This document shows, in pieces, positions 1-53,959 of a DNA stretch of 53,959 bases. Made by a program: the position numbers and the translations under genes. The DNA is taken from positions 1 through 53,959 of the forward strand of contig RECF01000067.1 in NCBI GenBank assembly GCA_007694145.1, read 5' to 3'. This DNA is from Acholeplasmatales bacterium. GTDB lineage: Bacteria; Bacillota_I; Bacilli_A; Izemoplasmatales; Izemoplasmataceae. The notes below the pieces were generated by a model, which was given only the letters and a program-made list of their open reading frames with translations, did not search any database and had not been told where the DNA came from. How positions within the stretch are numbered: position 1 is the stretch's first letter; each line of letters begins with the position of its first letter.

Positions 1-2
1 AA

Positions 3-140
3 GATGGATATTGGCAACCTGAATTCCCGGTAATTATGACGAGGGTGTATAGTGCGGTGGGCTGCACCCTGTTCACCGGTGCCGGCTCGTTTCAACCCGA
101 ATTCTACACAATTAAAGGGTATCCATTCACACGTGACTAA
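3..140 (+). other. possible 3' end of a truncated reading frame
   Basis: A frame open from the window edge ends at TAA 138-140 and encodes about 45 residues that I do not recognise. The complementary strand is also open here, so coding potential is uncertain. The stretch has ordinary base composition, unlike the AT-rich gene that follows, so it may be host sequence flanking an acquired gene. Confidence 0.2.
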
Positions 141-232
141 AAAAACACTAAAATTAACCACGATGTATTGACGTGACTAAATACTTGTGTTATTATATAT
201 TCGAGGATAAAAAAGAAGTAAATTTAGTCACG
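131..232. repeat. three copies of a CGTGACTAAA box, two direct and one inverted
   Basis: CGTGACTAAA occurs at 132-141 and 172-181 on the plus strand, 40 bases apart, and its exact reverse complement TTTAGTCACG lies at 223-232 just before the start codon of the Fic gene. The second copy overlaps the -35 hexamer. The arrangement looks like an operator set for autoregulation, perhaps by the C-terminal winged helix of the Fic protein itself. That binding is inference. Confidence 0.6.
168..196 (+). promoter_or_regulatory. sigma-A-type promoter of the Fic gene
   Basis: TTGACG (168-173), 17-base spacer, TATTAT (191-196). The -35 hexamer is overlapped by the second CGTGACTAAA box, so a protein bound there would be expected to block RNA polymerase. 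Confidence 0.7.
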
Positions 233-242
233 AGGTGTTTTT

Positions 243-1292
243 ATGAACAAATTGCCATTTGATATAAATCTAAACAAGGTAGAGATACTTAAACAACTGA
301 ATGAAGCAAACCACAATATAGGTGTGTTAAAGGGTGTTCTTAAATTAATACCTAATCCAAGCATTATTTTAAGTTTGATAAATATCAGTGAATCTAAGGA
401 CTCATCAGCAATAGAAAATATTATTACAACCTATGATGAAATATTTAAAGAAATTGTTTCTAAAATATCGCTAGGTGGAAAGCCTAAAGAAGTTATCAAA
501 TATAAGAAGGCGATAGATTATGGCTTACAACTAATTATTCAAAAAGGATTTATCAGTACAAATGTGCTTGTAGATATACAGAAGATTATCGAACCAAATA
601 AAGGTGGGATTAGGAAACTTCCAGGAACTGTTATTATCAATGACAAAACTAATGAAATAGTACATACACCACCACAAAGTGAATCCGAAATCAGAGGTTT
701 AATGCAAAACTTAGAACAGTTTATAAATGAAAACGAAGACTATGATCCGCTGATTCAATTGGCCCTCATCCATCTTCAATTTGAGAGTATTCATCCTTTT
801 TATGATGGAAACGGTAGAACAGGAAGAATCCTTAATATCCTATATTTAGTATTGAAAGAAAAAATTCAAGAACCAGTATTGTACCTAAGTAAATATATTG
901 TAGAACATAAGGAAAAATACTATGAACTTTTAAAGAAAAGCAATGAAAACCCAACTTATATAGAAGAGTTTGTCATATACATTTTAAAAGGTATTTCAGA
1001 AACATCTAAAAACACTGTAAATCTTATCATCAAAATTAAACAATCGATCGAACTGACAAAACAAGAAATGAGAAAAAGACTTCCAGATGTTTACAAATAC
1101 GAAATTGTTGAACATTTGTTTTCTTATATGTATACTAAAAATGAATTTTTCAGAGAAGATATTGGTGTATCAAGAGCAACCGCAACGAAATATTTAAAAC
1201 TAATGGAAAAAGAAGGCTTTATTGTGTCTGAATCAGTAGGGAAAGAAGTTATTTACAAGAACATTCAATTATTCAATCTTGTTAGAGATTAA
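243..1292 (+). CDS. Fic/DOC family protein with C-terminal winged helix
   Basis: Predicted Fic-domain protein of 349 residues. Fic enzymes usually transfer AMP from ATP to a hydroxyl side chain of a target protein. The Fic motif HPFYDGNGRTGR starts at His184 and carries the expected catalytic His and anchoring residues. An upstream SSAIEN segment (Ser54-Asn59) matches the inhibitory (S/T)xxxE(G/N) helix built into class II Fic proteins, so activity is probably self-restrained. Residues about 299-325 resemble a winged helix (SRATATKYLKLMEKEGF), the common Fic-plus-wHTH architecture. The start follows GAGGTG. The gene is visibly AT-rich compared with everything downstream, which suggests recent acquisition. 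No separate antitoxin gene is seen. The target is unknown. Confidence 0.88.
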   Translation: MNKLPFDINLNKVEILKQLNEANHNIGVLKGVLKLIPNPSIILSLINISESKDSSAIENIITTYDEIFKEIVSKISLGGKPKEVIKYKKAIDYGLQLIIQKGFISTNVLVDIQKIIEPNKGGIRKLPGTVIINDKTNEIVHTPPQSESEIRGLMQNLEQFINENEDYDPLIQLALIHLQFESIHPFYDGNGRTGRILNILYLVLKEKIQEPVLYLSKYIVEHKEKYYELLKKSNENPTYIEEFVIYILKGISETSKNTVNLIIKIKQSIELTKQEMRKRLPDVYKYEIVEHLFSYMYTKNEFFREDIGVSRATATKYLKLMEKEGFIVSESVGKEVIYKNIQLFNLVRD

Positions 1293-1529
1293 TCATCTGG
1301 TGTTCGTGTTATCGCAATAATGTCAATAGAAAGAATAGATAGAGTATACTAAGTTGGCGAAATAGATTGCACCGGTCAAAGTGAGCCGCCAAAACGATAG
1401 GCATAATCATCTGAACTGCTGTTAAAGAAGCGAAAAACTTCACTTCGGTCCTGTCGTATTTTCAAGTAATCAAGCCGAAAGTGTGTCGCAAAACACTCGA
1501 TGCAATCGAATAGACAAAAGGAGGAAAAC
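1293..1529. other. intergenic region, no clear gene
   Basis: Composition changes from AT-rich to typical within about 60 bases of the Fic stop codon. Several short frames are open on either strand from about 1350 to 1490, but none has a plausible start or recognisable product. This could be decayed host or mobile-element sequence marking the right border of the acquired segment. Confidence 0.3.
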
Positions 1530-1940
1530 ATGGCTGAATATCAGACGAAAAAATCTAGCAAGGTATGGGTACTTTATGTCCTCATTATTTTAGGCGGGCT
1601 TTCAGTCATCACCTGGAACGCGCTACAATGTGACGATGGAGACTTGATGGCGACGGACCTGTTTGAAATTCGCGATCATGGCTCTATACGGTCGGACACA
1701 GGTTTTGAGGGTTATGTTGATGTTATGGTGAAAGAACCCCTTGCCGAGCTGTCGATCACGCTGGACTTCGTCAACAATCAAGGGGATGTTTTGCGAAGTC
1801 AAACCGTCACGCGTCACAACTTGAAAGCTGACACGAACTATCGCTTCACCTACGATCACGTCTTTTTGCTTGTCAGCCACGCCACCAACGTATCAGATTA
1901 CCATTACCGCGAGGTTTGGTGGCGTTGTCTCATCCGCTAA
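1530..1940 (+). CDS. hypothetical protein with one N-terminal membrane anchor
   Basis: 136-residue protein I do not recognise. It has a lysine-rich N-terminus, one hydrophobic segment at about residues 11-29, then a soluble part of alternating hydrophobic and polar residues that looks like a small beta-sandwich on the outer face of the membrane. A start ten codons earlier is open, but AAAGGAGG at 1517-1524 positions ATG 1530. The gene stands alone, with no same-strand neighbour close by. A FxLYD-like fold is one possibility, unproven. Confidence 0.6.
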   Translation: MAEYQTKKSSKVWVLYVLIILGGLSVITWNALQCDDGDLMATDLFEIRDHGSIRSDTGFEGYVDVMVKEPLAELSITLDFVNNQGDVLRSQTVTRHNLKADTNYRFTYDHVFLLVSHATNVSDYHYREVWWRCLIR

Positions 1941-2245
1941 AAGAAGAGCGTATCGGTGCGTCTTGCGAATGAACCAATCGTTGCTTTAAATAGGATGTAG
2001 CAGTTTTTAAACAAGACAGAAGACAAGCAAACCCGATCATACCACACCACTTTCATCGTCATGACGTGCCTTGCTCAATGAAAGAGTCGGCGCGTTTTTT
2101 GTTGTCGAGATTTAGGTGATGGCGATGCCTAGGGAAAAAATCGTGTTATTTTTGCATAAGTGTCCACGCATCGCGTGGTTGCATTCTATGCGTAAAATCA
2201 CCTCATGATAACGGGTTTTAGAAAGCATTCTTAACACAAATCACC
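1941..2245. other. intergenic region with hairpins, no gene seen
   Basis: No credible reading frame. It holds a weak terminator-like hairpin near 2065-2101 and a perfect 6-bp hairpin CCACGC-ATC-GCGTGG at 2164-2178 about 70 bases upstream of the nucleoside-importer promoter. The hairpin lies outside the predicted transcript, so it would act as a DNA site if at all. I found no purine-riboswitch features. Confidence 0.4.
2065..2101 (+). terminator. weak terminator candidate
   Basis: CGTGCC (2065-2070) can pair with GGCGCG (2089-2094, one G-T pair) across a long loop, followed by seven T. It could end transcription from the small membrane-protein gene. Confidence 0.35.
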
Positions 2246-2274
2246 TTTACATCCGGCCGAGGAATGTTTATAAT
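2246..2274 (+). promoter_or_regulatory. promoter of the nucleoside-importer operon
   Basis: TTTACA (2246-2251), 17-base spacer, TATAAT (2269-2274). The expected transcript begins about 25 bases before the lipoprotein start, leaving no room for a riboswitch leader. Confidence 0.8.
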
Positions 2275-2304
2275 GAAACTATAATATCCTAAAGGAGGGT
2301 TTCA

Positions 2305-3414
2305 ATGAAAAAGTTATTCCTGTTCTTGTTAGCATTTGGCTTTATGTTTGGTTTGGCTGCATGTGGTACCCGCGATGATGATGTAGAAAAGACCAAGATC
2401 GCGTTGATTACCGACTATGGTGACATCGATGATGAATCGTTCAACCAAGGTACATGGGAAGGTATTCTCGCCTATGCTGAACAACATGGCATGGAAATCG
2501 AATACTTCCGTCCCGCTGAAGTTTCGGATGCGGATTACATCGACTCAATCGATCTTGCGGTTGAACTGGGCTTTGGAATCATTGTGACACCGGGATTCTT
2601 GTTCCAACGTGCGATCTATGAATCGCAAAACACCCATCCCGATGTCAAGTTCATCCTCCTCGATGCGCAACCAAGAGATGCGACCGGCAACTTTGTCGTC
2701 GGGCCGAACACGCTGTCGATTTTCTATGATGAGCATGAGTCCGGATTCCTCGCAGGTTACGCAGCAGTTATGGAAGGCTTCACCAACCTTGGCTTCATGG
2801 GTGGTATTGCCGTACCGGCTGTTGTGCGTTTCGGTATTGGATTCATTGCTGGGGCTTACTACGCTGCACTACAAGAAGAAGTGGAACTGGTTTTCCCGAA
2901 CAACCGCTATGACTACCTTGGAACTTTCAATGCCGGACCAGGTGTTGAAACTCAAGCAGCAGGTTGGTTCGATGACGGCACTGAAGTTATTTTTGCGGCT
3001 GCAGGTGGCGCAGGCTTAAGTGTCATGAGCGCTGCGACGGACAAAGATGCATGGATGATTGGTGTTGACGTCGACCAGTCCGGGTTGAGCGAACGCGTCA
3101 TGACAAGCGCTATGAAAGCTTTGGCAGCTTCAGTACAACTTGCACTTGATTCCTACTACATCGATGAAGACTTTGCCGGTGGAGAAACATGGTATCTCGG
3201 CGCGGCTAACGATGGTGTGGCATTACCGTTTGAAACATCGAGATTCGAAACGTTCACTGAAGCACAATACAATGAAATCTTCGCCTTACTTGCGGACGGC
3301 ACCATTGAAGTTCCGGCTACGTATGCTGAACTGGTTGCGTTCTTTGAAGACCTTGACATCCTCGATCTATTACTCATTGAACAAGACACTGTATCTCCCC
3401 CACCATCAGGCTAA
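2305..3414 (+). CDS. BMP-family nucleoside-binding lipoprotein
   Basis: Substrate-binding subunit of a nucleoside ABC importer, anchored to the outer face of the membrane. The 369-residue product has a signal peptide ending in the lipobox LAAC (Cys20). The mature part fits the BMP/PnrA family: an early ALITDYGDIDDESFNQ segment, a mid-protein GGIAVPAVVRFGIGFIAGA stretch, and a late IGVDVDQSG segment of the ligand cleft. BMP proteins of this kind bind purine or pyrimidine nucleosides. AAAGGAGGG precedes ATG. The genes for the ATPase and two permeases follow in the same direction, completing a NupNOPQ-type system. The exact nucleoside cannot be read from the sequence. Confidence 0.9.
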   Translation: MKKLFLFLLAFGFMFGLAACGTRDDDVEKTKIALITDYGDIDDESFNQGTWEGILAYAEQHGMEIEYFRPAEVSDADYIDSIDLAVELGFGIIVTPGFLFQRAIYESQNTHPDVKFILLDAQPRDATGNFVVGPNTLSIFYDEHESGFLAGYAAVMEGFTNLGFMGGIAVPAVVRFGIGFIAGAYYAALQEEVELVFPNNRYDYLGTFNAGPGVETQAAGWFDDGTEVIFAAAGGAGLSVMSAATDKDAWMIGVDVDQSGLSERVMTSAMKALAASVQLALDSYYIDEDFAGGETWYLGAANDGVALPFETSRFETFTEAQYNEIFALLADGTIEVPATYAELVAFFEDLDILDLLLIEQDTVSPPPSG

Positions 3415-3491
3415 CATCCACGATGGCTATGCTTGGGAGGGAAGGCACCCCCTTTCCTCCCTTTCTTCTATACCTATGAAGGGGTGACTCT

Positions 3492-5018
3492 ATGAAGACG
3501 GTCATCGAAATGAATGGCATTACAAAAACCTTTCCCGGTATCAAGGCCAATGACAACATCCATTTGGAACTCAGGCAAGGCGAAGTCCATGCATTGCTTG
3601 GGGAAAATGGGGCGGGCAAATCAACCTTGATGGGGGTTTTGTTCGGGTTGTACCAAGCCGATGAGGGGACCATTAAGGTGCATGGTGAAACGGTTGAAAT
3701 CCGCTCACCTAATGATGCGAATGCACTGGGCATCGGGATGGTACATCAGCATTTCAAGCTGGTCGAACGGTTTACAGTCTTGCAAAATATTATTCTCGGC
3801 CAGGAGGATGTGAAGGCCGGCTTTTTGAAATATGATGTCGCCCGGGAACGGGTGCTTGCGATCAGCAAGCAGTATGGTCTGAACGTTGATCCGGATGCAC
3901 GGGTTGAAGATATTTCCGTCGGTCAGCAACAACGCGTCGAAATTTTGAAAGTCTTGTACCGGAAAGCGGATATCCTCATCCTCGATGAACCGACCGCATC
4001 GTTGACACCACAGGAAATCAATGAGCTGATGCAAATTCTTGAACGGTTCAAGAAGGAAGGGAAGTCCATTTTGTTCATTTCCCATAAACTTGAAGAAATC
4101 CGTCGGATTGCCGATCGGTGCACGATTTTGCGCAAGGGTCAGCATATCGATACCCTCGATGTCAAAACAGCGACCAACGAACAACTCGCTGAAAAAATGG
4201 TTGGGCGCAAAGTGGTCTTCAACATCGAAAAACCGAAACCTAAAGTCAAAGAAACCGTGTTAAAGGTCAAAGATGTGTGCATTCAAAGTCCCATCACCAA
4301 GAAGATGCTGGTGAAAGACGTCAGTTTCGAGGTGAAGGCGGGCGAGATTTTGTGTGTGGCCGGGATTGAAGGCAATGGTCAGACCGAATTAGTCTATGGC
4401 TTGAGCGGTATGTACAAAATCCAGTCGGGCACGATAGAACTAAACGGGGAAGATATCACGGCGTTGCCGATTCGGAAAAAAGCACTCAAAGGCATTGCCC
4501 ACATTCCTGAAGACCGGCAAAAGCATGGTCTGGTGCTTGATTTTCCACTGGATTACAACTTGGTGTTGCAAAGCTACTTTGCGCCGCCATTTCAAAAACG
4601 TGGATTTCTTCAGTTCGATGCCATCCGCACCCATGCGGAACGGCTGATTGAGCGCTTTGACATCCGCAGTGGTAGTGGCGCAATGTCGCTTGTACGAAAC
4701 ATGAGTGGTGGTAACCAGCAAAAAGCCATTCTCGGCCGGGAAATCGACCGGGGGTGCGATGTGTTGATTGGTGTGCAACCGACCCGTGGACTTGATGTCG
4801 GGGCGATTGAAGCGGTTCAAAAAGAGTTGATTCGCTATCGAGATGAGGGGAAAGCCGTCCTGATTATCTCCTATGATCTCAACGAAGTCTTTACCATCAG
4901 TGACCGAATCATGGTCATGTTTGAAGGCGAAAATGTCGGTATACTTAATCCTGACGACACGACGCAGGAAACACTTGGTTTGTACATGTCAGGCTCGAAA
5001 AGGATGAAGCAATCATGA
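3492..5018 (+). CDS. nucleoside ABC importer, double ATP-binding subunit
   Basis: 508-residue protein with two ABC ATPase domains, as in NupO/RbsA-type importers. Domain 1 has Walker A GENGAGKST (about residue 38), signature SVGQQQR and Walker B ILILDEPTASL. Domain 2 has a relaxed Walker A GIEGNGQTE, signature MSGGNQQKA and a Walker-B-like DVLIGVQPTRGLD in which the catalytic Glu position is Gln. Such asymmetry is usual in this family, where one site is often weak. It powers uptake of the ligand captured by the preceding lipoprotein. ATG 3492 follows GGGGTGA. The stop overlaps the next start by four bases (ATGA), so translational coupling is likely. Confidence 0.93.
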   Translation: MKTVIEMNGITKTFPGIKANDNIHLELRQGEVHALLGENGAGKSTLMGVLFGLYQADEGTIKVHGETVEIRSPNDANALGIGMVHQHFKLVERFTVLQNIILGQEDVKAGFLKYDVARERVLAISKQYGLNVDPDARVEDISVGQQQRVEILKVLYRKADILILDEPTASLTPQEINELMQILERFKKEGKSILFISHKLEEIRRIADRCTILRKGQHIDTLDVKTATNEQLAEKMVGRKVVFNIEKPKPKVKETVLKVKDVCIQSPITKKMLVKDVSFEVKAGEILCVAGIEGNGQTELVYGLSGMYKIQSGTIELNGEDITALPIRKKALKGIAHIPEDRQKHGLVLDFPLDYNLVLQSYFAPPFQKRGFLQFDAIRTHAERLIERFDIRSGSGAMSLVRNMSGGNQQKAILGREIDRGCDVLIGVQPTRGLDVGAIEAVQKELIRYRDEGKAVLIISYDLNEVFTISDRIMVMFEGENVGILNPDDTTQETLGLYMSGSKRMKQS

Positions 5019-6135
5019 ACAAGCTCTGGACGGGCGTGCTAGATGCCGTCGCCAAAAAACCAAACAGCATCAACATCCTCTCAAGTTTTATGGCCGCGTT
5101 TGCTGGGGTGTTGCTCGGGCTTGTGATTATGATTATCGTCAGCCCGCAAGATGCGTTTAGTTCTTTCAGTCAAATGATTTTCGGTCCTTTTGCCAATATG
5201 CGTCGCATCGGCATGGTCGTACGATCTACTGTGCCGATTATGTTGACGGGGCTCAGTGTGGCTTTTGCCTTTCGTACAGGGCTGTTCAATATCGGGGCAT
5301 CGGGTCAAATGATGATCGGGGGAGTCTTGGCTATTTATGTCGGAATCCACTGGACCTTCCTTGGCAACTTCCAATGGGTCGTCGGTGTCATGGCCGGCAT
5401 GATGGTGGTGCGATGTGGGGGGCGATTCCCGGCATGCTCAAGGCGTTTCGAAATGTCCATGAGGTCGTCGCCTCAATCATGCTCAACTATGTGGCCCTTT
5501 ATGTGTCGCGCTTGTTGATTTTGCGCACGATGTATGATCCGGGCCGGGGCAGTTCACTAGAAGTCGCCAGCACGGCAGCCATTCCAGCCTGGTTTTTACC
5601 GAATGTCTTCGGCGGGGCGAAAGTGAACATCGGCATACTGATCGCCCTGACGGCGGTCATCTTCATCCACATCTTACTCAACCGCACGACCATCGGTTTT
5701 GAACTGAAAAGTGTCGGTTTGAGCCGTCCGGCGGCACACTATGCCGGCATTCGCGAACGTCGCAGTGTCGTGGTGTCCATGGTGGTAGCCGGGTGTCTTG
5801 CCGGTTTAGCAGGTGCCCTTTTCTATCTCGATGTCGACCGTCGCTTCGGCTTGAGTTCGGGCATCGTTGAACAAGGATTCACGGGGATCGCCATTGCTTT
5901 GCTCGCTTTGAGCGCCCCCCTTGGTGTGATTTTTGCGGCCTTTTTCTATGGTGTGATTTATCGCGGGGGTTGGCTGATTCAAACGTCATATCGCGAGGAA
6001 ATCATCGATATCATCATCGGCTTCATCATCTACTTCAGTGCTTTAAGTCTTTTTACCAAACAAGTGATTGCCAACTACATTCGGCGAAAGACCAAGCGTG
6101 ACATTGAGTTGCAAGAGAAAGTGGGTGATGTCTGA
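5015..6135 (+). pseudogene. nucleoside ABC importer permease 1, interrupted by a frameshift
   Basis: NupP-type membrane permease in two frames. The first part (from ATG 5015) gives the N-terminus and several membrane segments up to VVGVMAGMM. The continuation GGAMWGAIPGMLKAF lies in another frame and runs to TGA 6135. Adding one G in the GATGGTGG stretch near 5403 would rejoin them into a protein of about 373 residues, a normal length. The break lies inside a conserved region, so without repair the permease is lost. All other subunits are intact, so a base-call or assembly error is as likely as a true mutation. Coupled by overlap to both neighbours. Confidence 0.8.
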
Positions 6136-7127
6136 TGATTGAGGCCATCTTGCAGTTACTCAACCCGATTGCGGCCTATGGCGTGCCCGTGATGATCGTC
6201 TTGATGCTGGTCGCTTTAGGCGGCTTGTTCAGTGAGCGTAGTGGCGTGGTCAACATCGCTTTGGAAGGCATCATGGTCATGGGGGGCTTCGTTGGTGCTA
6301 TGGTGATCTACTATATGACCGTCACCCATGATTACCCACTCCAACTGGCGGTCGTATTCGGATTGATTTCCGGGGCCGTCGCCGGTATGGTCTTTTCGCT
6401 TGCGCATGCGTTCGCCTCGGTTACGATGAACTCGAACCAAATTATTAGTGCGACCGCGCTCAACCTGTTCGCTCCGGCGATTTCTGTCTTCACCGCACGA
6501 ACTTTTTACATCAATCCGGCGACCCGACAGGCCACAGACAAAATCATCATCTCTGCTTCGTATCGATTGAACATACCTTTTTTGCAACACATCCCAGTAC
6601 TCGGCCGTTTTCTGTTTACCAATGCGTTTTTGTCGACGTTTATCGGATTGGGTGTACTTGTGGTTGTAACGATTGTTTTCAAGAAGACCCGTTTGGGTTT
6701 GCGCATCCAAAGCTGTGGTGAAAACCCCCATGCGGCCGATTCACTTGGTATCAACGTATACAAAGTGCGCTACATCGGTATTTTGCTTTCAGGTTTGTTG
6801 GCCGGTCTAGGGGGCGCAACCTATCTGATTAGCTTTCACAATGGTTTTGACGGCACCGTGCATGGACTGGGTTTCTTGTCTTTGGCCATTCTCATATCTG
6901 GGCAATGGAAACCGGTGCGCGTGTTTGTCTTTGCGGTGGTCTTCGCCTTCATGTATGTCATCCAGTCACAGTACGATTCCCTGGCTTTGTTTAGAAACCT
7001 CACCTTACCTAGACAAATATATCAAATGATGCCCTATGTGATGACGCTTGTCATCTTGGCGATTTTCTCCAAAGAATCGCAGGCACCCAAAGCCATCGGT
7101 GAACCTTACGATGCGAGTAAACGGTAA
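6135..7127 (+). CDS. nucleoside ABC importer permease 2
   Basis: 330-residue polytopic membrane protein, the second permease (NupQ-like) of the importer, with about eight to ten hydrophobic segments. The motif ERSGVVNIALEGIMVMGG near residue 35 and the cytoplasmic-loop segment RLGLRIQSCGENPHAADSLG near 185 are typical of the branched-chain/nucleoside permease superfamily and contact the ATPase. The start overlaps the stop of permease 1 (TGATG), consistent with one operon. It is the last gene before a strong terminator. Confidence 0.9.
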   Translation: MIEAILQLLNPIAAYGVPVMIVLMLVALGGLFSERSGVVNIALEGIMVMGGFVGAMVIYYMTVTHDYPLQLAVVFGLISGAVAGMVFSLAHAFASVTMNSNQIISATALNLFAPAISVFTARTFYINPATRQATDKIIISASYRLNIPFLQHIPVLGRFLFTNAFLSTFIGLGVLVVVTIVFKKTRLGLRIQSCGENPHAADSLGINVYKVRYIGILLSGLLAGLGGATYLISFHNGFDGTVHGLGFLSLAILISGQWKPVRVFVFAVVFAFMYVIQSQYDSLALFRNLTLPRQIYQMMPYVMTLVILAIFSKESQAPKAIGEPYDASKR

Positions 7128-7148
7128 ACAAGCATCGCCATGCATGAT

Positions 7149-7200
7149 AAAACCTTCTTTACTAAGACCTACACGGGCCTTGGCAAAGAAGGTTTTTTAT
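7149..7200 (+). terminator. terminator of the nucleoside-importer operon
   Basis: Long stem AAAACCTTCTTT (7149-7160) with AAAGAAGGTTTT (7185-7196) and a T-rich tail. It lies between convergent genes. Confidence 0.85.
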
Positions 7201-7234
7201 TTGGCAATAGAGCTTTACGAGAATCTAGTGCAAC

Positions 7235-8710
7235 TTAAGGTTGTGTCTCCGGTGGGAGCACCTCACCTGGCAACACCGCAGATAACAAAGTGTGGGTGAC
7301 TGAAAAGTAGCCATAGAGGGTGTGCTGGTGGGAGAGTTCAGTATAGACGAGGTCACGTTGTTGCATCAAGGTGTCTTCGGGGTCGATTCCAGATAAAAAC
7401 GGATTATGCGGTTGGTCGAACACGAAACTGTTGGTGGCCACCTTGTACAGTTTATCGGCTTCAAAGTACGCGATGTCTGTATCGTAGTTGCGCCAGTTTG
7501 TCCGGCTGAGGAACTGCGTGATGTCATGACCGCTCAACCACACGGTTTTGATGGTATTGTCGAAAGGAAAGACATCGTAAAGGTGACGCATGGAAAGGTA
7601 GGTATCACCAGGGAAGGGCATGCGGGTTCCGCCGCTATTTTGCAAGCCGATGTCGGCGTGGGTCACCGTTCGCATCAGCCGTGCCATCCAGCGGCTCAAC
7701 GCATCGCGCTCGACGGTCTCGGGATTAAAGATAATCGGCGTATTCAGATAGGTATCAGAGGCTTGCTTATACGTTTCAAGCAACCGCTCGACATCTGGCT
7801 GGCTGTAGCGAAGCAACGGTTCGTTTTCACGGGTCAGCTGCTCAAGATGCATGCCACGGATGCGGGTACCCTCAAGATCGAAGCGCACATGGCCGACAAA
7901 GCGGCCATAGTCGCCAGACTGGATGACGGCCACACCGTGCTCAACATAGGCGAAGACTTGGTGGGAATGGGCGTTGAAGATGACATCGACGCGGGCATCC
8001 TCAGGAAACTGGTAGACGTCTGGATTGACAAAGCCGCTGTCATGGGTGAGCAACAAGATCACATCGACTTGATGCGCAGCACGCAAGTGGCGCGCAAGGT
8101 CTTCGACGATGGGTGCAGGGTCGAGAAACGCAAAGCCTTCGACAAACTGCGGGGCGATGGATCGTTCAAGACCATAGCCGATGGTGCCGATGACACCAAT
8201 CCGCAGCTGACCTCTTGTAAAAATAGCATACGGCTCGACAGTCTCTGGCAAGCCCCCTTTGGCATGTTCGTAAATATTGGCGCCTAGGAGCTTGAAATCG
8301 GCAATCGGATCGGTCCCGCCTGCCCCGAAATACTGGGTGATGACAGGTAGACCCCAATCGAACTCGTGGTTGCCAACGACCATCGCATCAAAACCGATCA
8401 GCTGCATCAGCTCGATGACGGGCCGTCCGTAATCAAGGTTGGCCAGCGCACTGCCGTGTACCATGTCACCACCGGCGAGAATGAGTGTATGTTCAGGAAA
8501 CAAGGCTTGACGGGTCATCAAAAAATGCCCGATGGCCGGCAGGCCCATCCGTGCACCCTCCGGCTCAATCTGGCCATGCAAGTCATTGAGGTAGAAAATA
8601 TCAAGATGGCTGATGGTAATCGGTTCAACATCTCGATTGGGCGTGGTGCAGGCGGCGGTGAGAAGCAAAAGCCAACCCAACCATACCATGATACGCAGTT
8701 TGCTGATCAT
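7235..8710 (-). CDS. 5'-nucleotidase/UshA-like metallophosphoesterase lipoprotein
   Basis: Surface-anchored phosphoesterase of 491 residues. The signal peptide ends in a lipobox (LTAAC). The N-terminal calcineurin-like domain shows the metal-ligand series YLNDLHGQ, AGGDMVHGS, GNHEFDWG, LLTHDSG and NAHSHQ. The C-terminal domain has the 5'-nucleotidase NSGGTRMPF motif for nucleoside binding. Members hydrolyse extracellular nucleotides to nucleoside and phosphate. The frame is open 14 codons further upstream, but GAGGAG positions ATG 8710, directly before the signal peptide. It is convergent with the nucleoside importer, which could take up its product. Exact substrate is inferred. Confidence 0.88.
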   Translation of the reverse strand: MISKLRIMVWLGWLLLLTAACTTPNRDVEPITISHLDIFYLNDLHGQIEPEGARMGLPAIGHFLMTRQALFPEHTLILAGGDMVHGSALANLDYGRPVIELMQLIGFDAMVVGNHEFDWGLPVITQYFGAGGTDPIADFKLLGANIYEHAKGGLPETVEPYAIFTRGQLRIGVIGTIGYGLERSIAPQFVEGFAFLDPAPIVEDLARHLRAAHQVDVILLLTHDSGFVNPDVYQFPEDARVDVIFNAHSHQVFAYVEHGVAVIQSGDYGRFVGHVRFDLEGTRIRGMHLEQLTRENEPLLRYSQPDVERLLETYKQASDTYLNTPIIFNPETVERDALSRWMARLMRTVTHADIGLQNSGGTRMPFPGDTYLSMRHLYDVFPFDNTIKTVWLSGHDITQFLSRTNWRNYDTDIAYFEADKLYKVATNSFVFDQPHNPFLSGIDPEDTLMQQRDLVYTELSHQHTLYGYFSVTHTLLSAVLPGEVLPPETQP

Positions 8711-8818
8711 AGTCGTCTCCTCGTTGTGTCTATCACATCCATTGTACCACACAATGACTGAAGAACGCGGTGGGGTTCACCGGATAAAATCACACTATCG
8801 TCACGGTCCGCGTCGTGC

Positions 8819-8824
8819 TATAAT
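8819..8824 (+). promoter_or_regulatory. -10 element before the alpha/beta hydrolase
   Basis: Perfect TATAAT at 8819-8824, about 29 bases before the start codon. No good -35 hexamer is seen at the standard distance, so this promoter may need an activator or be weak. Confidence 0.5.
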
Positions 8825-8852
8825 AAGGCTGATGAAAAAGGAGGCTTTTGCG

Positions 8853-9767
8853 ATGATGGAAACATTCAAGCTTGATGGCACACAAGGGGCCCTCATACAA
8901 GGTTACTGCCTACAACCGAATAAGAAACCGGTTAAAGTACTGCACATTTTGCACGGCATGGGCGAACACGCACAGCGTTATGAAACGTTTGCCCGGGCCA
9001 TGACCGAACACGGCATTGCCGTCTATGCGCACGACCATCGCGCCCACGGTCAAAGCTTGATGCCGGCTCAAACCGTCGGGATCTTGTCTGGTGCGGACAG
9101 TCTTGAAACGATTGTAGACGACGTTGAAATCGTCCAAGATTACATCCGCCAAAACCATCCCGATGTGACGGTCATGATGCTTGGACACAGTATGGGTTCA
9201 GTCATTTTACGTGCGTATCTTGAGCAGACGTCCCGAACGTTTGACCGCATCGTGATTATGGGTTCACCCCCTTACTACGGGGCAGTCTACACCAAAATGA
9301 TGCGTTTGCTCGGCAAGGTGATGGCAACTCGAAAAAAACCGACAGCCCGCCACGACAAACTTGCCGATTTACTGAATGATGGTTTGATCAAGAAGATTCC
9401 CCATGCCCAAACGGCCTTCGATTGGCTGAGTTATGATCAGGCGAATGTGAAAGCCTATGAAGAAGATCCCGCCTGTGGTTATGCCTACAATGCCCCGTTC
9501 TACCTGTCGTTTTTCGCCTTGCTTGACCGGGTGAACAGCCGCCGCTGCATCGCCATGCAACCACCGGTACCGACCTTGCTCATTTGTGGCGCGGACGACC
9601 CGCTGAATCCCAGTGACAAGACCTTGACGCAGCTGTCCATCCGCTACCGCCAAGCCCATCCCGACATGACGCTTGAGGTGATCTCCGTTTCTCGGGCCCG
9701 CCATGAAGTTCTCAACGAGCTGAATAAGGCGGATACCTTTACCAAACTGGCGCAGTTCTTCGCGTGA
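8853..9767 (+). CDS. alpha/beta hydrolase, monoacylglycerol lipase/lysophospholipase type
   Basis: 304-residue serine hydrolase. It has the oxyanion-hole segment HGMGEHAQRY, the nucleophile elbow GHSMGS, an acid residue in LLICGADDPLNPS and a catalytic His in RARHEVLNE, in the expected order. HGxxEH plus GHSMG is typical of the monoglyceride lipase/lysophospholipase group, so the likely substrate is a lipid ester at the membrane. AAGGAGG at 8838-8844 selects ATG 8853 (8856 is a second ATG). The frame is open further upstream but without a ribosome site. Its stop overlaps the start of the regulator gene, suggesting co-expression. Confidence 0.85.
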   Translation: MMETFKLDGTQGALIQGYCLQPNKKPVKVLHILHGMGEHAQRYETFARAMTEHGIAVYAHDHRAHGQSLMPAQTVGILSGADSLETIVDDVEIVQDYIRQNHPDVTVMMLGHSMGSVILRAYLEQTSRTFDRIVIMGSPPYYGAVYTKMMRLLGKVMATRKKPTARHDKLADLLNDGLIKKIPHAQTAFDWLSYDQANVKAYEEDPACGYAYNAPFYLSFFALLDRVNSRRCIAMQPPVPTLLICGADDPLNPSDKTLTQLSIRYRQAHPDMTLEVISVSRARHEVLNELNKADTFTKLAQFFA

Positions 9768-11038
9768 AGACAAACCACCAAGCGCTTGGCCTTCACGAGG
9801 ATAACTTGAAAATCCTCGGTCACCAGCTCAAACAAGTTCGTCTCAAACGGGATTACTCATTGCGCGGTATGGCCCGGGCGATGCATCTTTCACCCTCTGT
9901 CATTGCCGACATCGAAGAAGGCCGCCGTATCACGACATGCGACGTGCTTGCACAGATGTTTGGCCATCTTAACATGGTATTTTTACATGACCCTATCTTA
10001 ATCAAAGCGGCCATCGCGGATTGCAAACTGTATCACGAAGCCCTTTATCATCGCAACCATGATTTTGCGACAGAAATTTATGCACGTCTTGAAGCGGTGA
10101 CCCCCTCACTTGAACACTCACCCTTGCTCGTTGAGATGCAGTGGGTACGTGTCGCCCACAAGTTTTTTGTTAAAGCGGACTACGATTTGACACAACTTGA
10201 AGCCTATACGTCTTACATCCAATACTTTTCCGAAGAGCAAACCCAGCGCTATTACTTTTTGCTCGGTTATGCCTATCTCTATCAAGATGCACCGGAAACA
10301 GGCTTTGCCTATTTGATGAAAGCGCGGCAGTTTACCGCTAACAACCGACTGTATGGCATGACTTTGACACGGTTGGCCGAACTGCACCAATACCGTCATG
10401 AGTTGTATCAAGCCATTGAGACAAGTCGGCTGGCCAGTAAGATCCATGCCGAGAATGCCAACGTGTATGAAAAGTTTGAATCGGACTGGCGTCTTGCGAG
10501 AAACCTGATTGAGGTGGGCAGCAACGATGAAGCCCGTATTTTGATTACCCATATGGAAGCGAGTCTGTTGGTGAACTCCGAGGAAAACGGCTGGGTGCTC
10601 TCCCATGTACGCTTTTTGCGTGCGCTAGCGGAGTATATGATTGGCCATGCCGAGGGTGCTTTGCGTGTTATGGCGCAACATGACGACATGCTCAACTTGG
10701 AGTATGGCCGGTTTTTTCATGCGCTTGTGCTGGACACCTTGGGGCGCACCACCGAAGCCTTAGCTACGTTGAAACAACAGCTTGCAGACCACCCTGATTC
10801 AACAAGTGTATTCAAGGATTTAGCTGTCTACTTCATGCATTACCTGGACAAGGAAACCCAGGTCTCTGAGTTTGAAGCCCATCTGGAACCGTTTTTGAAT
10901 AAGCCTAACAAGATTCCGAGCCCATTCATATACCACTGGGTTCTTGATTGTGCTGTGCGTTTTCTTGAAGGGCGCGGTGAAATAGCCAAAGCGTTTGAAA
11001 TTGCGAAACATGCACTCGCCAATCGAACCTTCTATTAG
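9764..11038 (+). CDS. XRE-type HTH regulator with TPR-like C-terminus (copy 1)
   Basis: 424-residue predicted transcription factor. Residues about 20-75 form an XRE helix-turn-helix (QVRLKRDYSLRGMARAMHLS ... IEEGRR). The rest is helical with TPR-like repeats, the architecture of Rgg/PlcR/PrgX-type regulators that bind short peptides. GTG 9764 overlaps the preceding stop but has no clear ribosome site. TTG 9806, preceded by ACGAGG, is an equally plausible start and would shorten the protein by 14 residues before the HTH. A palindrome and short transcription unit lie directly downstream. Two similar genes occur within 10 kb. Whether it senses a peptide is inference. Confidence 0.82.
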   Translation: MKTNHQALGLHEDNLKILGHQLKQVRLKRDYSLRGMARAMHLSPSVIADIEEGRRITTCDVLAQMFGHLNMVFLHDPILIKAAIADCKLYHEALYHRNHDFATEIYARLEAVTPSLEHSPLLVEMQWVRVAHKFFVKADYDLTQLEAYTSYIQYFSEEQTQRYYFLLGYAYLYQDAPETGFAYLMKARQFTANNRLYGMTLTRLAELHQYRHELYQAIETSRLASKIHAENANVYEKFESDWRLARNLIEVGSNDEARILITHMEASLLVNSEENGWVLSHVRFLRALAEYMIGHAEGALRVMAQHDDMLNLEYGRFFHALVLDTLGRTTEALATLKQQLADHPDSTSVFKDLAVYFMHYLDKETQVSEFEAHLEPFLNKPNKIPSPFIYHWVLDCAVRFLEGRGEIAKAFEIAKHALANRTFY

Positions 11039-11093
11039 TGGACAATAAATTATTTTATACCACTTAAGATGATAAATAAACAACATGTAAAGT

Positions 11094-11110
11094 GACAAGT
11101 GGTACTTGTC
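11094..11110. promoter_or_regulatory. perfect palindrome GACAAGT-GGT-ACTTGTC, operator candidate
   Basis: Seven-base arms around GGT, overlapping the -35 hexamer of the promoter at 11106-11134 and lying 56 bases after the XRE-TPR gene. The half-site GACAAGT recurs at 11270-11276 in the -35 region of the tdh promoter. A natural binding site for the adjacent regulator, by inference. Confidence 0.6.
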
Positions 11111-11134
11111 TTATGGTTTCATATGATGGATAAT
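11106..11134 (+). promoter_or_regulatory. promoter of a short transcription unit
   Basis: TTGTCT (11106-11111), 17-base spacer, GATAAT (11129-11134). It drives no recognised gene before the terminator at 11227. Confidence 0.6.
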
Positions 11135-11140
11135 AGCGTT

Positions 11141-11254
11141 GTTAGCGGATTAGGGTTAGCGTGCAAGTTTGGGAAGGCTTGTCCAAGGGGTAGCACCAAT
11201 TCGTAACTTAAGTTTTTCTTTGAAACAGTCACCTGGAAACGGGTGACTTTTTCT
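11141..11254 (+). ncRNA. candidate small RNA or peptide transcript
   Basis: About 115 bases lie between a promoter-like pair and a strong terminator with no conserved gene inside. One tiny frame begins at GTG 11161, preceded by AGGG, and encodes ten residues (MQVWEGLSKG). The unit could therefore be a small RNA or the gene of a short signal peptide for the adjacent XRE-TPR regulator. Only the promoter, operator and terminator are directly supported. Confidence 0.4.
11227..11254 (+). terminator. terminator of the short unit
   Basis: AGTCACC (11227-11233) pairs with GGTGACT (11242-11248), followed by TTTTTCTT. Confidence 0.75.
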
Positions 11255-11267
11255 TGTGTAACGTTTT

Positions 11268-11317
11268 TTGACAAGTTTCGAAATACCCCTTATCATAGCC
11301 GATGATTATGGTATAAT
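11268..11317 (+). promoter_or_regulatory. two overlapping promoters of the threonine-degradation operon
   Basis: P1: TTGACA (11268-11273), 17-base spacer, TATCAT (11291-11296). P2: extended -10 TGGTATAAT with TATAAT at 11312-11317 and no good -35. The -35 of P1 contains the half-site GACAAGT found in the palindrome at 11094. Confidence 0.7.
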
Positions 11318-11364
11318 GAGTGTGATGTAAGCGTTATACTAATCTTGTCTTCAAGGAGCTGACC

Positions 11365-12447
11365 ATGACTTACGATGCGATTCCTGAAACACTGAACATG
11401 ATGGCGGTTGTCAAAGACCGACCAGAGAAAGGCTTCTCCTACGTCGCCCGAACACTTGATACGCACCTCAAGAAAGGCGAGGTGCTCGTCAAGGTACTCA
11501 CAGCCTCTTTTTGCGGTACCGATCACCACATTTACGCGTACGACGACTGGGCGCGCAACCGACTCAAGTTACCGCTTGTTGTCGGTCACGAGTTTAGCGG
11601 TGAAATCATCAAGCTTGCGCCCGATGTGACACGGGTCAAACTCGGCGATATCATCAGTGCCGAAACACACATCATCTGCGATACATGCGAATTTTGCTTA
11701 CGCGGTGACGGTCACATTTGTGAAAACACCAAAATTATCGGTGTGGATACCGACGGCTGCTTCGCCCGCTACATCAAGATGCCAGCGGCGAACTGCTTTG
11801 TGAACAGCAAAGATGTCGATCCATTGTTGTTGTCGGTGCAAGAACCCCTAGGTAATGCTGTCCACACGCTGCATCATTTCGAGATTCGCGACAAGACCGT
11901 CGCCATTGTCGGCTGTGGTCCAATCGGGCTCATGGGCGTCGATGTGGCCCGAGCCTATGGTGCGAAGACGATCATCGCCATTGAAATCAACGATTTCCGT
12001 CGCAACCTTGCAAAGACACTTGGCGCCGATCATGTGGTCAACCCACGTGAAGAAGACGTCATTCGTCGTGTCCTTGAGCTGACCGACGGCAAAGGCGTCG
12101 ATGTTGTTGGCGAGTTCAGCGGCAACAAAACGGCTATCGAACAATGTTTCAAATACTGCAAGGCGGGCGGTGGCGTCAGTTTGCTTGGCATTCCCTCTGA
12201 ACCCATCACCCTCGACCTCGCCGAGGACATTGTTTTCAAAGGCCTCAACATCTATGGTGTAGTCGGTCGGAAAATCTATGATACTTGGTATGAAGTCAAA
12301 CGGCTCATCGACAGCAACCAACTCCGCCTAGACCAAATCATCACCCACACGATGCCGCTCAAAGATATCAATAAAGCGGCGGAAATCATGGGCAGCGGGA
12401 ACTGTGGAAAAATCGTGCTGTTGCCTGGAGATGCGCTCGATGGCTAA
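11365..12447 (+). CDS. tdh: L-threonine 3-dehydrogenase
   Basis: Zinc-dependent medium-chain dehydrogenase of 360 residues that oxidises L-threonine to 2-amino-3-ketobutyrate with NAD+. Catalytic zinc site: CGTDHHIY and GHEFSGE. Structural zinc site: four cysteines in [16 protein letters not shown]. Rossmann motif: GCGPIGLMG, with the NAD-selecting acidic residue in IAIEIN. The C-terminal [13 protein letters not shown] segment resembles Tdh of enteric bacteria. The next gene encodes the partner enzyme Kbl and its start lies within the end of this gene, which supports threonine as substrate over other polyols. AAGGAG precedes ATG. Confidence 0.92.
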
Positions 12448-13621
12448 ACTGGATTATATCGAACAGTGGGTTGCCACACTCAAAGACGAAGGCGTCTTTC
12501 GCACCTTGCCGGTGCTAGAAGGACCTTGCGATGCACACATTCGCCTAGGCGGCCGTGACATCATCAATCTTTCAAGCAACAACTATCTGGGTCTTGCCAA
12601 TCATCCTCGTCTCAAAGCGGCCGCCACAGAAGCGATCGCGCAGTATGGGGTCGGTGCGGGCAGTGTCCGGACCATCGTTGGAAACAGCATCCTGCTTGAG
12701 AGGCTTGAATCGACCTTGGCCGCCTTCAAAGAAGAAGAAGCCGTGATTTGTTTTCAATCGGGACTAAATTGTAACATCGGTACCATTCAGGCCATTGTCG
12801 ACAAAGGGGATTTGATTGTCAGCGATGCTTTGAACCATGCCTCCATCATTGATGGTGTCCGACTTTCAAAGGCAGATAAGGCGGTCTACCGCCACAATGA
12901 CATGGCCCATCTTGAGGACATACTCAAGACGCGACGTGCGGACTATCGGAACGTTTTGATTATTACCGACGGGGTGTTTTCGATGGATGGCGATCTCGCG
13001 TTGCTACCTGACATCGTGCGTTTAGCCAAGCACTATGACGCCCTGACGTATGTCGACGATGCGCACGGCTCTGGCGTCCTCGGTCGCAGTGGCCGGGGCA
13101 CGGTCGATCACTTTGGCTTACATGGTGAAATCGACTTTATTATTGGCACCTTGTCAAAAGCCATTGGCGTGGTTGGCGGTTATGTGGCCACTAAGCAGTC
13201 GGTCAAGGACTGGCTCTTGCATCGTGCTAGACCGTTGCTCTTTTCCACCGCGCCTCCCCCTGCAGCGACTGCCGCAACCATTACGGCGGTAGAAATGTTA
13301 ATGGAAAGTGAAGCCTATACCCAAAAACTGTGGGAAAATGCCCGTTATTTCAAGGCCGGCCTTGAAAAACTGGGGTTTGACATCGGTATCAGCCAAACAC
13401 CCATCACACCGGTGATGATTGGCGCGGAAGCGCAAACGATGGCTTTTTCGAAAGCGTTGCTTGAAGCCGGTGTCTTTGTATCAGGGATCGTTTTTCCAAC
13501 CGTACCCAAAGGACGCGGGCGTGTCCGGGCCATGGTCAGTGCCGCCCATACACGCGATGACCTTGACCAAGCGATTGATGTCTTTGCCAAGGTGGGCAAA
13601 ACACTGGGTGTTATCGCGTGA
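12440..13621 (+). CDS. kbl: glycine C-acetyltransferase (2-amino-3-ketobutyrate CoA ligase)
   Basis: PLP-dependent alpha-oxoamine synthase of 393 residues that cleaves 2-amino-3-ketobutyrate with CoA to glycine and acetyl-CoA, completing threonine degradation. Visible family motifs are [12 protein letters not shown], the Asp motif [12 protein letters not shown], and the PLP lysine in [16 protein letters not shown] 12440 follows GGAG at 12427-12430. An ATG 12 codons earlier lacks a ribosome site. The start overlaps tdh by eight bases, so translation is coupled. Related 8-amino-7-oxononanoate synthases (BioF) are similar, but the tdh partner decides the call. Confidence 0.92.
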
Positions 13622-14580
13622 TGCGGATTGCGAGACATCCCGGTTATCTGATTCTTACCGTGTTTGCCCTCATCCTGACCGGGGTGACCGCCATCAATAT
13701 TGCCATCGTGCAGCGTCCCCTCTTTCCGCTCTTTGCCGTTTTGGCCGCCTTGGCGGTTTATGTGATGATTCGCACGTATCGAACCGATGTCCATGCGCAG
13801 CCAGCAACCGTGCGCACATGGCATGCGCTAGGCACCGAAAGCTTAGCTGTTTTCGGTGGGGCCGTGCTGACGTATGCACTCCATTGCAATACGCCACTTG
13901 ATGTCGTCTTGTCGACTGGCTTAGTCGGGACGCTGGTGGCACTCTTTTTCAAGCGTGTCCAGGTACCGGCTTACTGTGGTGCTTTTGTGGGTATGAGTAG
14001 TCCGCTCCTTTTGGGGTGGGGGCCGTTCTTGCTTGCGGCTGTGCTCGCGGCACTCATCTTTGTCATCGTCAAGGATACATACAACGGTTTTGGCGGTAAA
14101 CTTGGGACCATCGCTTTTGCCGGAGCTTTTGTGGCGGGGATGGTGCTTCGCTCGCCGTTTCTTGAGGGCAACCGGTTTACAGTCGTTGAGAGCTTATGGG
14201 TGATTGGCGTTAGCATCGTCTCGGCTTTGATGACATATTGGGTGAATATTCGCTTGCGTCAAGGGCCGGTGCTTGCGAGTGCGTTTGTCGGACTCTATTT
14301 AGGGGCGCTTTTGATTCTGTTACCTGCATTGCCTTCAGCGTTGCCGGTCGTTGCGATGGGTGCGACGTTTGTGGGCATGAGCAGCTATGAACGGTTGCCT
14401 GGTGCGATGATTGTTGCAATGGCTGGAGGTTTGTTTGGACTGTTGTTCATTTTCAGTGCCCCATACTTCAACGGTGCAGGGGGAAAACTCGGGACCATGG
14501 CATTCATCAGTACACTCGCCTTGGCTGGGCTCAACCTGACCGCAAAAAGCGCTTGGCAGCGGCTCAAAACCACATCATAA
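13621..14580 (+). CDS. polytopic membrane protein with internal duplication, function unknown
   Basis: 319-residue protein with about nine or ten hydrophobic segments, not recognised. It has two similar halves: AFVGMSSPLLLGWGPF followed by GGKLGTIAFAGAF, and later TFVGMSSYERLPG followed by GGKLGTMAFISTLAL. The repeat suggests a transporter- or channel-like fold from gene duplication. ATG 13621 shares its A with the kbl stop codon, so it is translated with the threonine-degradation genes. A role in export or uptake of a pathway metabolite is possible but only inferred from position. Confidence 0.65.
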   Translation: MRIARHPGYLILTVFALILTGVTAINIAIVQRPLFPLFAVLAALAVYVMIRTYRTDVHAQPATVRTWHALGTESLAVFGGAVLTYALHCNTPLDVVLSTGLVGTLVALFFKRVQVPAYCGAFVGMSSPLLLGWGPFLLAAVLAALIFVIVKDTYNGFGGKLGTIAFAGAFVAGMVLRSPFLEGNRFTVVESLWVIGVSIVSALMTYWVNIRLRQGPVLASAFVGLYLGALLILLPALPSALPVVAMGATFVGMSSYERLPGAMIVAMAGGLFGLLFIFSAPYFNGAGGKLGTMAFISTLALAGLNLTAKSAWQRLKTTS

Positions 14581-14582
14581 AA

Positions 14583-14612
14583 CAAGCCCTGAACAGCTGT
14601 TCAGGGCTTTGT
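14583..14612 (+). terminator. terminator after the tdh-kbl unit
   Basis: Near-perfect inverted repeat AAGCCCTGAACAG/CTGTTCAGGGCTT (14584-14609). The T-run is short, so termination may be partial. Confidence 0.55.
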
Positions 14613-14650
14613 GAATTCGCAGTGAAATCACAATGACGGGAGGTGTTTTC

Positions 14651-17155
14651 ATGGTCATGAATCAAACTGAAATCCATGAAGCATGGCGAAAGGGCACGGT
14701 CATCCGGTTCCGCTATGGTCAGCGGTTGGCCACGGCAAAGTTCTATGCAGGACGTGTGGTACAACTGTTTCCGTCCCAAGACAAAGTGCGCCTCGTTTTA
14801 TGTGATTTAAAGACGGTCAAGCCACTCATTGATGATGTAGGCGCGTCGCAGACATTCACGTTTTCCTTGACCGCGATGCATGACGTTGAAAGCATGCCTT
14901 GGCTCACATGGCCCATGGCATCCATTGAGGCATCGCCAGTTGAACCGATGCCTGCGAAAACTTGCGAAGCAGCATGGTTCGCCCCGTTATATGCCAAGTC
15001 CCGCTATCAAACCGTCGATGCGCTTAAGCCCCTGTCACTTCTAGATGGGAAAGCGGCACGGTGTCATGTCTACCGCAATCGGTTGTCTGTCATTGTCTTG
15101 GGGGTGACGCAGCCTATCTATTCTGAAGTTTTGCGTTATGACCTTGTTGAGGGCACCTGGCAGGTTAGCGGGACCATGCTTCATGCCGAGCAGCCGCTTT
15201 ATCGCTATTTTAAACGACTTCCCACCCGCGATGCCCATCCTGAAGACGCGGTCACATTTTTGAAACAACACGCGCGAACCGATATCGAGTGTGATGACAC
15301 AGCGCGGTGGCTTATTGAGCATCGCAATATACCAGCCCGTGATCATGACCGTCTTAAAACATTGTTTGACGCGGGAGAGGGCAACCGGCCTTTTGCAACG
15401 TTTTCCGGACTGCGTAATACCTGGCAACGTGGGCGGCGGGCTGTCCTTCTGCCGGTATTGCCAAACCGCTTCAATCTGCGTGTCATGCACGCAGTTCATG
15501 AAGGTTTCAAAGGACCCGTGACGCTGGTTAAATCATCGCTTGATCTCCTTGCAAAGGACATGGTGGATCTGTTTGTCCTCACTGCGCTCATGAGCGATAC
15601 CCGCGTGCTTGTCATCGATGGCTCAGCCGGACTGGATTTGACACCTTGGCCTGGCATCATGCGACTGGGGCAGGCAGAAACCATCATCGCCGACCTCGAC
15701 GTGCCCGCGCACCGCCATAACCGTGACGCGTGCCCGTTGACTGAACTGCCAGAGGACGTTTTTACGGCGCTTGAAACGGGCGATCTTTGGGCAAGAGAAG
15801 TCGCAGCCTTACAAGCCTATGAACACCATGCGCTCAGTCGCGGTCTATTCCATGAAAGCATTCGCCTGCAGACGCGACTCAGTGAAGCGTATCAACGGGT
15901 TCCAGTCGTGCCGGTATCGTCTTGGCTTGATACCGATTTCACCGCGCAGGATTGGTTTGATACTTTATGCAAGTCAGCACGCAGGCGGCACATGAAACGG
16001 GCCCGTCATGGTTATGGTCCGCTGACCGAAGTATTTGAAGCTGTGCGAGAAGGCAATGTGACGCCGTTGCTCAAATCCTTGCGTGATCCGGCTTTTTTCC
16101 ACAAGTTCAAACACATTTTTCCGGTCTTGATTGTGCGCCATAGCGGCATACTGCCGTATGTCCGCCATGCATTTGATCATGTCGTTATGATCGATCCTGC
16201 GCCCACAGCGCTGACCGACTTGCTTTATGCTAACTGCCTGACCGTGGTTGAAACCGCATCACCCCGTTACAGGCATCCGGCGAAGACAGGGTTACCAGGC
16301 TATCATGCAGAACACTATGGCGACCTGTTTGGCGTACTCAAACACCAATCTTCAAACGGTGTCAAAGTTTTGTCGCGCGAGCGGACCCTTTGTGAGGTGC
16401 CTGTTCGGGTGCACCGTGTCGCCAATGAAACTGAAAGTGACCCACACCTTGCCAAACAAGAAGTCAAACAGTTGTTACACGTCTTCAAGACGCATCCCCA
16501 ACCGGGTGTTTTGCGGACGCCATTTAATGTGCAGCGTCAAGCTTTAAAAGCAAACCTTGGTCACGCTGTTGAAACACTTTATCACCCCGTGATCGGGCAA
16601 CCTTTATGGATTTCCTGGGTCATCCATCCTGCCATGCCGCAAAAAACATACGACTGGCTGAAAAACAACCCGCACATCTTGCGAACCCTTGCCTTGGCCG
16701 AGTCGATTGAATCATGGATTGATTTGGATGCACTCGATCGCCTGTCAGATGGTCAGGATGGGATTTACCATCATGTGCATCAGGGTGTCCATCCTGACAC
16801 CACATTGTATCGCTTACCACCGCTGACGCACGTGTTCAAAACACTGTTTACCGAGGATTTCGACATGTGGATGGCGCGGGATGTGCTTTTGCAGCAAATC
16901 AAAGGATTTGAACCCTTCGGATCATGGCAGGCACGCTATGTGTTCAGCGACGCATCTAAGAAGGTGCGTCTGATGGTGCTTGTTGATGAGGAAACACGCC
17001 CTTACGAGGCGCTGCTTACACTGCAAGCGAAAGCCAAAGCACACGGTGTGACGGTGCTGATTCTTTCTCCAGCGCAACAAGCCTTGTTCAATGAACACGT
17101 ACTTTGGATGCAACCATTGGGTTGGCTCAAGGCAGAACAGCAGGTGTCCGGATGA
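14651..17155 (+). CDS. degenerate SF1 helicase-like protein
   Basis: 834-residue protein that by eye follows the layout of large Bacilli SF1 (UPF1-like) helicases with a C-terminal nuclease-like domain, but the ATPase motifs are gone. Where Walker A (GPPGTGKT) is expected, residues about 288-300 read GPVTLVKSSLDLL. Where Walker B (DEAS) is expected, IDPAP occurs at 514-518. Motif III GDxxQLP is replaced by ETASPRYRHP. The later segment TPFNVQRQALKANL matches motif IV/TPYxxQ. The C-terminal 70 residues recall a decayed DUF2726-type fold. The frame is intact, so this is a kept protein, perhaps a scaffold or nucleic-acid binder. GGGAGGTG selects ATG 14651. It overlaps the next regulator gene. 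Confidence 0.55.
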   Translation: MVMNQTEIHEAWRKGTVIRFRYGQRLATAKFYAGRVVQLFPSQDKVRLVLCDLKTVKPLIDDVGASQTFTFSLTAMHDVESMPWLTWPMASIEASPVEPMPAKTCEAAWFAPLYAKSRYQTVDALKPLSLLDGKAARCHVYRNRLSVIVLGVTQPIYSEVLRYDLVEGTWQVSGTMLHAEQPLYRYFKRLPTRDAHPEDAVTFLKQHARTDIECDDTARWLIEHRNIPARDHDRLKTLFDAGEGNRPFATFSGLRNTWQRGRRAVLLPVLPNRFNLRVMHAVHEGFKGPVTLVKSSLDLLAKDMVDLFVLTALMSDTRVLVIDGSAGLDLTPWPGIMRLGQAETIIADLDVPAHRHNRDACPLTELPEDVFTALETGDLWAREVAALQAYEHHALSRGLFHESIRLQTRLSEAYQRVPVVPVSSWLDTDFTAQDWFDTLCKSARRRHMKRARHGYGPLTEVFEAVREGNVTPLLKSLRDPAFFHKFKHIFPVLIVRHSGILPYVRHAFDHVVMIDPAPTALTDLLYANCLTVVETASPRYRHPAKTGLPGYHAEHYGDLFGVLKHQSSNGVKVLSRERTLCEVPVRVHRVANETESDPHLAKQEVKQLLHVFKTHPQPGVLRTPFNVQRQALKANLGHAVETLYHPVIGQPLWISWVIHPAMPQKTYDWLKNNPHILRTLALAESIESWIDLDALDRLSDGQDGIYHHVHQGVHPDTTLYRLPPLTHVFKTLFTEDFDMWMARDVLLQQIKGFEPFGSWQARYVFSDASKKVRLMVLVDEETRPYEALLTLQAKAKAHGVTVLILSPAQQALFNEHVLWMQPLGWLKAEQQVSG

Positions 17156-18411
17156 GTACATGGCTGCTTGAAGAACGCTGGCGACTCGGCCAGCTGGTTC
17201 GTTTTCATCGCACCCAAAGTGGCCAATCGCTTCGGATGCTTGAGACCCGGATGGGCCGGTCGCACACGTGGTTTTCACTCGTTGAGCAAGGCGAAGTGGT
17301 TATGGAACCGGCGATGTGGCAGAAAGTGTGTGCTGCGCTCAGTCTCTCGCCTAGCGAAGACACCCAGCAACACGAGATGTTTCAAGAAGCGTATGACATG
17401 ATGCTTGAACGCTATGTATATGGAGACTCTCAAGCCCTGACCGGTTTTATTGGTCAATGGGTGGACCTGCACGAAAGGATGTTGTTGTCTGTTGATGTGG
17501 TCGATTACTTGTTGGCGATGGCGCTGACAGCGCCCTTTGATGAAGCCGGTCAGCAACCCTGGTCGACCGCCGAAGTGCTCAACGCACTAAAACCCCTCAT
17601 CGCCATCATGACAAGCATGCAACGCTTTATCTGGTATTTGGTGCACGGGCGATTGTTGCTAGGCAAGCATCGCTACGAAGCGGCCCGTCAGGCATTGGAT
17701 CAAGCACTCAACGAGCCGGTCTCACCGGCTTTAGAAGATATCGGTGTCTTTTTTCGTGTCCAAGCGCTCAGCCAAAGCTATCGTCTTTACGATGCGATGC
17801 GCACGTATGATAGGCTCATTGAAAACTTTGAACGACGTGGGCAGCTTTACCGGGCAATAGAGACGAAACTAGCCAGCGTCATGAACTTGATCCGCATGCA
17901 TCATCTTGATTCAGCCCGGATCCGTCTTGAAGGGGTGGCGGATTTTGTGCGGCAAAGAGGGCGCAGGGAACTGTTTCGACCGATGATTGAAATGAGCATG
18001 TTGCTCTACTTGTTGAAGGGGGAACATGAAACGGTCTTACGCTATGCGGCCGAACTGAAGGTTCACAGCCCGCGTTCGGGCTTTTATCAGGCTTATGCTG
18101 CCGAACGCTTGCAGCGTCCGGTTGACGATTTTCAAATCGCGTATGAAGACGATGCACTTGAACCCCATGCGCGTCTTTACCTGCGTCTCACTCGACATAT
18201 TCGCCATCATCAAAACCACCATGAAGCGCAAGATGAAGCGGTGAACTGGCTGTTGGAAGCGTATGAAGATTTCAAAAGGTATGATTTGTTTCCTGAAGCC
18301 ACCTTGATTTATGATACACTAAAAGAGACCTTGACCCGAGCGCGTCGGTACAAGGAAGCCTACCAGGTCACGCTCGATATGATCGAGATGGTCAAGAAAA
18401 TGTTGAACTGA
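17152..18411 (+). CDS. XRE-type HTH regulator with TPR-like C-terminus (copy 2)
   Basis: 419-residue protein. The N-terminal HTH (about residues 12-67; VRFHRTQSGQSLRMLETRMG ... LVEQGE) is followed by a long helical TPR-like region, the same design as the products at 9764 and 19390. ATG 17152 overlaps the stop of the helicase-like gene (ATGA), so the two are probably translated together and may act together. The frame is open 16 codons upstream inside the previous gene, but without reason to prefer it. Target and inducer unknown. Confidence 0.78.
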   Translation: MSTWLLEERWRLGQLVRFHRTQSGQSLRMLETRMGRSHTWFSLVEQGEVVMEPAMWQKVCAALSLSPSEDTQQHEMFQEAYDMMLERYVYGDSQALTGFIGQWVDLHERMLLSVDVVDYLLAMALTAPFDEAGQQPWSTAEVLNALKPLIAIMTSMQRFIWYLVHGRLLLGKHRYEAARQALDQALNEPVSPALEDIGVFFRVQALSQSYRLYDAMRTYDRLIENFERRGQLYRAIETKLASVMNLIRMHHLDSARIRLEGVADFVRQRGRRELFRPMIEMSMLLYLLKGEHETVLRYAAELKVHSPRSGFYQAYAAERLQRPVDDFQIAYEDDALEPHARLYLRLTRHIRHHQNHHEAQDEAVNWLLEAYEDFKRYDLFPEATLIYDTLKETLTRARRYKEAYQVTLDMIEMVKKMLN

Positions 18412-18424
18412 AAGGTGAGACCCG

Positions 18425-18793
18425 ATGGATTTTTGTATATTTTGCAGCCAAGCCCACCAGAAAATCTATGAAAACAAGTATGTCTATGCTGTCTATGACA
18501 CGTTTCCCGTGTCGCCCGGCCACGTTCTGATTATTCCCAAAGCCCACCGTGAAACATATTTCGAAGCGTCCTTCAAAGAAATGGTCGCCATCAATGAAGC
18601 CATTCAAGTTTTGAAAGACCGTTTAGACAGTCAGTTCAAACCGGATGGTTACAACATCGGCATCAACAACGGCAAGGCGGCCGGTCAGACGGTCTTTCAT
18701 CTTCATGTTCATCTCATTCCTCGCTACGAAGGGGACATGGACAATCCGCGTGGTGGTGTGCGAGGCGTGATTCCCCACAAGCAAAAATACTAA
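18425..18793 (+). CDS. hit: HIT family protein (nucleotide-binding hydrolase)
   Basis: 122-residue histidine-triad protein. The motif HLHVHLIP near residue 97 is the nucleotide-phosphate-cleaving site. An N-terminal CIFC pair suggests the usual zinc site. HIT proteins of this length hydrolyse nucleoside phosphoramidates or dinucleoside polyphosphates in the cytosol. The start follows AAAGGTGAG, 13 bases after the preceding regulator gene. A bidirectional terminator follows. Confidence 0.92.
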   Translation: MDFCIFCSQAHQKIYENKYVYAVYDTFPVSPGHVLIIPKAHRETYFEASFKEMVAINEAIQVLKDRLDSQFKPDGYNIGINNGKAAGQTVFHLHVHLIPRYEGDMDNPRGGVRGVIPHKQKY

Positions 18794-18826
18794 AAAAAAA
18801 CAGACCCTCAGGTCTGGATTTTTTCT
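18791..18826. terminator. bidirectional terminator
   Basis: CAGACC-CTCA-GGTCTG (18801-18816) with A-run on the left and T-run on the right. It serves the HIT gene and the convergent membrane-protein gene, whose stop lies in it. Confidence 0.85.
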
Positions 18827-19302
18827 GGTTTGATTTTGCAGGCACCTTTATCGATGCTGTAGAGAATGTAAACCATGCTCAGGGCAATAAAGCCTAGCAA
18901 AGCAACTTTCCACATCAAGTTCCCAAGTGGCAACACAATCGGTGTGAAGGCGATGCCGACTGCCGCTAAGAAGGCCACGACACACGGCGCACACCCGAAA
19001 GTCAAAAGCGCAAAAATGAACGATATAACCGGGATGGATGTCGCGCCCCGCGGTTCTGATTTGGTAAGCTTGAGTTTGATTTGGCTCAATGAAACCATGA
19101 TGCTTGTCAAGGTCGCCATCAGGATGTTGAGGGTGATGTGGACGGCAAAGAGACCACCGCCGAGTTCGCCAATCATCGCACCGGGCGAACCGAATGACAA
19201 AATGTCGAACATGGCATAGAGTGTTTGTAGCATGATAAAGATAATACCGAATACGATGAGATTGTTGCGCTTGAACTGTTCTTTCCACACGACTGACAAC
19301 AT
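18808..19302 (-). CDS. four-helix membrane protein with CxxC motif
   Basis: 164-residue protein with about four membrane segments. FGCAPCVVAFLAAVG places a Cys-Ala-Pro-Cys pair at the start of a helix, and another Cys lies near the C-terminus. This layout recalls membrane thiol-redox or metal-handling proteins (VKOR- or MerT-like), but no family can be named. The frame extends upstream, but AAGGAG at 19311-19316 is eight bases before ATG 19302. It is transcribed divergently from the third XRE-TPR gene, 87 bases away, and could be a target of it. Confidence 0.65.
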   Translation of the reverse strand: MLSVVWKEQFKRNNLIVFGIIFIMLQTLYAMFDILSFGSPGAMIGELGGGLFAVHITLNILMATLTSIMVSLSQIKLKLTKSEPRGATSIPVISFIFALLTFGCAPCVVAFLAAVGIAFTPIVLPLGNLMWKVALLGFIALSMVYILYSIDKGACKIKPEKIQT

Positions 19303-19389
19303 CGTCATCACTCCTTCAAAAATAGTGTAACATAGGGCCGTGCGTTTCGCTAAAGTTTTGCTTGACTTCATGCTAGGGGGTGTTTTGGC

Positions 19390-20649
19390 ATGTATCAGAC
19401 GATCGATAAGAATTTCGCACTCAAAGTGCGCATGTACCGCGTTGAACAAGGATTGAGCCTACGCGCTCTAGCCGACGCGACCAGCTTGTCTAAGTCGCAT
19501 CTTTCTGACATCGAACGCGGTCTTGTACCGGTGCATTTAGATGCTGTCAACACACTGAAGCGTGTGTTGCAGTTCAACCACCGGACCACATCGCGACATG
19601 TGACAGCCTTTAAGCGGACAACAAGCGAATTACATGATATGCTGATATCAGGCGATGAAGCTGGTGCTCAAGCGCTAGCAGCGACACTGGAAAAACACAT
19701 GATCACGTACACGAGCGGGCCGCTTTGCCTAGAATATTACCTGATCATGCTGATGTATGCTTTGTTTACTGAAAGAAAACGCATCGTCATCGAGCCTTAC
19801 TTCAAGCGCGTCGAGGCCGTTGCCGATTTACTTGAGGGGTCAAAAAAGCGTTGGGTGTTATTGCTTAGGATGTTTTACTACCTCTATCTATATGATCTCA
19901 AGCGGACCGAACAAGCCCTCGCTGCCCTTAGAGAAACCACATTGTCGCCACTTTATGAAGGCTTTGCGCTTTATATCGAAGCGATGTTACACGTGTATGA
20001 CTACCGACGGTTTACAGCGGCTCTTGAAATATTCGATAAGGCTAAAGCACAGTTTATCGGTCTCAACAGCTTCTATTTCGTGATGCGTATCCGGGTTATC
20101 GAACAACGCTTGCATGTCTACCGGCAAAGCTTTGTGATTTTTTGGCAGCTCCATGAAGCCACGGAAAGTTACGCCCAAATCCATGGAAACAGTTTGTTGC
20201 AACGGGACAATCAGGGAAATGTCTTACGCTATCACCTCATCAATGGCGACTACACGTCGATGGTCGAGCTGATTGAAACATTTGACGAGCGCCAGCAAAT
20301 CGACCAGTTTCTCCAAATATACGCCTTATACCGACTCGGCCGTCATAACGATGCACAACGTTTGATTCACATGGTTGACATCACGCCGGAATCATCGTTT
20401 ATGATACCGCTACAACAAGGCATTGAAACGCTGGCTCACATGATCCAGACCGATGCCGACCAGCTGGATTTGCGCCGGCTCGTTGCCTTCGCCGAGTCCG
20501 CATATCAAGCGTCTAACTATCTCATGATCAGAATTTCCCACAAGATACTTTCAGAAGCTTTACAAGCGCGTAGGCAATACAAGGAAGCCCTCTATTATGG
20601 TGAGCGGTTGCTGACCATCATGTGGGCGATGACTGGAGGGGTTCGATGA
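19390..20649 (+). CDS. XRE-type HTH regulator with TPR-like C-terminus (copy 3)
   Basis: 419-residue protein of the same design as copies 1 and 2: HTH at about residues 11-60 ([20 protein letters not shown] ... HLSDIERG), then TPR-like helices. GGGGGTG precedes ATG 19390. Its stop overlaps the start of the YjbQ gene, and an M48 membrane protease gene follows. In RRNPP-type systems a membrane protease may mature the signal peptide, so that neighbour is suggestive, though no peptide gene is visible here. Confidence 0.8.
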
Positions 20650-21062
20650 AACATTACCGTAAAGAGCTTTGGTTTGACGTACCATCGCGGCGTGCGTTCA
20701 TCAACATTACTGACCATGTTGAAACATGCTTACGCGAAAGTGGCATCAAGGAAGGTTTGTTGTTGTGCAATGCGATGCACATTACAGCCAGCGTCTTCAT
20801 CAATGACAACGAAGCGGGACTCCATCATGATTTTGAACGCTTTTTGGAACGTCTCGCCCCGGAAAAGCCGTATGATCAGTACCGCCATAACACGTATGAA
20901 GATAATGCCGATGCCCATCTCAAGCGAACGGTGATGGGCCGGGAAGTTGTGGTGGCGATCACCGGTGGGGCTTTGGATTTCGGCCCTTGGGAACAAATTT
21001 TCTACGGCGAGTTTGACGGTCGACGCCGGAAGCGTATTCTTGTCAAAATCATGGGTGAATAG
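20646..21062 (+). CDS. YjbQ family protein (UPF0047)
   Basis: 138-residue protein matching the YjbQ/UPF0047 family throughout: N-terminal beta strands, [27 protein letters not shown], and the C-terminal [15 protein letters not shown]. Family members form trimers with a histidine metal site, and some show weak thiamine-phosphate synthase activity. The physiological role is unsettled. ATG 20646 follows GGAGGGG and overlaps the previous stop. An in-frame ATG eight codons upstream lacks a ribosome site. Confidence 0.9.
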
Positions 21063-21073
21063 AGGCGATTGAC

Positions 21074-22264
21074 ATGGGTTTACTGCTCTTTTTCCTCCTC
21101 TATCTGGGTGTCGTCTTGTTCAGGATGGTTTTTGATTACCTGAATGCAACCGTTCAGACCCACCCAGATGACCGACGCGGTTATCAAGCCGCACAGTGTC
21201 AAAACTTGGTTAACCTCACGGCAGTTTTTGCCGTTTTTTTTGCTGTACCCGAAGCGCTTGAAGGGTATCGCATCATCTTCATCATCGGCGGTTGGGCCCT
21301 GGCATCACTTTGGGTCATGATTGGCTTTGACGGCCATCGTGCCCGCCCGTTGAGACGACGCCTTCGGACTTATCTTATGACCGGGTTACTCAAAGGCATG
21401 GTGCCTACTGTGCTGGTTGTCGGGTTTACGTGGCTCTTTTTTGCCGGGGGTCCGTGGTTGCCGTATCCACTGATGGGCCTGATTTTGCTGGGTCTCATCG
21501 GAACCGGTTATGCCGTGCTTTTTACTGTGGTTGTCCCCCGCCTTTTTGACAAGAAACCGTATGTACGACCGTTCGCACCGACGCCCGCTTTTAATGAAAA
21601 TCCGCGTGTTTATGTGCTGAAAAGTCGGCGTCTGCGTTTGCCGATCAATGCCCTTTACACCGGCTTTTTCGGTCGACACAGCATTTGGGTTTCCCCGGCG
21701 CTGCTTGGCACTTTGACGCACGCGCAAATCGACGGCATCCTCGCCCATGAAATCGGCCATCGTCGTGGGGGACACTTGTATGTTCGGCTGATTTTTCTAG
21801 TTTTTGGCATCGCCATGGTGTTGTTGACTGCGGCGTTGGCATTTACGAGTCCCCTTGTTGGCAACGTGGGCTTGCCGATGACTTTTCCTTATCAGCTTGC
21901 GGTGTTTCTCGTACTCTATCAGATTGCGGAGACCTTTGTAGAGAGTCTATTCTACCGGCTGTCTCATTATCAAGAGTTCGCCGCGGACCGGTATGCGGCA
22001 CATTTAGGCAGAGGCGCTGCTCTCGCCCAGGCGCTTTTTGTGATTGCCCACCATCAGGTTGAGCCGCTGTTGCATCCGCTTTCAAGACGTTGGCAGTTTT
22101 CTCATCCAGACCACGCCGACCGACTGAAAGCTTTGCGAAAAGCCGCGTCATTGGATGCGGACTATGGCTTTGTTTTCGAATGTCACCTCAAGCGGCCACG
22201 TCGTTCTTTTCAACCGGCACCACCTCAAGAACCGCTCCCTGCAGCCCACGTCGAAACAACTTGA
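21074..22264 (+). CDS. M48 family membrane metallopeptidase (Ste24-like)
   Basis: 396-residue membrane protein with zinc protease motif HEIGHRRGGH near residue 225 and a third-ligand region FAADRYAAHLG about 70 residues later. Several membrane helices precede and flank the catalytic part, as in CAAX prenyl protease 1/Ste24 and HtpX relatives. Likely role: cleavage of membrane-associated proteins or peptides. The start follows GAGGCG 11 bases after the YjbQ gene, so the three genes from 19390 form one unit. Specific substrate unknown. Confidence 0.88.
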   Translation: MGLLLFFLLYLGVVLFRMVFDYLNATVQTHPDDRRGYQAAQCQNLVNLTAVFAVFFAVPEALEGYRIIFIIGGWALASLWVMIGFDGHRARPLRRRLRTYLMTGLLKGMVPTVLVVGFTWLFFAGGPWLPYPLMGLILLGLIGTGYAVLFTVVVPRLFDKKPYVRPFAPTPAFNENPRVYVLKSRRLRLPINALYTGFFGRHSIWVSPALLGTLTHAQIDGILAHEIGHRRGGHLYVRLIFLVFGIAMVLLTAALAFTSPLVGNVGLPMTFPYQLAVFLVLYQIAETFVESLFYRLSHYQEFAADRYAAHLGRGAALAQALFVIAHHQVEPLLHPLSRRWQFSHPDHADRLKALRKAASLDADYGFVFECHLKRPRRSFQPAPPQEPLPAAHVETT

Positions 22265-22271
22265 AACATGT

Positions 22272-22330
22272 CCCCCTATGAAATCACTTTAAGTATGCTT
22301 CAAATGATGATATAATACGACTATAGGGGG
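22272..22330 (+). promoter_or_regulatory. extended -10 promoter flanked by CCCCCTAT/ATAGGGGG
   Basis: TATAAT at 22311-22316 preceded by TGA (extended -10); -35 is poor. The exact inverted repeat CCCCCTAT (22272-22279) and ATAGGGGG (22323-22330) brackets the promoter, and its right arm forms the ribosome site. A pair of operator half-sites or chance; eight bases only. Confidence 0.5.
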
Positions 22331-22337
22331 TGAAAAC

Positions 22338-23249
22338 ATGAAAACAAGTATTGCCGCCGTACCACTGATTTATCCGTTACCCATGGCCATCGTAGGTGTT
22401 GAGAATAACACCGGCACGTTTTTTGCGACCATTCAGAATTTGACTATCATCAGCCGTGAACCGGCTGTATTTGCCATGGTCATCGGCTCAAAACGGCACA
22501 TGCACCGGCATCTTGAGATTGGTACACGCTTCAGCCTCAACATGCCCACGACGACTATGATTGACAAGGCGGATTTGTGCGCCAGTATTTCCAGCGATAC
22601 GTTTGACAAGGCAAAACTGTTCGACACCGCCCATGTCAAGGGTGTCCCGGTCATTGAAGCATGCCCGGTCGTCCTGCTTGCTGAAGTGACTGACATGACC
22701 ACCATGCACGATCATACATTTTACATTTGTGCAGTCAAGGATACCTTACTTGAAGAACGGCTACCCATTGACGGACATATCCCGTCATTGAATGTTCTCG
22801 ATCCCATCCTGTACGGTCTCGATGACAAGTACTATACGGTCGGTCGTGTCATCGGTAAAGCATCGAAAGAAGGACAGTCTTTGTATCAGAGTGTGCGCAA
22901 AACCATGGCACCTCAACCCTATTCCTTCCACTTCAAGTACAAAATTTGCAAACTCAAGAATCAGGGTGTCTCCTACAAGGATTTGTCGGACACATTCAAT
23001 GTCTACCATGAAACGATTGAAGACTGGTATACGCTTTACACCCTCTTTGGTCGTAACGGCCTGACCAAAAAAATGGCGAACCGTCTTGCGGCCAGTCGAT
23101 TTACCAAGGCTGAAAAGGCCGAAATGGTCCGTCAAATTATGCAGGGTGAAAAAACGTACCGCGATGTTTGCGGGGAAAATATGGTGAGCTTGTCGCGGCT
23201 TAAAAACTGGGTCAAAAAGGCGCGAAAAGAGAAGAAACGCGCAACGTAA
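22338..23249 (+). CDS. flavin-reductase-like domain fused to IS150/InsJ-type HTH
   Basis: 303-residue two-domain protein. Residues about 1-190 fit the flavin reductase/flavoredoxin FMN-binding fold (FATIQNLTIISREPAVFAMV, FSLNMPT, VLLAEVTDM). Residues about 195-300 carry two helix-turn-helix units: GVSYKDLSDTFNVYHETIED ... FGRNGL and KTYRDVCGENMVSLSRLKNW. This closely follows OrfA of IS150/IS3 elements, including the W-x-LY-x(4)-G-x-x-GL signature. No OrfB or inverted repeats are present, so the HTH looks domesticated. A redox- or flavin-sensing regulator of the next operon is the natural guess. It is monocistronic, with its own promoter and terminator. Confidence 0.75.
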   Translation: MKTSIAAVPLIYPLPMAIVGVENNTGTFFATIQNLTIISREPAVFAMVIGSKRHMHRHLEIGTRFSLNMPTTTMIDKADLCASISSDTFDKAKLFDTAHVKGVPVIEACPVVLLAEVTDMTTMHDHTFYICAVKDTLLEERLPIDGHIPSLNVLDPILYGLDDKYYTVGRVIGKASKEGQSLYQSVRKTMAPQPYSFHFKYKICKLKNQGVSYKDLSDTFNVYHETIEDWYTLYTLFGRNGLTKKMANRLAASRFTKAEKAEMVRQIMQGEKTYRDVCGENMVSLSRLKNWVKKARKEKKRAT

Positions 23250-23273
23250 GACTGGCGGAAGCCAGTCTTTTTT
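23248..23273 (+). terminator. terminator overlapping the stop codon
   Basis: AAGACTGGC-GGAA-GCCAGTCTT (23248-23269) followed by T. The stem begins inside the TAA stop of the flavin/HTH gene. Confidence 0.88.
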
Positions 23274-23315
23274 GCAGGACTATTTGTAAGGCGCTACGGT
23301 TCTTTTAAACCCACA

Positions 23316-23344
23316 TTGTCGCTGTAAGCGCTTTATGATATAAT
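23316..23344 (+). promoter_or_regulatory. promoter of the amine/proline dehydrogenase operon
   Basis: TTGTCG (23316-23321), 17-base spacer, TATAAT (23339-23344) with TG one base upstream. A cre-like site fills the spacer. Confidence 0.8.
23323..23336 (+). promoter_or_regulatory. cre-like site (catabolite control)
   Basis: TGTAAGCGCTTTAT matches 12 of 14 positions of the CcpA consensus TGWAANCGNTNWCA and lies between -35 and -10. Bound CcpA would repress. A CcpA-like gene is present at 39806. Confidence 0.55.
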
Positions 23345-23375
23345 GTGTGCGTATGACAGTTGAACGAGGTGACTT

Positions 23376-23681
23376 ATGCGCATTCATCAACATCCCATTT
23401 TGGATTTCGGCGAGCGGAAGACGATTCGGTTTTCCTATAACGGTCAAACGCTTGAAGGCCTTGAAGGGGATACCATTGCGTCAGCGCTTCATGCGCATGG
23501 TGTGAAAAAACTTAGCGAAAGCATCCATCTAAAACGCCCACGGGGCTTTTATTGTGCCATCGGCAATTGTGCTTCCTGTAATATGGTTGTCAACGGTGAG
23601 CCCAATGTGCGCACATGCATCACACCGTTAGAAGACGGTATGGATGTTCGCCTGCAAGAAGGAAAGGGGCGAATTCGATGA
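23376..23681 (+). CDS. 2Fe-2S (Fer2_4) subunit of multi-subunit amine dehydrogenase
   Basis: 101-residue iron-sulfur protein resembling the N-terminal Fer2_4 domain of sarcosine oxidase alpha, HcnA and OoxA subunits. The cluster-ligand cysteines lie in FYCAIGNCASCNMVV, with a fourth at VRTCITPL. It passes electrons from the flavin dehydrogenase subunits. The start follows GAGGTG. First gene of a tightly packed six-gene operon whose last member is P5C dehydrogenase. The stop overlaps the next start. Confidence 0.88.
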   Translation: MRIHQHPILDFGERKTIRFSYNGQTLEGLEGDTIASALHAHGVKKLSESIHLKRPRGFYCAIGNCASCNMVVNGEPNVRTCITPLEDGMDVRLQEGKGRIR

Positions 23682-24760
23682 AGCACGTCGAAGTCCTGAT
23701 TATCGGTGCCGGTCCAGCCGGCTTGTCCGCTGCGGATGTACTGCTTGAAGCGGGTGCGGAAGTCGCCCTAATCGACCGCAGTGACCGACCGGGTGGCCAG
23801 CTGACCAAGCAAACCCATATGTTTTTCGGATCGCAAGAACATTATGCCTCTAAGCGCGGCATCGAGATTCTTCATGTCTTGTACGACAAAATCAAAGACC
23901 ATCCCCGTTTGCATATGTTTTCCGAAACCACTGTGGCCGGTTTGTATCCTGACCGGGTGGTTGCTTGCGTAAGCGGTCAGCGTTACTTCACCATCCAAGC
24001 TGACATCATCATTGTCGCAACAGGGGCCAGTGAGAAGTCATTGCCTTTTGAAAACAATGATTTGCCGGGTGTCTACGCTGCCGGTGCCGTTCAGACACTG
24101 ATGAATGTCTATGGTGTCAAACCAGGAGACAAAGTTCTGATGGTCGGCAGTGGCAACATCGGTTTGATTGTCGCCTATCAACTCATGCAGGCGGGGGTCA
24201 AGGTGCCCGTGCTTGTTGAAGCGGCAAAGACCATCAGTGGCTACCATGTTCACGCATCGAAAATCAGACGTTTAGGCGTGGACATCAGAATGCGAACGAG
24301 TATCAAACGCGCCCTAGGGACAGATCATGTTGAAGGCGCACAAATCTGGCAGTTGGATGCGCGTTGGCAAGGCATCGCCGGGACAGAAGAGACCATCGAG
24401 GTCGATACAATCTGTCTTGCGGTCGGTCTGTCACCCCTGACCGAACTGCTTCAGCAACTCGGCGCAGAGGTCATCTATATTAACGAACTCGGTGGGCATG
24501 TGCCCCGTTTAAATGAAAAGTTTGAAACAACCGTAGAAGGTGTCTATGCTTGCGGCGATGTCGCCGGCATTGAAGAAGCTTCAAGTGCGATGATCGCTGG
24601 GAAGATTGCCGGTCTTGAAGCCGCACTGAAACAAGGTTATGCCCTTGAAGATGCCCAAGCCCGTCAAGCGGCACTGCATACATCACTGAAGACATTGCGC
24701 AGTGGACCACACGGTGAGAAAATCCGCAAGGGCCACGCGAGACTGGGGGCGCGGACATGA
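23678..24760 (+). CDS. FAD/NAD(P)-binding oxidoreductase subunit
   Basis: 360-residue flavoprotein. It has an N-terminal FAD motif GAGPAGLSAADVLLEAG, a second dinucleotide-binding motif GSGNIGLIVAYQL, and the C-terminal YACGDVAGIEEASSAMIAGK that closes over FAD. It corresponds to the alpha-like subunit of multi-subunit amino-acid dehydrogenases (HcnB, OoxA, dye-linked proline dehydrogenase alpha). It probably relays electrons to NAD(P)+ or another acceptor. The frame is open 21 codons upstream, but ATG 23678 overlaps the previous stop (ATGA). Confidence 0.88.
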   Translation: MKHVEVLIIGAGPAGLSAADVLLEAGAEVALIDRSDRPGGQLTKQTHMFFGSQEHYASKRGIEILHVLYDKIKDHPRLHMFSETTVAGLYPDRVVACVSGQRYFTIQADIIIVATGASEKSLPFENNDLPGVYAAGAVQTLMNVYGVKPGDKVLMVGSGNIGLIVAYQLMQAGVKVPVLVEAAKTISGYHVHASKIRRLGVDIRMRTSIKRALGTDHVEGAQIWQLDARWQGIAGTEETIEVDTICLAVGLSPLTELLQQLGAEVIYINELGGHVPRLNEKFETTVEGVYACGDVAGIEEASSAMIAGKIAGLEAALKQGYALEDAQARQAALHTSLKTLRSGPHGEKIRKGHARLGART

Positions 24761-25239
24761 TTGAGAAAACCGGAGTACCAACACGACAAGACGTCCTTGA
24801 GCAGTTTCCAGAGCGGATTGTTTTGGTCAAACCCAAAGCGATTATTGAATGTTACAAGGAGATTCCCTGCAATCCGTGCAGTACGAGTTGTCCCTTTGAT
24901 GCCATCCATATCCCTGAAGACATCAACATCCGGCCGGTCATCGACTTCGACGCCTGTACAGGTTGCGGTATTTGTGTCTATCAGTGTCCGGGTTTGGCCA
25001 TTACCGTCATGCAGGTCAAGGCGGACAAAGTCATCATGAAGATTCCTTATGAGTTTACGCCGCTACCGCAAGTCGGTGCGCAACGTAATGTGCTCGATCG
25101 CACAGGGTCTGTGATAACTAAAGGCACCATTCTCAAAGTTCAAACGTCACCGGTTCAGGAGAAAACCGCCCTGATCCATATCGAAATAGACAGTGCGTTT
25201 TTATACGATGCCATTACCATCGAGGTGACCCATGGATAA
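24757..25239 (+). CDS. 4Fe-4S ferredoxin-like subunit
   Basis: 160-residue electron-transfer protein. Cysteine sets PCNPCSTSCPFDA and ACTGCGICVYQCPG suggest 4Fe-4S binding, with an unusual first spacing. The C-terminal 70 residues have no recognised motif. It sits between the two flavoprotein subunits and overlaps both neighbours, so it is almost certainly part of the same complex. Confidence 0.82.
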   Translation: MIEKTGVPTRQDVLEQFPERIVLVKPKAIIECYKEIPCNPCSTSCPFDAIHIPEDINIRPVIDFDACTGCGICVYQCPGLAITVMQVKADKVIMKIPYEFTPLPQVGAQRNVLDRTGSVITKGTILKVQTSPVQEKTALIHIEIDSAFLYDAITIEVTHG

Positions 25240-25516
25240 CATGAATCCCAAGGAAATCGTGATTTGCCGCTGTTCCGATGTGACGCTGGCTGATTTGTTC
25301 GCCTTGTTTGAACAAGGTTACCGGACCTTTGAAGAACTGAAACGCATCAAGCGAGTCGGTATGGGGCCTTGTCAGGCCAACACGTGTGGGAAAATGGTCC
25401 AGTGGGAAATTGCCAAGTACTTTGACATACCGCTTGAAGAGGCGCTGTTTCACAACTTGCGTCCGTTCACGCTCGGCATCAAACTCAAACACATCAAGGA
25501 GGGAAGCGACACATGA
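25232..25516 (+). CDS. BFD-like 2Fe-2S subunit
   Basis: 94-residue protein with Cys residues in VICRCSDVT and GPCQANTCGK, the four-cysteine pattern of BFD/Fer2_BFD domains. In sarcosine-oxidase-like complexes this domain is usually joined to an FAD subunit. Here it is a separate gene overlapping its neighbours. Role: intramolecular electron relay. Confidence 0.85.
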   Translation: MDNMNPKEIVICRCSDVTLADLFALFEQGYRTFEELKRIKRVGMGPCQANTCGKMVQWEIAKYFDIPLEEALFHNLRPFTLGIKLKHIKEGSDT

Positions 25517-26664
25517 TGACACAAGCCAACGTCGTCATCATCGGTGGTGGTATTTCCGGTGCGAGTATCGCCTACCATCTTGCTGAGGCCGGTGTCAAAG
25601 ACATCGTCGTGCTTGAGAAGCATTACATGACGTATGGGGCAACGGGGCGGTGTGGTGCCGGTGTGCGCCAACAGTGGGGCACCCGTATGAACTGCCTGCT
25701 TGCCAAAAAGAGTGTGGCCTTTTTCGAAAAAGCTCAGGAGATTCTCGCCTATGACGGTGACATTGAGTTCAAACAGGAAGGGTATCTAATTGTCGCATCC
25801 GATGAAGCGGAAGCGAAGACATTCGCCGCCCATGTCGCCTTGCAAAATAGTCTCGGCATTCCAGCCCGTGTCTGCACCAAAGAAGAAGCGCGGGCCATCG
25901 TGCCACACTTGAACACCGATGCCATCCATAGTGCGACGTTTTGCCCAACCGACGGGCATCTCAACCCTTTTACAATGACCGATGCGTTTTTCAAAGCCGC
26001 CAAGCGACTTGGTGTCCACTATTATGACCATACGGCTGTCACGGATATCCGTCGTCAAAACGGCCAAATTGAAGGCGTGATGACTCAACATGGCTTTATC
26101 AAGACCAACACAGTCGTGAATGCGGCCGGTGGTTGGGCGAAAGACATCGGGGCGATGGTTGGCCTTGATATCCCCGTCTATTCGCGTAATCATGAAATTC
26201 TTGTGACCGAACCCGTCGAAAAAATGCAAGGACCAATGGTCATTTCGTTTTCAAAGAACATCTATTGCCAACAAACCCCGCATGGTGCATTCATCATGGG
26301 TCGCGGTGACAAGGATGCACCTAAAGGTCTCGACATGGGCTCAAGCTGGCAGTTTCTCGAAGCGATGGCCAAGACTGTCAGCGATCTGTTGCCACCGGTA
26401 GGGGAACTGCGCGTCATCCGCCAGTGGGGCGGTCTTTACAACATGTCCCCCGACCATCAACCCATCATCAGTGCTAGCCGCGATGTGCCGGGCTTTTACA
26501 TCGCCTGCGGCTTCAGTGGGCATGGCTTCATGCTCGCGCCAATGACCGGGCTGTTAATCCGTGAAATGATTCTCGGACAAACACCGTCCATGCCGCTTGA
26601 AGCTTTGTCGCTTGAACGGTTTGAAGGCCAAGAAATCGAAGAACTAGAAACCAGTGTCGTATAG
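25513..26664 (+). CDS. FAD-dependent amine dehydrogenase catalytic subunit, probably L-proline dehydrogenase beta
   Basis: 383-residue DAO-family flavoprotein that probably oxidises the substrate's C-N bond. FAD motif GGGISGASIAYHLAEAG at the N-terminus, TGRCGAGVRQQWGT near residue 50 as in sarcosine oxidase beta subunits, and GFSGHGFMLAPMTG near the C-terminus contacting FAD. AAGGAGG precedes ATG. Sequence alone fits sarcosine, proline, opine or glycine (HCN) substrates. The adjacent P5C dehydrogenase makes L-proline the best guess, since it uses the product of proline oxidation. Confidence 0.8.
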   Translation: MMTQANVVIIGGGISGASIAYHLAEAGVKDIVVLEKHYMTYGATGRCGAGVRQQWGTRMNCLLAKKSVAFFEKAQEILAYDGDIEFKQEGYLIVASDEAEAKTFAAHVALQNSLGIPARVCTKEEARAIVPHLNTDAIHSATFCPTDGHLNPFTMTDAFFKAAKRLGVHYYDHTAVTDIRRQNGQIEGVMTQHGFIKTNTVVNAAGGWAKDIGAMVGLDIPVYSRNHEILVTEPVEKMQGPMVISFSKNIYCQQTPHGAFIMGRGDKDAPKGLDMGSSWQFLEAMAKTVSDLLPPVGELRVIRQWGGLYNMSPDHQPIISASRDVPGFYIACGFSGHGFMLAPMTGLLIREMILGQTPSMPLEALSLERFEGQEIEELETSVV

Positions 26665-26685
26665 TATCTTAAAGGAGGAACCATC

Positions 26686-28242
26686 ATGGGAATGTATCCT
26701 TACCAAACCGAACCATTGCAAGATTTCACCAACCCTGAGGTCATCACCGCCTACCAGGCGGCCTTAAAACGTGTCGAGGCATCACTTGGAGGTGAGTATC
26801 CACTCATCATCAACGGTGAACGTATCAAAACCAACCAGACGTATGTGTCAACCGACCCCGCGAACCATCAAGTGACCATCGGAACCGTCCACCAAGCCAG
26901 TGAAGAACACGCTGAAGCGGCCATGCAAGCGGCACGCCAGGCATTTGAATCCTGGTCGAAAGTACCGGCAACGGTACGGGCCGATGTCTTGTTCAAGTCC
27001 GCCGCAATTTTGAGGCGTCGTCGCAACGAGTTCAGCGCCCTGATGACCAAGGAAGCCGGGAAACCGTATGCTGAAGCGGATGCCGATACGGCAGAAGCCA
27101 TTGATTTCCTTGAATACTATGGCCGTCAAATGCTTGAGCTTGAAACCATCGATCACAAAGTCTTGAGCCGGCCGAACATCGAACGCAATACGTACCGTTA
27201 CATCCCGCTTGGTGTCGGTGCGATTATCTCACCTTGGAATTTTCCGCTGGCCATCTTTGCCGGCATGACCTGTGCGGCGATTGTCACCGGCAATACAGTA
27301 TTGGTTAAACCCGCTGTCACCACCCAAGTCATCGCCTACAAGTTCATCGAAGTGCTCGAACAGGCAGGACTCCCGCGTGGCGTCGTCAACTTCATTCCCG
27401 GTGATGGGCCGGAAATCGGTGAGTTCATGGTCAACCACCCTCAAACCCGTTTTGTCAGCTTTACCGGCAGCAAACAGGTTGGCTGCACGATTTATGAGAG
27501 CGCCGCCAAAGTGCGCAAAGGCCAAATTTGGCTTAAACGCGTGATTGCGGAAATGGGCGGCAAAGACGCCATCATTGTCGATGAAGGTGTCGATCTTGAC
27601 ATGGCTGCCGAAGGCATCGTTGGTAGCGCCTTTGGCTTCAGTGGCCAAAAGTGTAGTGCTTGCAGTCGGGCCATCATCCACGAAAAAGTGTACGATGCAC
27701 TCGTTGAAAAAATCAAAGACCGCACCAGTAAATTGACGGTAGGCGACCCCGCTGATCCAGAAACATTCGTCGGTCCCCTCAACGATAAAAAAGCGTTCAA
27801 GAAAGTGAGCGAGTACATCAAAATCGGGAAAAAAGAAGGTCGTTTATTAATCGGCGGCGGTTCTGATGACAGCCAAGGTTGGTTTATCCATCCCACCGTG
27901 TTTGTCGATGTCGAACCCACGGCCCGCATCATGCAGGAAGAAATTTTCGGTCCAGTCTTGGCTGTCACAAAGGTGGCCGATTTCGATGAGGCGCTGTCTG
28001 TAGCGAACAATACCGAGTTCGGTCTGACAGGGGCGGTATACTCTAATAACCGGATGCACCTTGAAAAGGCCCGGGAGACATTCCATGTCGGCAACCTGTA
28101 CCTCAACCGTAAATGTACCGGGGCCATCGTCGGCTATCAACCGTTTGGCGGCTTCAATATGAGCGGGACCGACTCCAAAGCCGGGGGACCGGATTACCTC
28201 ATTTTGCACATGCAAGGAAAAACCGTTTCCGAAGCGCTCTGA
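26686..28242 (+). CDS. rocA: L-glutamate gamma-semialdehyde (P5C) dehydrogenase
   Basis: 518-residue aldehyde dehydrogenase matching RocA-type P5C dehydrogenases in length and sequence. Motifs: [13 protein letters not shown], the catalytic Glu region [11 protein letters not shown], and the catalytic Cys context [13 protein letters not shown], which is characteristic of this subgroup. It oxidises glutamate semialdehyde (open-chain P5C) to glutamate with NAD+. AAAGGAGG gives a strong ribosome site 21 bases after the FAD subunit gene. With the five preceding genes this would convert proline to glutamate. Arginine-derived P5C is an alternative source. Confidence 0.92.
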
Positions 28243-28250
28243 TACACAAA

Positions 28251-28280
28251 AAAAATCCGTTCAAGCGAACGGATTTTTTT
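28251..28280. terminator. bidirectional terminator
   Basis: AAAAATCCGTTC-AAGC-GAACGGATTTTT (28251-28278) with A-run and T-run. It ends both the proline operon and the convergent transaldolase unit. Confidence 0.9.
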
Positions 28281-28926
28281 AAGCACCAAAGACGTTTTTC
28301 CAGTCAGTGAGGAAGGCCTCGATGCCTTGATCGGTCAACGGATGTTTAAACGCTTTTTGGAAGACCGCATAAGGGATTGTGGCAATGTGTGCCCCCGCGA
28401 GCGCCGACTGGGCGATATGTTGTGGGTGGCGGATGCTGGCACTGATGATTTCTGTGGGCAAGTCGTATTGGTCGAGAATCATGCGGATGTCAGCGACAAG
28501 CTGCACCCCATCTTGTCCAGCATCGTCAAGCCGTCCGATAAACGGACTCACATACGTTGCCCCCGCTTTGGCCGCAAACAACGCTTGGCTGGCACTGAAG
28601 ACGAGCGTCACGTTGGTCTTGATGTTTTCTTGCGATAAAACATGGACCGCTTGAAGACCCGCAGGCGTCATCGGAATCTTAACGACAAGATTCGGGTGGA
28701 TGGCAGCGATGTCACGGCCTTCGCGAACCATCCCTTCAGCATCGAGGGCAATGACCTCGCCACTGATTGGACCATCGACAAGTTCAGTAATCTCCGCAAT
28801 GACAGTTTTGAAGTCGCGCCCTTCTTTGGCAATCAGGGTTGGGTTGGTGGTGACCCCTGACAAGATGCCGAGTGCGGCAATTTCTTTGATGTGGGCCACG
28901 TTGGCCGTATCGATGTAGAGTTTCAT
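28279..28926 (-). CDS. transaldolase / fructose-6-phosphate aldolase-type
   Basis: 215-residue small transaldolase (TalC/MipB group). Motifs: start [23 protein letters not shown], the Schiff-base lysine in VVKIPMT, and [20 protein letters not shown]. It moves dihydroxyacetone units between sugar phosphates in the pentose phosphate pathway. The fructose-6-phosphate aldolase activity of close relatives cannot be excluded. The frame extends 21 codons upstream, but AGGAGGT before ATG 28926 fixes the start. Four bases downstream of def, so they form one unit. Confidence 0.9.
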
Positions 28927-28930
28927 GGGT

Positions 28931-29521
28931 TCAAGATACCTCCTCTTCGGATTCAATAGGTTTGAAGCGTACCGGCTCGACCCCTTCAAGGGTCGGCTTG
29001 ATGCGTGTCGGAAACAAAATGCCGTTCAGATGATCGAGTTCGTGTTGGAAGACAATGCTGACAAACCCTTTCAGCTTCAATGTGACGTCCTCGCTGAGCG
29101 TTTCTGTCTTCGGGTCGAACAAACGGGTCTGGACCGTGACTTGACGGTAACGCGGCACTAAGCCTTCGACCTCACGGTCGATACTCAAGCAGCCCTCTCC
29201 CCCGGGCATGTAGGTCAGCTGTTCGGTGTGTGCTTTCAAGCGGGGATTGACCATCAGGTAATCGTGATGATTTTCAAACAGTTCATCTTCTGTGTAAATC
29301 GCCAGCATCCGCAAGCGGACATCAATTTGTGGTGCAGCCAAACCCACACCAGGCCGCAAGGCATACTTTTCTGCCAGTTCGGGCGTCTGTGAATCGATGA
29401 GAAACTGACGCATGGCTTTAAGCGTCCGTTTTGTGTCCGCATCTAAGGGAAGCGGCACAGCGTCTGCGCGTTTTGTCAATGTCGGGTGGCCTTCGCGGAT
29501 GATGTCTTTCATCGTCAGCAC
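28931..29521 (-). CDS. def: peptide deformylase
   Basis: 196-residue metal enzyme that removes the formyl group from new polypeptides. All three motifs are present in order: [15 protein letters not shown] and [11 protein letters not shown], giving the Cys-His-His metal site and catalytic Glu. GTG 29521 is preceded at nine bases by AAGGAGGT. ATG 29512 is an alternative start but too far from the ribosome site. Length fits the longer Gram-positive (type 2) enzymes. Confidence 0.93.
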
Positions 29522-29631
29522 GATTCCCCCACCTCCTTTTCAAATAAGCAACATCTTATCGTAGATGTCTGCAAGGTCTAAGAACAACTCTATTGTACCA
29601 CTCTAGGCAACGTTCTGCTTTCATAATCCAT

Positions 29632-29645
29632 ATAAAGCGTTTTCA
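29632..29645 (+). promoter_or_regulatory. cre-like site upstream of the pfk promoter
   Basis: ATAAAGCGTTTTCA matches 12 of 14 positions of TGWAANCGNTNWCA and sits about 15 bases upstream of the -35 hexamer, a position where CcpA often activates glycolytic genes. Confidence 0.5.
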
Positions 29646-29659
29646 AAAGGGTTTATCTA

Positions 29660-29688
29660 TTGTCTATAAAGCGGGAAACAAGTATAAT
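29660..29688 (+). promoter_or_regulatory. promoter of pfk
   Basis: TTGTCT (29660-29665), 17-base spacer, TATAAT (29683-29688). Confidence 0.8.
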
Positions 29689-29721
29689 GAAACTACACCT
29701 TGAACCATAATGGAGGCAACT

Positions 29722-30849
29722 ATGAAACCCATCAAAAAAATTGGCGTCATCACCGGCGGTGGTGACTGCAGCGGTTTGAATGCCGTCATCAACGGTATTA
29801 CTAAGACCGCCATCACAAAATACGGCCTAGATGTCATCGGCTACAAGCGTGGCTACTCGGGCCTTTACACCAATGACTACCAAGTGCTTGATCTCAAAGC
29901 GGTATCCGGTATCATGCACGAGGGCGGCACGATTTTGAAGTCATCGAACAAAGACAATCTCTTCAACTATCCAAAAGTTCAACCCGACGGTTCGTACGTG
30001 CACGAGGATGTTTCAGACATTGCAGTGGCGAACATGCAGGCCATTGGCGTCGATGCCTTGATTGTCATCGGGGGTGACGGAACGTTGACAAGCGCCCGCG
30101 ATTTTCACCGCAAAGGCATTCCCGTTGTCGGCGTGCCGAAAACCATTGACAATGACTTGCCAGCGACCGATGTGACCTTCGGGTACAACACATCGCTTGA
30201 GAACATCGTCGATGCGCTTGACAAGATTCACACAACCGCCTACTCACACGATCGCGTCATCGTCGTCGAAGTGATGGGGCGGCATACGGGTTGGCTGGCT
30301 CTTGAAGGGGGCCTAGCCGGCAGTGCCGATGTGATTCTCATCCCGGAAATTCCTTATGACTTGACCAAAGTCGTCGACAAAGTGCGCGAACGGGATGCCC
30401 AAGGCAAAAGTTTTGCGATTATTGTCGTTAGTGAAGGGGCCAAGCCAAAAGACGGCGCGGTTCATGTCCGGGAAATCATCAAAGACTCTGCGGATGCCGT
30501 TCGGCTCGGTGGTGTCGGTGATGTCGTACGCCAACAGCTTCAAGCCATGATCGATAACCACGAAGTACGCTACACCAACTTGTCTTACTTGCAACGGGGC
30601 GGTATTGCCAGCCAACTTGACCGTGCCCTTGGGCTGCGTTTTGGTGTTGAAGCAGTCGAGCTTTTGTTAGCGGGTGGCTCAGGGCAAATGGTTCGCTGTC
30701 GTGGCCGGGAAATCAGCCCTGTCGACCTCGAAAGCGTCGTCGGTTCGGGTGAAACCGGTGAAACAAGCAAAGGTGGCGCCAAATACGTCGATCCGAACGG
30801 GCAAATGGTTCGCGCTGCGAAAGCCGTCGGGATCAGTTTCGGAGATTAA
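29722..30849 (+). CDS. pfkA: 6-phosphofructokinase
   Basis: 375-residue glycolytic enzyme that phosphorylates fructose 6-phosphate. Motifs: TGGGDCSGLNAVING at the N-terminus, GGDGTLTSA, PKTIDNDLPATD with the catalytic Asp, and EVMGRHTGWLA. The donor-selecting positions are mixed: Gly in GGDGT is the ATP-type residue, while Lys in PKTIDND is the residue usual in PPi-dependent enzymes. This matches group III PFKs, so ATP is likely but not certain. GGAGG selects ATG 29722. An ATG four codons earlier overlaps the ribosome site. Confidence 0.92.
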   Translation: MKPIKKIGVITGGGDCSGLNAVINGITKTAITKYGLDVIGYKRGYSGLYTNDYQVLDLKAVSGIMHEGGTILKSSNKDNLFNYPKVQPDGSYVHEDVSDIAVANMQAIGVDALIVIGGDGTLTSARDFHRKGIPVVGVPKTIDNDLPATDVTFGYNTSLENIVDALDKIHTTAYSHDRVIVVEVMGRHTGWLALEGGLAGSADVILIPEIPYDLTKVVDKVRERDAQGKSFAIIVVSEGAKPKDGAVHVREIIKDSADAVRLGGVGDVVRQQLQAMIDNHEVRYTNLSYLQRGGIASQLDRALGLRFGVEAVELLLAGGSGQMVRCRGREISPVDLESVVGSGETGETSKGGAKYVDPNGQMVRAAKAVGISFGD

Positions 30850-30851
30850 GC

Positions 30852-31106
30852 ATGGATTATCCCATCGATTATACCCTTTACTCAACAGAAGAAATCATCG
30901 AGATTGTCGGGTTTCTTCACCTGCTTGAGCAAAACCAGGCCCATCCTGGCATGTTGCCAGCCGAAGCGCTCAAAGCAGCCTATGCCCGTTTTCGCGCTGT
31001 GGTGAACAGCCCTGCAGAAGAGAAAAAAATCGCCAAAGCGTTTGCCAAACAAACCGGCATCCGAATCGATCAGCTGATTGGCAACCTTGAAAAATCCACG
31101 TCTTGA
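30852..31106 (+). CDS. UPF0223 family protein
   Basis: 84-residue protein matching UPF0223 (YktA-like): N-terminal YPIDYTLYSTEEIIEIVGF and C-terminal AEEKKIAKAFAKQTG. Function unknown; the family is restricted to Bacillota, supporting the assignment of the window. Begins two bases after pfkA. A terminator stem overlaps its last codons. Confidence 0.85.
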   Translation: MDYPIDYTLYSTEEIIEIVGFLHLLEQNQAHPGMLPAEALKAAYARFRAVVNSPAEEKKIAKAFAKQTGIRIDQLIGNLEKSTS

Positions 31107-31118
31107 CGTGGATTTTTT
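31091..31118 (+). terminator. terminator overlapping the UPF0223 stop
   Basis: AAATCCACG-TCTTGA-CGTGGATTT followed by T. The loop contains the TGA stop codon of the UPF0223 gene. Confidence 0.8.
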
Positions 31119-31135
31119 GGCAGAAAGGTGGTTTT

Positions 31136-31840
31136 ATGCGTCTAGACAAATGGCTCTCTAACTTGCAGTATGGCTCCCGTAAACAGATTGATCGCGCCGC
31201 TAGGGACGGGCGCATTACATTGAATGGTGCGGTGGTTTCAGAGGCATCGATTCATGTCGATCCCAAAAACGATACAGTGACGTTTGACGGGGCGCCTGTC
31301 GTGTTCATCCCAGACCTCACCTTGATGATGAACAAGCGCGCAGGCGTTGTGTGCGCGCACCATGATACGCGGTTTCAGACCGTGTTTGATGATCTGCCCT
31401 TGCATTATGCCCGTCATGATTTACACATGGCTGGCCGTTTGGATCGCGATGTGACGGGGTTTTTGTTGCTCAGTGTCGAGGGTGCGCTGATTCACCGCAT
31501 CATCAGTCCACACAAGCAACTGTACAAGACATATCATGTCCAAACAGAAGCGCCGGTCGATAACTTGGCGCGTTTCAACGAACCGTTGATTCTCAAAGAT
31601 GGTCGGGGTCGACCCTATACGATTGCGCCCCCTCGGGTTGTTGATGCCAGCGGTACGACAACCGTGATCCAAATCGCTGAAGGCAAACACCATCAGGTCA
31701 AGCGCATGTTTGCGGCCATCGGCCATCCTATCATCAAACTGACGCGGACGGCCATCGGCGGCTTGACCCTTGATCCTGATCTTCAAGAAGGTGCCGTCAA
31801 GCAACTTACCCCAGAAGACATTGCCCGTATATTCGCTTAA
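31136..31840 (+). CDS. rsuA: 16S rRNA pseudouridine synthase, RsuA family
   Basis: 234-residue protein with an N-terminal S4 RNA-binding domain (MRLDKWLSNLQYGSRKQIDR) and an RsuA-type catalytic domain with AGRLDRDVTGFLLLS, whose Asp is the nucleophile, and later GKHHQVKRMFAAIGHP. It isomerises a uridine in small-subunit rRNA, probably position 516 (E. coli numbering). RsuB/E-type targets cannot be excluded. AAAGGTGG selects ATG 31136. Confidence 0.88.
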   Translation: MRLDKWLSNLQYGSRKQIDRAARDGRITLNGAVVSEASIHVDPKNDTVTFDGAPVVFIPDLTLMMNKRAGVVCAHHDTRFQTVFDDLPLHYARHDLHMAGRLDRDVTGFLLLSVEGALIHRIISPHKQLYKTYHVQTEAPVDNLARFNEPLILKDGRGRPYTIAPPRVVDASGTTTVIQIAEGKHHQVKRMFAAIGHPIIKLTRTAIGGLTLDPDLQEGAVKQLTPEDIARIFA

Positions 31841-31842
31841 AA

Positions 31843-31869
31843 AAAAGCCGGTCAGTTATGCCGGCTTTT
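31843..31869. terminator. bidirectional terminator
   Basis: AAAAGCCGG (31843-31851) pairs with CCGGCTTTT (31861-31869). Lies between convergent rsuA and cysteine desulfurase genes. Confidence 0.82.
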
Positions 31870-32995
31870 ATGTTTCGTGGAGAATGGTTTCAAGGGTCTT
31901 TAAAAGGTGGTCAATCTCTTCGTAGGTGTTCTCATCACTAAGGGAAATACGCATCGAGCCCCGTATGTAAGCTTTGGGGACGTCGATGGCTTTCAACACA
32001 TGACTCACCTCGATATTGTCGGAGTCACAGGCGCTACCAAGTGAAACGTAGATGCCGTGACGATTCAACTGAAACGCGAGATGTTGGGCGTCATGATCCT
32101 TGAAGCCGATGTTGAGGATGGCATTGAGGCGCGAGTGGTCGAGATCGGGTCCATTCAGCCGGTAATCGAAGGCTTTGAGATTCAACTGTTCAATCAGATA
32201 ATGGCTGAGCTGATCAACATGGGCATTATGGGTCTTCGCCTGTGCGCGCGCCGCCTCATAAGCTGTGAGAAAACCGATCATCGTCGCGACGTTTTCGGTC
32301 CCGGCCCGGCGGTGGAACTCTTGTTGGCCACCGTGGATGAGCGGTTCAAGCAGGGCGGGATCGCGAGCAATCAGACAACCGATGCCCCGTGGGCCGTGAA
32401 ACTTGTGCGCTGAAAGGGTGACAAAGTCGACACCAAGCGCCGGAAAATCAATCGCCTGATGCAGCGGCACTTGAACCATGTCTAGATGAAGCCGTGCACC
32501 ATGCTCATGAACAAGCGGGATGATTTTTTTGAGTGGTTGTACCGTGCCGATTTCGTTGTTCGCATAGATGATCGAAACAAGACTGGTGTCGCGCTTGAGT
32601 GCCTGCTTGAGCGCATCGAGGTCGATGAAACCGTCTCTGTCTACCCTAATCCAGGCTGTTTTACAGCCGATTCGTTCCAGAAAACGGACGCTGTTTTCCG
32701 TTGCGTGGTGTTCGATGGTCGTGGTGACAATCTGCGCATCTGGGTGACGAAAATACATCCCTTTGAGCGCTAGGTTGTTCGCCTCGGTACCCGAACTTGT
32801 GAAGATGATGTTCTGCCGGGTGACACCGAAGTGCTCGGCGAGTCTGTTTTTGACCGAATTGATGGTTTTTCGCGCTTCAATGCCGGGTGTATGCAAGGAA
32901 GACGGATTGCCATAGATTTCCCGCAAGTGACGGTCCATTGCCTTGCGGACCTGTTCGCTCAGTCGTGTGGTAGCGGCGTGATCAAAATAGGCCAT
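31868..32995 (-). CDS. cysteine desulfurase (NifS/IscS family)
   Basis: 375-residue PLP enzyme that takes sulfur from cysteine as a persulfide for Fe-S clusters or thiolated tRNA. Motifs: YFDHAATTRL start, TSSGTEANNLAL, PLP lysine in SAHKFHGPRGIG, and RAGTENV. The active-site loop has GSACDSDN, with the catalytic Cys in the short-loop form. GGGAGG precedes ATG. It lies downstream of a thiol-redox membrane protein and a small protein on the same strand. No IscU/SufU scaffold is adjacent, so the sulfur acceptor is unknown. Confidence 0.92.
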   Translation of the reverse strand: MAYFDHAATTRLSEQVRKAMDRHLREIYGNPSSLHTPGIEARKTINSVKNRLAEHFGVTRQNIIFTSSGTEANNLALKGMYFRHPDAQIVTTTIEHHATENSVRFLERIGCKTAWIRVDRDGFIDLDALKQALKRDTSLVSIIYANNEIGTVQPLKKIIPLVHEHGARLHLDMVQVPLHQAIDFPALGVDFVTLSAHKFHGPRGIGCLIARDPALLEPLIHGGQQEFHRRAGTENVATMIGFLTAYEAARAQAKTHNAHVDQLSHYLIEQLNLKAFDYRLNGPDLDHSRLNAILNIGFKDHDAQHLAFQLNRHGIYVSLGSACDSDNIEVSHVLKAIDVPKAYIRGSMRISLSDENTYEEIDHLLKTLETILHET

Positions 32996-33014
32996 GAACG
33001 TTCCTCCCGGTTTA

Positions 33015-33302
33015 TTATTTCAATGTAATGACTAAACCATCAAGCGACTTCACATCGAGAAAGTCAAGTGTCTTAGCGTGCTGCTTCGCTTCGATGACCG
33101 TGACGTCTGCTTTCTCAAACAACTCAAGCAGCACGGTGACAAAATGCTGGATGACATAGGAAATATGGATGATGCAGGGGTCGTCATCATCGAATAGTTC
33201 GACACTTTTCGCAATGATATAAGCTTGCTTGATGGGCATGTTCATGACTTTCCCCTTAAAAAGGGTTTTGCCATGTTGTTCGATGATGATTTTCTGTTTC
33301 AT
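33015..33302 (-). CDS. hypothetical small protein between DsbD-like and NifS genes
   Basis: 95-residue soluble protein I do not recognise. It has mixed alpha/beta character, with an acidic DDDDP stretch and a single Cys just after it (DDDDPCIIHISY). ATG 33302 is preceded by GAGAGGTG at six bases. GTG 33311, overlapping the upstream stop, is less likely. Tight packing with the DsbD-like gene and cysteine desulfurase suggests a linked role in thiol or sulfur handling, which is inference. Confidence 0.65.
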   Translation of the reverse strand: MKQKIIIEQHGKTLFKGKVMNMPIKQAYIIAKSVELFDDDDPCIIHISYVIQHFVTVLLELFEKADVTVIEAKQHAKTLDFLDVKSLDGLVITLK

Positions 33303-33307
33303 CGTGG

Positions 33308-34537
33308 TCACCTCTCGATAATGCCTTGGATGTCAATGTTGATGTTGAAAATTTCTACGCCTGCAAGCAACAGTACAAAGTACACCGTCATCAGCAAGAA
33401 GAAGAGGGCGGTGATGAGTTTGATTACGGATAGGTGCTCGCGGATGAAGTTCGCGATGCCAACTACCGAGCGTGCCCTGACCGCAAAAGCGGCAATAAGA
33501 ATCAGCGGGACGATGAACATGAAGTTGAACACGACGATGTAAAGCAGCTCGACGGGTGAAATCCCGGTCCCTGGTGAAACGCTACGCACCCAAGTCAAAA
33601 CCGTGAAATAGACTTGTCCAGTACAGGCCGCTTCCGTGATGCCGACGATGACACCGAGAATGAGCGGTACAAAGACGATAAGCAAGACTTGCTTGAGTCC
33701 TGGTTCCTCGTCTTCAATCGCCTGGGTGAAACGGTGCATCACCCGTTTGTTGAAAGCTTGGATGAACTTAGGTAGCTGATTTTTGACTTTACCATAGTCT
33801 TGTTTGCGTGTGACGATGAAATCATAGAAGGTGAGAATGAACAAGACAAGACAAAGCAAGGCAAACCCGCCATATAAGAAATAGGAAAAGAACTCGAACT
33901 GATCACGGGTCAAACCAAGTAAAGCAAAAAAGCCAAGACCGATAATCAAATACGTCACAAAGATCGACCCGATGTAGGTGACAGACACGGTCATGAGCAC
34001 CCGGCGGTCCTTCGTAAAACCAATCATGGAAATGAACATGAGCAACATCGCAATCGCACACGGATTGATTCCGTCGACGAGGCCGGCGAGAATGATGACG
34101 GCCAGTCCAATCCAAAAACCGAACTCCCTGGGCACGAAGTCGCTGACATCGAGCAACGGCTGTTGCGCCAGTTCGGCGAGCAGGCCTGATTCATAGGCCG
34201 CCACAATCTTTTCGTGCCCGTGAAAATATTCAGAACCAGCGTAAATAATCGGTGCGGCCGTTGGGGCCTTGACACCATACGTTTCAAAGTAGGCGGTGGT
34301 CATGGGGCTGTCCCGGTTGACATCATAGACTATGACCACGATGCCTTCCGCCTCAAGTCCCTCAAGGACCCCGGCGCGCTTGACTTCGGCACAATCGGCA
34401 CACCCTTCGAGATCGCTGTAGACAATCGTCGGTACCCAGGTGTCATCATCGTGTTCATCCGCCTGCACGGCAACCGTCGTAATACTGAACAAGAAGTATC
34501 CTATCAAAGCCATGAACATGGCTGCACGTCTCAACAT
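33308..34537 (-). CDS. membrane thiol-redox protein: thioredoxin-like domain plus DsbD/CcdA-like membrane domain
   Basis: 409-residue protein. It has an N-terminal signal segment, then an extracytoplasmic thioredoxin/glutaredoxin-like domain with CADC (residues about 47-50), then about seven membrane helices. The membrane domain has DGINPCAIAMLL and, later, EAACTGQVY, the paired cysteines characteristic of CcdA/DsbD proteins that carry reducing power across the membrane. It likely shuttles electrons to outside thiols. AAAGAGGT precedes ATG. First gene of a three-gene minus-strand unit ending in cysteine desulfurase. Confidence 0.82.
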   Translation of the reverse strand: MLRRAAMFMALIGYFLFSITTVAVQADEHDDDTWVPTIVYSDLEGCADCAEVKRAGVLEGLEAEGIVVIVYDVNRDSPMTTAYFETYGVKAPTAAPIIYAGSEYFHGHEKIVAAYESGLLAELAQQPLLDVSDFVPREFGFWIGLAVIILAGLVDGINPCAIAMLLMFISMIGFTKDRRVLMTVSVTYIGSIFVTYLIIGLGFFALLGLTRDQFEFFSYFLYGGFALLCLVLFILTFYDFIVTRKQDYGKVKNQLPKFIQAFNKRVMHRFTQAIEDEEPGLKQVLLIVFVPLILGVIVGITEAACTGQVYFTVLTWVRSVSPGTGISPVELLYIVVFNFMFIVPLILIAAFAVRARSVVGIANFIREHLSVIKLITALFFLLMTVYFVLLLAGVEIFNINIDIQGIIER

Positions 34538-34575
34538 AGATTGACCTCTTTTCCTGTGTTGTAAACTGTAATCCC

Positions 34576-34604
34576 ATTATATGCAGGATGGTCCATGATG
34601 TCAA
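34576..34604 (-). promoter_or_regulatory. perfect-consensus promoter of the DsbD-like/NifS unit
   Basis: On the minus strand TTGACA (34604-34599), 17-base spacer, TATAAT (34581-34576). Both hexamers and spacing match the sigma-A consensus exactly. Confidence 0.88.
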
Positions 34605-34633
34605 ACGCAATCACCTTGCATGCATCATAAGGC

Positions 34634-34661
34634 TTGCACGCGAAATCATGTGTGCTATAAT
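34634..34661 (+). promoter_or_regulatory. promoter of ylbF-ylbG
   Basis: TTGCAC (34634-34639), 16-base spacer, TATAAT (34656-34661) with TG upstream (extended -10). The start codon at 34678 is only about ten bases after the expected transcription start. Confidence 0.75.
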
Positions 34662-34677
34662 GGGTGTGGGTGATACG

Positions 34678-35085
34678 ATGGATGAAATCTTGCTGGCGCT
34701 CACAGAGCGTCTGATTGACAGTCTCCGGAGCGATCCGGATTATCAGGAAACGTGCCGTCTCGATCATGCGATGGCTGCCGATGCGAACCTTTGTACTAAC
34801 CTCGAATCTTTTCAGACATGGCAGACAGCCTATCAAAGCGTTCGCCAGTATGGCAAGCATCATCCCGATGCCAAACATGTCACGGCCCGTTACCAAGAAG
34901 CCAAGACCAAGGTGTTCAGCCATCCGCTTGTCGTGGCGCGCAACGCAGCTGCCCAATCGTTTCAAGCACGCCTCGATGCCATCACGACCCGCCTTGCGAC
35001 AACCATCTCACCCAGCGTACCGTATGCGACGCGTTATCGACTGAACCATAAAGGAGGCACCGCATGTTCGACCGAAAAAGTGTAA
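34678..35085 (+). CDS. ylbF: YlbF family protein
   Basis: 135-residue helical protein of the YlbF/YmcA (Com_YlbF) family, seen in helices such as LALTERLIDSLRSDPDYQE and YQEAKTKVFSHPLV. In Bacillus, YlbF with YmcA and YaaT forms the Fe-S-containing Y-complex that directs RNase Y maturation of mRNA. The frame is open 30 codons upstream, but the promoter's -10 is inside that stretch, so ATG 34678 after GGGTGTGGGTG is the start. It overlaps ylbG, as in Bacillus order. Confidence 0.82.
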   Translation: MDEILLALTERLIDSLRSDPDYQETCRLDHAMAADANLCTNLESFQTWQTAYQSVRQYGKHHPDAKHVTARYQEAKTKVFSHPLVVARNAAAQSFQARLDAITTRLATTISPSVPYATRYRLNHKGGTACSTEKV

Positions 35086-35330
35086 TTGTGTACTTCCGTA
35101 ATCCTAAAGTGCTCAAACATCTTAAACAATACGGTAATCTTGCCTATTATCACAAAAAACGGCGGTATGCCGTCATGTATGTCGATGCCGACGCGCTTGA
35201 AAAGACGATGAAGCAGATTCAAGTGATTCGTAATGTTCGTCGTGTCGAAGTGTCACCGCTTTATGACATGTCGCTCTTCAACGATGACTTACTCGATACA
35301 AAACCCGAACTGTCAAGTGAAAATACTTGA
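35064..35330 (+). CDS. ylbG: YlbG family protein (UPF0298)
   Basis: 88-residue protein matching UPF0298/YlbG: VIVYFRNPKVLKHLKQYGNL, then YYHKKRRYAVMYVD and VRRVEVSPLYD. Function unknown. AAAGGAGG precedes ATG inside the end of ylbF, and the ylbF-ylbG order is conserved across Bacilli. Confidence 0.88.
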   Translation: MFDRKSVIVYFRNPKVLKHLKQYGNLAYYHKKRRYAVMYVDADALEKTMKQIQVIRNVRRVEVSPLYDMSLFNDDLLDTKPELSSENT

Positions 35331-35355
35331 CACGCATGAGGTGTTGTGGTAAACT
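35327..35355 (+). promoter_or_regulatory. promoter of rpsP-khpA
   Basis: TTGACA (35327-35332), 17-base spacer, TAAACT (35350-35355) preceded by TGG. The -35 overlaps the ylbG stop codon. Confidence 0.75.
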
Positions 35356-35386
35356 TTCATGGAGAATATGAAGGAGGTACTTAACC

Positions 35387-35656
35387 ATGGCACTGAAATT
35401 ACGTCTACAAAGACACGGTACGACCAAACGGCCTTTCTATCGTCTTGTCGCCGCTGAATCAAGTCACAAACGCGACGGTCGTTACCTAGAAATTATCGGA
35501 ACGTATGATCCGACGAAAAATCCTACGGAGCTCAACATTGATGAAGCGCGTGCCCTTGCTTGGCTTGCTAAAGGCGCACAACCGACGGATACGGCAAAAA
35601 ACCTGCTAACGAAAAAAGGGATTATCGCCAAATTTCGCCAAACACCACAGAAGTAG
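35387..35656 (+). CDS. rpsP: 30S ribosomal protein S16
   Basis: 89-residue ribosomal protein of full length. LRLQRHGTTKRPFYRLVAAE and the GRYLEIIGTYDP motif are diagnostic. AAGGAGGT gives a strong ribosome site. Followed by khpA, the usual order in Bacillota. Confidence 0.97.
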   Translation: MALKLRLQRHGTTKRPFYRLVAAESSHKRDGRYLEIIGTYDPTKNPTELNIDEARALAWLAKGAQPTDTAKNLLTKKGIIAKFRQTPQK

Positions 35657-35668
35657 AGGGTGGGACAC

Positions 35669-35917
35669 ATGGCTGTCGACTATGAAAAAATGATTGCGGA
35701 TCTCGTCAGACCGTTGATTATCAACCCTGATGATCTCGCTGTCAAACAGCTTTCAGATGATGGACAAACCATCACCATCAGTATTTTTGTCCATGAAGAC
35801 GACCTCGGTCGTGTCATTGGCAAGAACGGCCGGATTGCCAATGCGATTCGGACCATTGCTTATGCGAGCGCCTCGCGTGATCATAAAAAAATCAGTATCA
35901 ATATCGAGTCGTTCTAG
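35669..35917 (+). CDS. khpA: KH-domain RNA-binding protein KhpA
   Basis: 82-residue single KH domain with the RNA-binding GKNGRIANAI loop (GxxG). KhpA pairs with KhpB/EloR in Gram-positive bacteria to bind small RNAs and tune cell division and elongation. GAGGGTGG selects ATG 35669. The terminator directly after it splits the common rpsP-khpA-rimM-trmD-rplS cluster. Confidence 0.93.
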   Translation: MAVDYEKMIADLVRPLIINPDDLAVKQLSDDGQTITISIFVHEDDLGRVIGKNGRIANAIRTIAYASASRDHKKISINIESF

Positions 35918-35944
35918 CCGCTCTTTGCAGAGCGGTTTTTTTTG
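35918..35944 (+). terminator. terminator after khpA
   Basis: CCGCTCT-TTGC-AGAGCGG (35918-35935) followed by nine T. Confidence 0.9.
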
Positions 35945-35955
35945 GACGTTCCACA

Positions 35956-35984
35956 TTGAAACCACCGTCCATCCCGTGTACAAT
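35956..35984 (+). promoter_or_regulatory. promoter of the NatAB-like genes
   Basis: TTGAAA (35956-35961), 17-base spacer, TACAAT (35979-35984). Confidence 0.7.
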
Positions 35985-36009
35985 ATAAACATGAAAGCAG
36001 GAGGTTGAC

Positions 36010-36795
36010 ATGGACACACTACGCGTAGAAAACATCCGCAAGACATTTAACTTATCCCGTAAACAGCGCAAGATTGAGGCCACCGACGAAAAGCGTAAAA
36101 TCGCCGTCGATGCGGTCTCTTTTGAAGCAGTGCCCGGTGAAATTTTCGGACTGCTTGGACCCAATGGCGCCGGCAAGACAACGGCGCTTCGTTGCATCGC
36201 CACCCTGATTCGCCCGGATGAAGGCGATGTCTTTGTCGGGCCGGACAGTGTGCTCAAGACGCCTAATCTTGTCCGTAAAAACATCGCTTTTCTCACCAAT
36301 GAGCTGAAACTTGAAGATCATTTCACACCGAACTATCTGTTCAGTTACTTCTCAAGACTGCACAAGGTGCCGGAAGCGACCATGCTCAAACGTCGCGAAG
36401 CCTTGTTCAGCCGCTTTGGTATCGACAAGTTTCAGGAAGTGAAAGTCGCTGATCTTTCAACGGGCATGAAGCAAAAAATTTCGATTGCGATCTCACTCGT
36501 CCACGATCCGCATTACATCATCTTTGATGAACCGACCAACGGTCTTGATGTCTTGACGGCCAAAACAGTGACCGACTATTTAATCGAACTCAAAGAAGCG
36601 GGTAAAGTGGTCATCTTGTCGACGCATATCCTCAGTGTTGTCGAGAAGCTGTGCGATCGTGTCGCCATCATCATCGATGGTCGCCTCACCGCCCTTGATA
36701 CCTTACAAAACGTGCGGTCGCTCGCTGAAGACCATGATCTTGAGACCGTGTTCTTCGACATGGTCCGTGAAAGCGAGGCGTTGCGCCATGCATAG
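36010..36795 (+). CDS. ABC transporter ATP-binding protein, NatA-like
   Basis: 261-residue ATPase. Walker A GPNGAGKTT (about residue 55), signature LSTGMKQKI, Walker B YIIFDEPTNGLD and switch His in LSTHIL. The sequence follows NatA of the sodium-exporting NatAB pump, including an extended N-terminal segment. It pairs with the overlapping permease gene. The exported substrate (Na+ or another) is inferred from family resemblance only. GCAGGAGG precedes ATG. Confidence 0.88.
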   Translation: MDTLRVENIRKTFNLSRKQRKIEATDEKRKIAVDAVSFEAVPGEIFGLLGPNGAGKTTALRCIATLIRPDEGDVFVGPDSVLKTPNLVRKNIAFLTNELKLEDHFTPNYLFSYFSRLHKVPEATMLKRREALFSRFGIDKFQEVKVADLSTGMKQKISIAISLVHDPHYIIFDEPTNGLDVLTAKTVTDYLIELKEAGKVVILSTHILSVVEKLCDRVAIIIDGRLTALDTLQNVRSLAEDHDLETVFFDMVRESEALRHA

Positions 36796-38002
36796 TTTCT
36801 GGCAAATATTCAAGAAAGAAATGGTGCGTGTCCTGACGGATAGACGGCTTGTCTTGATGGTCTTTATCGTGCCTGGTCTGTCAATTTATATTTTGTACAG
36901 TTTGATGGGCATGATGATTGCCAATCAACTTGAAGGCGTGCAAGAACACCGCATTGTCCTCTATGAAGCGAACATGCCGGATGCGTTCCGCAGCCGCTTG
37001 CTTGCCCGCGATGAAGCCAATGACCGTCAACGGTTGAATCTTGACATTCGCGCCCTTGAAGACATCGACGAAGACACCATGACGGCGCAGCTTTTAAGCG
37101 GCGACATCGATGTTGTCATGATTTTTGATCCGCTGTTCATGGATGCCATCAACGATGCCGACAACCATGCGATACCCGAAGTGTTCATCCATTATAACTA
37201 CGGTCGCCAACAGTCAAGTTTTGGGTACAACCAGGTCACGCAAGTACTCATGGCCTTTCGTGAAGACATCCTGATTGACCGGTTGGAATCACCTGAACAG
37301 TATCTCGTTTTCATGACACAGACCGCACCCGTTGTCGATGAACGGCAACTGACTGGGCAAGGCATCGCCGTTTTGATGCCAATGCTGATCATCATCTTTT
37401 TGTTCGCCGGTGCGATGAGCATCGGTCCCGATGCGATTGCTGGTGAGAAAGAGCGCGGTACCATCGCCACGTTGCTTGTCACCCCGATTAAGCGATCGGA
37501 AATCGCCATCGGCAAAGTGACCAGCCTAGCGGCTTTGGCCTTGATCAGCGCACTATCCTCCTTTATCGGGATTTTGCTCAGCTTGCCACGGTTGATGCAA
37601 CTTGAAGAAGGGAATACCAACCTCGGAATATACGGTGTGTCCGAATATGGGGCCATCTTGCTTGTCCTAGCCTCCACCGTGCTTTTTATCACCGGTCTGG
37701 TGGCTGTGGTCAGCGCGTATGCCAAAACAGTTAAAGAAGCCTCGATGCTCATCATGCCCTTTTACTTTATCACCTTATTGGTGGGGCTTGTCTCCTCGTT
37801 TGGGCAAGATCCCATTCAAATGCCGATTGTCCATATCATTCCGCTCTATGGTCCTGTTAATTTGCTTTCTGGCATCTTCATCTTTGAGTGGTCGATGATC
37901 AACTTACTCATCGTCATAGTTTCGTCACTTCTTTATACTGCGCTGTTCATCTGGGCGCTTGCTAGGATGTTCAACAGTGAGAAAGTCATGTTCCAACGCT
38001 AG
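36788..38002 (+). CDS. ABC-2 type permease, NatB-like
   Basis: 404-residue membrane protein. One N-terminal membrane helix is followed by a large extracytoplasmic loop of about 180 residues, then five or six helices, the NatB/ABC-2 layout. The segment IAGEKERGTIATLLVTPIKR after the second helix is the coupling region typical of this group. ATG 36788 overlaps the end of the ATPase gene, so the two are coupled. The upstream extension of the frame lies in the ATPase gene and is discarded. Confidence 0.86.
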   Translation: MHSFWQIFKKEMVRVLTDRRLVLMVFIVPGLSIYILYSLMGMMIANQLEGVQEHRIVLYEANMPDAFRSRLLARDEANDRQRLNLDIRALEDIDEDTMTAQLLSGDIDVVMIFDPLFMDAINDADNHAIPEVFIHYNYGRQQSSFGYNQVTQVLMAFREDILIDRLESPEQYLVFMTQTAPVVDERQLTGQGIAVLMPMLIIIFLFAGAMSIGPDAIAGEKERGTIATLLVTPIKRSEIAIGKVTSLAALALISALSSFIGILLSLPRLMQLEEGNTNLGIYGVSEYGAILLVLASTVLFITGLVAVVSAYAKTVKEASMLIMPFYFITLLVGLVSSFGQDPIQMPIVHIIPLYGPVNLLSGIFIFEWSMINLLIVIVSSLLYTALFIWALARMFNSEKVMFQR

Positions 38003-38047
38003 ATAATAAAAACCCATCCATCGTTCATCAAAAAAGGAGGTTTTGAC

Positions 38048-38545
38048 ATGGAACGGATTGCACTGGGCACCATCACCAATGTTCACGGCGTCAAAGGCGC
38101 CCTCACCATCCGGACGGATTCGGATTTCCGCATGGAACGATACCATATCGGCAACCGGCTTTACATCGGTTTCAAAGGCGATTACGTGCCCGTCACAGTG
38201 GCGAGTCACTTTATGAAGGGTCATCTTGACGTTGTATCCTTTGAGGAGTTCACCAGCCGTACGGAAGTTGAACATTTCAAAGGCGCGATCCTTTATATCG
38301 CGGCTGCCGATCGCCCCGATATCACCGAAGCGGACACATATTATTACGACGATTTGATCGGTCTTGAAGTTTGGCTTGAAGACTGCATCGGCACGGTCAA
38401 GGCCGTGCGTGAAACCCCGCAAGGTCATCTGCTCATCATCGAGCGGCCCAATGCCAAAGACGGACTCGTACCATTTCGCAAAGAGTTTGTCAAGGCGGTG
38501 ACCGACCGCCGCATCACACTGATTCCTTGGGAGGGGTTGCTGTGA
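38048..38545 (+). CDS. rimM: ribosome maturation factor RimM
   Basis: 165-residue protein with an N-terminal beta-barrel (IALGTITNVHGVKGALTI) and a C-terminal PRC-barrel (YYYDDLIGLEVW ... LVPFRKEFV). It assists 16S rRNA processing and 30S head assembly by binding S19. AAAAGGAGG precedes ATG. Overlaps trmD by four bases. Confidence 0.93.
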   Translation: MERIALGTITNVHGVKGALTIRTDSDFRMERYHIGNRLYIGFKGDYVPVTVASHFMKGHLDVVSFEEFTSRTEVEHFKGAILYIAAADRPDITEADTYYYDDLIGLEVWLEDCIGTVKAVRETPQGHLLIIERPNAKDGLVPFRKEFVKAVTDRRITLIPWEGLL

Positions 38546-39237
38546 AAATCACAGTACTCACCTTGTTTCCCGACATGATCACCCCCGTCATCGGTCAGTC
38601 CATCATCGGCCGGGCCCGATACGAAAACAAGATTCAGATTGATGTGATCGACTACCGGGCATACAGTCTCAACAAACATCAGAAAGTCGATGACGCACCG
38701 TATGGTGGGGGTGCCGGGATGGTCTTGCAAGTCGAACCCGTCGTTCGCGCTCTCAGGGCCATCGAGGGCCATGAAAAGGCCTTGAAGATTTTGATGACAC
38801 CACAAGGGGAACCCTACAGCCAGCCGAGAGCACAAGCCTTGTCGAAAGCGGACCATCTGATTATCCTTTGTGGTCATTACGAAGGATTTGACGAGCGCAT
38901 CAGAGCCTACTTCGATACGGAAATATCGATTGGTGATTATGTACTGACCGGTGGCGAAGTGGCTGCCTTGGTGCTCATCGACAGCACCATCCGCCTGATT
39001 CCCGGTGTGTTGAACAAGGATGCCTCACATGAAGAGGACTCTTTTAGCGACGGTCTGCTTGAGTACCCGCATTATACACGCCCCCCCACGTTTGAAGGTC
39101 AGTCCGTGCCGGAGGTTCTTCTCTCAGGCCATCATCAGGCGATTGCTTCTTATCGCCGGGCGGAAAGCATCAAACGGACGCGCAAACGACGTCCTGACCT
39201 ATATGAAAGCTACGTGAAAAGACAAAAAAAACCGTGA
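38542..39237 (+). CDS. trmD: tRNA (guanine-N1-)-methyltransferase
   Basis: 231-residue SPOUT methyltransferase that makes m1G37 in tRNAs reading CNN and GNN-type codons. Knot motifs: DDAPYGGGAGMV, LCGHYEGFDER and EISIGDYVLTGGE. GTG 38542 after GGGAGGGG is the start; it overlaps the rimM stop. The usual partner rplS follows, but with its own promoter. Confidence 0.95.
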   Translation: MKITVLTLFPDMITPVIGQSIIGRARYENKIQIDVIDYRAYSLNKHQKVDDAPYGGGAGMVLQVEPVVRALRAIEGHEKALKILMTPQGEPYSQPRAQALSKADHLIILCGHYEGFDERIRAYFDTEISIGDYVLTGGEVAALVLIDSTIRLIPGVLNKDASHEEDSFSDGLLEYPHYTRPPTFEGQSVPEVLLSGHHQAIASYRRAESIKRTRKRRPDLYESYVKRQKKP

Positions 39238-39243
39238 TTTCTG

Positions 39244-39272
39244 TTGCATGCACCAGGCAACTGTGATATAAT
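39244..39272 (+). promoter_or_regulatory. promoter of rplS
   Basis: TTGCAT (39244-39249), 17-base spacer, TATAAT (39267-39272) preceded by TGA. Confidence 0.8.
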
Positions 39273-39277
39273 CATGT

Positions 39278-39349
39278 TCGCTGTTAAACAAACGTGTTCC
39301 GCTGGAGGCAACGCGCGCCATGAACATAGGCAATCAAAGGAGTGATACC
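39278..39349 (+). promoter_or_regulatory. probable L19 ribosomal-protein leader
   Basis: The 70-base leader between the rplS promoter and start has a hairpin CGTGTT (39293-39298)/AACGCG (39310-39315) with TTCCGCTGG in its loop region, and a downstream GAACATAGG at 39322. These resemble the conserved parts of the Bacillota L19 leader, which lets L19 repress its own mRNA. Identification is from memory of the motif. Confidence 0.5.
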
Positions 39350-39697
39350 ATGTCCCAACATCTTATCAGCGATGTGACGCAAGCGTATCTGCGCGATGAC
39401 CTTCCCGAGTTCCAACCGGGAGACAATGTCAAAGTCTCGGTGAAAATCAAGGAGGGCGCCCGCGAACGGATCCAGGTTTTCGAAGGACTCGTCATCAAAC
39501 GACAAGGCGGCGGTGTCTCAGAAACATTCACTGTCCGTAAAGTGTCCTACGGTGTCGGTGTCGAACGGACCTTCCCTGTCCATACGCCATCCATTGCATC
39601 CATTCAAGTGGTCAGACGCGGTAAAGTCCGTCGTGCAAAACTGCACTACATCCGTGGTCTCTCGGCCAAAGCGTCCCGCATCAAGGAACGCCGCTAA
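39350..39697 (+). CDS. rplS: 50S ribosomal protein L19
   Basis: 115-residue ribosomal protein of standard length. [19 protein letters not shown] and [20 protein letters not shown] are diagnostic. AAAGGAGTG selects ATG 39350. An ATG ten codons upstream lies in the leader. Confidence 0.97.
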
Positions 39698-39700
39698 GCA

Positions 39701-39725
39701 AAAAAGCCTGCAAAGGCTTTTTTTC
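39701..39725 (+). terminator. terminator of rplS
   Basis: AAAAAGCCT-GCAA-AGGCTTTTT (39701-39722) with T-run. Confidence 0.9.
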
Positions 39726-39743
39726 ATACGGTGAAAAAAAGCA

Positions 39744-39781
39744 TTCAAACTGTTTGAAAACATTTTCATTCGTGCTATAAT
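39744..39781 (+). promoter_or_regulatory. autoregulated promoter of ccpA with palindrome and cre-like site
   Basis: TTGAAA (39754-39759), 16-base spacer, TATAAT (39776-39781). TGAAAACATTTTCA at 39755-39768 matches 13 of 14 positions of the cre consensus. TTCAAAC-T-GTTTGAA at 39744-39758 is a further perfect palindrome. Both overlap the -35, implying repression by a LacI-family protein, probably CcpA itself. Confidence 0.7.
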
Positions 39782-39805
39782 ATGGTCTGAAGAAGGTGAT
39801 ATAAG

Positions 39806-40810
39806 ATGAGTAAAGCAACCATTTATGATGTAGCCGGTGCGGCTAGAGTATCGCTTGCAACCGTCTCCCGCGCCATCAACAATCCCGAAAAAGTCAAACC
39901 GGAAACACGGGAACGGGTGCTCAAGGTCATTGAAGAACTGGGCTACAAGCCGAATGCATTCGCCAAAGGTCTCGCGAGTCGCAAATCGACGACGGTGGCC
40001 GTTCTTGTCCCGGACATGAGTCGGGCCTCCATTGCCGAAATGATGAACGGGATTGCCGATATTGCCCGGGTGTACAAATACTCGATTTTGCTTTACATCC
40101 TCGACAGCGAGGACACCCCAGAAGAAGACATCCTCAAGGAAATCGTCGCCTCACAAGTCGACGGTATCCTTTATTTGAACGATGAAATCACCGACGATCA
40201 GTTTGCCTTGTTGCAGACGATCAAGAACGCCTACCAAATCCCCATCGTTCTCACGAATACGATCTATCCAGGCAGTGATGAAATCCCAAGCGTATCCATC
40301 GATTATGAGAAAGCGGGTTACGAAATGACCCGTCGTCTCATCGAAGATGGTCGGCAGAACATCTATATGGTTTCCACAGTACGCAAGTACATGGTAAACG
40401 ATCAAAAAGAAGCTGGCTACTTGCGTGCGGTTCAGGAAGCTGGGCTCACGCCCCGCATTATGCGTACTTCCGGTCGCATTTCCATCAACACCGAACACTT
40501 CAATGAATACTTCAAAGACAATAAAGTCGACGGTGTCATCGCCGTCAGAGACTCGATTGCCGTCTCCTTTATGAATGTCGCGCGGGAAAACAATGTTTCC
40601 ATTCCTGAAGACATTAGCGTAGCCGGTTTCCAAAATACAAAATATGCCGTCCTTGCCCGGCCGAAACTGTCTTGTGTCGATGTGCCCATCTACGACATCG
40701 GTGCCGTGGGCATGCGGTTATTGACCAAACTGATGAACCAAGAAGACATTACCGACAGACGGGTCAAACTCGATCACAGTCTCATCTTGCGTGAAACAAC
40801 CAAATCATAA
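39806..40810 (+). CDS. ccpA: LacI-family catabolite regulator, CcpA-like
   Basis: 334-residue regulator. The N-terminal LacI HTH (IYDVAGAARVSLATVSRAIN) and hinge helix (PNAFAKGLASRKSTTVAVL) are followed by a periplasmic-binding-like domain. Similarity to CcpA extends along the protein, including the DIARVYKYSILL segment and the C-terminal LRETTKS. CcpA with phosphorylated HPr binds cre sites to control carbon genes. Three cre-like sites in this window (its own promoter, pfk, proline operon) and the tyrS neighbour, as in Bacillus, support the name. GAAGGTGA precedes ATG. Confidence 0.82.
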   Translation: MSKATIYDVAGAARVSLATVSRAINNPEKVKPETRERVLKVIEELGYKPNAFAKGLASRKSTTVAVLVPDMSRASIAEMMNGIADIARVYKYSILLYILDSEDTPEEDILKEIVASQVDGILYLNDEITDDQFALLQTIKNAYQIPIVLTNTIYPGSDEIPSVSIDYEKAGYEMTRRLIEDGRQNIYMVSTVRKYMVNDQKEAGYLRAVQEAGLTPRIMRTSGRISINTEHFNEYFKDNKVDGVIAVRDSIAVSFMNVARENNVSIPEDISVAGFQNTKYAVLARPKLSCVDVPIYDIGAVGMRLLTKLMNQEDITDRRVKLDHSLILRETTKS

Positions 40811-40811
40811 T

Positions 40812-41030
40812 GAAAAGCGTTGCCGGACAAAGTAGACAGAACGTCGTGTAAAGAGACCTGGTGGCTGGTGTGAACCAGGCACGACCCTGACGAAATACAC
40901 CCGGAAGCTTCCGTGTCAAAAGCACGGACGGTGGACCCGTTATCGCAAACAAGCGTCACGACAGTGAAAAAAAGGTGGTACCGCGGACCCATGTTCGTCC
41001 TTTTGGTCTTCAGGCACCACCTTTTGTATT
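40812..41030 (+). promoter_or_regulatory. tyrosine T-box riboswitch
   Basis: Leader of tyrS. The T-box core AAGGTGGTACCGCGG lies at 40972-40986. Stem I carries CTGGTGTGAACCAG and a specifier loop reading GAAATACACC with the Tyr codon UAC at 40896-40898. The terminator helix pairs AAAAGGTGGT (40970-40979) with ACCACCTTTT (41016-41025). Uncharged tRNA-Tyr would favour the antiterminator and allow tyrS expression. Confidence 0.93.
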
Positions 41031-41076
41031 GTAAGCGAAAAAGACTTGCCCCATCCCTTAAAGGAGTGACTCCCTC

Positions 41077-42318
41077 ATGCACGTTCTTGAACAACTCAAA
41101 CAACGCCAACTGGTATACGGCGTAACCGACTCAGAGCTTGAAGACGTCCTGAGCAAACAGGCCGTTACCTTTTATGTCGGCATTGACCCGACCGCCGACA
41201 GCATGCATATCGGTCACTTGATTCCCCTGTTGGTTGCGCATCACCTCGTCGCAGCCGGACACAAAGCGATCGTTGTAATCGGCGGGGGAACCGGTCTGAT
41301 CGGCGACCCTAGCGGCAAAAGTGAAGAGCGGAACTTGTTGACGCTTGAAGCATCCATGGCCAACGCAACGGCCTTGTCAAATCAAGTTCGACGCATCCTT
41401 CCAAACGCCCATATCGTGAACAATCTCGATTGGATTAAGACATACGATCTGATTACATTCTTGCGCGACATCGGCAAACATTTCGGCATCAATGCGATGC
41501 TTGCTAAAGACAGTGTCAAAAACCGTCTTGAAACCGGCATCAGTTTCACAGAGTTCACCTACCAGATTATCCAGTCGCTCGACTTTCTTGAACTATACCG
41601 CCGAGAAGGCTGCACCTTGCAAATCGGTGGGCAGGAACAATGGGGGAACATTACCGCGGGCCTTGACTTGATTCGCAAAGCAGAAGGCCATGAAGCAAAA
41701 GCCTACGGCTTGGTGATTCCCCTCATTACCAAAGAAGACGGCACCAAGTTCGGCAAGACGGCTTCGGGTGCTGTGTGGCTTGATGATAACCGCACCACCC
41801 CTTACGAATTTTACCAATACTGGATCAACCTTGATGATACCACCGCCCTTGCGCGGCTAGGTCAGTTCAGCCTGAAGCCACTTGCAACCTTGGAAAGCAT
41901 CCGTAAAGCCATGGCGGATGCACCCCATGAACGCCATGCTCAAAAGGCGCTTGCCGAAGAGCTGACGCTTTTGATCCACGGCGAAGATGCACGCACACAA
42001 GTGCAAAACATCAGTCGCGCCTTCTTTGCCGGTGATGTGCGCGCACTTGACGTGCATGAAATCGAAATGGGATTCAAAGGCATGCCCGCTTATGAGACCG
42101 CACAGCCCATCACATTGGTTGAGGCGCTGATGCAGCTTGGTTTATCCTCGAGTCGACGCGAAGCCCGTACGCACATTGACCAAAACGCTGTCAGTGTCAA
42201 CGGTGAAAAACAAACCGACACCGATGCCATGATCATTCGTGAGGCGGCTTTGCATGGACGCTATACCATCGTGCGCCGGGGCAAGAAACACTACGGTGTC
42301 ATCCGCCACAAGGCATAA
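41077..42318 (+). CDS. tyrS: tyrosyl-tRNA synthetase
   Basis: 413-residue class I synthetase that charges tRNA-Tyr. HIGH-type motif DSMHIGHL, KMSKS-type motif KFGKTASG, tyrosine pocket segment YQIIQSLDFLELYR, and a C-terminal S4 domain (LGLSSSRREARTHIDQNAVS). TAAAGGAG precedes ATG. It belongs to the bacterial TyrS (not TyrZ) group by its KFGKT motif. Controlled by the T-box just upstream. Confidence 0.97.
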   Translation: MHVLEQLKQRQLVYGVTDSELEDVLSKQAVTFYVGIDPTADSMHIGHLIPLLVAHHLVAAGHKAIVVIGGGTGLIGDPSGKSEERNLLTLEASMANATALSNQVRRILPNAHIVNNLDWIKTYDLITFLRDIGKHFGINAMLAKDSVKNRLETGISFTEFTYQIIQSLDFLELYRREGCTLQIGGQEQWGNITAGLDLIRKAEGHEAKAYGLVIPLITKEDGTKFGKTASGAVWLDDNRTTPYEFYQYWINLDDTTALARLGQFSLKPLATLESIRKAMADAPHERHAQKALAEELTLLIHGEDARTQVQNISRAFFAGDVRALDVHEIEMGFKGMPAYETAQPITLVEALMQLGLSSSRREARTHIDQNAVSVNGEKQTDTDAMIIREAALHGRYTIVRRGKKHYGVIRHKA

Positions 42319-42340
42319 AAAAAGGTGGCCATCGCCACCT
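42314..42340 (-). terminator. terminator of the ArsR-type gene
   Basis: AGGTGGC-GATG-GCCACCT read on the minus strand (42340-42323), followed by seven T. The plus-strand tyrS would not have a T-run here. Confidence 0.75.
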
Positions 42341-42633
42341 CAGGATTTCTCTTCGTTCGCATGGGCATAGCCCACCGAATAAATAATTTTGACTTGTTCG
42401 TCCTTGATCGTATAAAAAATATGCTTGCCATCACGCCGTGTCTTGACGACGTCTAGGTCACGCAAATGCTTCAGTTGATGGGAAATAGATGACTGACTCA
42501 TGTTCAGCCGTTCACAAATATCTTGAACACAGTACTCCCCTTGAACAAGCAAAGAGATGATGCGCAACCGTGTTTCATCACTGAAAATCTTGAACAATTT
42601 AAGCGTTTCGTTGATGGCGTCCCGACGAGCCAT
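42340..42633 (-). CDS. ArsR/SmtB family transcriptional regulator
   Basis: 97-residue winged-helix repressor with FSDETRLRIISLLVQGEYCV and recognition helix NMSQSSISHQLKHLRDLDVV. The alpha3 region has YCVQDIC, near the ELCVCD metal-binding position of ArsR-type sensors but not identical, so metal sensing is uncertain. GAGGTG selects ATG 42633. A longer frame upstream crosses the promoter. It is divergent from pepV and may control itself or pepV. Confidence 0.87.
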   Translation of the reverse strand: MARRDAINETLKLFKIFSDETRLRIISLLVQGEYCVQDICERLNMSQSSISHQLKHLRDLDVVKTRRDGKHIFYTIKDEQVKIIYSVGYAHANEEKS

Positions 42634-42682
42634 AGTCTTCACCTCGTTTGGCATCAGTCTTAACGCGACCGTGCCTAGGTTC

Positions 42683-42720
42683 ATTGTATATGAGAAATGG
42701 GCATCATGTCAACTGACAAT
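42683..42720 (-). promoter_or_regulatory. promoter and operator candidate of the ArsR-type gene
   Basis: Minus strand: TTGACA (42712-42707), 18-base spacer, TACAAT (42688-42683). The inverted repeat TGTCA-AC-TGACA (42707-42718) overlaps the -35 and could be the repressor site. Confidence 0.65.
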
Positions 42721-42737
42721 CCATATCATCGTGTGGA

Positions 42738-42766
42738 TTGCATGAACGGACATTCCGTGATATCAT
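42738..42766 (+). promoter_or_regulatory. promoter of pepV
   Basis: TTGCAT (42738-42743), 17-base spacer, TATCAT (42761-42766). Confidence 0.7.
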
Positions 42767-42787
42767 GCATGTATTGGAGGTATACCC

Positions 42788-44140
42788 ATGGATTTTATGA
42801 CCTACGTCGAAGAACATCGACAAGAAATTATTGAAGCGACCAAGTCGCTTTTGCGCATCCCAAGTGTCCTTGACACCTATGATCCTGCATCGCCGACACC
42901 TTTTGGTGCCGGGATTCATGAAGCCTTGATGTGGATGCTTGATCGGGCCCATGCGGATGGCTTCGTCACCAAGAATATCGAAAACCATGCCGCCCACATC
43001 GAATATGGTGAAGGCGAAACGTTGCTGGGCGTTCTTTGTCATCTCGATGTCGTACCGGCGGGTTCGGGCTGGACCAGCCCACCCTTTACACCGACCATTC
43101 GGGATGGTAAACTGTATGCCCGTGGTGCGATGGATGACAAAGGCCCGACGATGGCCGCTTATTTCGCCCTGAAGTTTCTCAAAGATCTAGGCGTACCGTT
43201 TAAAAAACGCGTCCGTATCATCTTGGGAACTGATGAGGAAACGGCTTGGCGCGGCATCGCCCGTTATTTTGAGTTTGAAGAAAAACCAGCCATCGGGTTC
43301 GCACCGGATGCTTCCTTCCCGCTCATCTACGCGGAAAAGGGCATGTGGACCTTCGATGCGACCGGCGCTTATGCCGCCGATGCACTCGTCAGTTTTTCAG
43401 CCGGTGAACGGTATAATGTCGTCCCAAGCGAAGCGACAGCGGAACTGGCTGTCGACTTGCGTGAGCCGTTTCTTGATTTTTTGAAATATCAAGGCTTCAA
43501 AGGTTCCGTTTCAGGGAACGTATACACCGTCTATGGCAAAAACGCCCATGCGATGCAACCGCATCTTGGCGTCAATGCCGCTTTTGTGCTCGCATCCTTT
43601 TTGTGTGATCACCTCAAGACGCCTTATGTGCATGCCATCAAGGACATGTTCGCTTTTGATCCATTTGCCGAAAAACTCGGCATTGACCATACCGACAAAG
43701 AAATGCGCGAGTTCACCATGAATGTCGGCATTTTTCGCTACGGGCCTGAGGGTGGCATGATGGGACTGAACGCCCGCTACCCGAATGGTTTTGATCTTGA
43801 CAAAGCCGAAGAGAAAGTCAAGCGTGCGCTCAAGTCGCACCAGCTTGACTATGTCATTAAAAACCATGTTCCCATTCATTATGTCAAACCCGATACGCCG
43901 CTGGTCAATACATTGCTTGAGGCGTACCGGAAAATCACCCATGACCATGACAGTGAACCCTTTACCATCGGCGGTGGCACGTATGCACGTGCGCTCGGCC
44001 ATGCGGTCGCTTTCGGCATGTTGATGCCGGGACGCAAGGATGTTGCGCATCAAGTGGATGAACACCTTCACCTTGACGACCTCATCGAGGCCACCGCGAT
44101 TTACATGGAGGCCATCTATGCCCTTACAAGGGAGCCGTGA
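42788..44140 (+). CDS. pepV: dipeptidase PepV (M20 family)
   Basis: 450-residue zinc dipeptidase that releases amino acids from dipeptides in the cytosol. Metal-site motifs: CHLDVVPAG, RGAMDDKGPTMA and ILGTDEETAWRG; the C-terminal GGGTYARALGHAVAFG is typical of PepV. TTGGAGGT precedes ATG. trmB follows 36 bases later, an order shared by many Bacilli. Confidence 0.93.
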   Translation: MDFMTYVEEHRQEIIEATKSLLRIPSVLDTYDPASPTPFGAGIHEALMWMLDRAHADGFVTKNIENHAAHIEYGEGETLLGVLCHLDVVPAGSGWTSPPFTPTIRDGKLYARGAMDDKGPTMAAYFALKFLKDLGVPFKKRVRIILGTDEETAWRGIARYFEFEEKPAIGFAPDASFPLIYAEKGMWTFDATGAYAADALVSFSAGERYNVVPSEATAELAVDLREPFLDFLKYQGFKGSVSGNVYTVYGKNAHAMQPHLGVNAAFVLASFLCDHLKTPYVHAIKDMFAFDPFAEKLGIDHTDKEMREFTMNVGIFRYGPEGGMMGLNARYPNGFDLDKAEEKVKRALKSHQLDYVIKNHVPIHYVKPDTPLVNTLLEAYRKITHDHDSEPFTIGGGTYARALGHAVAFGMLMPGRKDVAHQVDEHLHLDDLIEATAIYMEAIYALTREP

Positions 44141-44176
44141 GACGATGGTGAGGACGAAAAAAAGCAGGATACGCTT

Positions 44177-44824
44177 ATGAGACCGCGCCCTGTGAAAGGG
44201 GCGGCCGATAAAATCGCCGCCCACCCAGAGCGGGTGGTCTCCATCGGTCGTGAAGAAACTGTCGACCTGCTCAGTCGCTTGCCCGGGACTGGACCGCGCC
44301 ATCTTGAAATCGGGGCCGGCAAAGGCGCGTTCATCCAGACGATGGGACAACACCATCCAACCACGCGGTTCATCGCAGTTGAAAAGTTCGATCATGCCAT
44401 CGTCAAATTGCTTGACAAACTGCTTGAAACACCGCTTCCAAATGTCTTGGCTGTGCGGGCCGATGCGATGGATTTGGCACGTTGTTTGCCGGCGCACTGC
44501 ATCGACCGCATCTATTTGAATTTTTCCGATCCTTGGCCGAAGGCGCGCCATGCCAAACGCCGTCTCACACACCCCGATTTTCTGACCCTTTATCAAGCGT
44601 GGCTTGTGCAAGGTGGCGACCTTGTTTTCAAGACCGACAACCGCAAGTTCTTTGAAGAGAGCATCTGCCACTTTTCCCAAAACGGCTGGTCGATCACGGC
44701 ATTGAGCCTTGATTTGCATGCCGATCAGGATCCCGAAAACGTCATGACGGAGTTTGAAGCTCGGTTCAGCCAACTCGGTCCGATCTACCGTCTGACAGCC
44801 AAACCCAAGGAGGCCCATGCATGA
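44177..44824 (+). CDS. trmB: tRNA (guanine-N7-)-methyltransferase
   Basis: 215-residue SAM-dependent enzyme forming m7G46 in tRNA. SAM motif LEIGAGKGAFI, the diagnostic NFSDPWPKARHAKRRL, and FKTDNRKFFEES are present. The ribosome site is weak (AGCAGGA). The stop overlaps the M42 peptidase start by four bases. Confidence 0.94.
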   Translation: MRPRPVKGAADKIAAHPERVVSIGREETVDLLSRLPGTGPRHLEIGAGKGAFIQTMGQHHPTTRFIAVEKFDHAIVKLLDKLLETPLPNVLAVRADAMDLARCLPAHCIDRIYLNFSDPWPKARHAKRRLTHPDFLTLYQAWLVQGGDLVFKTDNRKFFEESICHFSQNGWSITALSLDLHADQDPENVMTEFEARFSQLGPIYRLTAKPKEAHA

Positions 44825-45885
44825 AAGATTACTACATCGATCTCGTCAACCTGCCCGGCGCGCCGAGTTTTGAACGGCACGTCAAAGCGTATATGAAAGA
44901 AGTCATCAGCCGTCACACTGACACCCTCATCGAGGACCGTCTTGGTTCGGTGTTCGGTGTCCTCAATGCCGATTCACATGGACCGAAAGTCATGATTGCT
45001 GGCCACATGGACGAAGTCGGCGGCATGGTCACTGGAATTACCAAGCAAGGCTTGGTCAAAATGATTCCCCTTGGTGGCATGAACGGCTCGGTGTTTCTTT
45101 CCCAACACATGATTGTCTACACCGATGACTTAGAAGAAATTCCCGGTGTGACCGCCTCGAAGCCGCCCCACTTGACCCGGGGCCAAAAACCCGATGCCCC
45201 GCTCAAGTTTGAGGAGTTGCTGGTCGACATCGGCGCCGATGACGAGGCGCATGCTAAAGCGCTCGGTGTCAAAATCGGCCAACAAGTCATCCCGCGCAAT
45301 CACTACACACCAACCAAAGACGGCAAGAAGTATATTTCCAAAGCCTGGGACAACCGTTTCGGCTGTGCTATGGCGCTTGATGTCCTTGAGACCATCAAGG
45401 ATACACCGCTTGGGTGTTCGCTTGCAATCGGAGCGACCGTACAAGAAGAGGTCGGCCTTCGGGGGGCCGCCACAGCGGCCGGCTTGTTCAACCCCGATAT
45501 TTTCCTAGCCGTCGATGCCTCACCGTGTGCCGATTCGTTTGACGGTGATGAAGTCAGCGGCAAACTCGGTGAAGGTTTTCTTGTCCGTTTCTATGACCCC
45601 AATGCCATCATGCATAGGGGCATGCGCAAACATATCGAACAACTGGCTGAAACACACCAGATTAAATATCAGTATTATCAATCAAAAGGCGGCACCGATG
45701 CCGCACGGGTGCAGCTGCATGGTGCCGGCGTTGTCGTCGCAACCATCGGTATGCCGGCCCGCTACATCCACTCGACGACTGCGATGATTCACGAGGATGA
45801 TCTCAACGCGGTCAAGGCGATGCTCATCGCGCTGGTTAAAAGCTTCAACACCGAGACTTACGAAGCCATCAAGGCTAACGTCTAA
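44821..45885 (+). CDS. M42 family aminopeptidase
   Basis: 354-residue metallopeptidase of the glutamyl aminopeptidase/TET group. Metal ligands and catalytic residues lie in AGHMDEVGGMV, SKAWDNRFGCA, QEEVGLRGA and VDASPCAD, ending with a His ligand in RYIHSTTAM. It trims N-terminal residues from peptides and often forms large tetrahedral particles. AAGGAGG gives a good ribosome site at the end of trmB. With pepV it forms a peptide-degrading pair. Confidence 0.92.
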   Translation: MKDYYIDLVNLPGAPSFERHVKAYMKEVISRHTDTLIEDRLGSVFGVLNADSHGPKVMIAGHMDEVGGMVTGITKQGLVKMIPLGGMNGSVFLSQHMIVYTDDLEEIPGVTASKPPHLTRGQKPDAPLKFEELLVDIGADDEAHAKALGVKIGQQVIPRNHYTPTKDGKKYISKAWDNRFGCAMALDVLETIKDTPLGCSLAIGATVQEEVGLRGAATAAGLFNPDIFLAVDASPCADSFDGDEVSGKLGEGFLVRFYDPNAIMHRGMRKHIEQLAETHQIKYQYYQSKGGTDAARVQLHGAGVVVATIGMPARYIHSTTAMIHEDDLNAVKAMLIALVKSFNTETYEAIKANV

Positions 45886-45943
45886 GTCACGGTTTTCCAA
45901 CAATATGGGACCTTTACAGGCCTAAAATTAAAGGAGAATAACA

Positions 45944-46534
45944 ATGAGAGATGCCCGTGTCAAACAAATGACCTTGATTGCCATGTTCGTGGCTATCATC
46001 GCGGTGATGACCATCGTCCCGCAGCTTGGTTTCATCACCATCGGCCCCATCGTCGGAATCACCCTCATCCACATCCCCGTCTTAATCGGTGGCGTGGTCG
46101 GTGGCCGACGTGTCATGATTGCGCTTGCCTTCACCTTTGGTATTGCCAGTTTCATCATGGCCTTTTTCCGACCGGAAGGATTGAATGTCTTTTTCCAAAA
46201 TCCTCTGGTTTCCGTTTTACCCCGGATTTTATTTGGGGTCGCCGCTTGGTACTTGTATGTCTTCTTCAAAAAACTCATGGAAGACGACGTCCTGATTTTC
46301 GGTGCGACCTTCGTTGGGGCGACCTTGACCCATACGTTGATCGTTTTACTGATGCTTTACTTGTTTGCGGCACAATCACAAGTGTTCACCGACTTCTTTG
46401 GCGATGCGAACGTTCTCAACTTCATCTGGCTCATTCTTGGTTCTAACGGGGTGCTTGAGATGTTGCTTGCGGCCGTGGTCGGGGCACCGATTGCTTACCG
46501 TTTGAGAAGCACAGAGTACTTCCAAGAAGACTGA
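45944..46534 (+). CDS. ECF transporter S component, probably pantothenate (PanT-like)
   Basis: 196-residue membrane protein with about six helices, of the energy-coupling-factor substrate-binding (S) subunit type. The N-terminal Arg-rich segment followed by LIAMFVAIIAVM and GPIVGITLIHIPVLIGG are typical. No A/A'/T subunit genes are near, so it would share the general ECF module. Type III pantothenate kinase begins 42 bases downstream, so pantothenate is the probable substrate. AAAGGAG precedes ATG. Confidence 0.8.
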   Translation: MRDARVKQMTLIAMFVAIIAVMTIVPQLGFITIGPIVGITLIHIPVLIGGVVGGRRVMIALAFTFGIASFIMAFFRPEGLNVFFQNPLVSVLPRILFGVAAWYLYVFFKKLMEDDVLIFGATFVGATLTHTLIVLLMLYLFAAQSQVFTDFFGDANVLNFIWLILGSNGVLEMLLAAVVGAPIAYRLRSTEYFQED

Positions 46535-46575
46535 GAACCGCCTAGCGCGGTCCTAGCAAGAAAAAGGTGAACAAC

Positions 46576-47334
46576 ATGACTCGTTACATCGATATCGGCA
46601 ACTCAAACATCGTCATTGGCACTGGAAACAAACGCATTACCGACACGTTCCGCTACAAGACGGATATGACCAAATCGGGGGATGAGTACCAAGCCTTGCT
46701 CGGTCATCACATCCAAGACGCAACCGAAGTCATCATCGCCAGTGTCGTTCCCCAACTCAATACGGCCTTCAAGTCTTTCATCGCTAGGTATCACGGCTTG
46801 CAGCCACTTTTTGTCGGTCCCGGTGTCAAGACAGGCGTCAAAATCAAGACCGACAATCCGCGTGAAGTCGGTGCTGACCTCGTCGCCGGTGCGGCCGGTG
46901 CCATCGCACAGTATGGAGACAGTGGCATTGTCATCGACATGGGGACGGCCACAACCGTCACCTATTATGAAGAAAAAGAGATCAAAGGTGTCGCCATCAC
47001 CATCGGACTCGACACCAGTCGGGACGCGTTGGTGTCCAAAGCCTCCAAGCTGTTGCAGTTTGAGTTTGAGACGCCGAAGACGCTGCTTGGCACGAACACC
47101 GTCGATGCCCTCAATGCCGGCTTGCTCTATGGTCATGCATTTCAAATCATCGGTTTGGTCAAAAACATCAGCCGCCAGTACAGTTTCTCCGGTCCGGTAA
47201 TCATGACCGGGGGCGCAGCAAAGCTAATCAAAGCCCTTTTACCAGCCCATTACATCTTTGATGAACACCTCGTCTTAGAGGGGTTGTTGGCCATTGCAGA
47301 AAAAAACCGTCCTGCGACACCCTCTCATGATTGA
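46576..47334 (+). CDS. coaX: type III pantothenate kinase
   Basis: 252-residue kinase that performs the first step of CoA synthesis. Motifs: YIDIGNSNIVIG (phosphate loop), GADLVAGAAGA, and VIDMGTATTVTYY with the catalytic Asp; GVAITIGLDTSRDAL matches the family's GxxIxPG segment, altered here to TIGLD. AAAAAGGTG selects ATG 46576. A GTG three codons earlier overlaps the ribosome site. Follows the S component gene, forming an uptake-and-phosphorylation pair. Confidence 0.9.
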   Translation: MTRYIDIGNSNIVIGTGNKRITDTFRYKTDMTKSGDEYQALLGHHIQDATEVIIASVVPQLNTAFKSFIARYHGLQPLFVGPGVKTGVKIKTDNPREVGADLVAGAAGAIAQYGDSGIVIDMGTATTVTYYEEKEIKGVAITIGLDTSRDALVSKASKLLQFEFETPKTLLGTNTVDALNAGLLYGHAFQIIGLVKNISRQYSFSGPVIMTGGAAKLIKALLPAHYIFDEHLVLEGLLAIAEKNRPATPSHD

Positions 47335-47359
47335 CAAACGGCATGGTTGCCACTATAAT
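47331..47359 (+). promoter_or_regulatory. perfect-consensus promoter of acpP
   Basis: TTGACA (47331-47336), 17-base spacer, TATAAT (47354-47359). The -35 overlaps the coaX stop codon. Confidence 0.88.
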
Positions 47360-47390
47360 TAGACAATAAGCTGAAAAAGGAGTGTATGTC

Positions 47391-47618
47391 GTGATTTTTG
47401 AGAAAATCAAACGCCTCATTGCGGATGAACTGGGCATTGAAGAAGATACCATTGAACTCGACTCTGATCTCTCTGAAGACCTAGGTGCCGATTCGCTGGA
47501 TGCCGTTGAACTGATCATGGCGATCGAAGAAGAGTTCGAGATTGAAATCGATGATTCTTCCGCCCAAAAAATCAAGACGGTCCAAGACATCGTCGACTAC
47601 CTTGAAGACTTAGTCTAA
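47391..47618 (+). CDS. acpP: acyl carrier protein
   Basis: 75-residue acidic helical protein. The phosphopantetheine serine lies in LGADSLDAVEL near residue 37. It carries acyl chains in fatty-acid synthesis. AAAGGAG at 47377-47383 is seven bases before GTG 47391. An upstream in-frame GTG at 47382 is inside the ribosome site. A strong own promoter and terminator make it monocistronic. Confidence 0.95.
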   Translation: MIFEKIKRLIADELGIEEDTIELDSDLSEDLGADSLDAVELIMAIEEEFEIEIDDSSAQKIKTVQDIVDYLEDLV

Positions 47619-47627
47619 ACCGGAATT

Positions 47628-47655
47628 AAATACTCAATTCGTTGAGTATTTTTTT
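47628..47655 (+). terminator. terminator of acpP
   Basis: AAATACTCAA (47628-47637) pairs with TTGAGTATTT (47642-47651), followed by T. Confidence 0.88.
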
Positions 47656-47709
47656 CTTTTGCCCGGGCGATGTGTTACAATGAATGTAGACTTGAAACGG
47701 AGCGTGACC

Positions 47710-50334
47710 ATGAAAAAACTGTTGTTGATTGATGGCTCGAATCTGATGTTCAGAGCCTATTATGCCACGGCATATTCCGGTGATCTGATGCAAAACTCAC
47801 GGGGTGAGTACACGAATGCCATCTTCGGTTTAGCCAACATGCTAAACAGCATTCTCCGTGAGGATTTCACCCATGTGCTCGTCGCGTTTGACGAGGGCAA
47901 GCAGACATTCCGTCATAAGACCTATCCAGAATACAAAGCCAAGCGGGCCAAAATGCCCGATGAGTTTCGTGTCCAGCTTCCCTATGTCCACGAAATCATC
48001 GAAAAACTCGGCTTTTTTCAGTATGAGCACCCCGATTATGAGGCCGATGACATCATCGGGATTCTCGCCAAACGGTACCACGATACGTTCGACCAGATTG
48101 AAATACTGTCCAATGACCGCGATTTGCTGCAGCTGCTTCGCACAAACGTCACCATGCGGATTTCTAAGCGTGGCACCAAGCCTGAGCACGTCTACACCGA
48201 AGCGATGCTCATGGCGGACCTCGGACTCTTGCCAAGTCAAATTCCCGACTTGAAAGGTTTGATGGGTGACAGTTCGGACAACTTGCCCGGTATTCCTGGT
48301 GTCGGTGAAAAGACCGCCTTGACACTGTTGAGTGAGTATGGTTCGATTGAAGGACTGCTCAAGCATCTCAACGAACTCAAGGGAAAACTGAAAGAGCGGG
48401 TTGAAACAAATTATAAGCAAGCACTCATGTGCAAGGAACTTGCGACCATCATTACCGATGGTCCGCTCGATGTGTCGCTTGATGCGCTTACGTATCGCGG
48501 TTTTGATGCAGAAGCCTTGACCGAGTTTTATCGCCGAATGGAGTTTCATTCCTTGATTCGTCGACTTGAACACACCCAAACGCCACCGGAAAACGCACCA
48601 GAAATGCCGACGGTGACAACCCCTTCGTCCGCGCAGTTTGACACCGTGCTCGATGCGGATTCGGTCGTGGTTCTTGAAGCATATGGTGACAATTATCACC
48701 ATACGGAAAAACTTGGCTTCGGCCTATTGAATCATCATGGTGCTTTTTACATCCCTTATGATCAGGCGCTCAAGTCCGCGGCTTTTGTCGCGTTCCTTGA
48801 AAACCCCACCATCAAGAAATCGACGTTTGACATGAAACGGTTGAGCGTCATGCTTAAACAAGATAGCGTCAAGCTCGCCGGTGTCAGCTTTGATCTGTTG
48901 CTGGCTGCTTACGTGCTCAACCCCTTGAACACCAAAGAAGACTTTAAAGTCATTGTCGAAAACTTTGACTATACCGACGTGCCGTATCTTGAAGCTGTAT
49001 ATGGCAAAGGGGCCAAAGCCGCAATCCCTGGTGAAGCCGTGGTGCAAGATTACGCCTTGAAAAAAGCGCAGGCCATTAAAACGCTTGAATCCGATCTGCA
49101 CGAACGGCTGGTTGCGGCCGGTCAGACAGACTTGCTTTACAAGATGGAAATGCCGCTTGCTTGCACGTTAGCGGCGATGGAATTTCATGGCATACGCATC
49201 GACCTTGAAGCACTCAAAACACTCGATGCCGAACTCGATGCCGCCCTTGAAGACGTGACGGCCAGCATCCACAAGCACGCCGGCACCCCGTTCAACGTCG
49301 CCTCACCCAAACAGTTGGGTGAAGTCTTGTTTGACCGACTCGGCTTGCCGAGTTACAAAAAATCAAAGACCGGATACTCGACCAACATCGATGTACTCAA
49401 GAAACTGCGCCAAAAACATCCGATTATTGAAGACATCATCCGTTACCGCAGTTTGAGCAAACTCCAGTCAACCTATGTTCGCGGTCTTGCGGACGCCTGT
49501 CATGACGATGGCCGCATCCATACCATCTATAAGCAGGCCTTCACCCAGACAGGTCGACTCTCAAGCATTGAACCGAACTTGCAAAATATCCCCATCAGAA
49601 CCGAACTTGGTCGCGAGATTCGCAAAGTATTTTTGCCCGATGACGGGCACATTCTCATGGCATCGGATTATTCGCAAATCGAACTGCGCGTGCTCGCCCA
49701 CATGGCCGATGAAGTCGAACTGATCAAAGCGTTCAAGGCCGATCAGGACATCCATACCATCACCGCTAAAGAACTGTTTGAAAGCGAAACCGTGACCGCG
49801 GCCGAACGCCGCATCGCCAAAGCGGTCAACTTCGGCATCATCTACGGACAAAGCGCCTGGGGTCTTGCCGATGATTTGAACCTCTCACTTGAAGAGGCTG
49901 AAACGTTCATCAATCGCTACTACCGGCGGTTCAATGGCATCGCGACCTTCATGGATCAACTCATTGAAGGCGCCCGTACGAACGGCTATGTCGAAACATT
50001 GTTGAAGCGGCGTCGCTATATTCCCGAAATTCATAGCCGCATCTATGCTCAGCGTGAACTCGGCAAGCGTACCGCCATGAATGCACCCATTCAAGGGTCG
50101 GCGGCGGATATCATCAAACTGGCGATGTTGAAAATCAATGAAGAAATGGACAAACAAGCCTTGACTTCGACCATGATCTTGCAGATTCACGATGAGCTGG
50201 TTTTCAGTGTTCATCCGGAAGAACAAGCGGTCATGGAAACCTTGGTGCGCACAGCGATGGAAGAAGCCATCGCCTTGAAAGTGCCGCTTACGGTCAACCT
50301 GGCCAGCGGTAAAAATCTTGATGATGCCAAATAA
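47710..50334 (+). CDS. polA: DNA polymerase I
   Basis: 874-residue family A polymerase for repair and Okazaki-fragment processing. N-terminal 5'-3' exonuclease domain: LLIDGSNLMFRAYYA, EADDIIG, LKGLMGDSSDNLPGIPGVG. The middle 3'-5' exonuclease domain keeps its fold but lacks the catalytic carboxylates: VVVLEAYGDNYHH stands where DxE is expected, as in Bacillus/Geobacillus enzymes. Polymerase domain: motif A DYSQIELR, O-helix RRIAKAVNFGIIYG with the Phe that admits dNTPs, and motif C QIHDELVF. ATG 47710 is preceded by GGAG. First of the polA-mutM-coaE-dnaB-dnaI series. Confidence 0.97.
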   Translation: MKKLLLIDGSNLMFRAYYATAYSGDLMQNSRGEYTNAIFGLANMLNSILREDFTHVLVAFDEGKQTFRHKTYPEYKAKRAKMPDEFRVQLPYVHEIIEKLGFFQYEHPDYEADDIIGILAKRYHDTFDQIEILSNDRDLLQLLRTNVTMRISKRGTKPEHVYTEAMLMADLGLLPSQIPDLKGLMGDSSDNLPGIPGVGEKTALTLLSEYGSIEGLLKHLNELKGKLKERVETNYKQALMCKELATIITDGPLDVSLDALTYRGFDAEALTEFYRRMEFHSLIRRLEHTQTPPENAPEMPTVTTPSSAQFDTVLDADSVVVLEAYGDNYHHTEKLGFGLLNHHGAFYIPYDQALKSAAFVAFLENPTIKKSTFDMKRLSVMLKQDSVKLAGVSFDLLLAAYVLNPLNTKEDFKVIVENFDYTDVPYLEAVYGKGAKAAIPGEAVVQDYALKKAQAIKTLESDLHERLVAAGQTDLLYKMEMPLACTLAAMEFHGIRIDLEALKTLDAELDAALEDVTASIHKHAGTPFNVASPKQLGEVLFDRLGLPSYKKSKTGYSTNIDVLKKLRQKHPIIEDIIRYRSLSKLQSTYVRGLADACHDDGRIHTIYKQAFTQTGRLSSIEPNLQNIPIRTELGREIRKVFLPDDGHILMASDYSQIELRVLAHMADEVELIKAFKADQDIHTITAKELFESETVTAAERRIAKAVNFGIIYGQSAWGLADDLNLSLEEAETFINRYYRRFNGIATFMDQLIEGARTNGYVETLLKRRRYIPEIHSRIYAQRELGKRTAMNAPIQGSAADIIKLAMLKINEEMDKQALTSTMILQIHDELVFSVHPEEQAVMETLVRTAMEEAIALKVPLTVNLASGKNLDDAK

Positions 50335-50350
50335 CTGAGGAGGGAATCCT

Positions 50351-50848
50351 ATGAGTCTTTGTCTTAAACGTAAAAGCATACGCCATTTCACAGCCGAACC
50401 CGTTGCGATGCCCGTCGTTGAAACGTTGTTGAAAAGTGCCATGCAGGCACCTTCGGCACGCAACCAGCAGCCGTGGGCATTCATCGTGATTCGTAACCGA
50501 CAACTTCTCGATACACTGTCTACGATGTCACCTGGAGCCAAACCGCTTGCCCGCGCACCGATAGCCATCTGTCCCGTGATTCGTCCCGACATGCCTGCGC
50601 CGAAGATGGTCCAGCAAGATCTCGCAGCTGCAACGCAAAACATCTTGCTTGAAGCGGTGCAACAAAATCTTGGGGCCGTCTGGATTGGGGTGTGTCCACA
50701 TGAGGACCGTATCGCCTTTGTGCGTGAGCACCTGCCTTTGCAAGTTGGCGACACACCTTTTTGCCTCATCGCCATCGGCCATCCGGCCGAGGACACGACC
50801 GTGACCGCGTTCCGCTACGATCCATCACGCCTTAAGGTCATCGACTAA
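50351..50848 (+). CDS. nitroreductase family protein
   Basis: 165-residue FMN-dependent oxidoreductase. N-terminal KRKSIRHFTAEPV and QAPSARNQQPWAFIVI bind FMN. The C-terminal half has AAATQNILLEAVQQNLGAVWIGV, typical of the family. Substrate unknown (quinones or nitro compounds are common in vitro). GAGGAGGG precedes ATG. The stop shares a base with the mutM start, so it has been inserted into the usual polA-mutM order. Confidence 0.9.
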   Translation: MSLCLKRKSIRHFTAEPVAMPVVETLLKSAMQAPSARNQQPWAFIVIRNRQLLDTLSTMSPGAKPLARAPIAICPVIRPDMPAPKMVQQDLAAATQNILLEAVQQNLGAVWIGVCPHEDRIAFVREHLPLQVGDTPFCLIAIGHPAEDTTVTAFRYDPSRLKVID

Positions 50849-52302
50849 TGCCTGAACTGCCTGAAGTTGAAACGGTCCGCCGTACGTTGCTTGAACCAGT
50901 CGTCGGCAAGACGATTGTCGGTGTGGATGTTCGGTTTGCCAAAATCATCCGGCCGCTCGATTCCGCGACATTTTCTGCGGCGCTGACAGGCAAGACCATC
51001 ACCGACATCGATCGACTCGGTAAGTATCTCATCTTCCGACTTGGTGATCTGAACTTGCTCGTCCATCTGCGGATGGAAGGCAAGTTTTTCATCAAACCTG
51101 CGGACACCTTACCTGAAACACACGAACATGTCACCTTCACGTTTGCGACTGGGGATTCGCTCAGGTACCATGACGTGCGGAAGTTTGGGACCATGACGTT
51201 GCGCAAGACGGAAGCGCTTTATAGCGCCCCCCCGCTCAGCCGACTCGGTTACGAACCCAATCATCCGCAGCTGACACCAGCCTGGCTCAAAAAACGTTTT
51301 GCGACCCGCCGAACTATCAAGACGGTGCTTTTGGATCAAACCATTGTCCTTGGGCTCGGTAACATTTATGTCGATGAGACACTGTTTTGTGCTAAAATAA
51401 ATCCAAACACCGTGGCCAACACGCTGACATTAGAAGATTGCGATACGCTGATTCATTGTGCACGAAAAATACTCGACAAGGCCATCGCTTTGGGTGGTAC
51501 GTCGATTCGCACGTACTTAAACAGCCTTGGGATCAGCGGCAAGTTCCAAAACGAACTAATGGTCCATCTTAAAAAAGATGCACCGTGTCCTATGTGTCAA
51601 ACGACTATCGAAAAAATCAAAGTCGGGGGACGTGGCACCTATTACTGCCCAGCATGTCAGCCCTCCCCACCGGAAGGAGCTTCACCCATGAGTACCATTA
51701 TCGGCTTGACCGGCGGTATTGCTACAGGTAAATCGACGGTGAGCGCCATGTTTACCGCCATCGGTATGCCGGTCATCGATACCGATGCCATCGCCCACGA
51801 AGCACTCAAGATAGGTGCTAAGACCTATCAAGACTTGATTGACACACTCGGTGTGAGCATTCTCGCGCCCGATGGCACCATCAACAAGAACACACTGGGC
51901 AAAATGCTGTTCAGTGATCCATCGGTTCGCAAACAAGTCAATGCCATCATTCATCCATACGTACGCAACGTCGTCGATACCGAACTCACCCGTCTAAAAA
52001 GTCTCAATCATCCGTTTATCGTCGTCGATGTCCCGTTGTTGTTTGAGACTGACTTTCACACGTTATGCGATGTGACCGTATTCGTCTATGCCAAACAACA
52101 CCAACAAATTGAACGGATGATGGCGCGTGATCACATCGACGAAACCTATGCCCGTCAAAAACTCAAAGCACAGCTGCCGTTGTCGAAAAAACGGGTTTTG
52201 GCTGATTATGTCATCGATAATTCCCAAAGTATCATCCAAACGAAAAAGTCATTTCAAAAAGTCATCGAGTCACTGCGAAAGGAAGATGAAGATGGGCATT
52301 AG
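50848..52302 (+). CDS. mutM-coaE: in-frame fusion of formamidopyrimidine-DNA glycosylase and dephospho-CoA kinase
   Basis: 484-residue frame joining two enzymes. Residues 1-271 are a complete MutM/Fpg: MPELPEVETVRRTL with catalytic Pro2/Glu3, a Lys in RLGKYL, and a C-terminal zinc finger (Cys247, 250, 267, 270). Residues 281-484 are a complete CoaE with P-loop GLTGGIATGKST, which phosphorylates dephospho-CoA in the last CoA step. Between them lies only a nine-residue linker rich in Pro, with no stop codon. An ATG at 51688 with an ideal ribosome site could also make free CoaE. The two genes are normally separate neighbours here. A lost stop by sequencing error cannot be excluded. Confidence 0.85.
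   Translation: MPELPEVETVRRTLLEPVVGKTIVGVDVRFAKIIRPLDSATFSAALTGKTITDIDRLGKYLIFRLGDLNLLVHLRMEGKFFIKPADTLPETHEHVTFTFATGDSLRYHDVRKFGTMTLRKTEALYSAPPLSRLGYEPNHPQLTPAWLKKRFATRRTIKTVLLDQTIVLGLGNIYVDETLFCAKINPNTVANTLTLEDCDTLIHCARKILDKAIALGGTSIRTYLNSLGISGKFQNELMVHLKKDAPCPMCQTTIEKIKVGGRGTYYCPACQPSPPEGASPMSTIIGLTGGIATGKSTVSAMFTAIGMPVIDTDAIAHEALKIGAKTYQDLIDTLGVSILAPDGTINKNTLGKMLFSDPSVRKQVNAIIHPYVRNVVDTELTRLKSLNHPFIVVDVPLLFETDFHTLCDVTVFVYAKQHQQIERMMARDHIDETYARQKLKAQLPLSKKRVLADYVIDNSQSIIQTKKSFQKVIESLRKEDEDGH
51672..51690 (+). promoter_or_regulatory. internal ribosome-binding site and ATG for coaE
   Basis: GGAAGGAG at 51672-51679 lies eight bases before ATG 51688, which starts the CoaE part exactly where free CoaE proteins begin (MSTIIGLTGG). 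It suggests dual production: a fusion and a separate CoaE of 204 residues. Confidence 0.7.
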
Positions 52303-52657
52303 AAGTTTTTTCGAAACCATTGCCGAAACGCGTGAAAAACACCCCGAAGAGGCGATGAAAACACATTATTTTCGTCAGCGGTATACCGCCGTCAAAGACG
52401 CGTTACTCGCCTATGCGAAAACCGCCGGCTATACGGTCAAACATGTCAACGATACCCATGGCGAACTGTATCTTGAACAAAAAAACCATTATGTCATCGC
52501 CACCATCACGCAAATGAATCCAGTCGAGACCGGTCTTGACTTGAAAGTCGGGTTTGAAAGCTTGATTGGGTTCAACCGCCCACGCAAGACCATTGCGGGC
52601 ATTTTTGCGCATATGAAACAGTCGCTCATATTCAAAGGCACCGGACTCAACGCCTAA
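52292..52657 (+). CDS. conserved-looking hypothetical protein
   Basis: 121-residue soluble protein I do not recognise. N-terminal helices (FFETIAETREKHPEEAMKTH) are followed by beta-rich sequence with GELYLEQKNHYVIATITQ and a C-terminal RPRKTIAGIFAHMKQSLIF. ATG 52292 is chosen for spacing to AAAGGAAG; ATG 52286 is possible but too close. It overlaps the end of coaE and precedes dnaB by 14 bases, so it is in the replication/repair operon. Confidence 0.7.
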   Translation: MGIRSFFETIAETREKHPEEAMKTHYFRQRYTAVKDALLAYAKTAGYTVKHVNDTHGELYLEQKNHYVIATITQMNPVETGLDLKVGFESLIGFNRPRKTIAGIFAHMKQSLIFKGTGLNA

Positions 52658-52671
52658 AGGGAGGCACGCTG

Positions 52672-53871
52672 ATGGACCCGCATTTCCCCTGCAAGGTTAC
52701 CGCTTCACGTAATCTCGACCATGACCACCGCCATGTTCTCAGTTTGCTTTACCTGCCGCTCATCGGGTCGGAAGCATTCACCCTGTACATGGCGCTTTAT
52801 GGTGTGGTCGACCGCGCCAAACTGCGTTCCGTCTCGTATCCGCACGCTTTTTTTTACGATCTGCTCGCTTTGTCACACGTTCGCTTTGATACCGCCCGCA
52901 CCCGACTTGAAGCATGCGGACTGCTTGAAACCTACCAAAATGATGACGAGCGTCTTTATGAACTGCTCTTACCTTTGACGGCCGAACGGTTTGTCAAGGA
53001 TGCCCCTTTTGCGCCGTACTTGCGCAAACACCTTGGTGATACACGCTATGAGGATGTCTTGTCACTGTTCAAACTGAACCGGCCGAATGTGAAAAAGTAT
53101 ACGACGCTCACTGCGGCTTTCAGCGATGTGTTCGGCCCGGCCTACACCCAGGAGAATACAAAACCCAAAGGGCATTACATCGACACCCACGCCAAAGCCA
53201 CACCCCGCATCGACCATCCCTTTGACGTCGACTTGTTTCTCGACAGTCTGCCGGAAACGCTGCTTCACCCGAGCACCAAAACCCAAGCTGTCCTTGAGCG
53301 TCTGAAGACGATGTCTTATGTATACCAGCTCGATGAAACCACACTCAAAGATCTTGTCATCCAGTCACTCCATCCGGATACGCGTATCGATTTTGACCAA
53401 CTCAGTCAAAAGGCACTGAAAAGCGTCCAAAACCGTCCGGTTCGCACGATCACCAAAAAGACATCGGCTTATGATCTTGAATACTTCAAAAATACGGACC
53501 CCATCACCCTGCTTGAAGATTTGACCGGTATGGCTGTGCCCAACGCCGACTTGAAAATCGTCGAAGAGCTGATGACACGAAGCACCGTCAAACTTGAAGT
53601 GCTCAATGTCCTGATTGGCTATGTGCTCCGCGAGCTCGACCAGCGTGTTCCCGCCTACAACTATTTCGATAAGGTTTTGGCCGAATGGTGCCGTAACGGC
53701 GTTGAGGACGCTGAAAGCGCCATCGAACACATCCGCAAGAAAATCCATCAGAAGCGTGAACCCAAACCCGCACCTCAAAGCGGTCGTCGCTATGCCAAAC
53801 GATTGCCCAAAGACATTGAGGTGGACTGGTTTGATGCGTATCTCAAAAAGTTGGAGGAGGAAGAGTCCTAA
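52672..53871 (+). CDS. dnaB: replication initiation and membrane attachment protein DnaB
   Basis: 399-residue helicase-loading protein of Bacillota (not the replicative helicase). N-terminal winged-helix region includes LLYLPLIGSEAFTLYMALYG. The C-terminal DnaD-like domain has DLEYFKNTDPITLLEDLTG and VLNVLIGYVLRELDQ. It works with DnaD and DnaI to load the helicase at the origin. AAAGGGAGG precedes ATG. The stop overlaps the dnaI start. Confidence 0.9.
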   Translation: MDPHFPCKVTASRNLDHDHRHVLSLLYLPLIGSEAFTLYMALYGVVDRAKLRSVSYPHAFFYDLLALSHVRFDTARTRLEACGLLETYQNDDERLYELLLPLTAERFVKDAPFAPYLRKHLGDTRYEDVLSLFKLNRPNVKKYTTLTAAFSDVFGPAYTQENTKPKGHYIDTHAKATPRIDHPFDVDLFLDSLPETLLHPSTKTQAVLERLKTMSYVYQLDETTLKDLVIQSLHPDTRIDFDQLSQKALKSVQNRPVRTITKKTSAYDLEYFKNTDPITLLEDLTGMAVPNADLKIVEELMTRSTVKLEVLNVLIGYVLRELDQRVPAYNYFDKVLAEWCRNGVEDAESAIEHIRKKIHQKREPKPAPQSGRRYAKRLPKDIEVDWFDAYLKKLEEEES

Positions 53872-53959
53872 TGAAGAAACTGCCCTTTGACCGACACCCT
53901 GAACTCGTTGATGAGGTGACAGAAGAACTGACCAGCGACCCGGCGATGAAACGCTTTTT
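53871..53959 (+). CDS. dnaI: primosomal protein DnaI, N-terminal fragment
   Basis: The first 29 codons run to the window edge. The visible VDEVTEELTSDPAMKRF resembles the N-terminal helicase-binding part of DnaI, and the gene follows dnaB directly (TAATG overlap), the standard order. The ATPase domain lies outside the window. Confidence 0.75.
   Translation, partial: MKKLPFDRHPELVDEVTEELTSDPAMKRF

Follow-up and report, generated by a model that had tools for sequence, protein, structure and literature searches.

Few helicases are known to have lost their motor and retained a function; the classic example is RecC. In the available text on RecC (PMC1185551), both the helicase domains and the nuclease domain of the protein are described as inactivated; the former have been adapted to recognize Chi, and the latter provides an aperture for a DNA strand. 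The PriA protein of D. radiodurans has lost its ATPase activity and kept DNA binding, according to the accessible part of its description (PMC4504706). The WYL domain has been found joined to an SF1 helicase in TePif1, where the available text calls it crucial for ssDNA binding and helicase activity, and the same text reports that the WYL domain of DriD binds ssDNA (PMC9964779). In eukaryotes, Utp25, a helicase-like protein of the SSU-processome involved in ribosome assembly, is called a pseudohelicase in the accessible part of PMC9539457. In the available portions of the literature on pseudohelicases, inactive bacterial SF1 helicases and DUF2726 helicases, we found no description of the clade presented here, which we named PHEL.

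The window, i.e., the whole stretch of DNA that we analyzed, is 53,959 nucleotides long and lies in contig C76 of a 1.86-Mb draft genome (G000) of the family Izemoplasmataceae. The GC content falls to 36% in positions 1-2000, compared to about 50% elsewhere, and a T-box leader is present at 40811-41005 (106.9 bits). Named relatives include 'Candidatus Izimaplasma' MAGs labelled CSBr16 and CSSed16, labels that we take to stand for Cock Soda Lake brine and sediment. MAGs similar to Izimaplasma are reported from hypersaline soda lakes, including Cock Soda Lake, in the available text of PMC6146748.

Results

PHEL is a conserved open reading frame

The putative pseudo-helicase gene PHEL occupies positions 14651..17155 on the + strand (834 codons), as delimited from its frame, alignment, profile match and ribosome-binding site. 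The frame is open through 17155 from either 14633 (first ATG) or 14651. Since the ribosome-binding site GGGAGGTG stands just 5' of the ATG at 14651, we preferred this start, which is also the one chosen in the initial annotation. The unbroken 834-codon frame described there was borne out, and so was the overlap with an XRE-TPR gene, an ATGA of 4 bases at 17152-17155. A chance or wrong open frame was ruled out by the presence of homologues in related genomes. Among the 12 carriers, the frame is full-length and unbroken in 10; PHEL of G015 is truncated by the contig end, and in that of G012 one frameshift, either real or an assembly error, splits the gene over two frames (L022 2299-2470). The encoded protein is basic (pI 8.4-9.4) in 8 of 9 members, with a pI of 7.0 for that of G013, and ranks 10th by pI among the 35 soluble ORFs of the window, so that a basic pI is not unusual among its neighbours. 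Searches with PHEL returned nothing significant in Pfam, NCBIfam, PADLOC (cut-off 0.01) or the PDB at the sequence level.

PHEL aligns end to end with intact helicase-nucleases

A homologue search in 61 related genomes yielded, among its matches, full proteins of ~1,000 aa with GPPGTGKT and DEAG. When a profile of nine PHEL was compared with a profile of six intact proteins, the match reached 99.9% probability (E 3.3e-34) over 811 columns. Judged by this comparison, PHEL is homologous end to end with the intact ~1,000-aa SF1 helicase-nucleases of Bacilli. No match was obtained when PHEL was compared with one representative of the second SF1 helicase type, that of ~1,240 aa (probability 1.8%). 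Both intact proteins that we scanned contain AAA_11 and AAA_12, and one of the two also contains DUF2726; a whole-length match to such relatives is what the initial annotation had guessed. The relatives of the intact type in the PDB are Sen1, Dna2, SMUBP-2 and Upf1. One intact relative (L029) matches the PADLOC model MkoC at 8.5e-54, whereas PHEL has no PADLOC Mko match. The intact relatives that we read occupy varying loci, other than the PHEL locus, and some of them adjoin, by eye, restriction-type or ATPase-like genes. The intact-type helicase of G072 (L121 1467-3554) has GPPGTGKM as Walker A, not GPPGTGKT.

All motor motifs are lost and two other segments are kept

With the helicase motifs named and delimited as is customary, the nine aligned PHEL rows all lack Walker A, the DE of Walker B and motifs III, V and VI, and motif IV is deleted. 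The DUF2726 catalytic residues (D, E-x-x-G-x-E-H, K) are likewise missing from 9/9 rows. In the alignment, the Walker A stretch YVQGPPGTGKTQT of the intact relatives stands opposite LVKSSLDLLAKDM in PHEL, and the replaced P-loop (motif I) is therefore SSLDLLAK (15533..15556, + strand, residues 295-302). The replacement of Walker A had been correctly recognized in the initial annotation, but the segment named there, GPVTLVK, is the preceding strand. DPAP (16193..16204, + strand, residues 515-518) was located by alignment close to the position of Walker B (motif II), where DEAG of the intact relatives faces the IDPAP stretch of PHEL one column out of register; the proposed change from Walker B to DPAP is right in substance. 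At the place of motif III, GDPNQL of the intact relatives stands opposite ETASPRYRHP (16250..16279, + strand, residues 534-543), as had been proposed. The deletion of motif IV and the losses of motifs V and VI and of the DUF2726 catalytic residues come in addition to what had been noticed. We also looked for intact ATPase motifs in the rest of the protein: no P-loop, DEAG/DEAS or QGxE was found anywhere else in the PHEL protein of the window, and a P-loop scan (GxxxxGK[T/S]) over the entire protein was negative for all 10 PHEL members.

Other segments of the helicase body could be aligned with the intact rows. TPFNVQ (16517..16534, + strand, residues 623-628) has been conserved in the second RecA-like lobe; TPFxxQ is present in 8 of 9 PHEL and in both intact rows, and reads T-V-F-x-x-D in G013. 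KTYDWLKN (16643..16666, + strand, residues 665-672) is kept just before the lost motif VI, and Y-x-W-[LI]-K is found in 9/9 PHEL members. From the alignment, TPFxxQ and YxWxK are non-catalytic segments that persist in PHEL. Seventeen columns are invariant in the nine PHEL, of which 9 are common to both intact rows (8 of these 9 in the RecA-like lobes). Among the 8 invariant columns not common to both, 4 fall within residues 1-92, which represent 11% of the length (hypergeometric P 0.007), although the numbers are small and four of the 8 match one intact row.

Structure models place PHEL among Upf1-like helicases

The window PHEL was modelled from nine sequences (mean pLDDT 76.9, pTM 0.58), and a second model was obtained for PHEL of G018 (mean pLDDT 67.6), the two modelled members being 20-21% identical. 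A Foldseek search of the PDB with the window model gave IGHMBP2 as the best match (4b3g, E 1.5e-9), then Upf1, followed by ZNFX1 and Dna2. The G018 model matched IGHMBP2 (E 3.3e-11), Senataxin, Upf1, Aquarius and Sen1, so that RecA-like SF1B helicases came top for two different members. VIA-align superposed the window model on IGHMBP2 (4b3f) with Z 14.6 over 359 residues and an rmsd of 14.1 (overall rmsd 13-14 A), which points to domains rotated relative to one another. According to these models, PHEL is built of tandem RecA-like lobes in an Upf1-type arrangement, with a different relative placing of the domains. RecC was not among the structures listed for either model, which is no proof against kinship.

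The N-terminal domain (14651..14926, + strand, residues 1-92) was compared by VIA-align with ssDNA-bound DriD (Z 9.9, rmsd 2.4, 79 residues), and the N-terminus of the G018 protein matched PafBC (Z 9.5, rmsd 3.0, 87 residues) and DriD; overall, the WYL-domain matches of the PHEL models were to DriD, PafBC or BrxR. The Pfam WYL sequence model listed no PHEL match at E up to 10. The predicted WYL fold of the PHEL N-terminus is thus recognized by fold alone. The C-terminal region (16799..17152, + strand, residues 717-834) stands where the intact relatives have their DUF2726 nuclease domain, and lacks the catalytic residues. Its predicted elements follow a plausible order, and the match of its own profile to the intact nuclease domain is weak (9% probability). 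PHEL is probably a pseudo-nuclease as well, with weak support for a kinship of this region to the PD-(D/E)xK fold.

PHEL occupies one fixed place in part of one family

Among 49 genomes of the family, 16 gave a match, 12 with PHEL and 4 with the intact type only. Only one of the 12 carriers (G028) was found to have an intact paralogue of the same family as well, in a set of incomplete drafts. The carriers belong to 6 of the 17 genera of the family, and every searched member of these six genera has PHEL. At the order level (90 genomes), 21 matched, namely the 12 PHEL and 9 weak local matches (≤73 bits). A class-level sample of 395 genomes gave 46 matches: the 8 PHEL among them all come from the family, and the remaining 38 score ≤78 bits; the 4 of these 38 loci that were read all have GPPGTGKT. 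In these searches, PHEL is therefore known from one family only. A tree from KBL alone was too weak. The distribution was examined on a tree from eight other genes of the locus. On the best tree the trait needs 2 changes, and 1 change is enough in 6% of 200 bootstrap trees; the carrier G013 groups with non-carriers at 92/82. A single event was not retained, and one gain plus one loss of PHEL would be compatible with the tree.

The gene order, XRE1-TDH-KBL-MP-[PHEL]-XRE2-HIT-MP2-XRE3-UPF0047, is largely conserved on both sides. MP (13618..14580, + strand), a membrane protein gene of conserved place, directly precedes PHEL in 12/12 carriers, and an XRE/TPR gene comes next after PHEL in the 11 carriers whose contig continues (that of G015 ends inside PHEL). 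Among 11 non-carriers of the family that have MP, MP is directly followed by the XRE/TPR gene in 10, and the contig ends in the remaining one; in these 10, the regulator of G063 is labelled XRE3 by best hit and that of G072 is in pieces. Given this adjacency and the conserved order, PHEL was either inserted at, or lost from, a single fixed site. In-place decay of an intact gene is not favoured, as the intact relatives are at other loci and MP and XRE2 are adjacent in non-carriers.

The neighbours have features of their own. MP, found in 41 of the 120 genomes searched, contains an internal repeat (GFGGKLGT and GAGGKLGT) and matches neither an NCBIfam family nor, above the cut-off, any Pfam family. 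XRE2, the XRE/TPR regulator whose start overlaps the PHEL stop, lies at 17152..18411 (+ strand), with an HTH_31 match for 17140-18408. The next gene of the unit, also conserved in place, encodes a HIT-type protein, named by eye (18425..18793, + strand). Three XRE/TPR-type regulator genes stand within 11 kb (9764-11038, 17152-18411 and 19390-20649), each conserved in place, and at least one relative of these regulators is present in 47 of the 49 family genomes. The XRE2 gene of G072 is fragmented, with an in-frame stop (L165 5437-6716). In genus g16, a gene of ~610 aa, PAS-GGDEF-EAL-like by eye, stands just before MP2 (L155 7411-9243, L159 8695-10557).

Selection and expression signals

The selection acting on PHEL was estimated on pairs from the same genus. 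In three such pairs, pN was 0.36, 0.26 and 0.37, compared to pS of 0.81, 0.73 and 0.75; a fourth pair (G003-G018) gave pN 0.43 and pS 0.76. In the two pairs with a computable dS, w was 0.11, with dS near saturation. PHEL evolves much faster than KBL, with 43-61% identity within genera compared to 86-91% for KBL and a mean distance in genus g7 of 1.88 compared to 0.15. These substitution patterns support that PHEL is kept under purifying selection and is conserved, not decaying, and the retention of the protein, which had been read from the unbroken frame in the initial annotation, is supported by pN far below pS.

A terminator-like hairpin is predicted by folding between MP and PHEL (14584..14609, + strand), and such a hairpin was found 3' of MP in 10/12 carriers (folds judged by eye), being absent in G012 and G013. 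Upstream of PHEL, an extended -10 promoter pattern (TTGNNN-17-TANAAT with TG) was observed in 9/12 carriers, 11-26 bases 5' of the start codon, as called by a simple pattern. The same pattern occurred in 15 of 6000 shuffled stretches (two-base-block shuffles) and in 0/10 non-carriers between MP and XRE2. The pattern is likewise lacking in G000 and G001, which represent the window's own genus, and in G012, so that the expression of PHEL in the window is less certain. In the 9 carriers measured, the distance from the PHEL stop to the XRE2 start ranges from -4 to +21 bases. Taken together, these signals suggest that in most carriers PHEL stands first in a unit of its own, PHEL-XRE2(-HIT).

Evolutionary distances of the neighbours were compared with those of PHEL by partial correlation, giving 0.85 for MP, 0.83 for XRE3, 0.72 for MP2, 0.66 for XRE1, 0.49 for XRE2 and 0.43 for HIT. 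XRE2 was not favoured as a co-evolving partner, its correlation being above that of HIT only. Moreover, XRE2 does not need PHEL, since it is found without PHEL in 10/11 non-carriers.

Discussion

Homology, two structure models and the loss of motifs in nine of nine members uphold the SF1 helicase scaffold without ATPase motifs that was first proposed, and PHEL is almost certainly a conserved pseudo-enzyme, a pseudo-helicase, as judged from its sequence. The two outcomes named beforehand as speaking against it, a structural search without RecA-like folds and intact motifs in another part of the protein, were both looked for and neither was observed. A single lineage here offers the intact relatives, the pseudo-enzymes in ten full-length copies and the insertion site with its flanks, so that the conversion of a motor can be traced by comparison. 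The rarity of such proteins also holds, with RecC, D. radiodurans PriA and Utp25 as precedents; the role of scaffold or sensor that the initial annotation gave to PHEL is one that we infer.

We propose that a gene for a WYL-like/SF1B (Upf1-like) helicase/DUF2726-nuclease came between tdh-kbl-MP and the XRE/TPR gene in an Izemoplasma-type family. The inserted gene would then have been stripped of every ATP-handling motif and of the nuclease residues, and purifying selection would afterwards have kept it. The helicase body, with its two lobes, and the WYL-like domain would serve as a platform that binds nucleic acid independently of ATP, much as RecC does; RecC is the best analogue for how PHEL may work. 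PHEL would be co-produced with XRE2, the XRE/TPR regulator encoded next to it, and could signal to or bind either this regulator or another partner. Because PHEL has the same kind of parts as RecC, PriA and WYL proteins, such a platform is its most likely job. By this analogy, we lean towards PHEL binding nucleic acid. We also favour, with modest confidence, the explanation as a whole, that of a dead helicase-nuclease kept as a nucleic-acid platform and possibly reporting to a partner.

In PHEL, a motorless helicase body encoded beside a regulator gene carries a WYL-like domain, of a type that senses ssDNA in regulators like DriD. The coupling of the two genes is what suggests a regulatory link between PHEL and XRE2, which we regard as tentative. 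A signalling pseudo-enzyme whose dead motor body and WYL-like domain bind nucleic acid (e.g., ssDNA or RNA) as a signal and pass it to the co-translated XRE/TPR regulator is an unlikely reading; if it were true, a former defence-type or repair enzyme would serve as the input module of a transcription circuit.

Alternatively, PHEL might be the dead partner that guides a strand in a helicase-nuclease complex for repair or defence, in which another ATPase does the work. The pair of lost activities is identical to that of RecC, as given in the available text of PMC1185551, the intact relatives match defence-helicase models (MkoC), and the restriction-type or ATPase-like genes seen by eye beside some of them point in the same direction. 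However, 11 of the 12 carriers, whose drafts are incomplete, yielded no intact paralogue of the same family, the PHEL operon has no ATPase or nuclease gene, and its constant place in a core locus differs from that of a mobile defence locus. We therefore consider such a subunit fairly unlikely.

PHEL could also have lost nucleic-acid binding and act as an adaptor that binds proteins only, XRE2/TPR or MP. The translational coupling with XRE2, the distance correlation with MP, the highest of all, and the changes in the nucleic-acid-facing motifs Ia, III and V would all fit such an adaptor. The retention of TPFxxQ and of the RecA2 core, the constraint on the WYL-like domain and the basic pI in 8/9 members speak against it, and we find it improbable. 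An old motor rebuilt around a new active site, with another catalytic activity, would account for the residues D52, D61, D509, K572, E604, K671 and D703, which are invariant in 9/9 members. But five of these seven columns show no visible new motif, D509, K572, E604 and K671 are common to intact helicases and so look structural, and helicases are the only enzymes that rank high in the structure searches, which makes a new enzyme very improbable. Finally, an old helicase gene turning into a pseudogene is scarcely credible: it would agree with the fast evolution, the G012 frameshift and the absence of PHEL in sister genera, but not with a pN far below pS, full-length frames in 10/12 carriers, an ordered pattern in which some segments are retained and others completely lost in all members, and a promoter pattern of its own in 9/12 carriers.

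The platform that we favour can be compared with described systems. The closest are the intact WYL-like/SF1B helicase/DUF2726 proteins of Bacilli (e.g., L029:6202-9222, 1006 aa), which have the domain order of PHEL and share with it the KT[YF]DWLKN and TPFxxQ segments. Unlike PHEL, they retain GPPGTGKT, DEAG, GDPNQL, QGDEKD, TTRAK and the nuclease residues; they are ~170 aa longer, and their neighbourhoods vary whereas the PHEL locus is fixed. The WYL regulators DriD and PafBC have the fold matched by PHEL residues 1-92. In the WYL-domain Pif1 helicases of thermophiles the ATPase is active and the WYL domain C-terminal, whereas the WYL-like domain of PHEL is N-terminal and the motor motifs are gone. 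Utp25, as the available text presents it, resembles PHEL in being helicase-like and termed a pseudohelicase, but is a eukaryotic ribosome-assembly component. The PriA pseudohelicase, a bacterial helicase without ATPase and unwinding activities that retains DNA binding in the accessible account (PMC4504706), is comparable with PHEL. However, PriA is its family's own orthologue, with a role in replication restart, whereas PHEL is a distinct gene established at a new site. RecC and PHEL both have dead SF1 motors, and RecC has kept its dead PD-(D/E)xK-like domain in a non-catalytic role; the available text (PMC1185551) makes RecC a kin of RecB that works with RecB and RecD, whereas PHEL is Upf1-like among the structures listed and has a WYL-like domain; the likeness is drawn by function, not by descent.

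Follow-up and report, generated by a model that had tools for sequence, protein, structure and literature searches.

The fusion gene and its two domains

The window, that is the whole stretch of 53,959 nucleotides analysed here, belongs to a genome of 1.86 Mb in 94 contigs that groups with Candidatus Izimaplasma, the named relatives being metagenome assemblies. On its forward strand lies a gene (22338–23249) that forms a single unbroken frame with an ATG start, encodes a protein of 303 amino acids and has orthologues in 15 further genomes. It is preceded on the same strand by a gene for an M48-type peptidase (21074–22264; PF01435, 9.5e-21) and followed, again on the same strand, by an operon (23376–28242) encoding a 2Fe-2S protein, an FAD/NAD oxidoreductase, a ferredoxin, a BFD-like protein, a DAO-family oxidoreductase and an L-glutamate-gamma-semialdehyde dehydrogenase. 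Read from the sequence, the promoter and ribosome-binding site of the gene (22288–22337, forward strand) consist of TTTAAG (22288–22293), standing 17 bases upstream of a −10 box, TATAAT (22311–22316), and of GGGGGTG (22326–22332). An intrinsic terminator (23248–23273, forward strand) follows, with a 9-bp stem, a 4-nt loop and a T run (hairpin 23248–23269, −15.2 kcal/mol, z −3.0). Boxes of the TATAAT type and G-rich ribosome-binding sites are seen again 5' of the fusion genes of the 16 relatives, and terminator-like stems are also present downstream of many of them.

The N-terminal part of the protein (residues 1–183; 22338–22886) is a flavin-reductase/flavoredoxin-like domain. In a Pfam scan of the window protein, Flavin_Reduct (PF01613) matches residues 12–141 (7e-16; 59.1 bits against a cut-off of 27), and the closest relative of solved structure by sequence is the Methanosarcina flavoredoxin 3bnk (4.3e-16, residues 10–184). 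The domain aligns over its full length with the flavoredoxin/flavin-reductase split barrels (PF01613; 3bnk, 2d5m), and it keeps S66, N68, P70, D79 and D90-K91 of the flavin-domain motif, positions common to most stand-alone flavoredoxins of related genomes. The solved flavoredoxins, however, are of about 180–200 amino acids and have no helix-turn-helix (HTH) tail, whereas the window protein has one; five of its relatives, moreover, have lost the motif positions.

That tail (residues 197–298; 22926–23231) consists of two HTH units of IS150/IS3 OrfA type. HTH_Tnp_1 (PF01527) matches residues 253–298 (1.3e-11; 44.9 bits against a cut-off of 24.1), HTH_28 (PF13518) matches in two stretches (36.3 bits, 5.9e-9), and HTH_23 (PF13384) matches residues 205–242 (3e-4), rising above its cut-off in a scan restricted to the C-terminal piece; together, these transposase-type profiles span residues 205–298. 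No MarR family match was found in the window protein by Pfam at E values up to 1. NCBIfam likens the first part to the StyB flavin reductase and the second to IS630 and IS3 transposases, in all cases below threshold.

The AlphaFold model of the protein is weak (mean pLDDT 58.7), and the fold search made with it rests on this low-confidence model. It consists of a beta barrel followed by two three-helix groups at 197–237 and 257–302, and the split-barrel fold of Flavin_Reduct appears to be present in it. The top matches in the fold search are flavoredoxins and flavin reductases (3bnk, 2.8e-11), the third-best being the C1 reductase of Acinetobacter baumannii (5zyr/5zc2), aligned over about 290 columns. 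The preliminary description of this locus, made from the sequence alone, had named an FMN-type flavin reductase or flavoredoxin joined to an IS150-type OrfA double HTH, and the profile matches above cut-off, the structural relatives and, as far as so weak a model allows, the predicted fold agree with it on both halves.

The likeness of the C-terminus to IS150-group OrfA proteins of the InsJ type, with which it shares the double HTH_28/HTH_Tnp_1 architecture, raises the question of whether the gene is part of a live or recent insertion element. This candidate was rejected. No OrfB transposase frame was found next to the gene, the following gene being that for the 2Fe-2S protein; no terminal or flanking inverted repeats were found around it; and no second copy of the C-terminus is present in the genome. 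The absence of OrfB and of inverted repeats, like the possession of a promoter and terminator of its own, had already been remarked upon, and each of these points holds. Thus, of the components of an IS3/IS150 element, only the double HTH is present, and, unlike an IS150-group OrfA, it is found here in single copy, at a fixed locus and joined to another domain. The gene lies outside any mobile element.

Distribution and conservation of the fusion

Among 49 genomes of the family, 16 carry the fusion; they belong to seven genera of uncultured soda-lake bacteria. Eleven carriers (genera g1, g3, g7, g12 and g13) have an intact-looking flavin domain, and the remaining five (g14 and g16) have a shorter, diverged N-terminal domain. 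In all 16 the fusion gene lies directly downstream of the M48 peptidase gene, its constant upstream neighbour, which is itself preceded by YjbQ and XRE-TPR genes in nearly all carriers whose contig extends that far. The preliminary description would have fallen had no relative shared the fusion; its presence in 16 family genomes speaks in its favour. The 16 orthologues, together with the strong purifying selection under which the gene evolves, also rule out an accident of assembly or insertion, and a chance fusion was rejected on the same grounds.

Outside the family, whole-protein profiles detected no fusion in samples of 90 genomes of the order, 395 of the class and 392 of the phylum, and the same searches yielded only stand-alone flavoredoxin-type proteins; as these genomes are samples, rare fusions elsewhere are possible. 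Nor was the fusion found on plasmids or phages, the records of which match the flavin part only. A profile of the C-terminal domain gave only weak matches outside the family (E 6.7e-9 and above), and at each of the three such loci that were read, an OrfA-type frame lies beside an OrfB-type frame, both recognised by eye. Judged by these sequence matches, the nearest outside relatives of the fusion C-terminus are the OrfAs of insertion sequence elements, as the preliminary description had supposed. In a tree of the M48 neighbour, meant to count gains and losses of the fusion, fusion-less genomes are scattered and the branches are very long. Two unmatched frames 3' of the M48 gene in fusion-less relatives were considered as replacement genes; they resemble nothing and were taken to be spurious antisense frames.

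Unequal divergence of the two halves

Between the window's own genome (G000) and G001, dN is 0.155 for the N-terminal domain and 0.046 for the C-terminal domain, dS being saturated. The same inequality is seen between the two subgroups of carriers, where identity is 54% in the C-terminal domain and 17% in the N-terminal domain; in all 55 between-subgroup pairs the former is the better conserved. Within the g14/g16 group, the N-terminal 150 residues have a mean identity of 21%, as against 62% for the HTH part. In the first HTH unit E-T-x-x-D-W-Y is invariant among all 16 fusions, as are V-S-L-S-R and a later W-x-K in the second. The IDKADLC stretch and the Flavin_Reduct motif positions are absent from the five g14/g16 members, whose N-terminal domains fall below the reach of the Flavin_Reduct profile in Pfam; profile–profile comparison (probability 96, E 3.2e-9) nevertheless still ties these domains to the flavin domain. 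The missing motif positions suggest that flavin binding may have been lost in these members, and we read the pattern as a DNA-binding function that was probably kept while the input domain changed. An eroded flavin domain beside a retained HTH part in five relatives makes it unlikely that flavin sensing is the constant function of the protein.

A parallel in architecture is the C1 reductase of p-hydroxyphenylacetate 3-hydroxylase from A. baumannii (5zc2), which likewise consists of an N-terminal flavin reductase and a C-terminal HTH-type domain in about 300 amino acids. The C-terminal domain of C1, however, is of MarR type and controls catalysis, as an effector domain through which the enzyme inhibits itself (PMC10816480), whereas that of the fusion is a transposase-type double HTH. 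An HTH fold alone is therefore no proof of transcription regulation, since in C1 such a domain autoinhibits its own enzyme (PMC10816480). By analogy with C1, and given its high rank in the fold search, the fusion protein might itself be a flavin reductase or flavoredoxin, with HTH units that control it from within the same molecule or mediate oligomerisation. We consider this unlikely: the flavin domain has been eroded in five members and the HTH kept, which is the opposite of what is expected of an enzyme with an accessory tail, and the invariant residues lie within or close to the predicted recognition helices.

Our current working hypothesis, to which we assign a probability of roughly 0.6, is that the fusion is a DNA-binding regulator of the one-component type, specific to this lineage, whose input domain is flavoredoxin-like. 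An input-type and a DNA-binding-type domain are united on one chain, as in regulators of that class. Output would come from the C-terminal double HTH, a type of module that in IS150-group elements recognises the element ends, and the N-terminal split barrel would probably bind FMN or a related ligand and dimerise, tuning the binding of DNA. DNA binding, dimerisation and ligand sensing by the protein are all inferred. As to origin, a possible course of events, which we put forward tentatively and as somewhat short of an even chance, begins with a single early event in one Izemoplasmatales family, in which a flavoredoxin domain acquired the DNA-binding module of a transposase OrfA and a flavin-sensing one-component regulator of new architecture arose. 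The flavin domain of a daughter lineage would later have degenerated into another kind of input domain, independent of flavin, with the DNA-binding part retained. No description of this pairing of a flavin domain with an OrfA-type HTH was found in the literature searched, most subscription journals lying outside its reach. The locus appears to be an instance, in bacteria, of a DNA-binding module from an insertion sequence that persists as a stable host gene in union with a cofactor domain, and the coexistence of intact-looking and eroded members makes the role of the flavin domain in DNA binding directly testable.

Neighbouring operon and transporter gene as candidate targets

The operon at 23376–28242 encodes a split sarcosine-oxidase-like dehydrogenase with iron-sulfur subunits together with L-glutamate-gamma-semialdehyde dehydrogenase, a combination that in the light of known pathways points to amino acid catabolism of the proline type. 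It had been proposed that the fusion is a redox-responsive regulator dedicated to this operon, and proximity lends this some colour: the operon directly adjoins the fusion in genus g1 (the window genome and G001) and, of the 11 members whose flavin domain looks intact, 10 have it no more than one gene away; in the remaining member the contig breaks off. A survey of co-occurrence, however, separates the two in both directions. One fusion-less relative (G009) has, at the same site, the M48 gene, a transporter gene and the operon, and in all five g14 and g16 members the fusion has no operon beside it; in most intact members, moreover, an ACR3/SBF-like transporter gene intervenes.

The operon promoter (23316–23344, forward strand) comprises TTGTCG, a 17-nt spacer and an extended −10 box, TATAAT, and between the −35 and −10 boxes sits the palindrome CTGTAAGCGCTTTAT (23322–23336), which resembles a CcpA cre site. 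A cre-like match with no more than two mismatches is found in nine of ten such operon promoters, one of the nine being poor, and fusion-less G009 is among those that have it. This palindrome, which we place outside the fusion's own system, lies within the region (23280–23375) that had been put forward for DNA binding by the fusion. Given the conserved site and the ten LacI-type DNA-binding domains encoded in the genome, the operon is likely to have a regulator of another kind. The two-way separation and the cre-like site thus weaken the case for an operon-specific regulator, which we regard as improbable; that the fusion's job is specifically to control this operon is not our view and is not supported by the comparison of genomes. 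Of the earlier interpretation, then, the two domains, their fusion, its conservation and the OrfA relationship of the C-terminus stand, and the role as redox controller of the adjacent operon is left without support.

The ACR3/SBF-like transporter gene, directly downstream of the fusion in genera g3, g7, g12, g13 and g14 and so the next gene in most relatives, is a further candidate target. A conserved block, TACAAAC..TGCATN5TTG, stands immediately before its −35 box, and the second half of the block is kept even in G000 and G001, in which the transporter gene lies elsewhere in the genome. The block initially appeared promising as the operator of the fusion, being enriched in 14 of 14 genomes with the fusion (null 2.8); it is, however, also enriched in 10 of 14 control genomes without it (null 2.9), and can therefore not be assigned to the fusion. 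It is retained in fusion-less G037, where the M48 and transporter genes appear to be direct neighbours, and no transporter gene was found in g16, which has the fusion. Regulation of the transporter gene by the fusion is accordingly the least probable of the roles considered. A search 5' of the −10 box of the fusion genes for a shared operator gave no common word above shuffled controls. Across the family, the promoters of the ACR3/SBF-like transporter genes share a GTTTG....CAAAC-type palindrome together with the TGCATN5TTG block, the copy in the window genome lying away from the fusion (G000:C90, near 68020), which in most relatives it adjoins.
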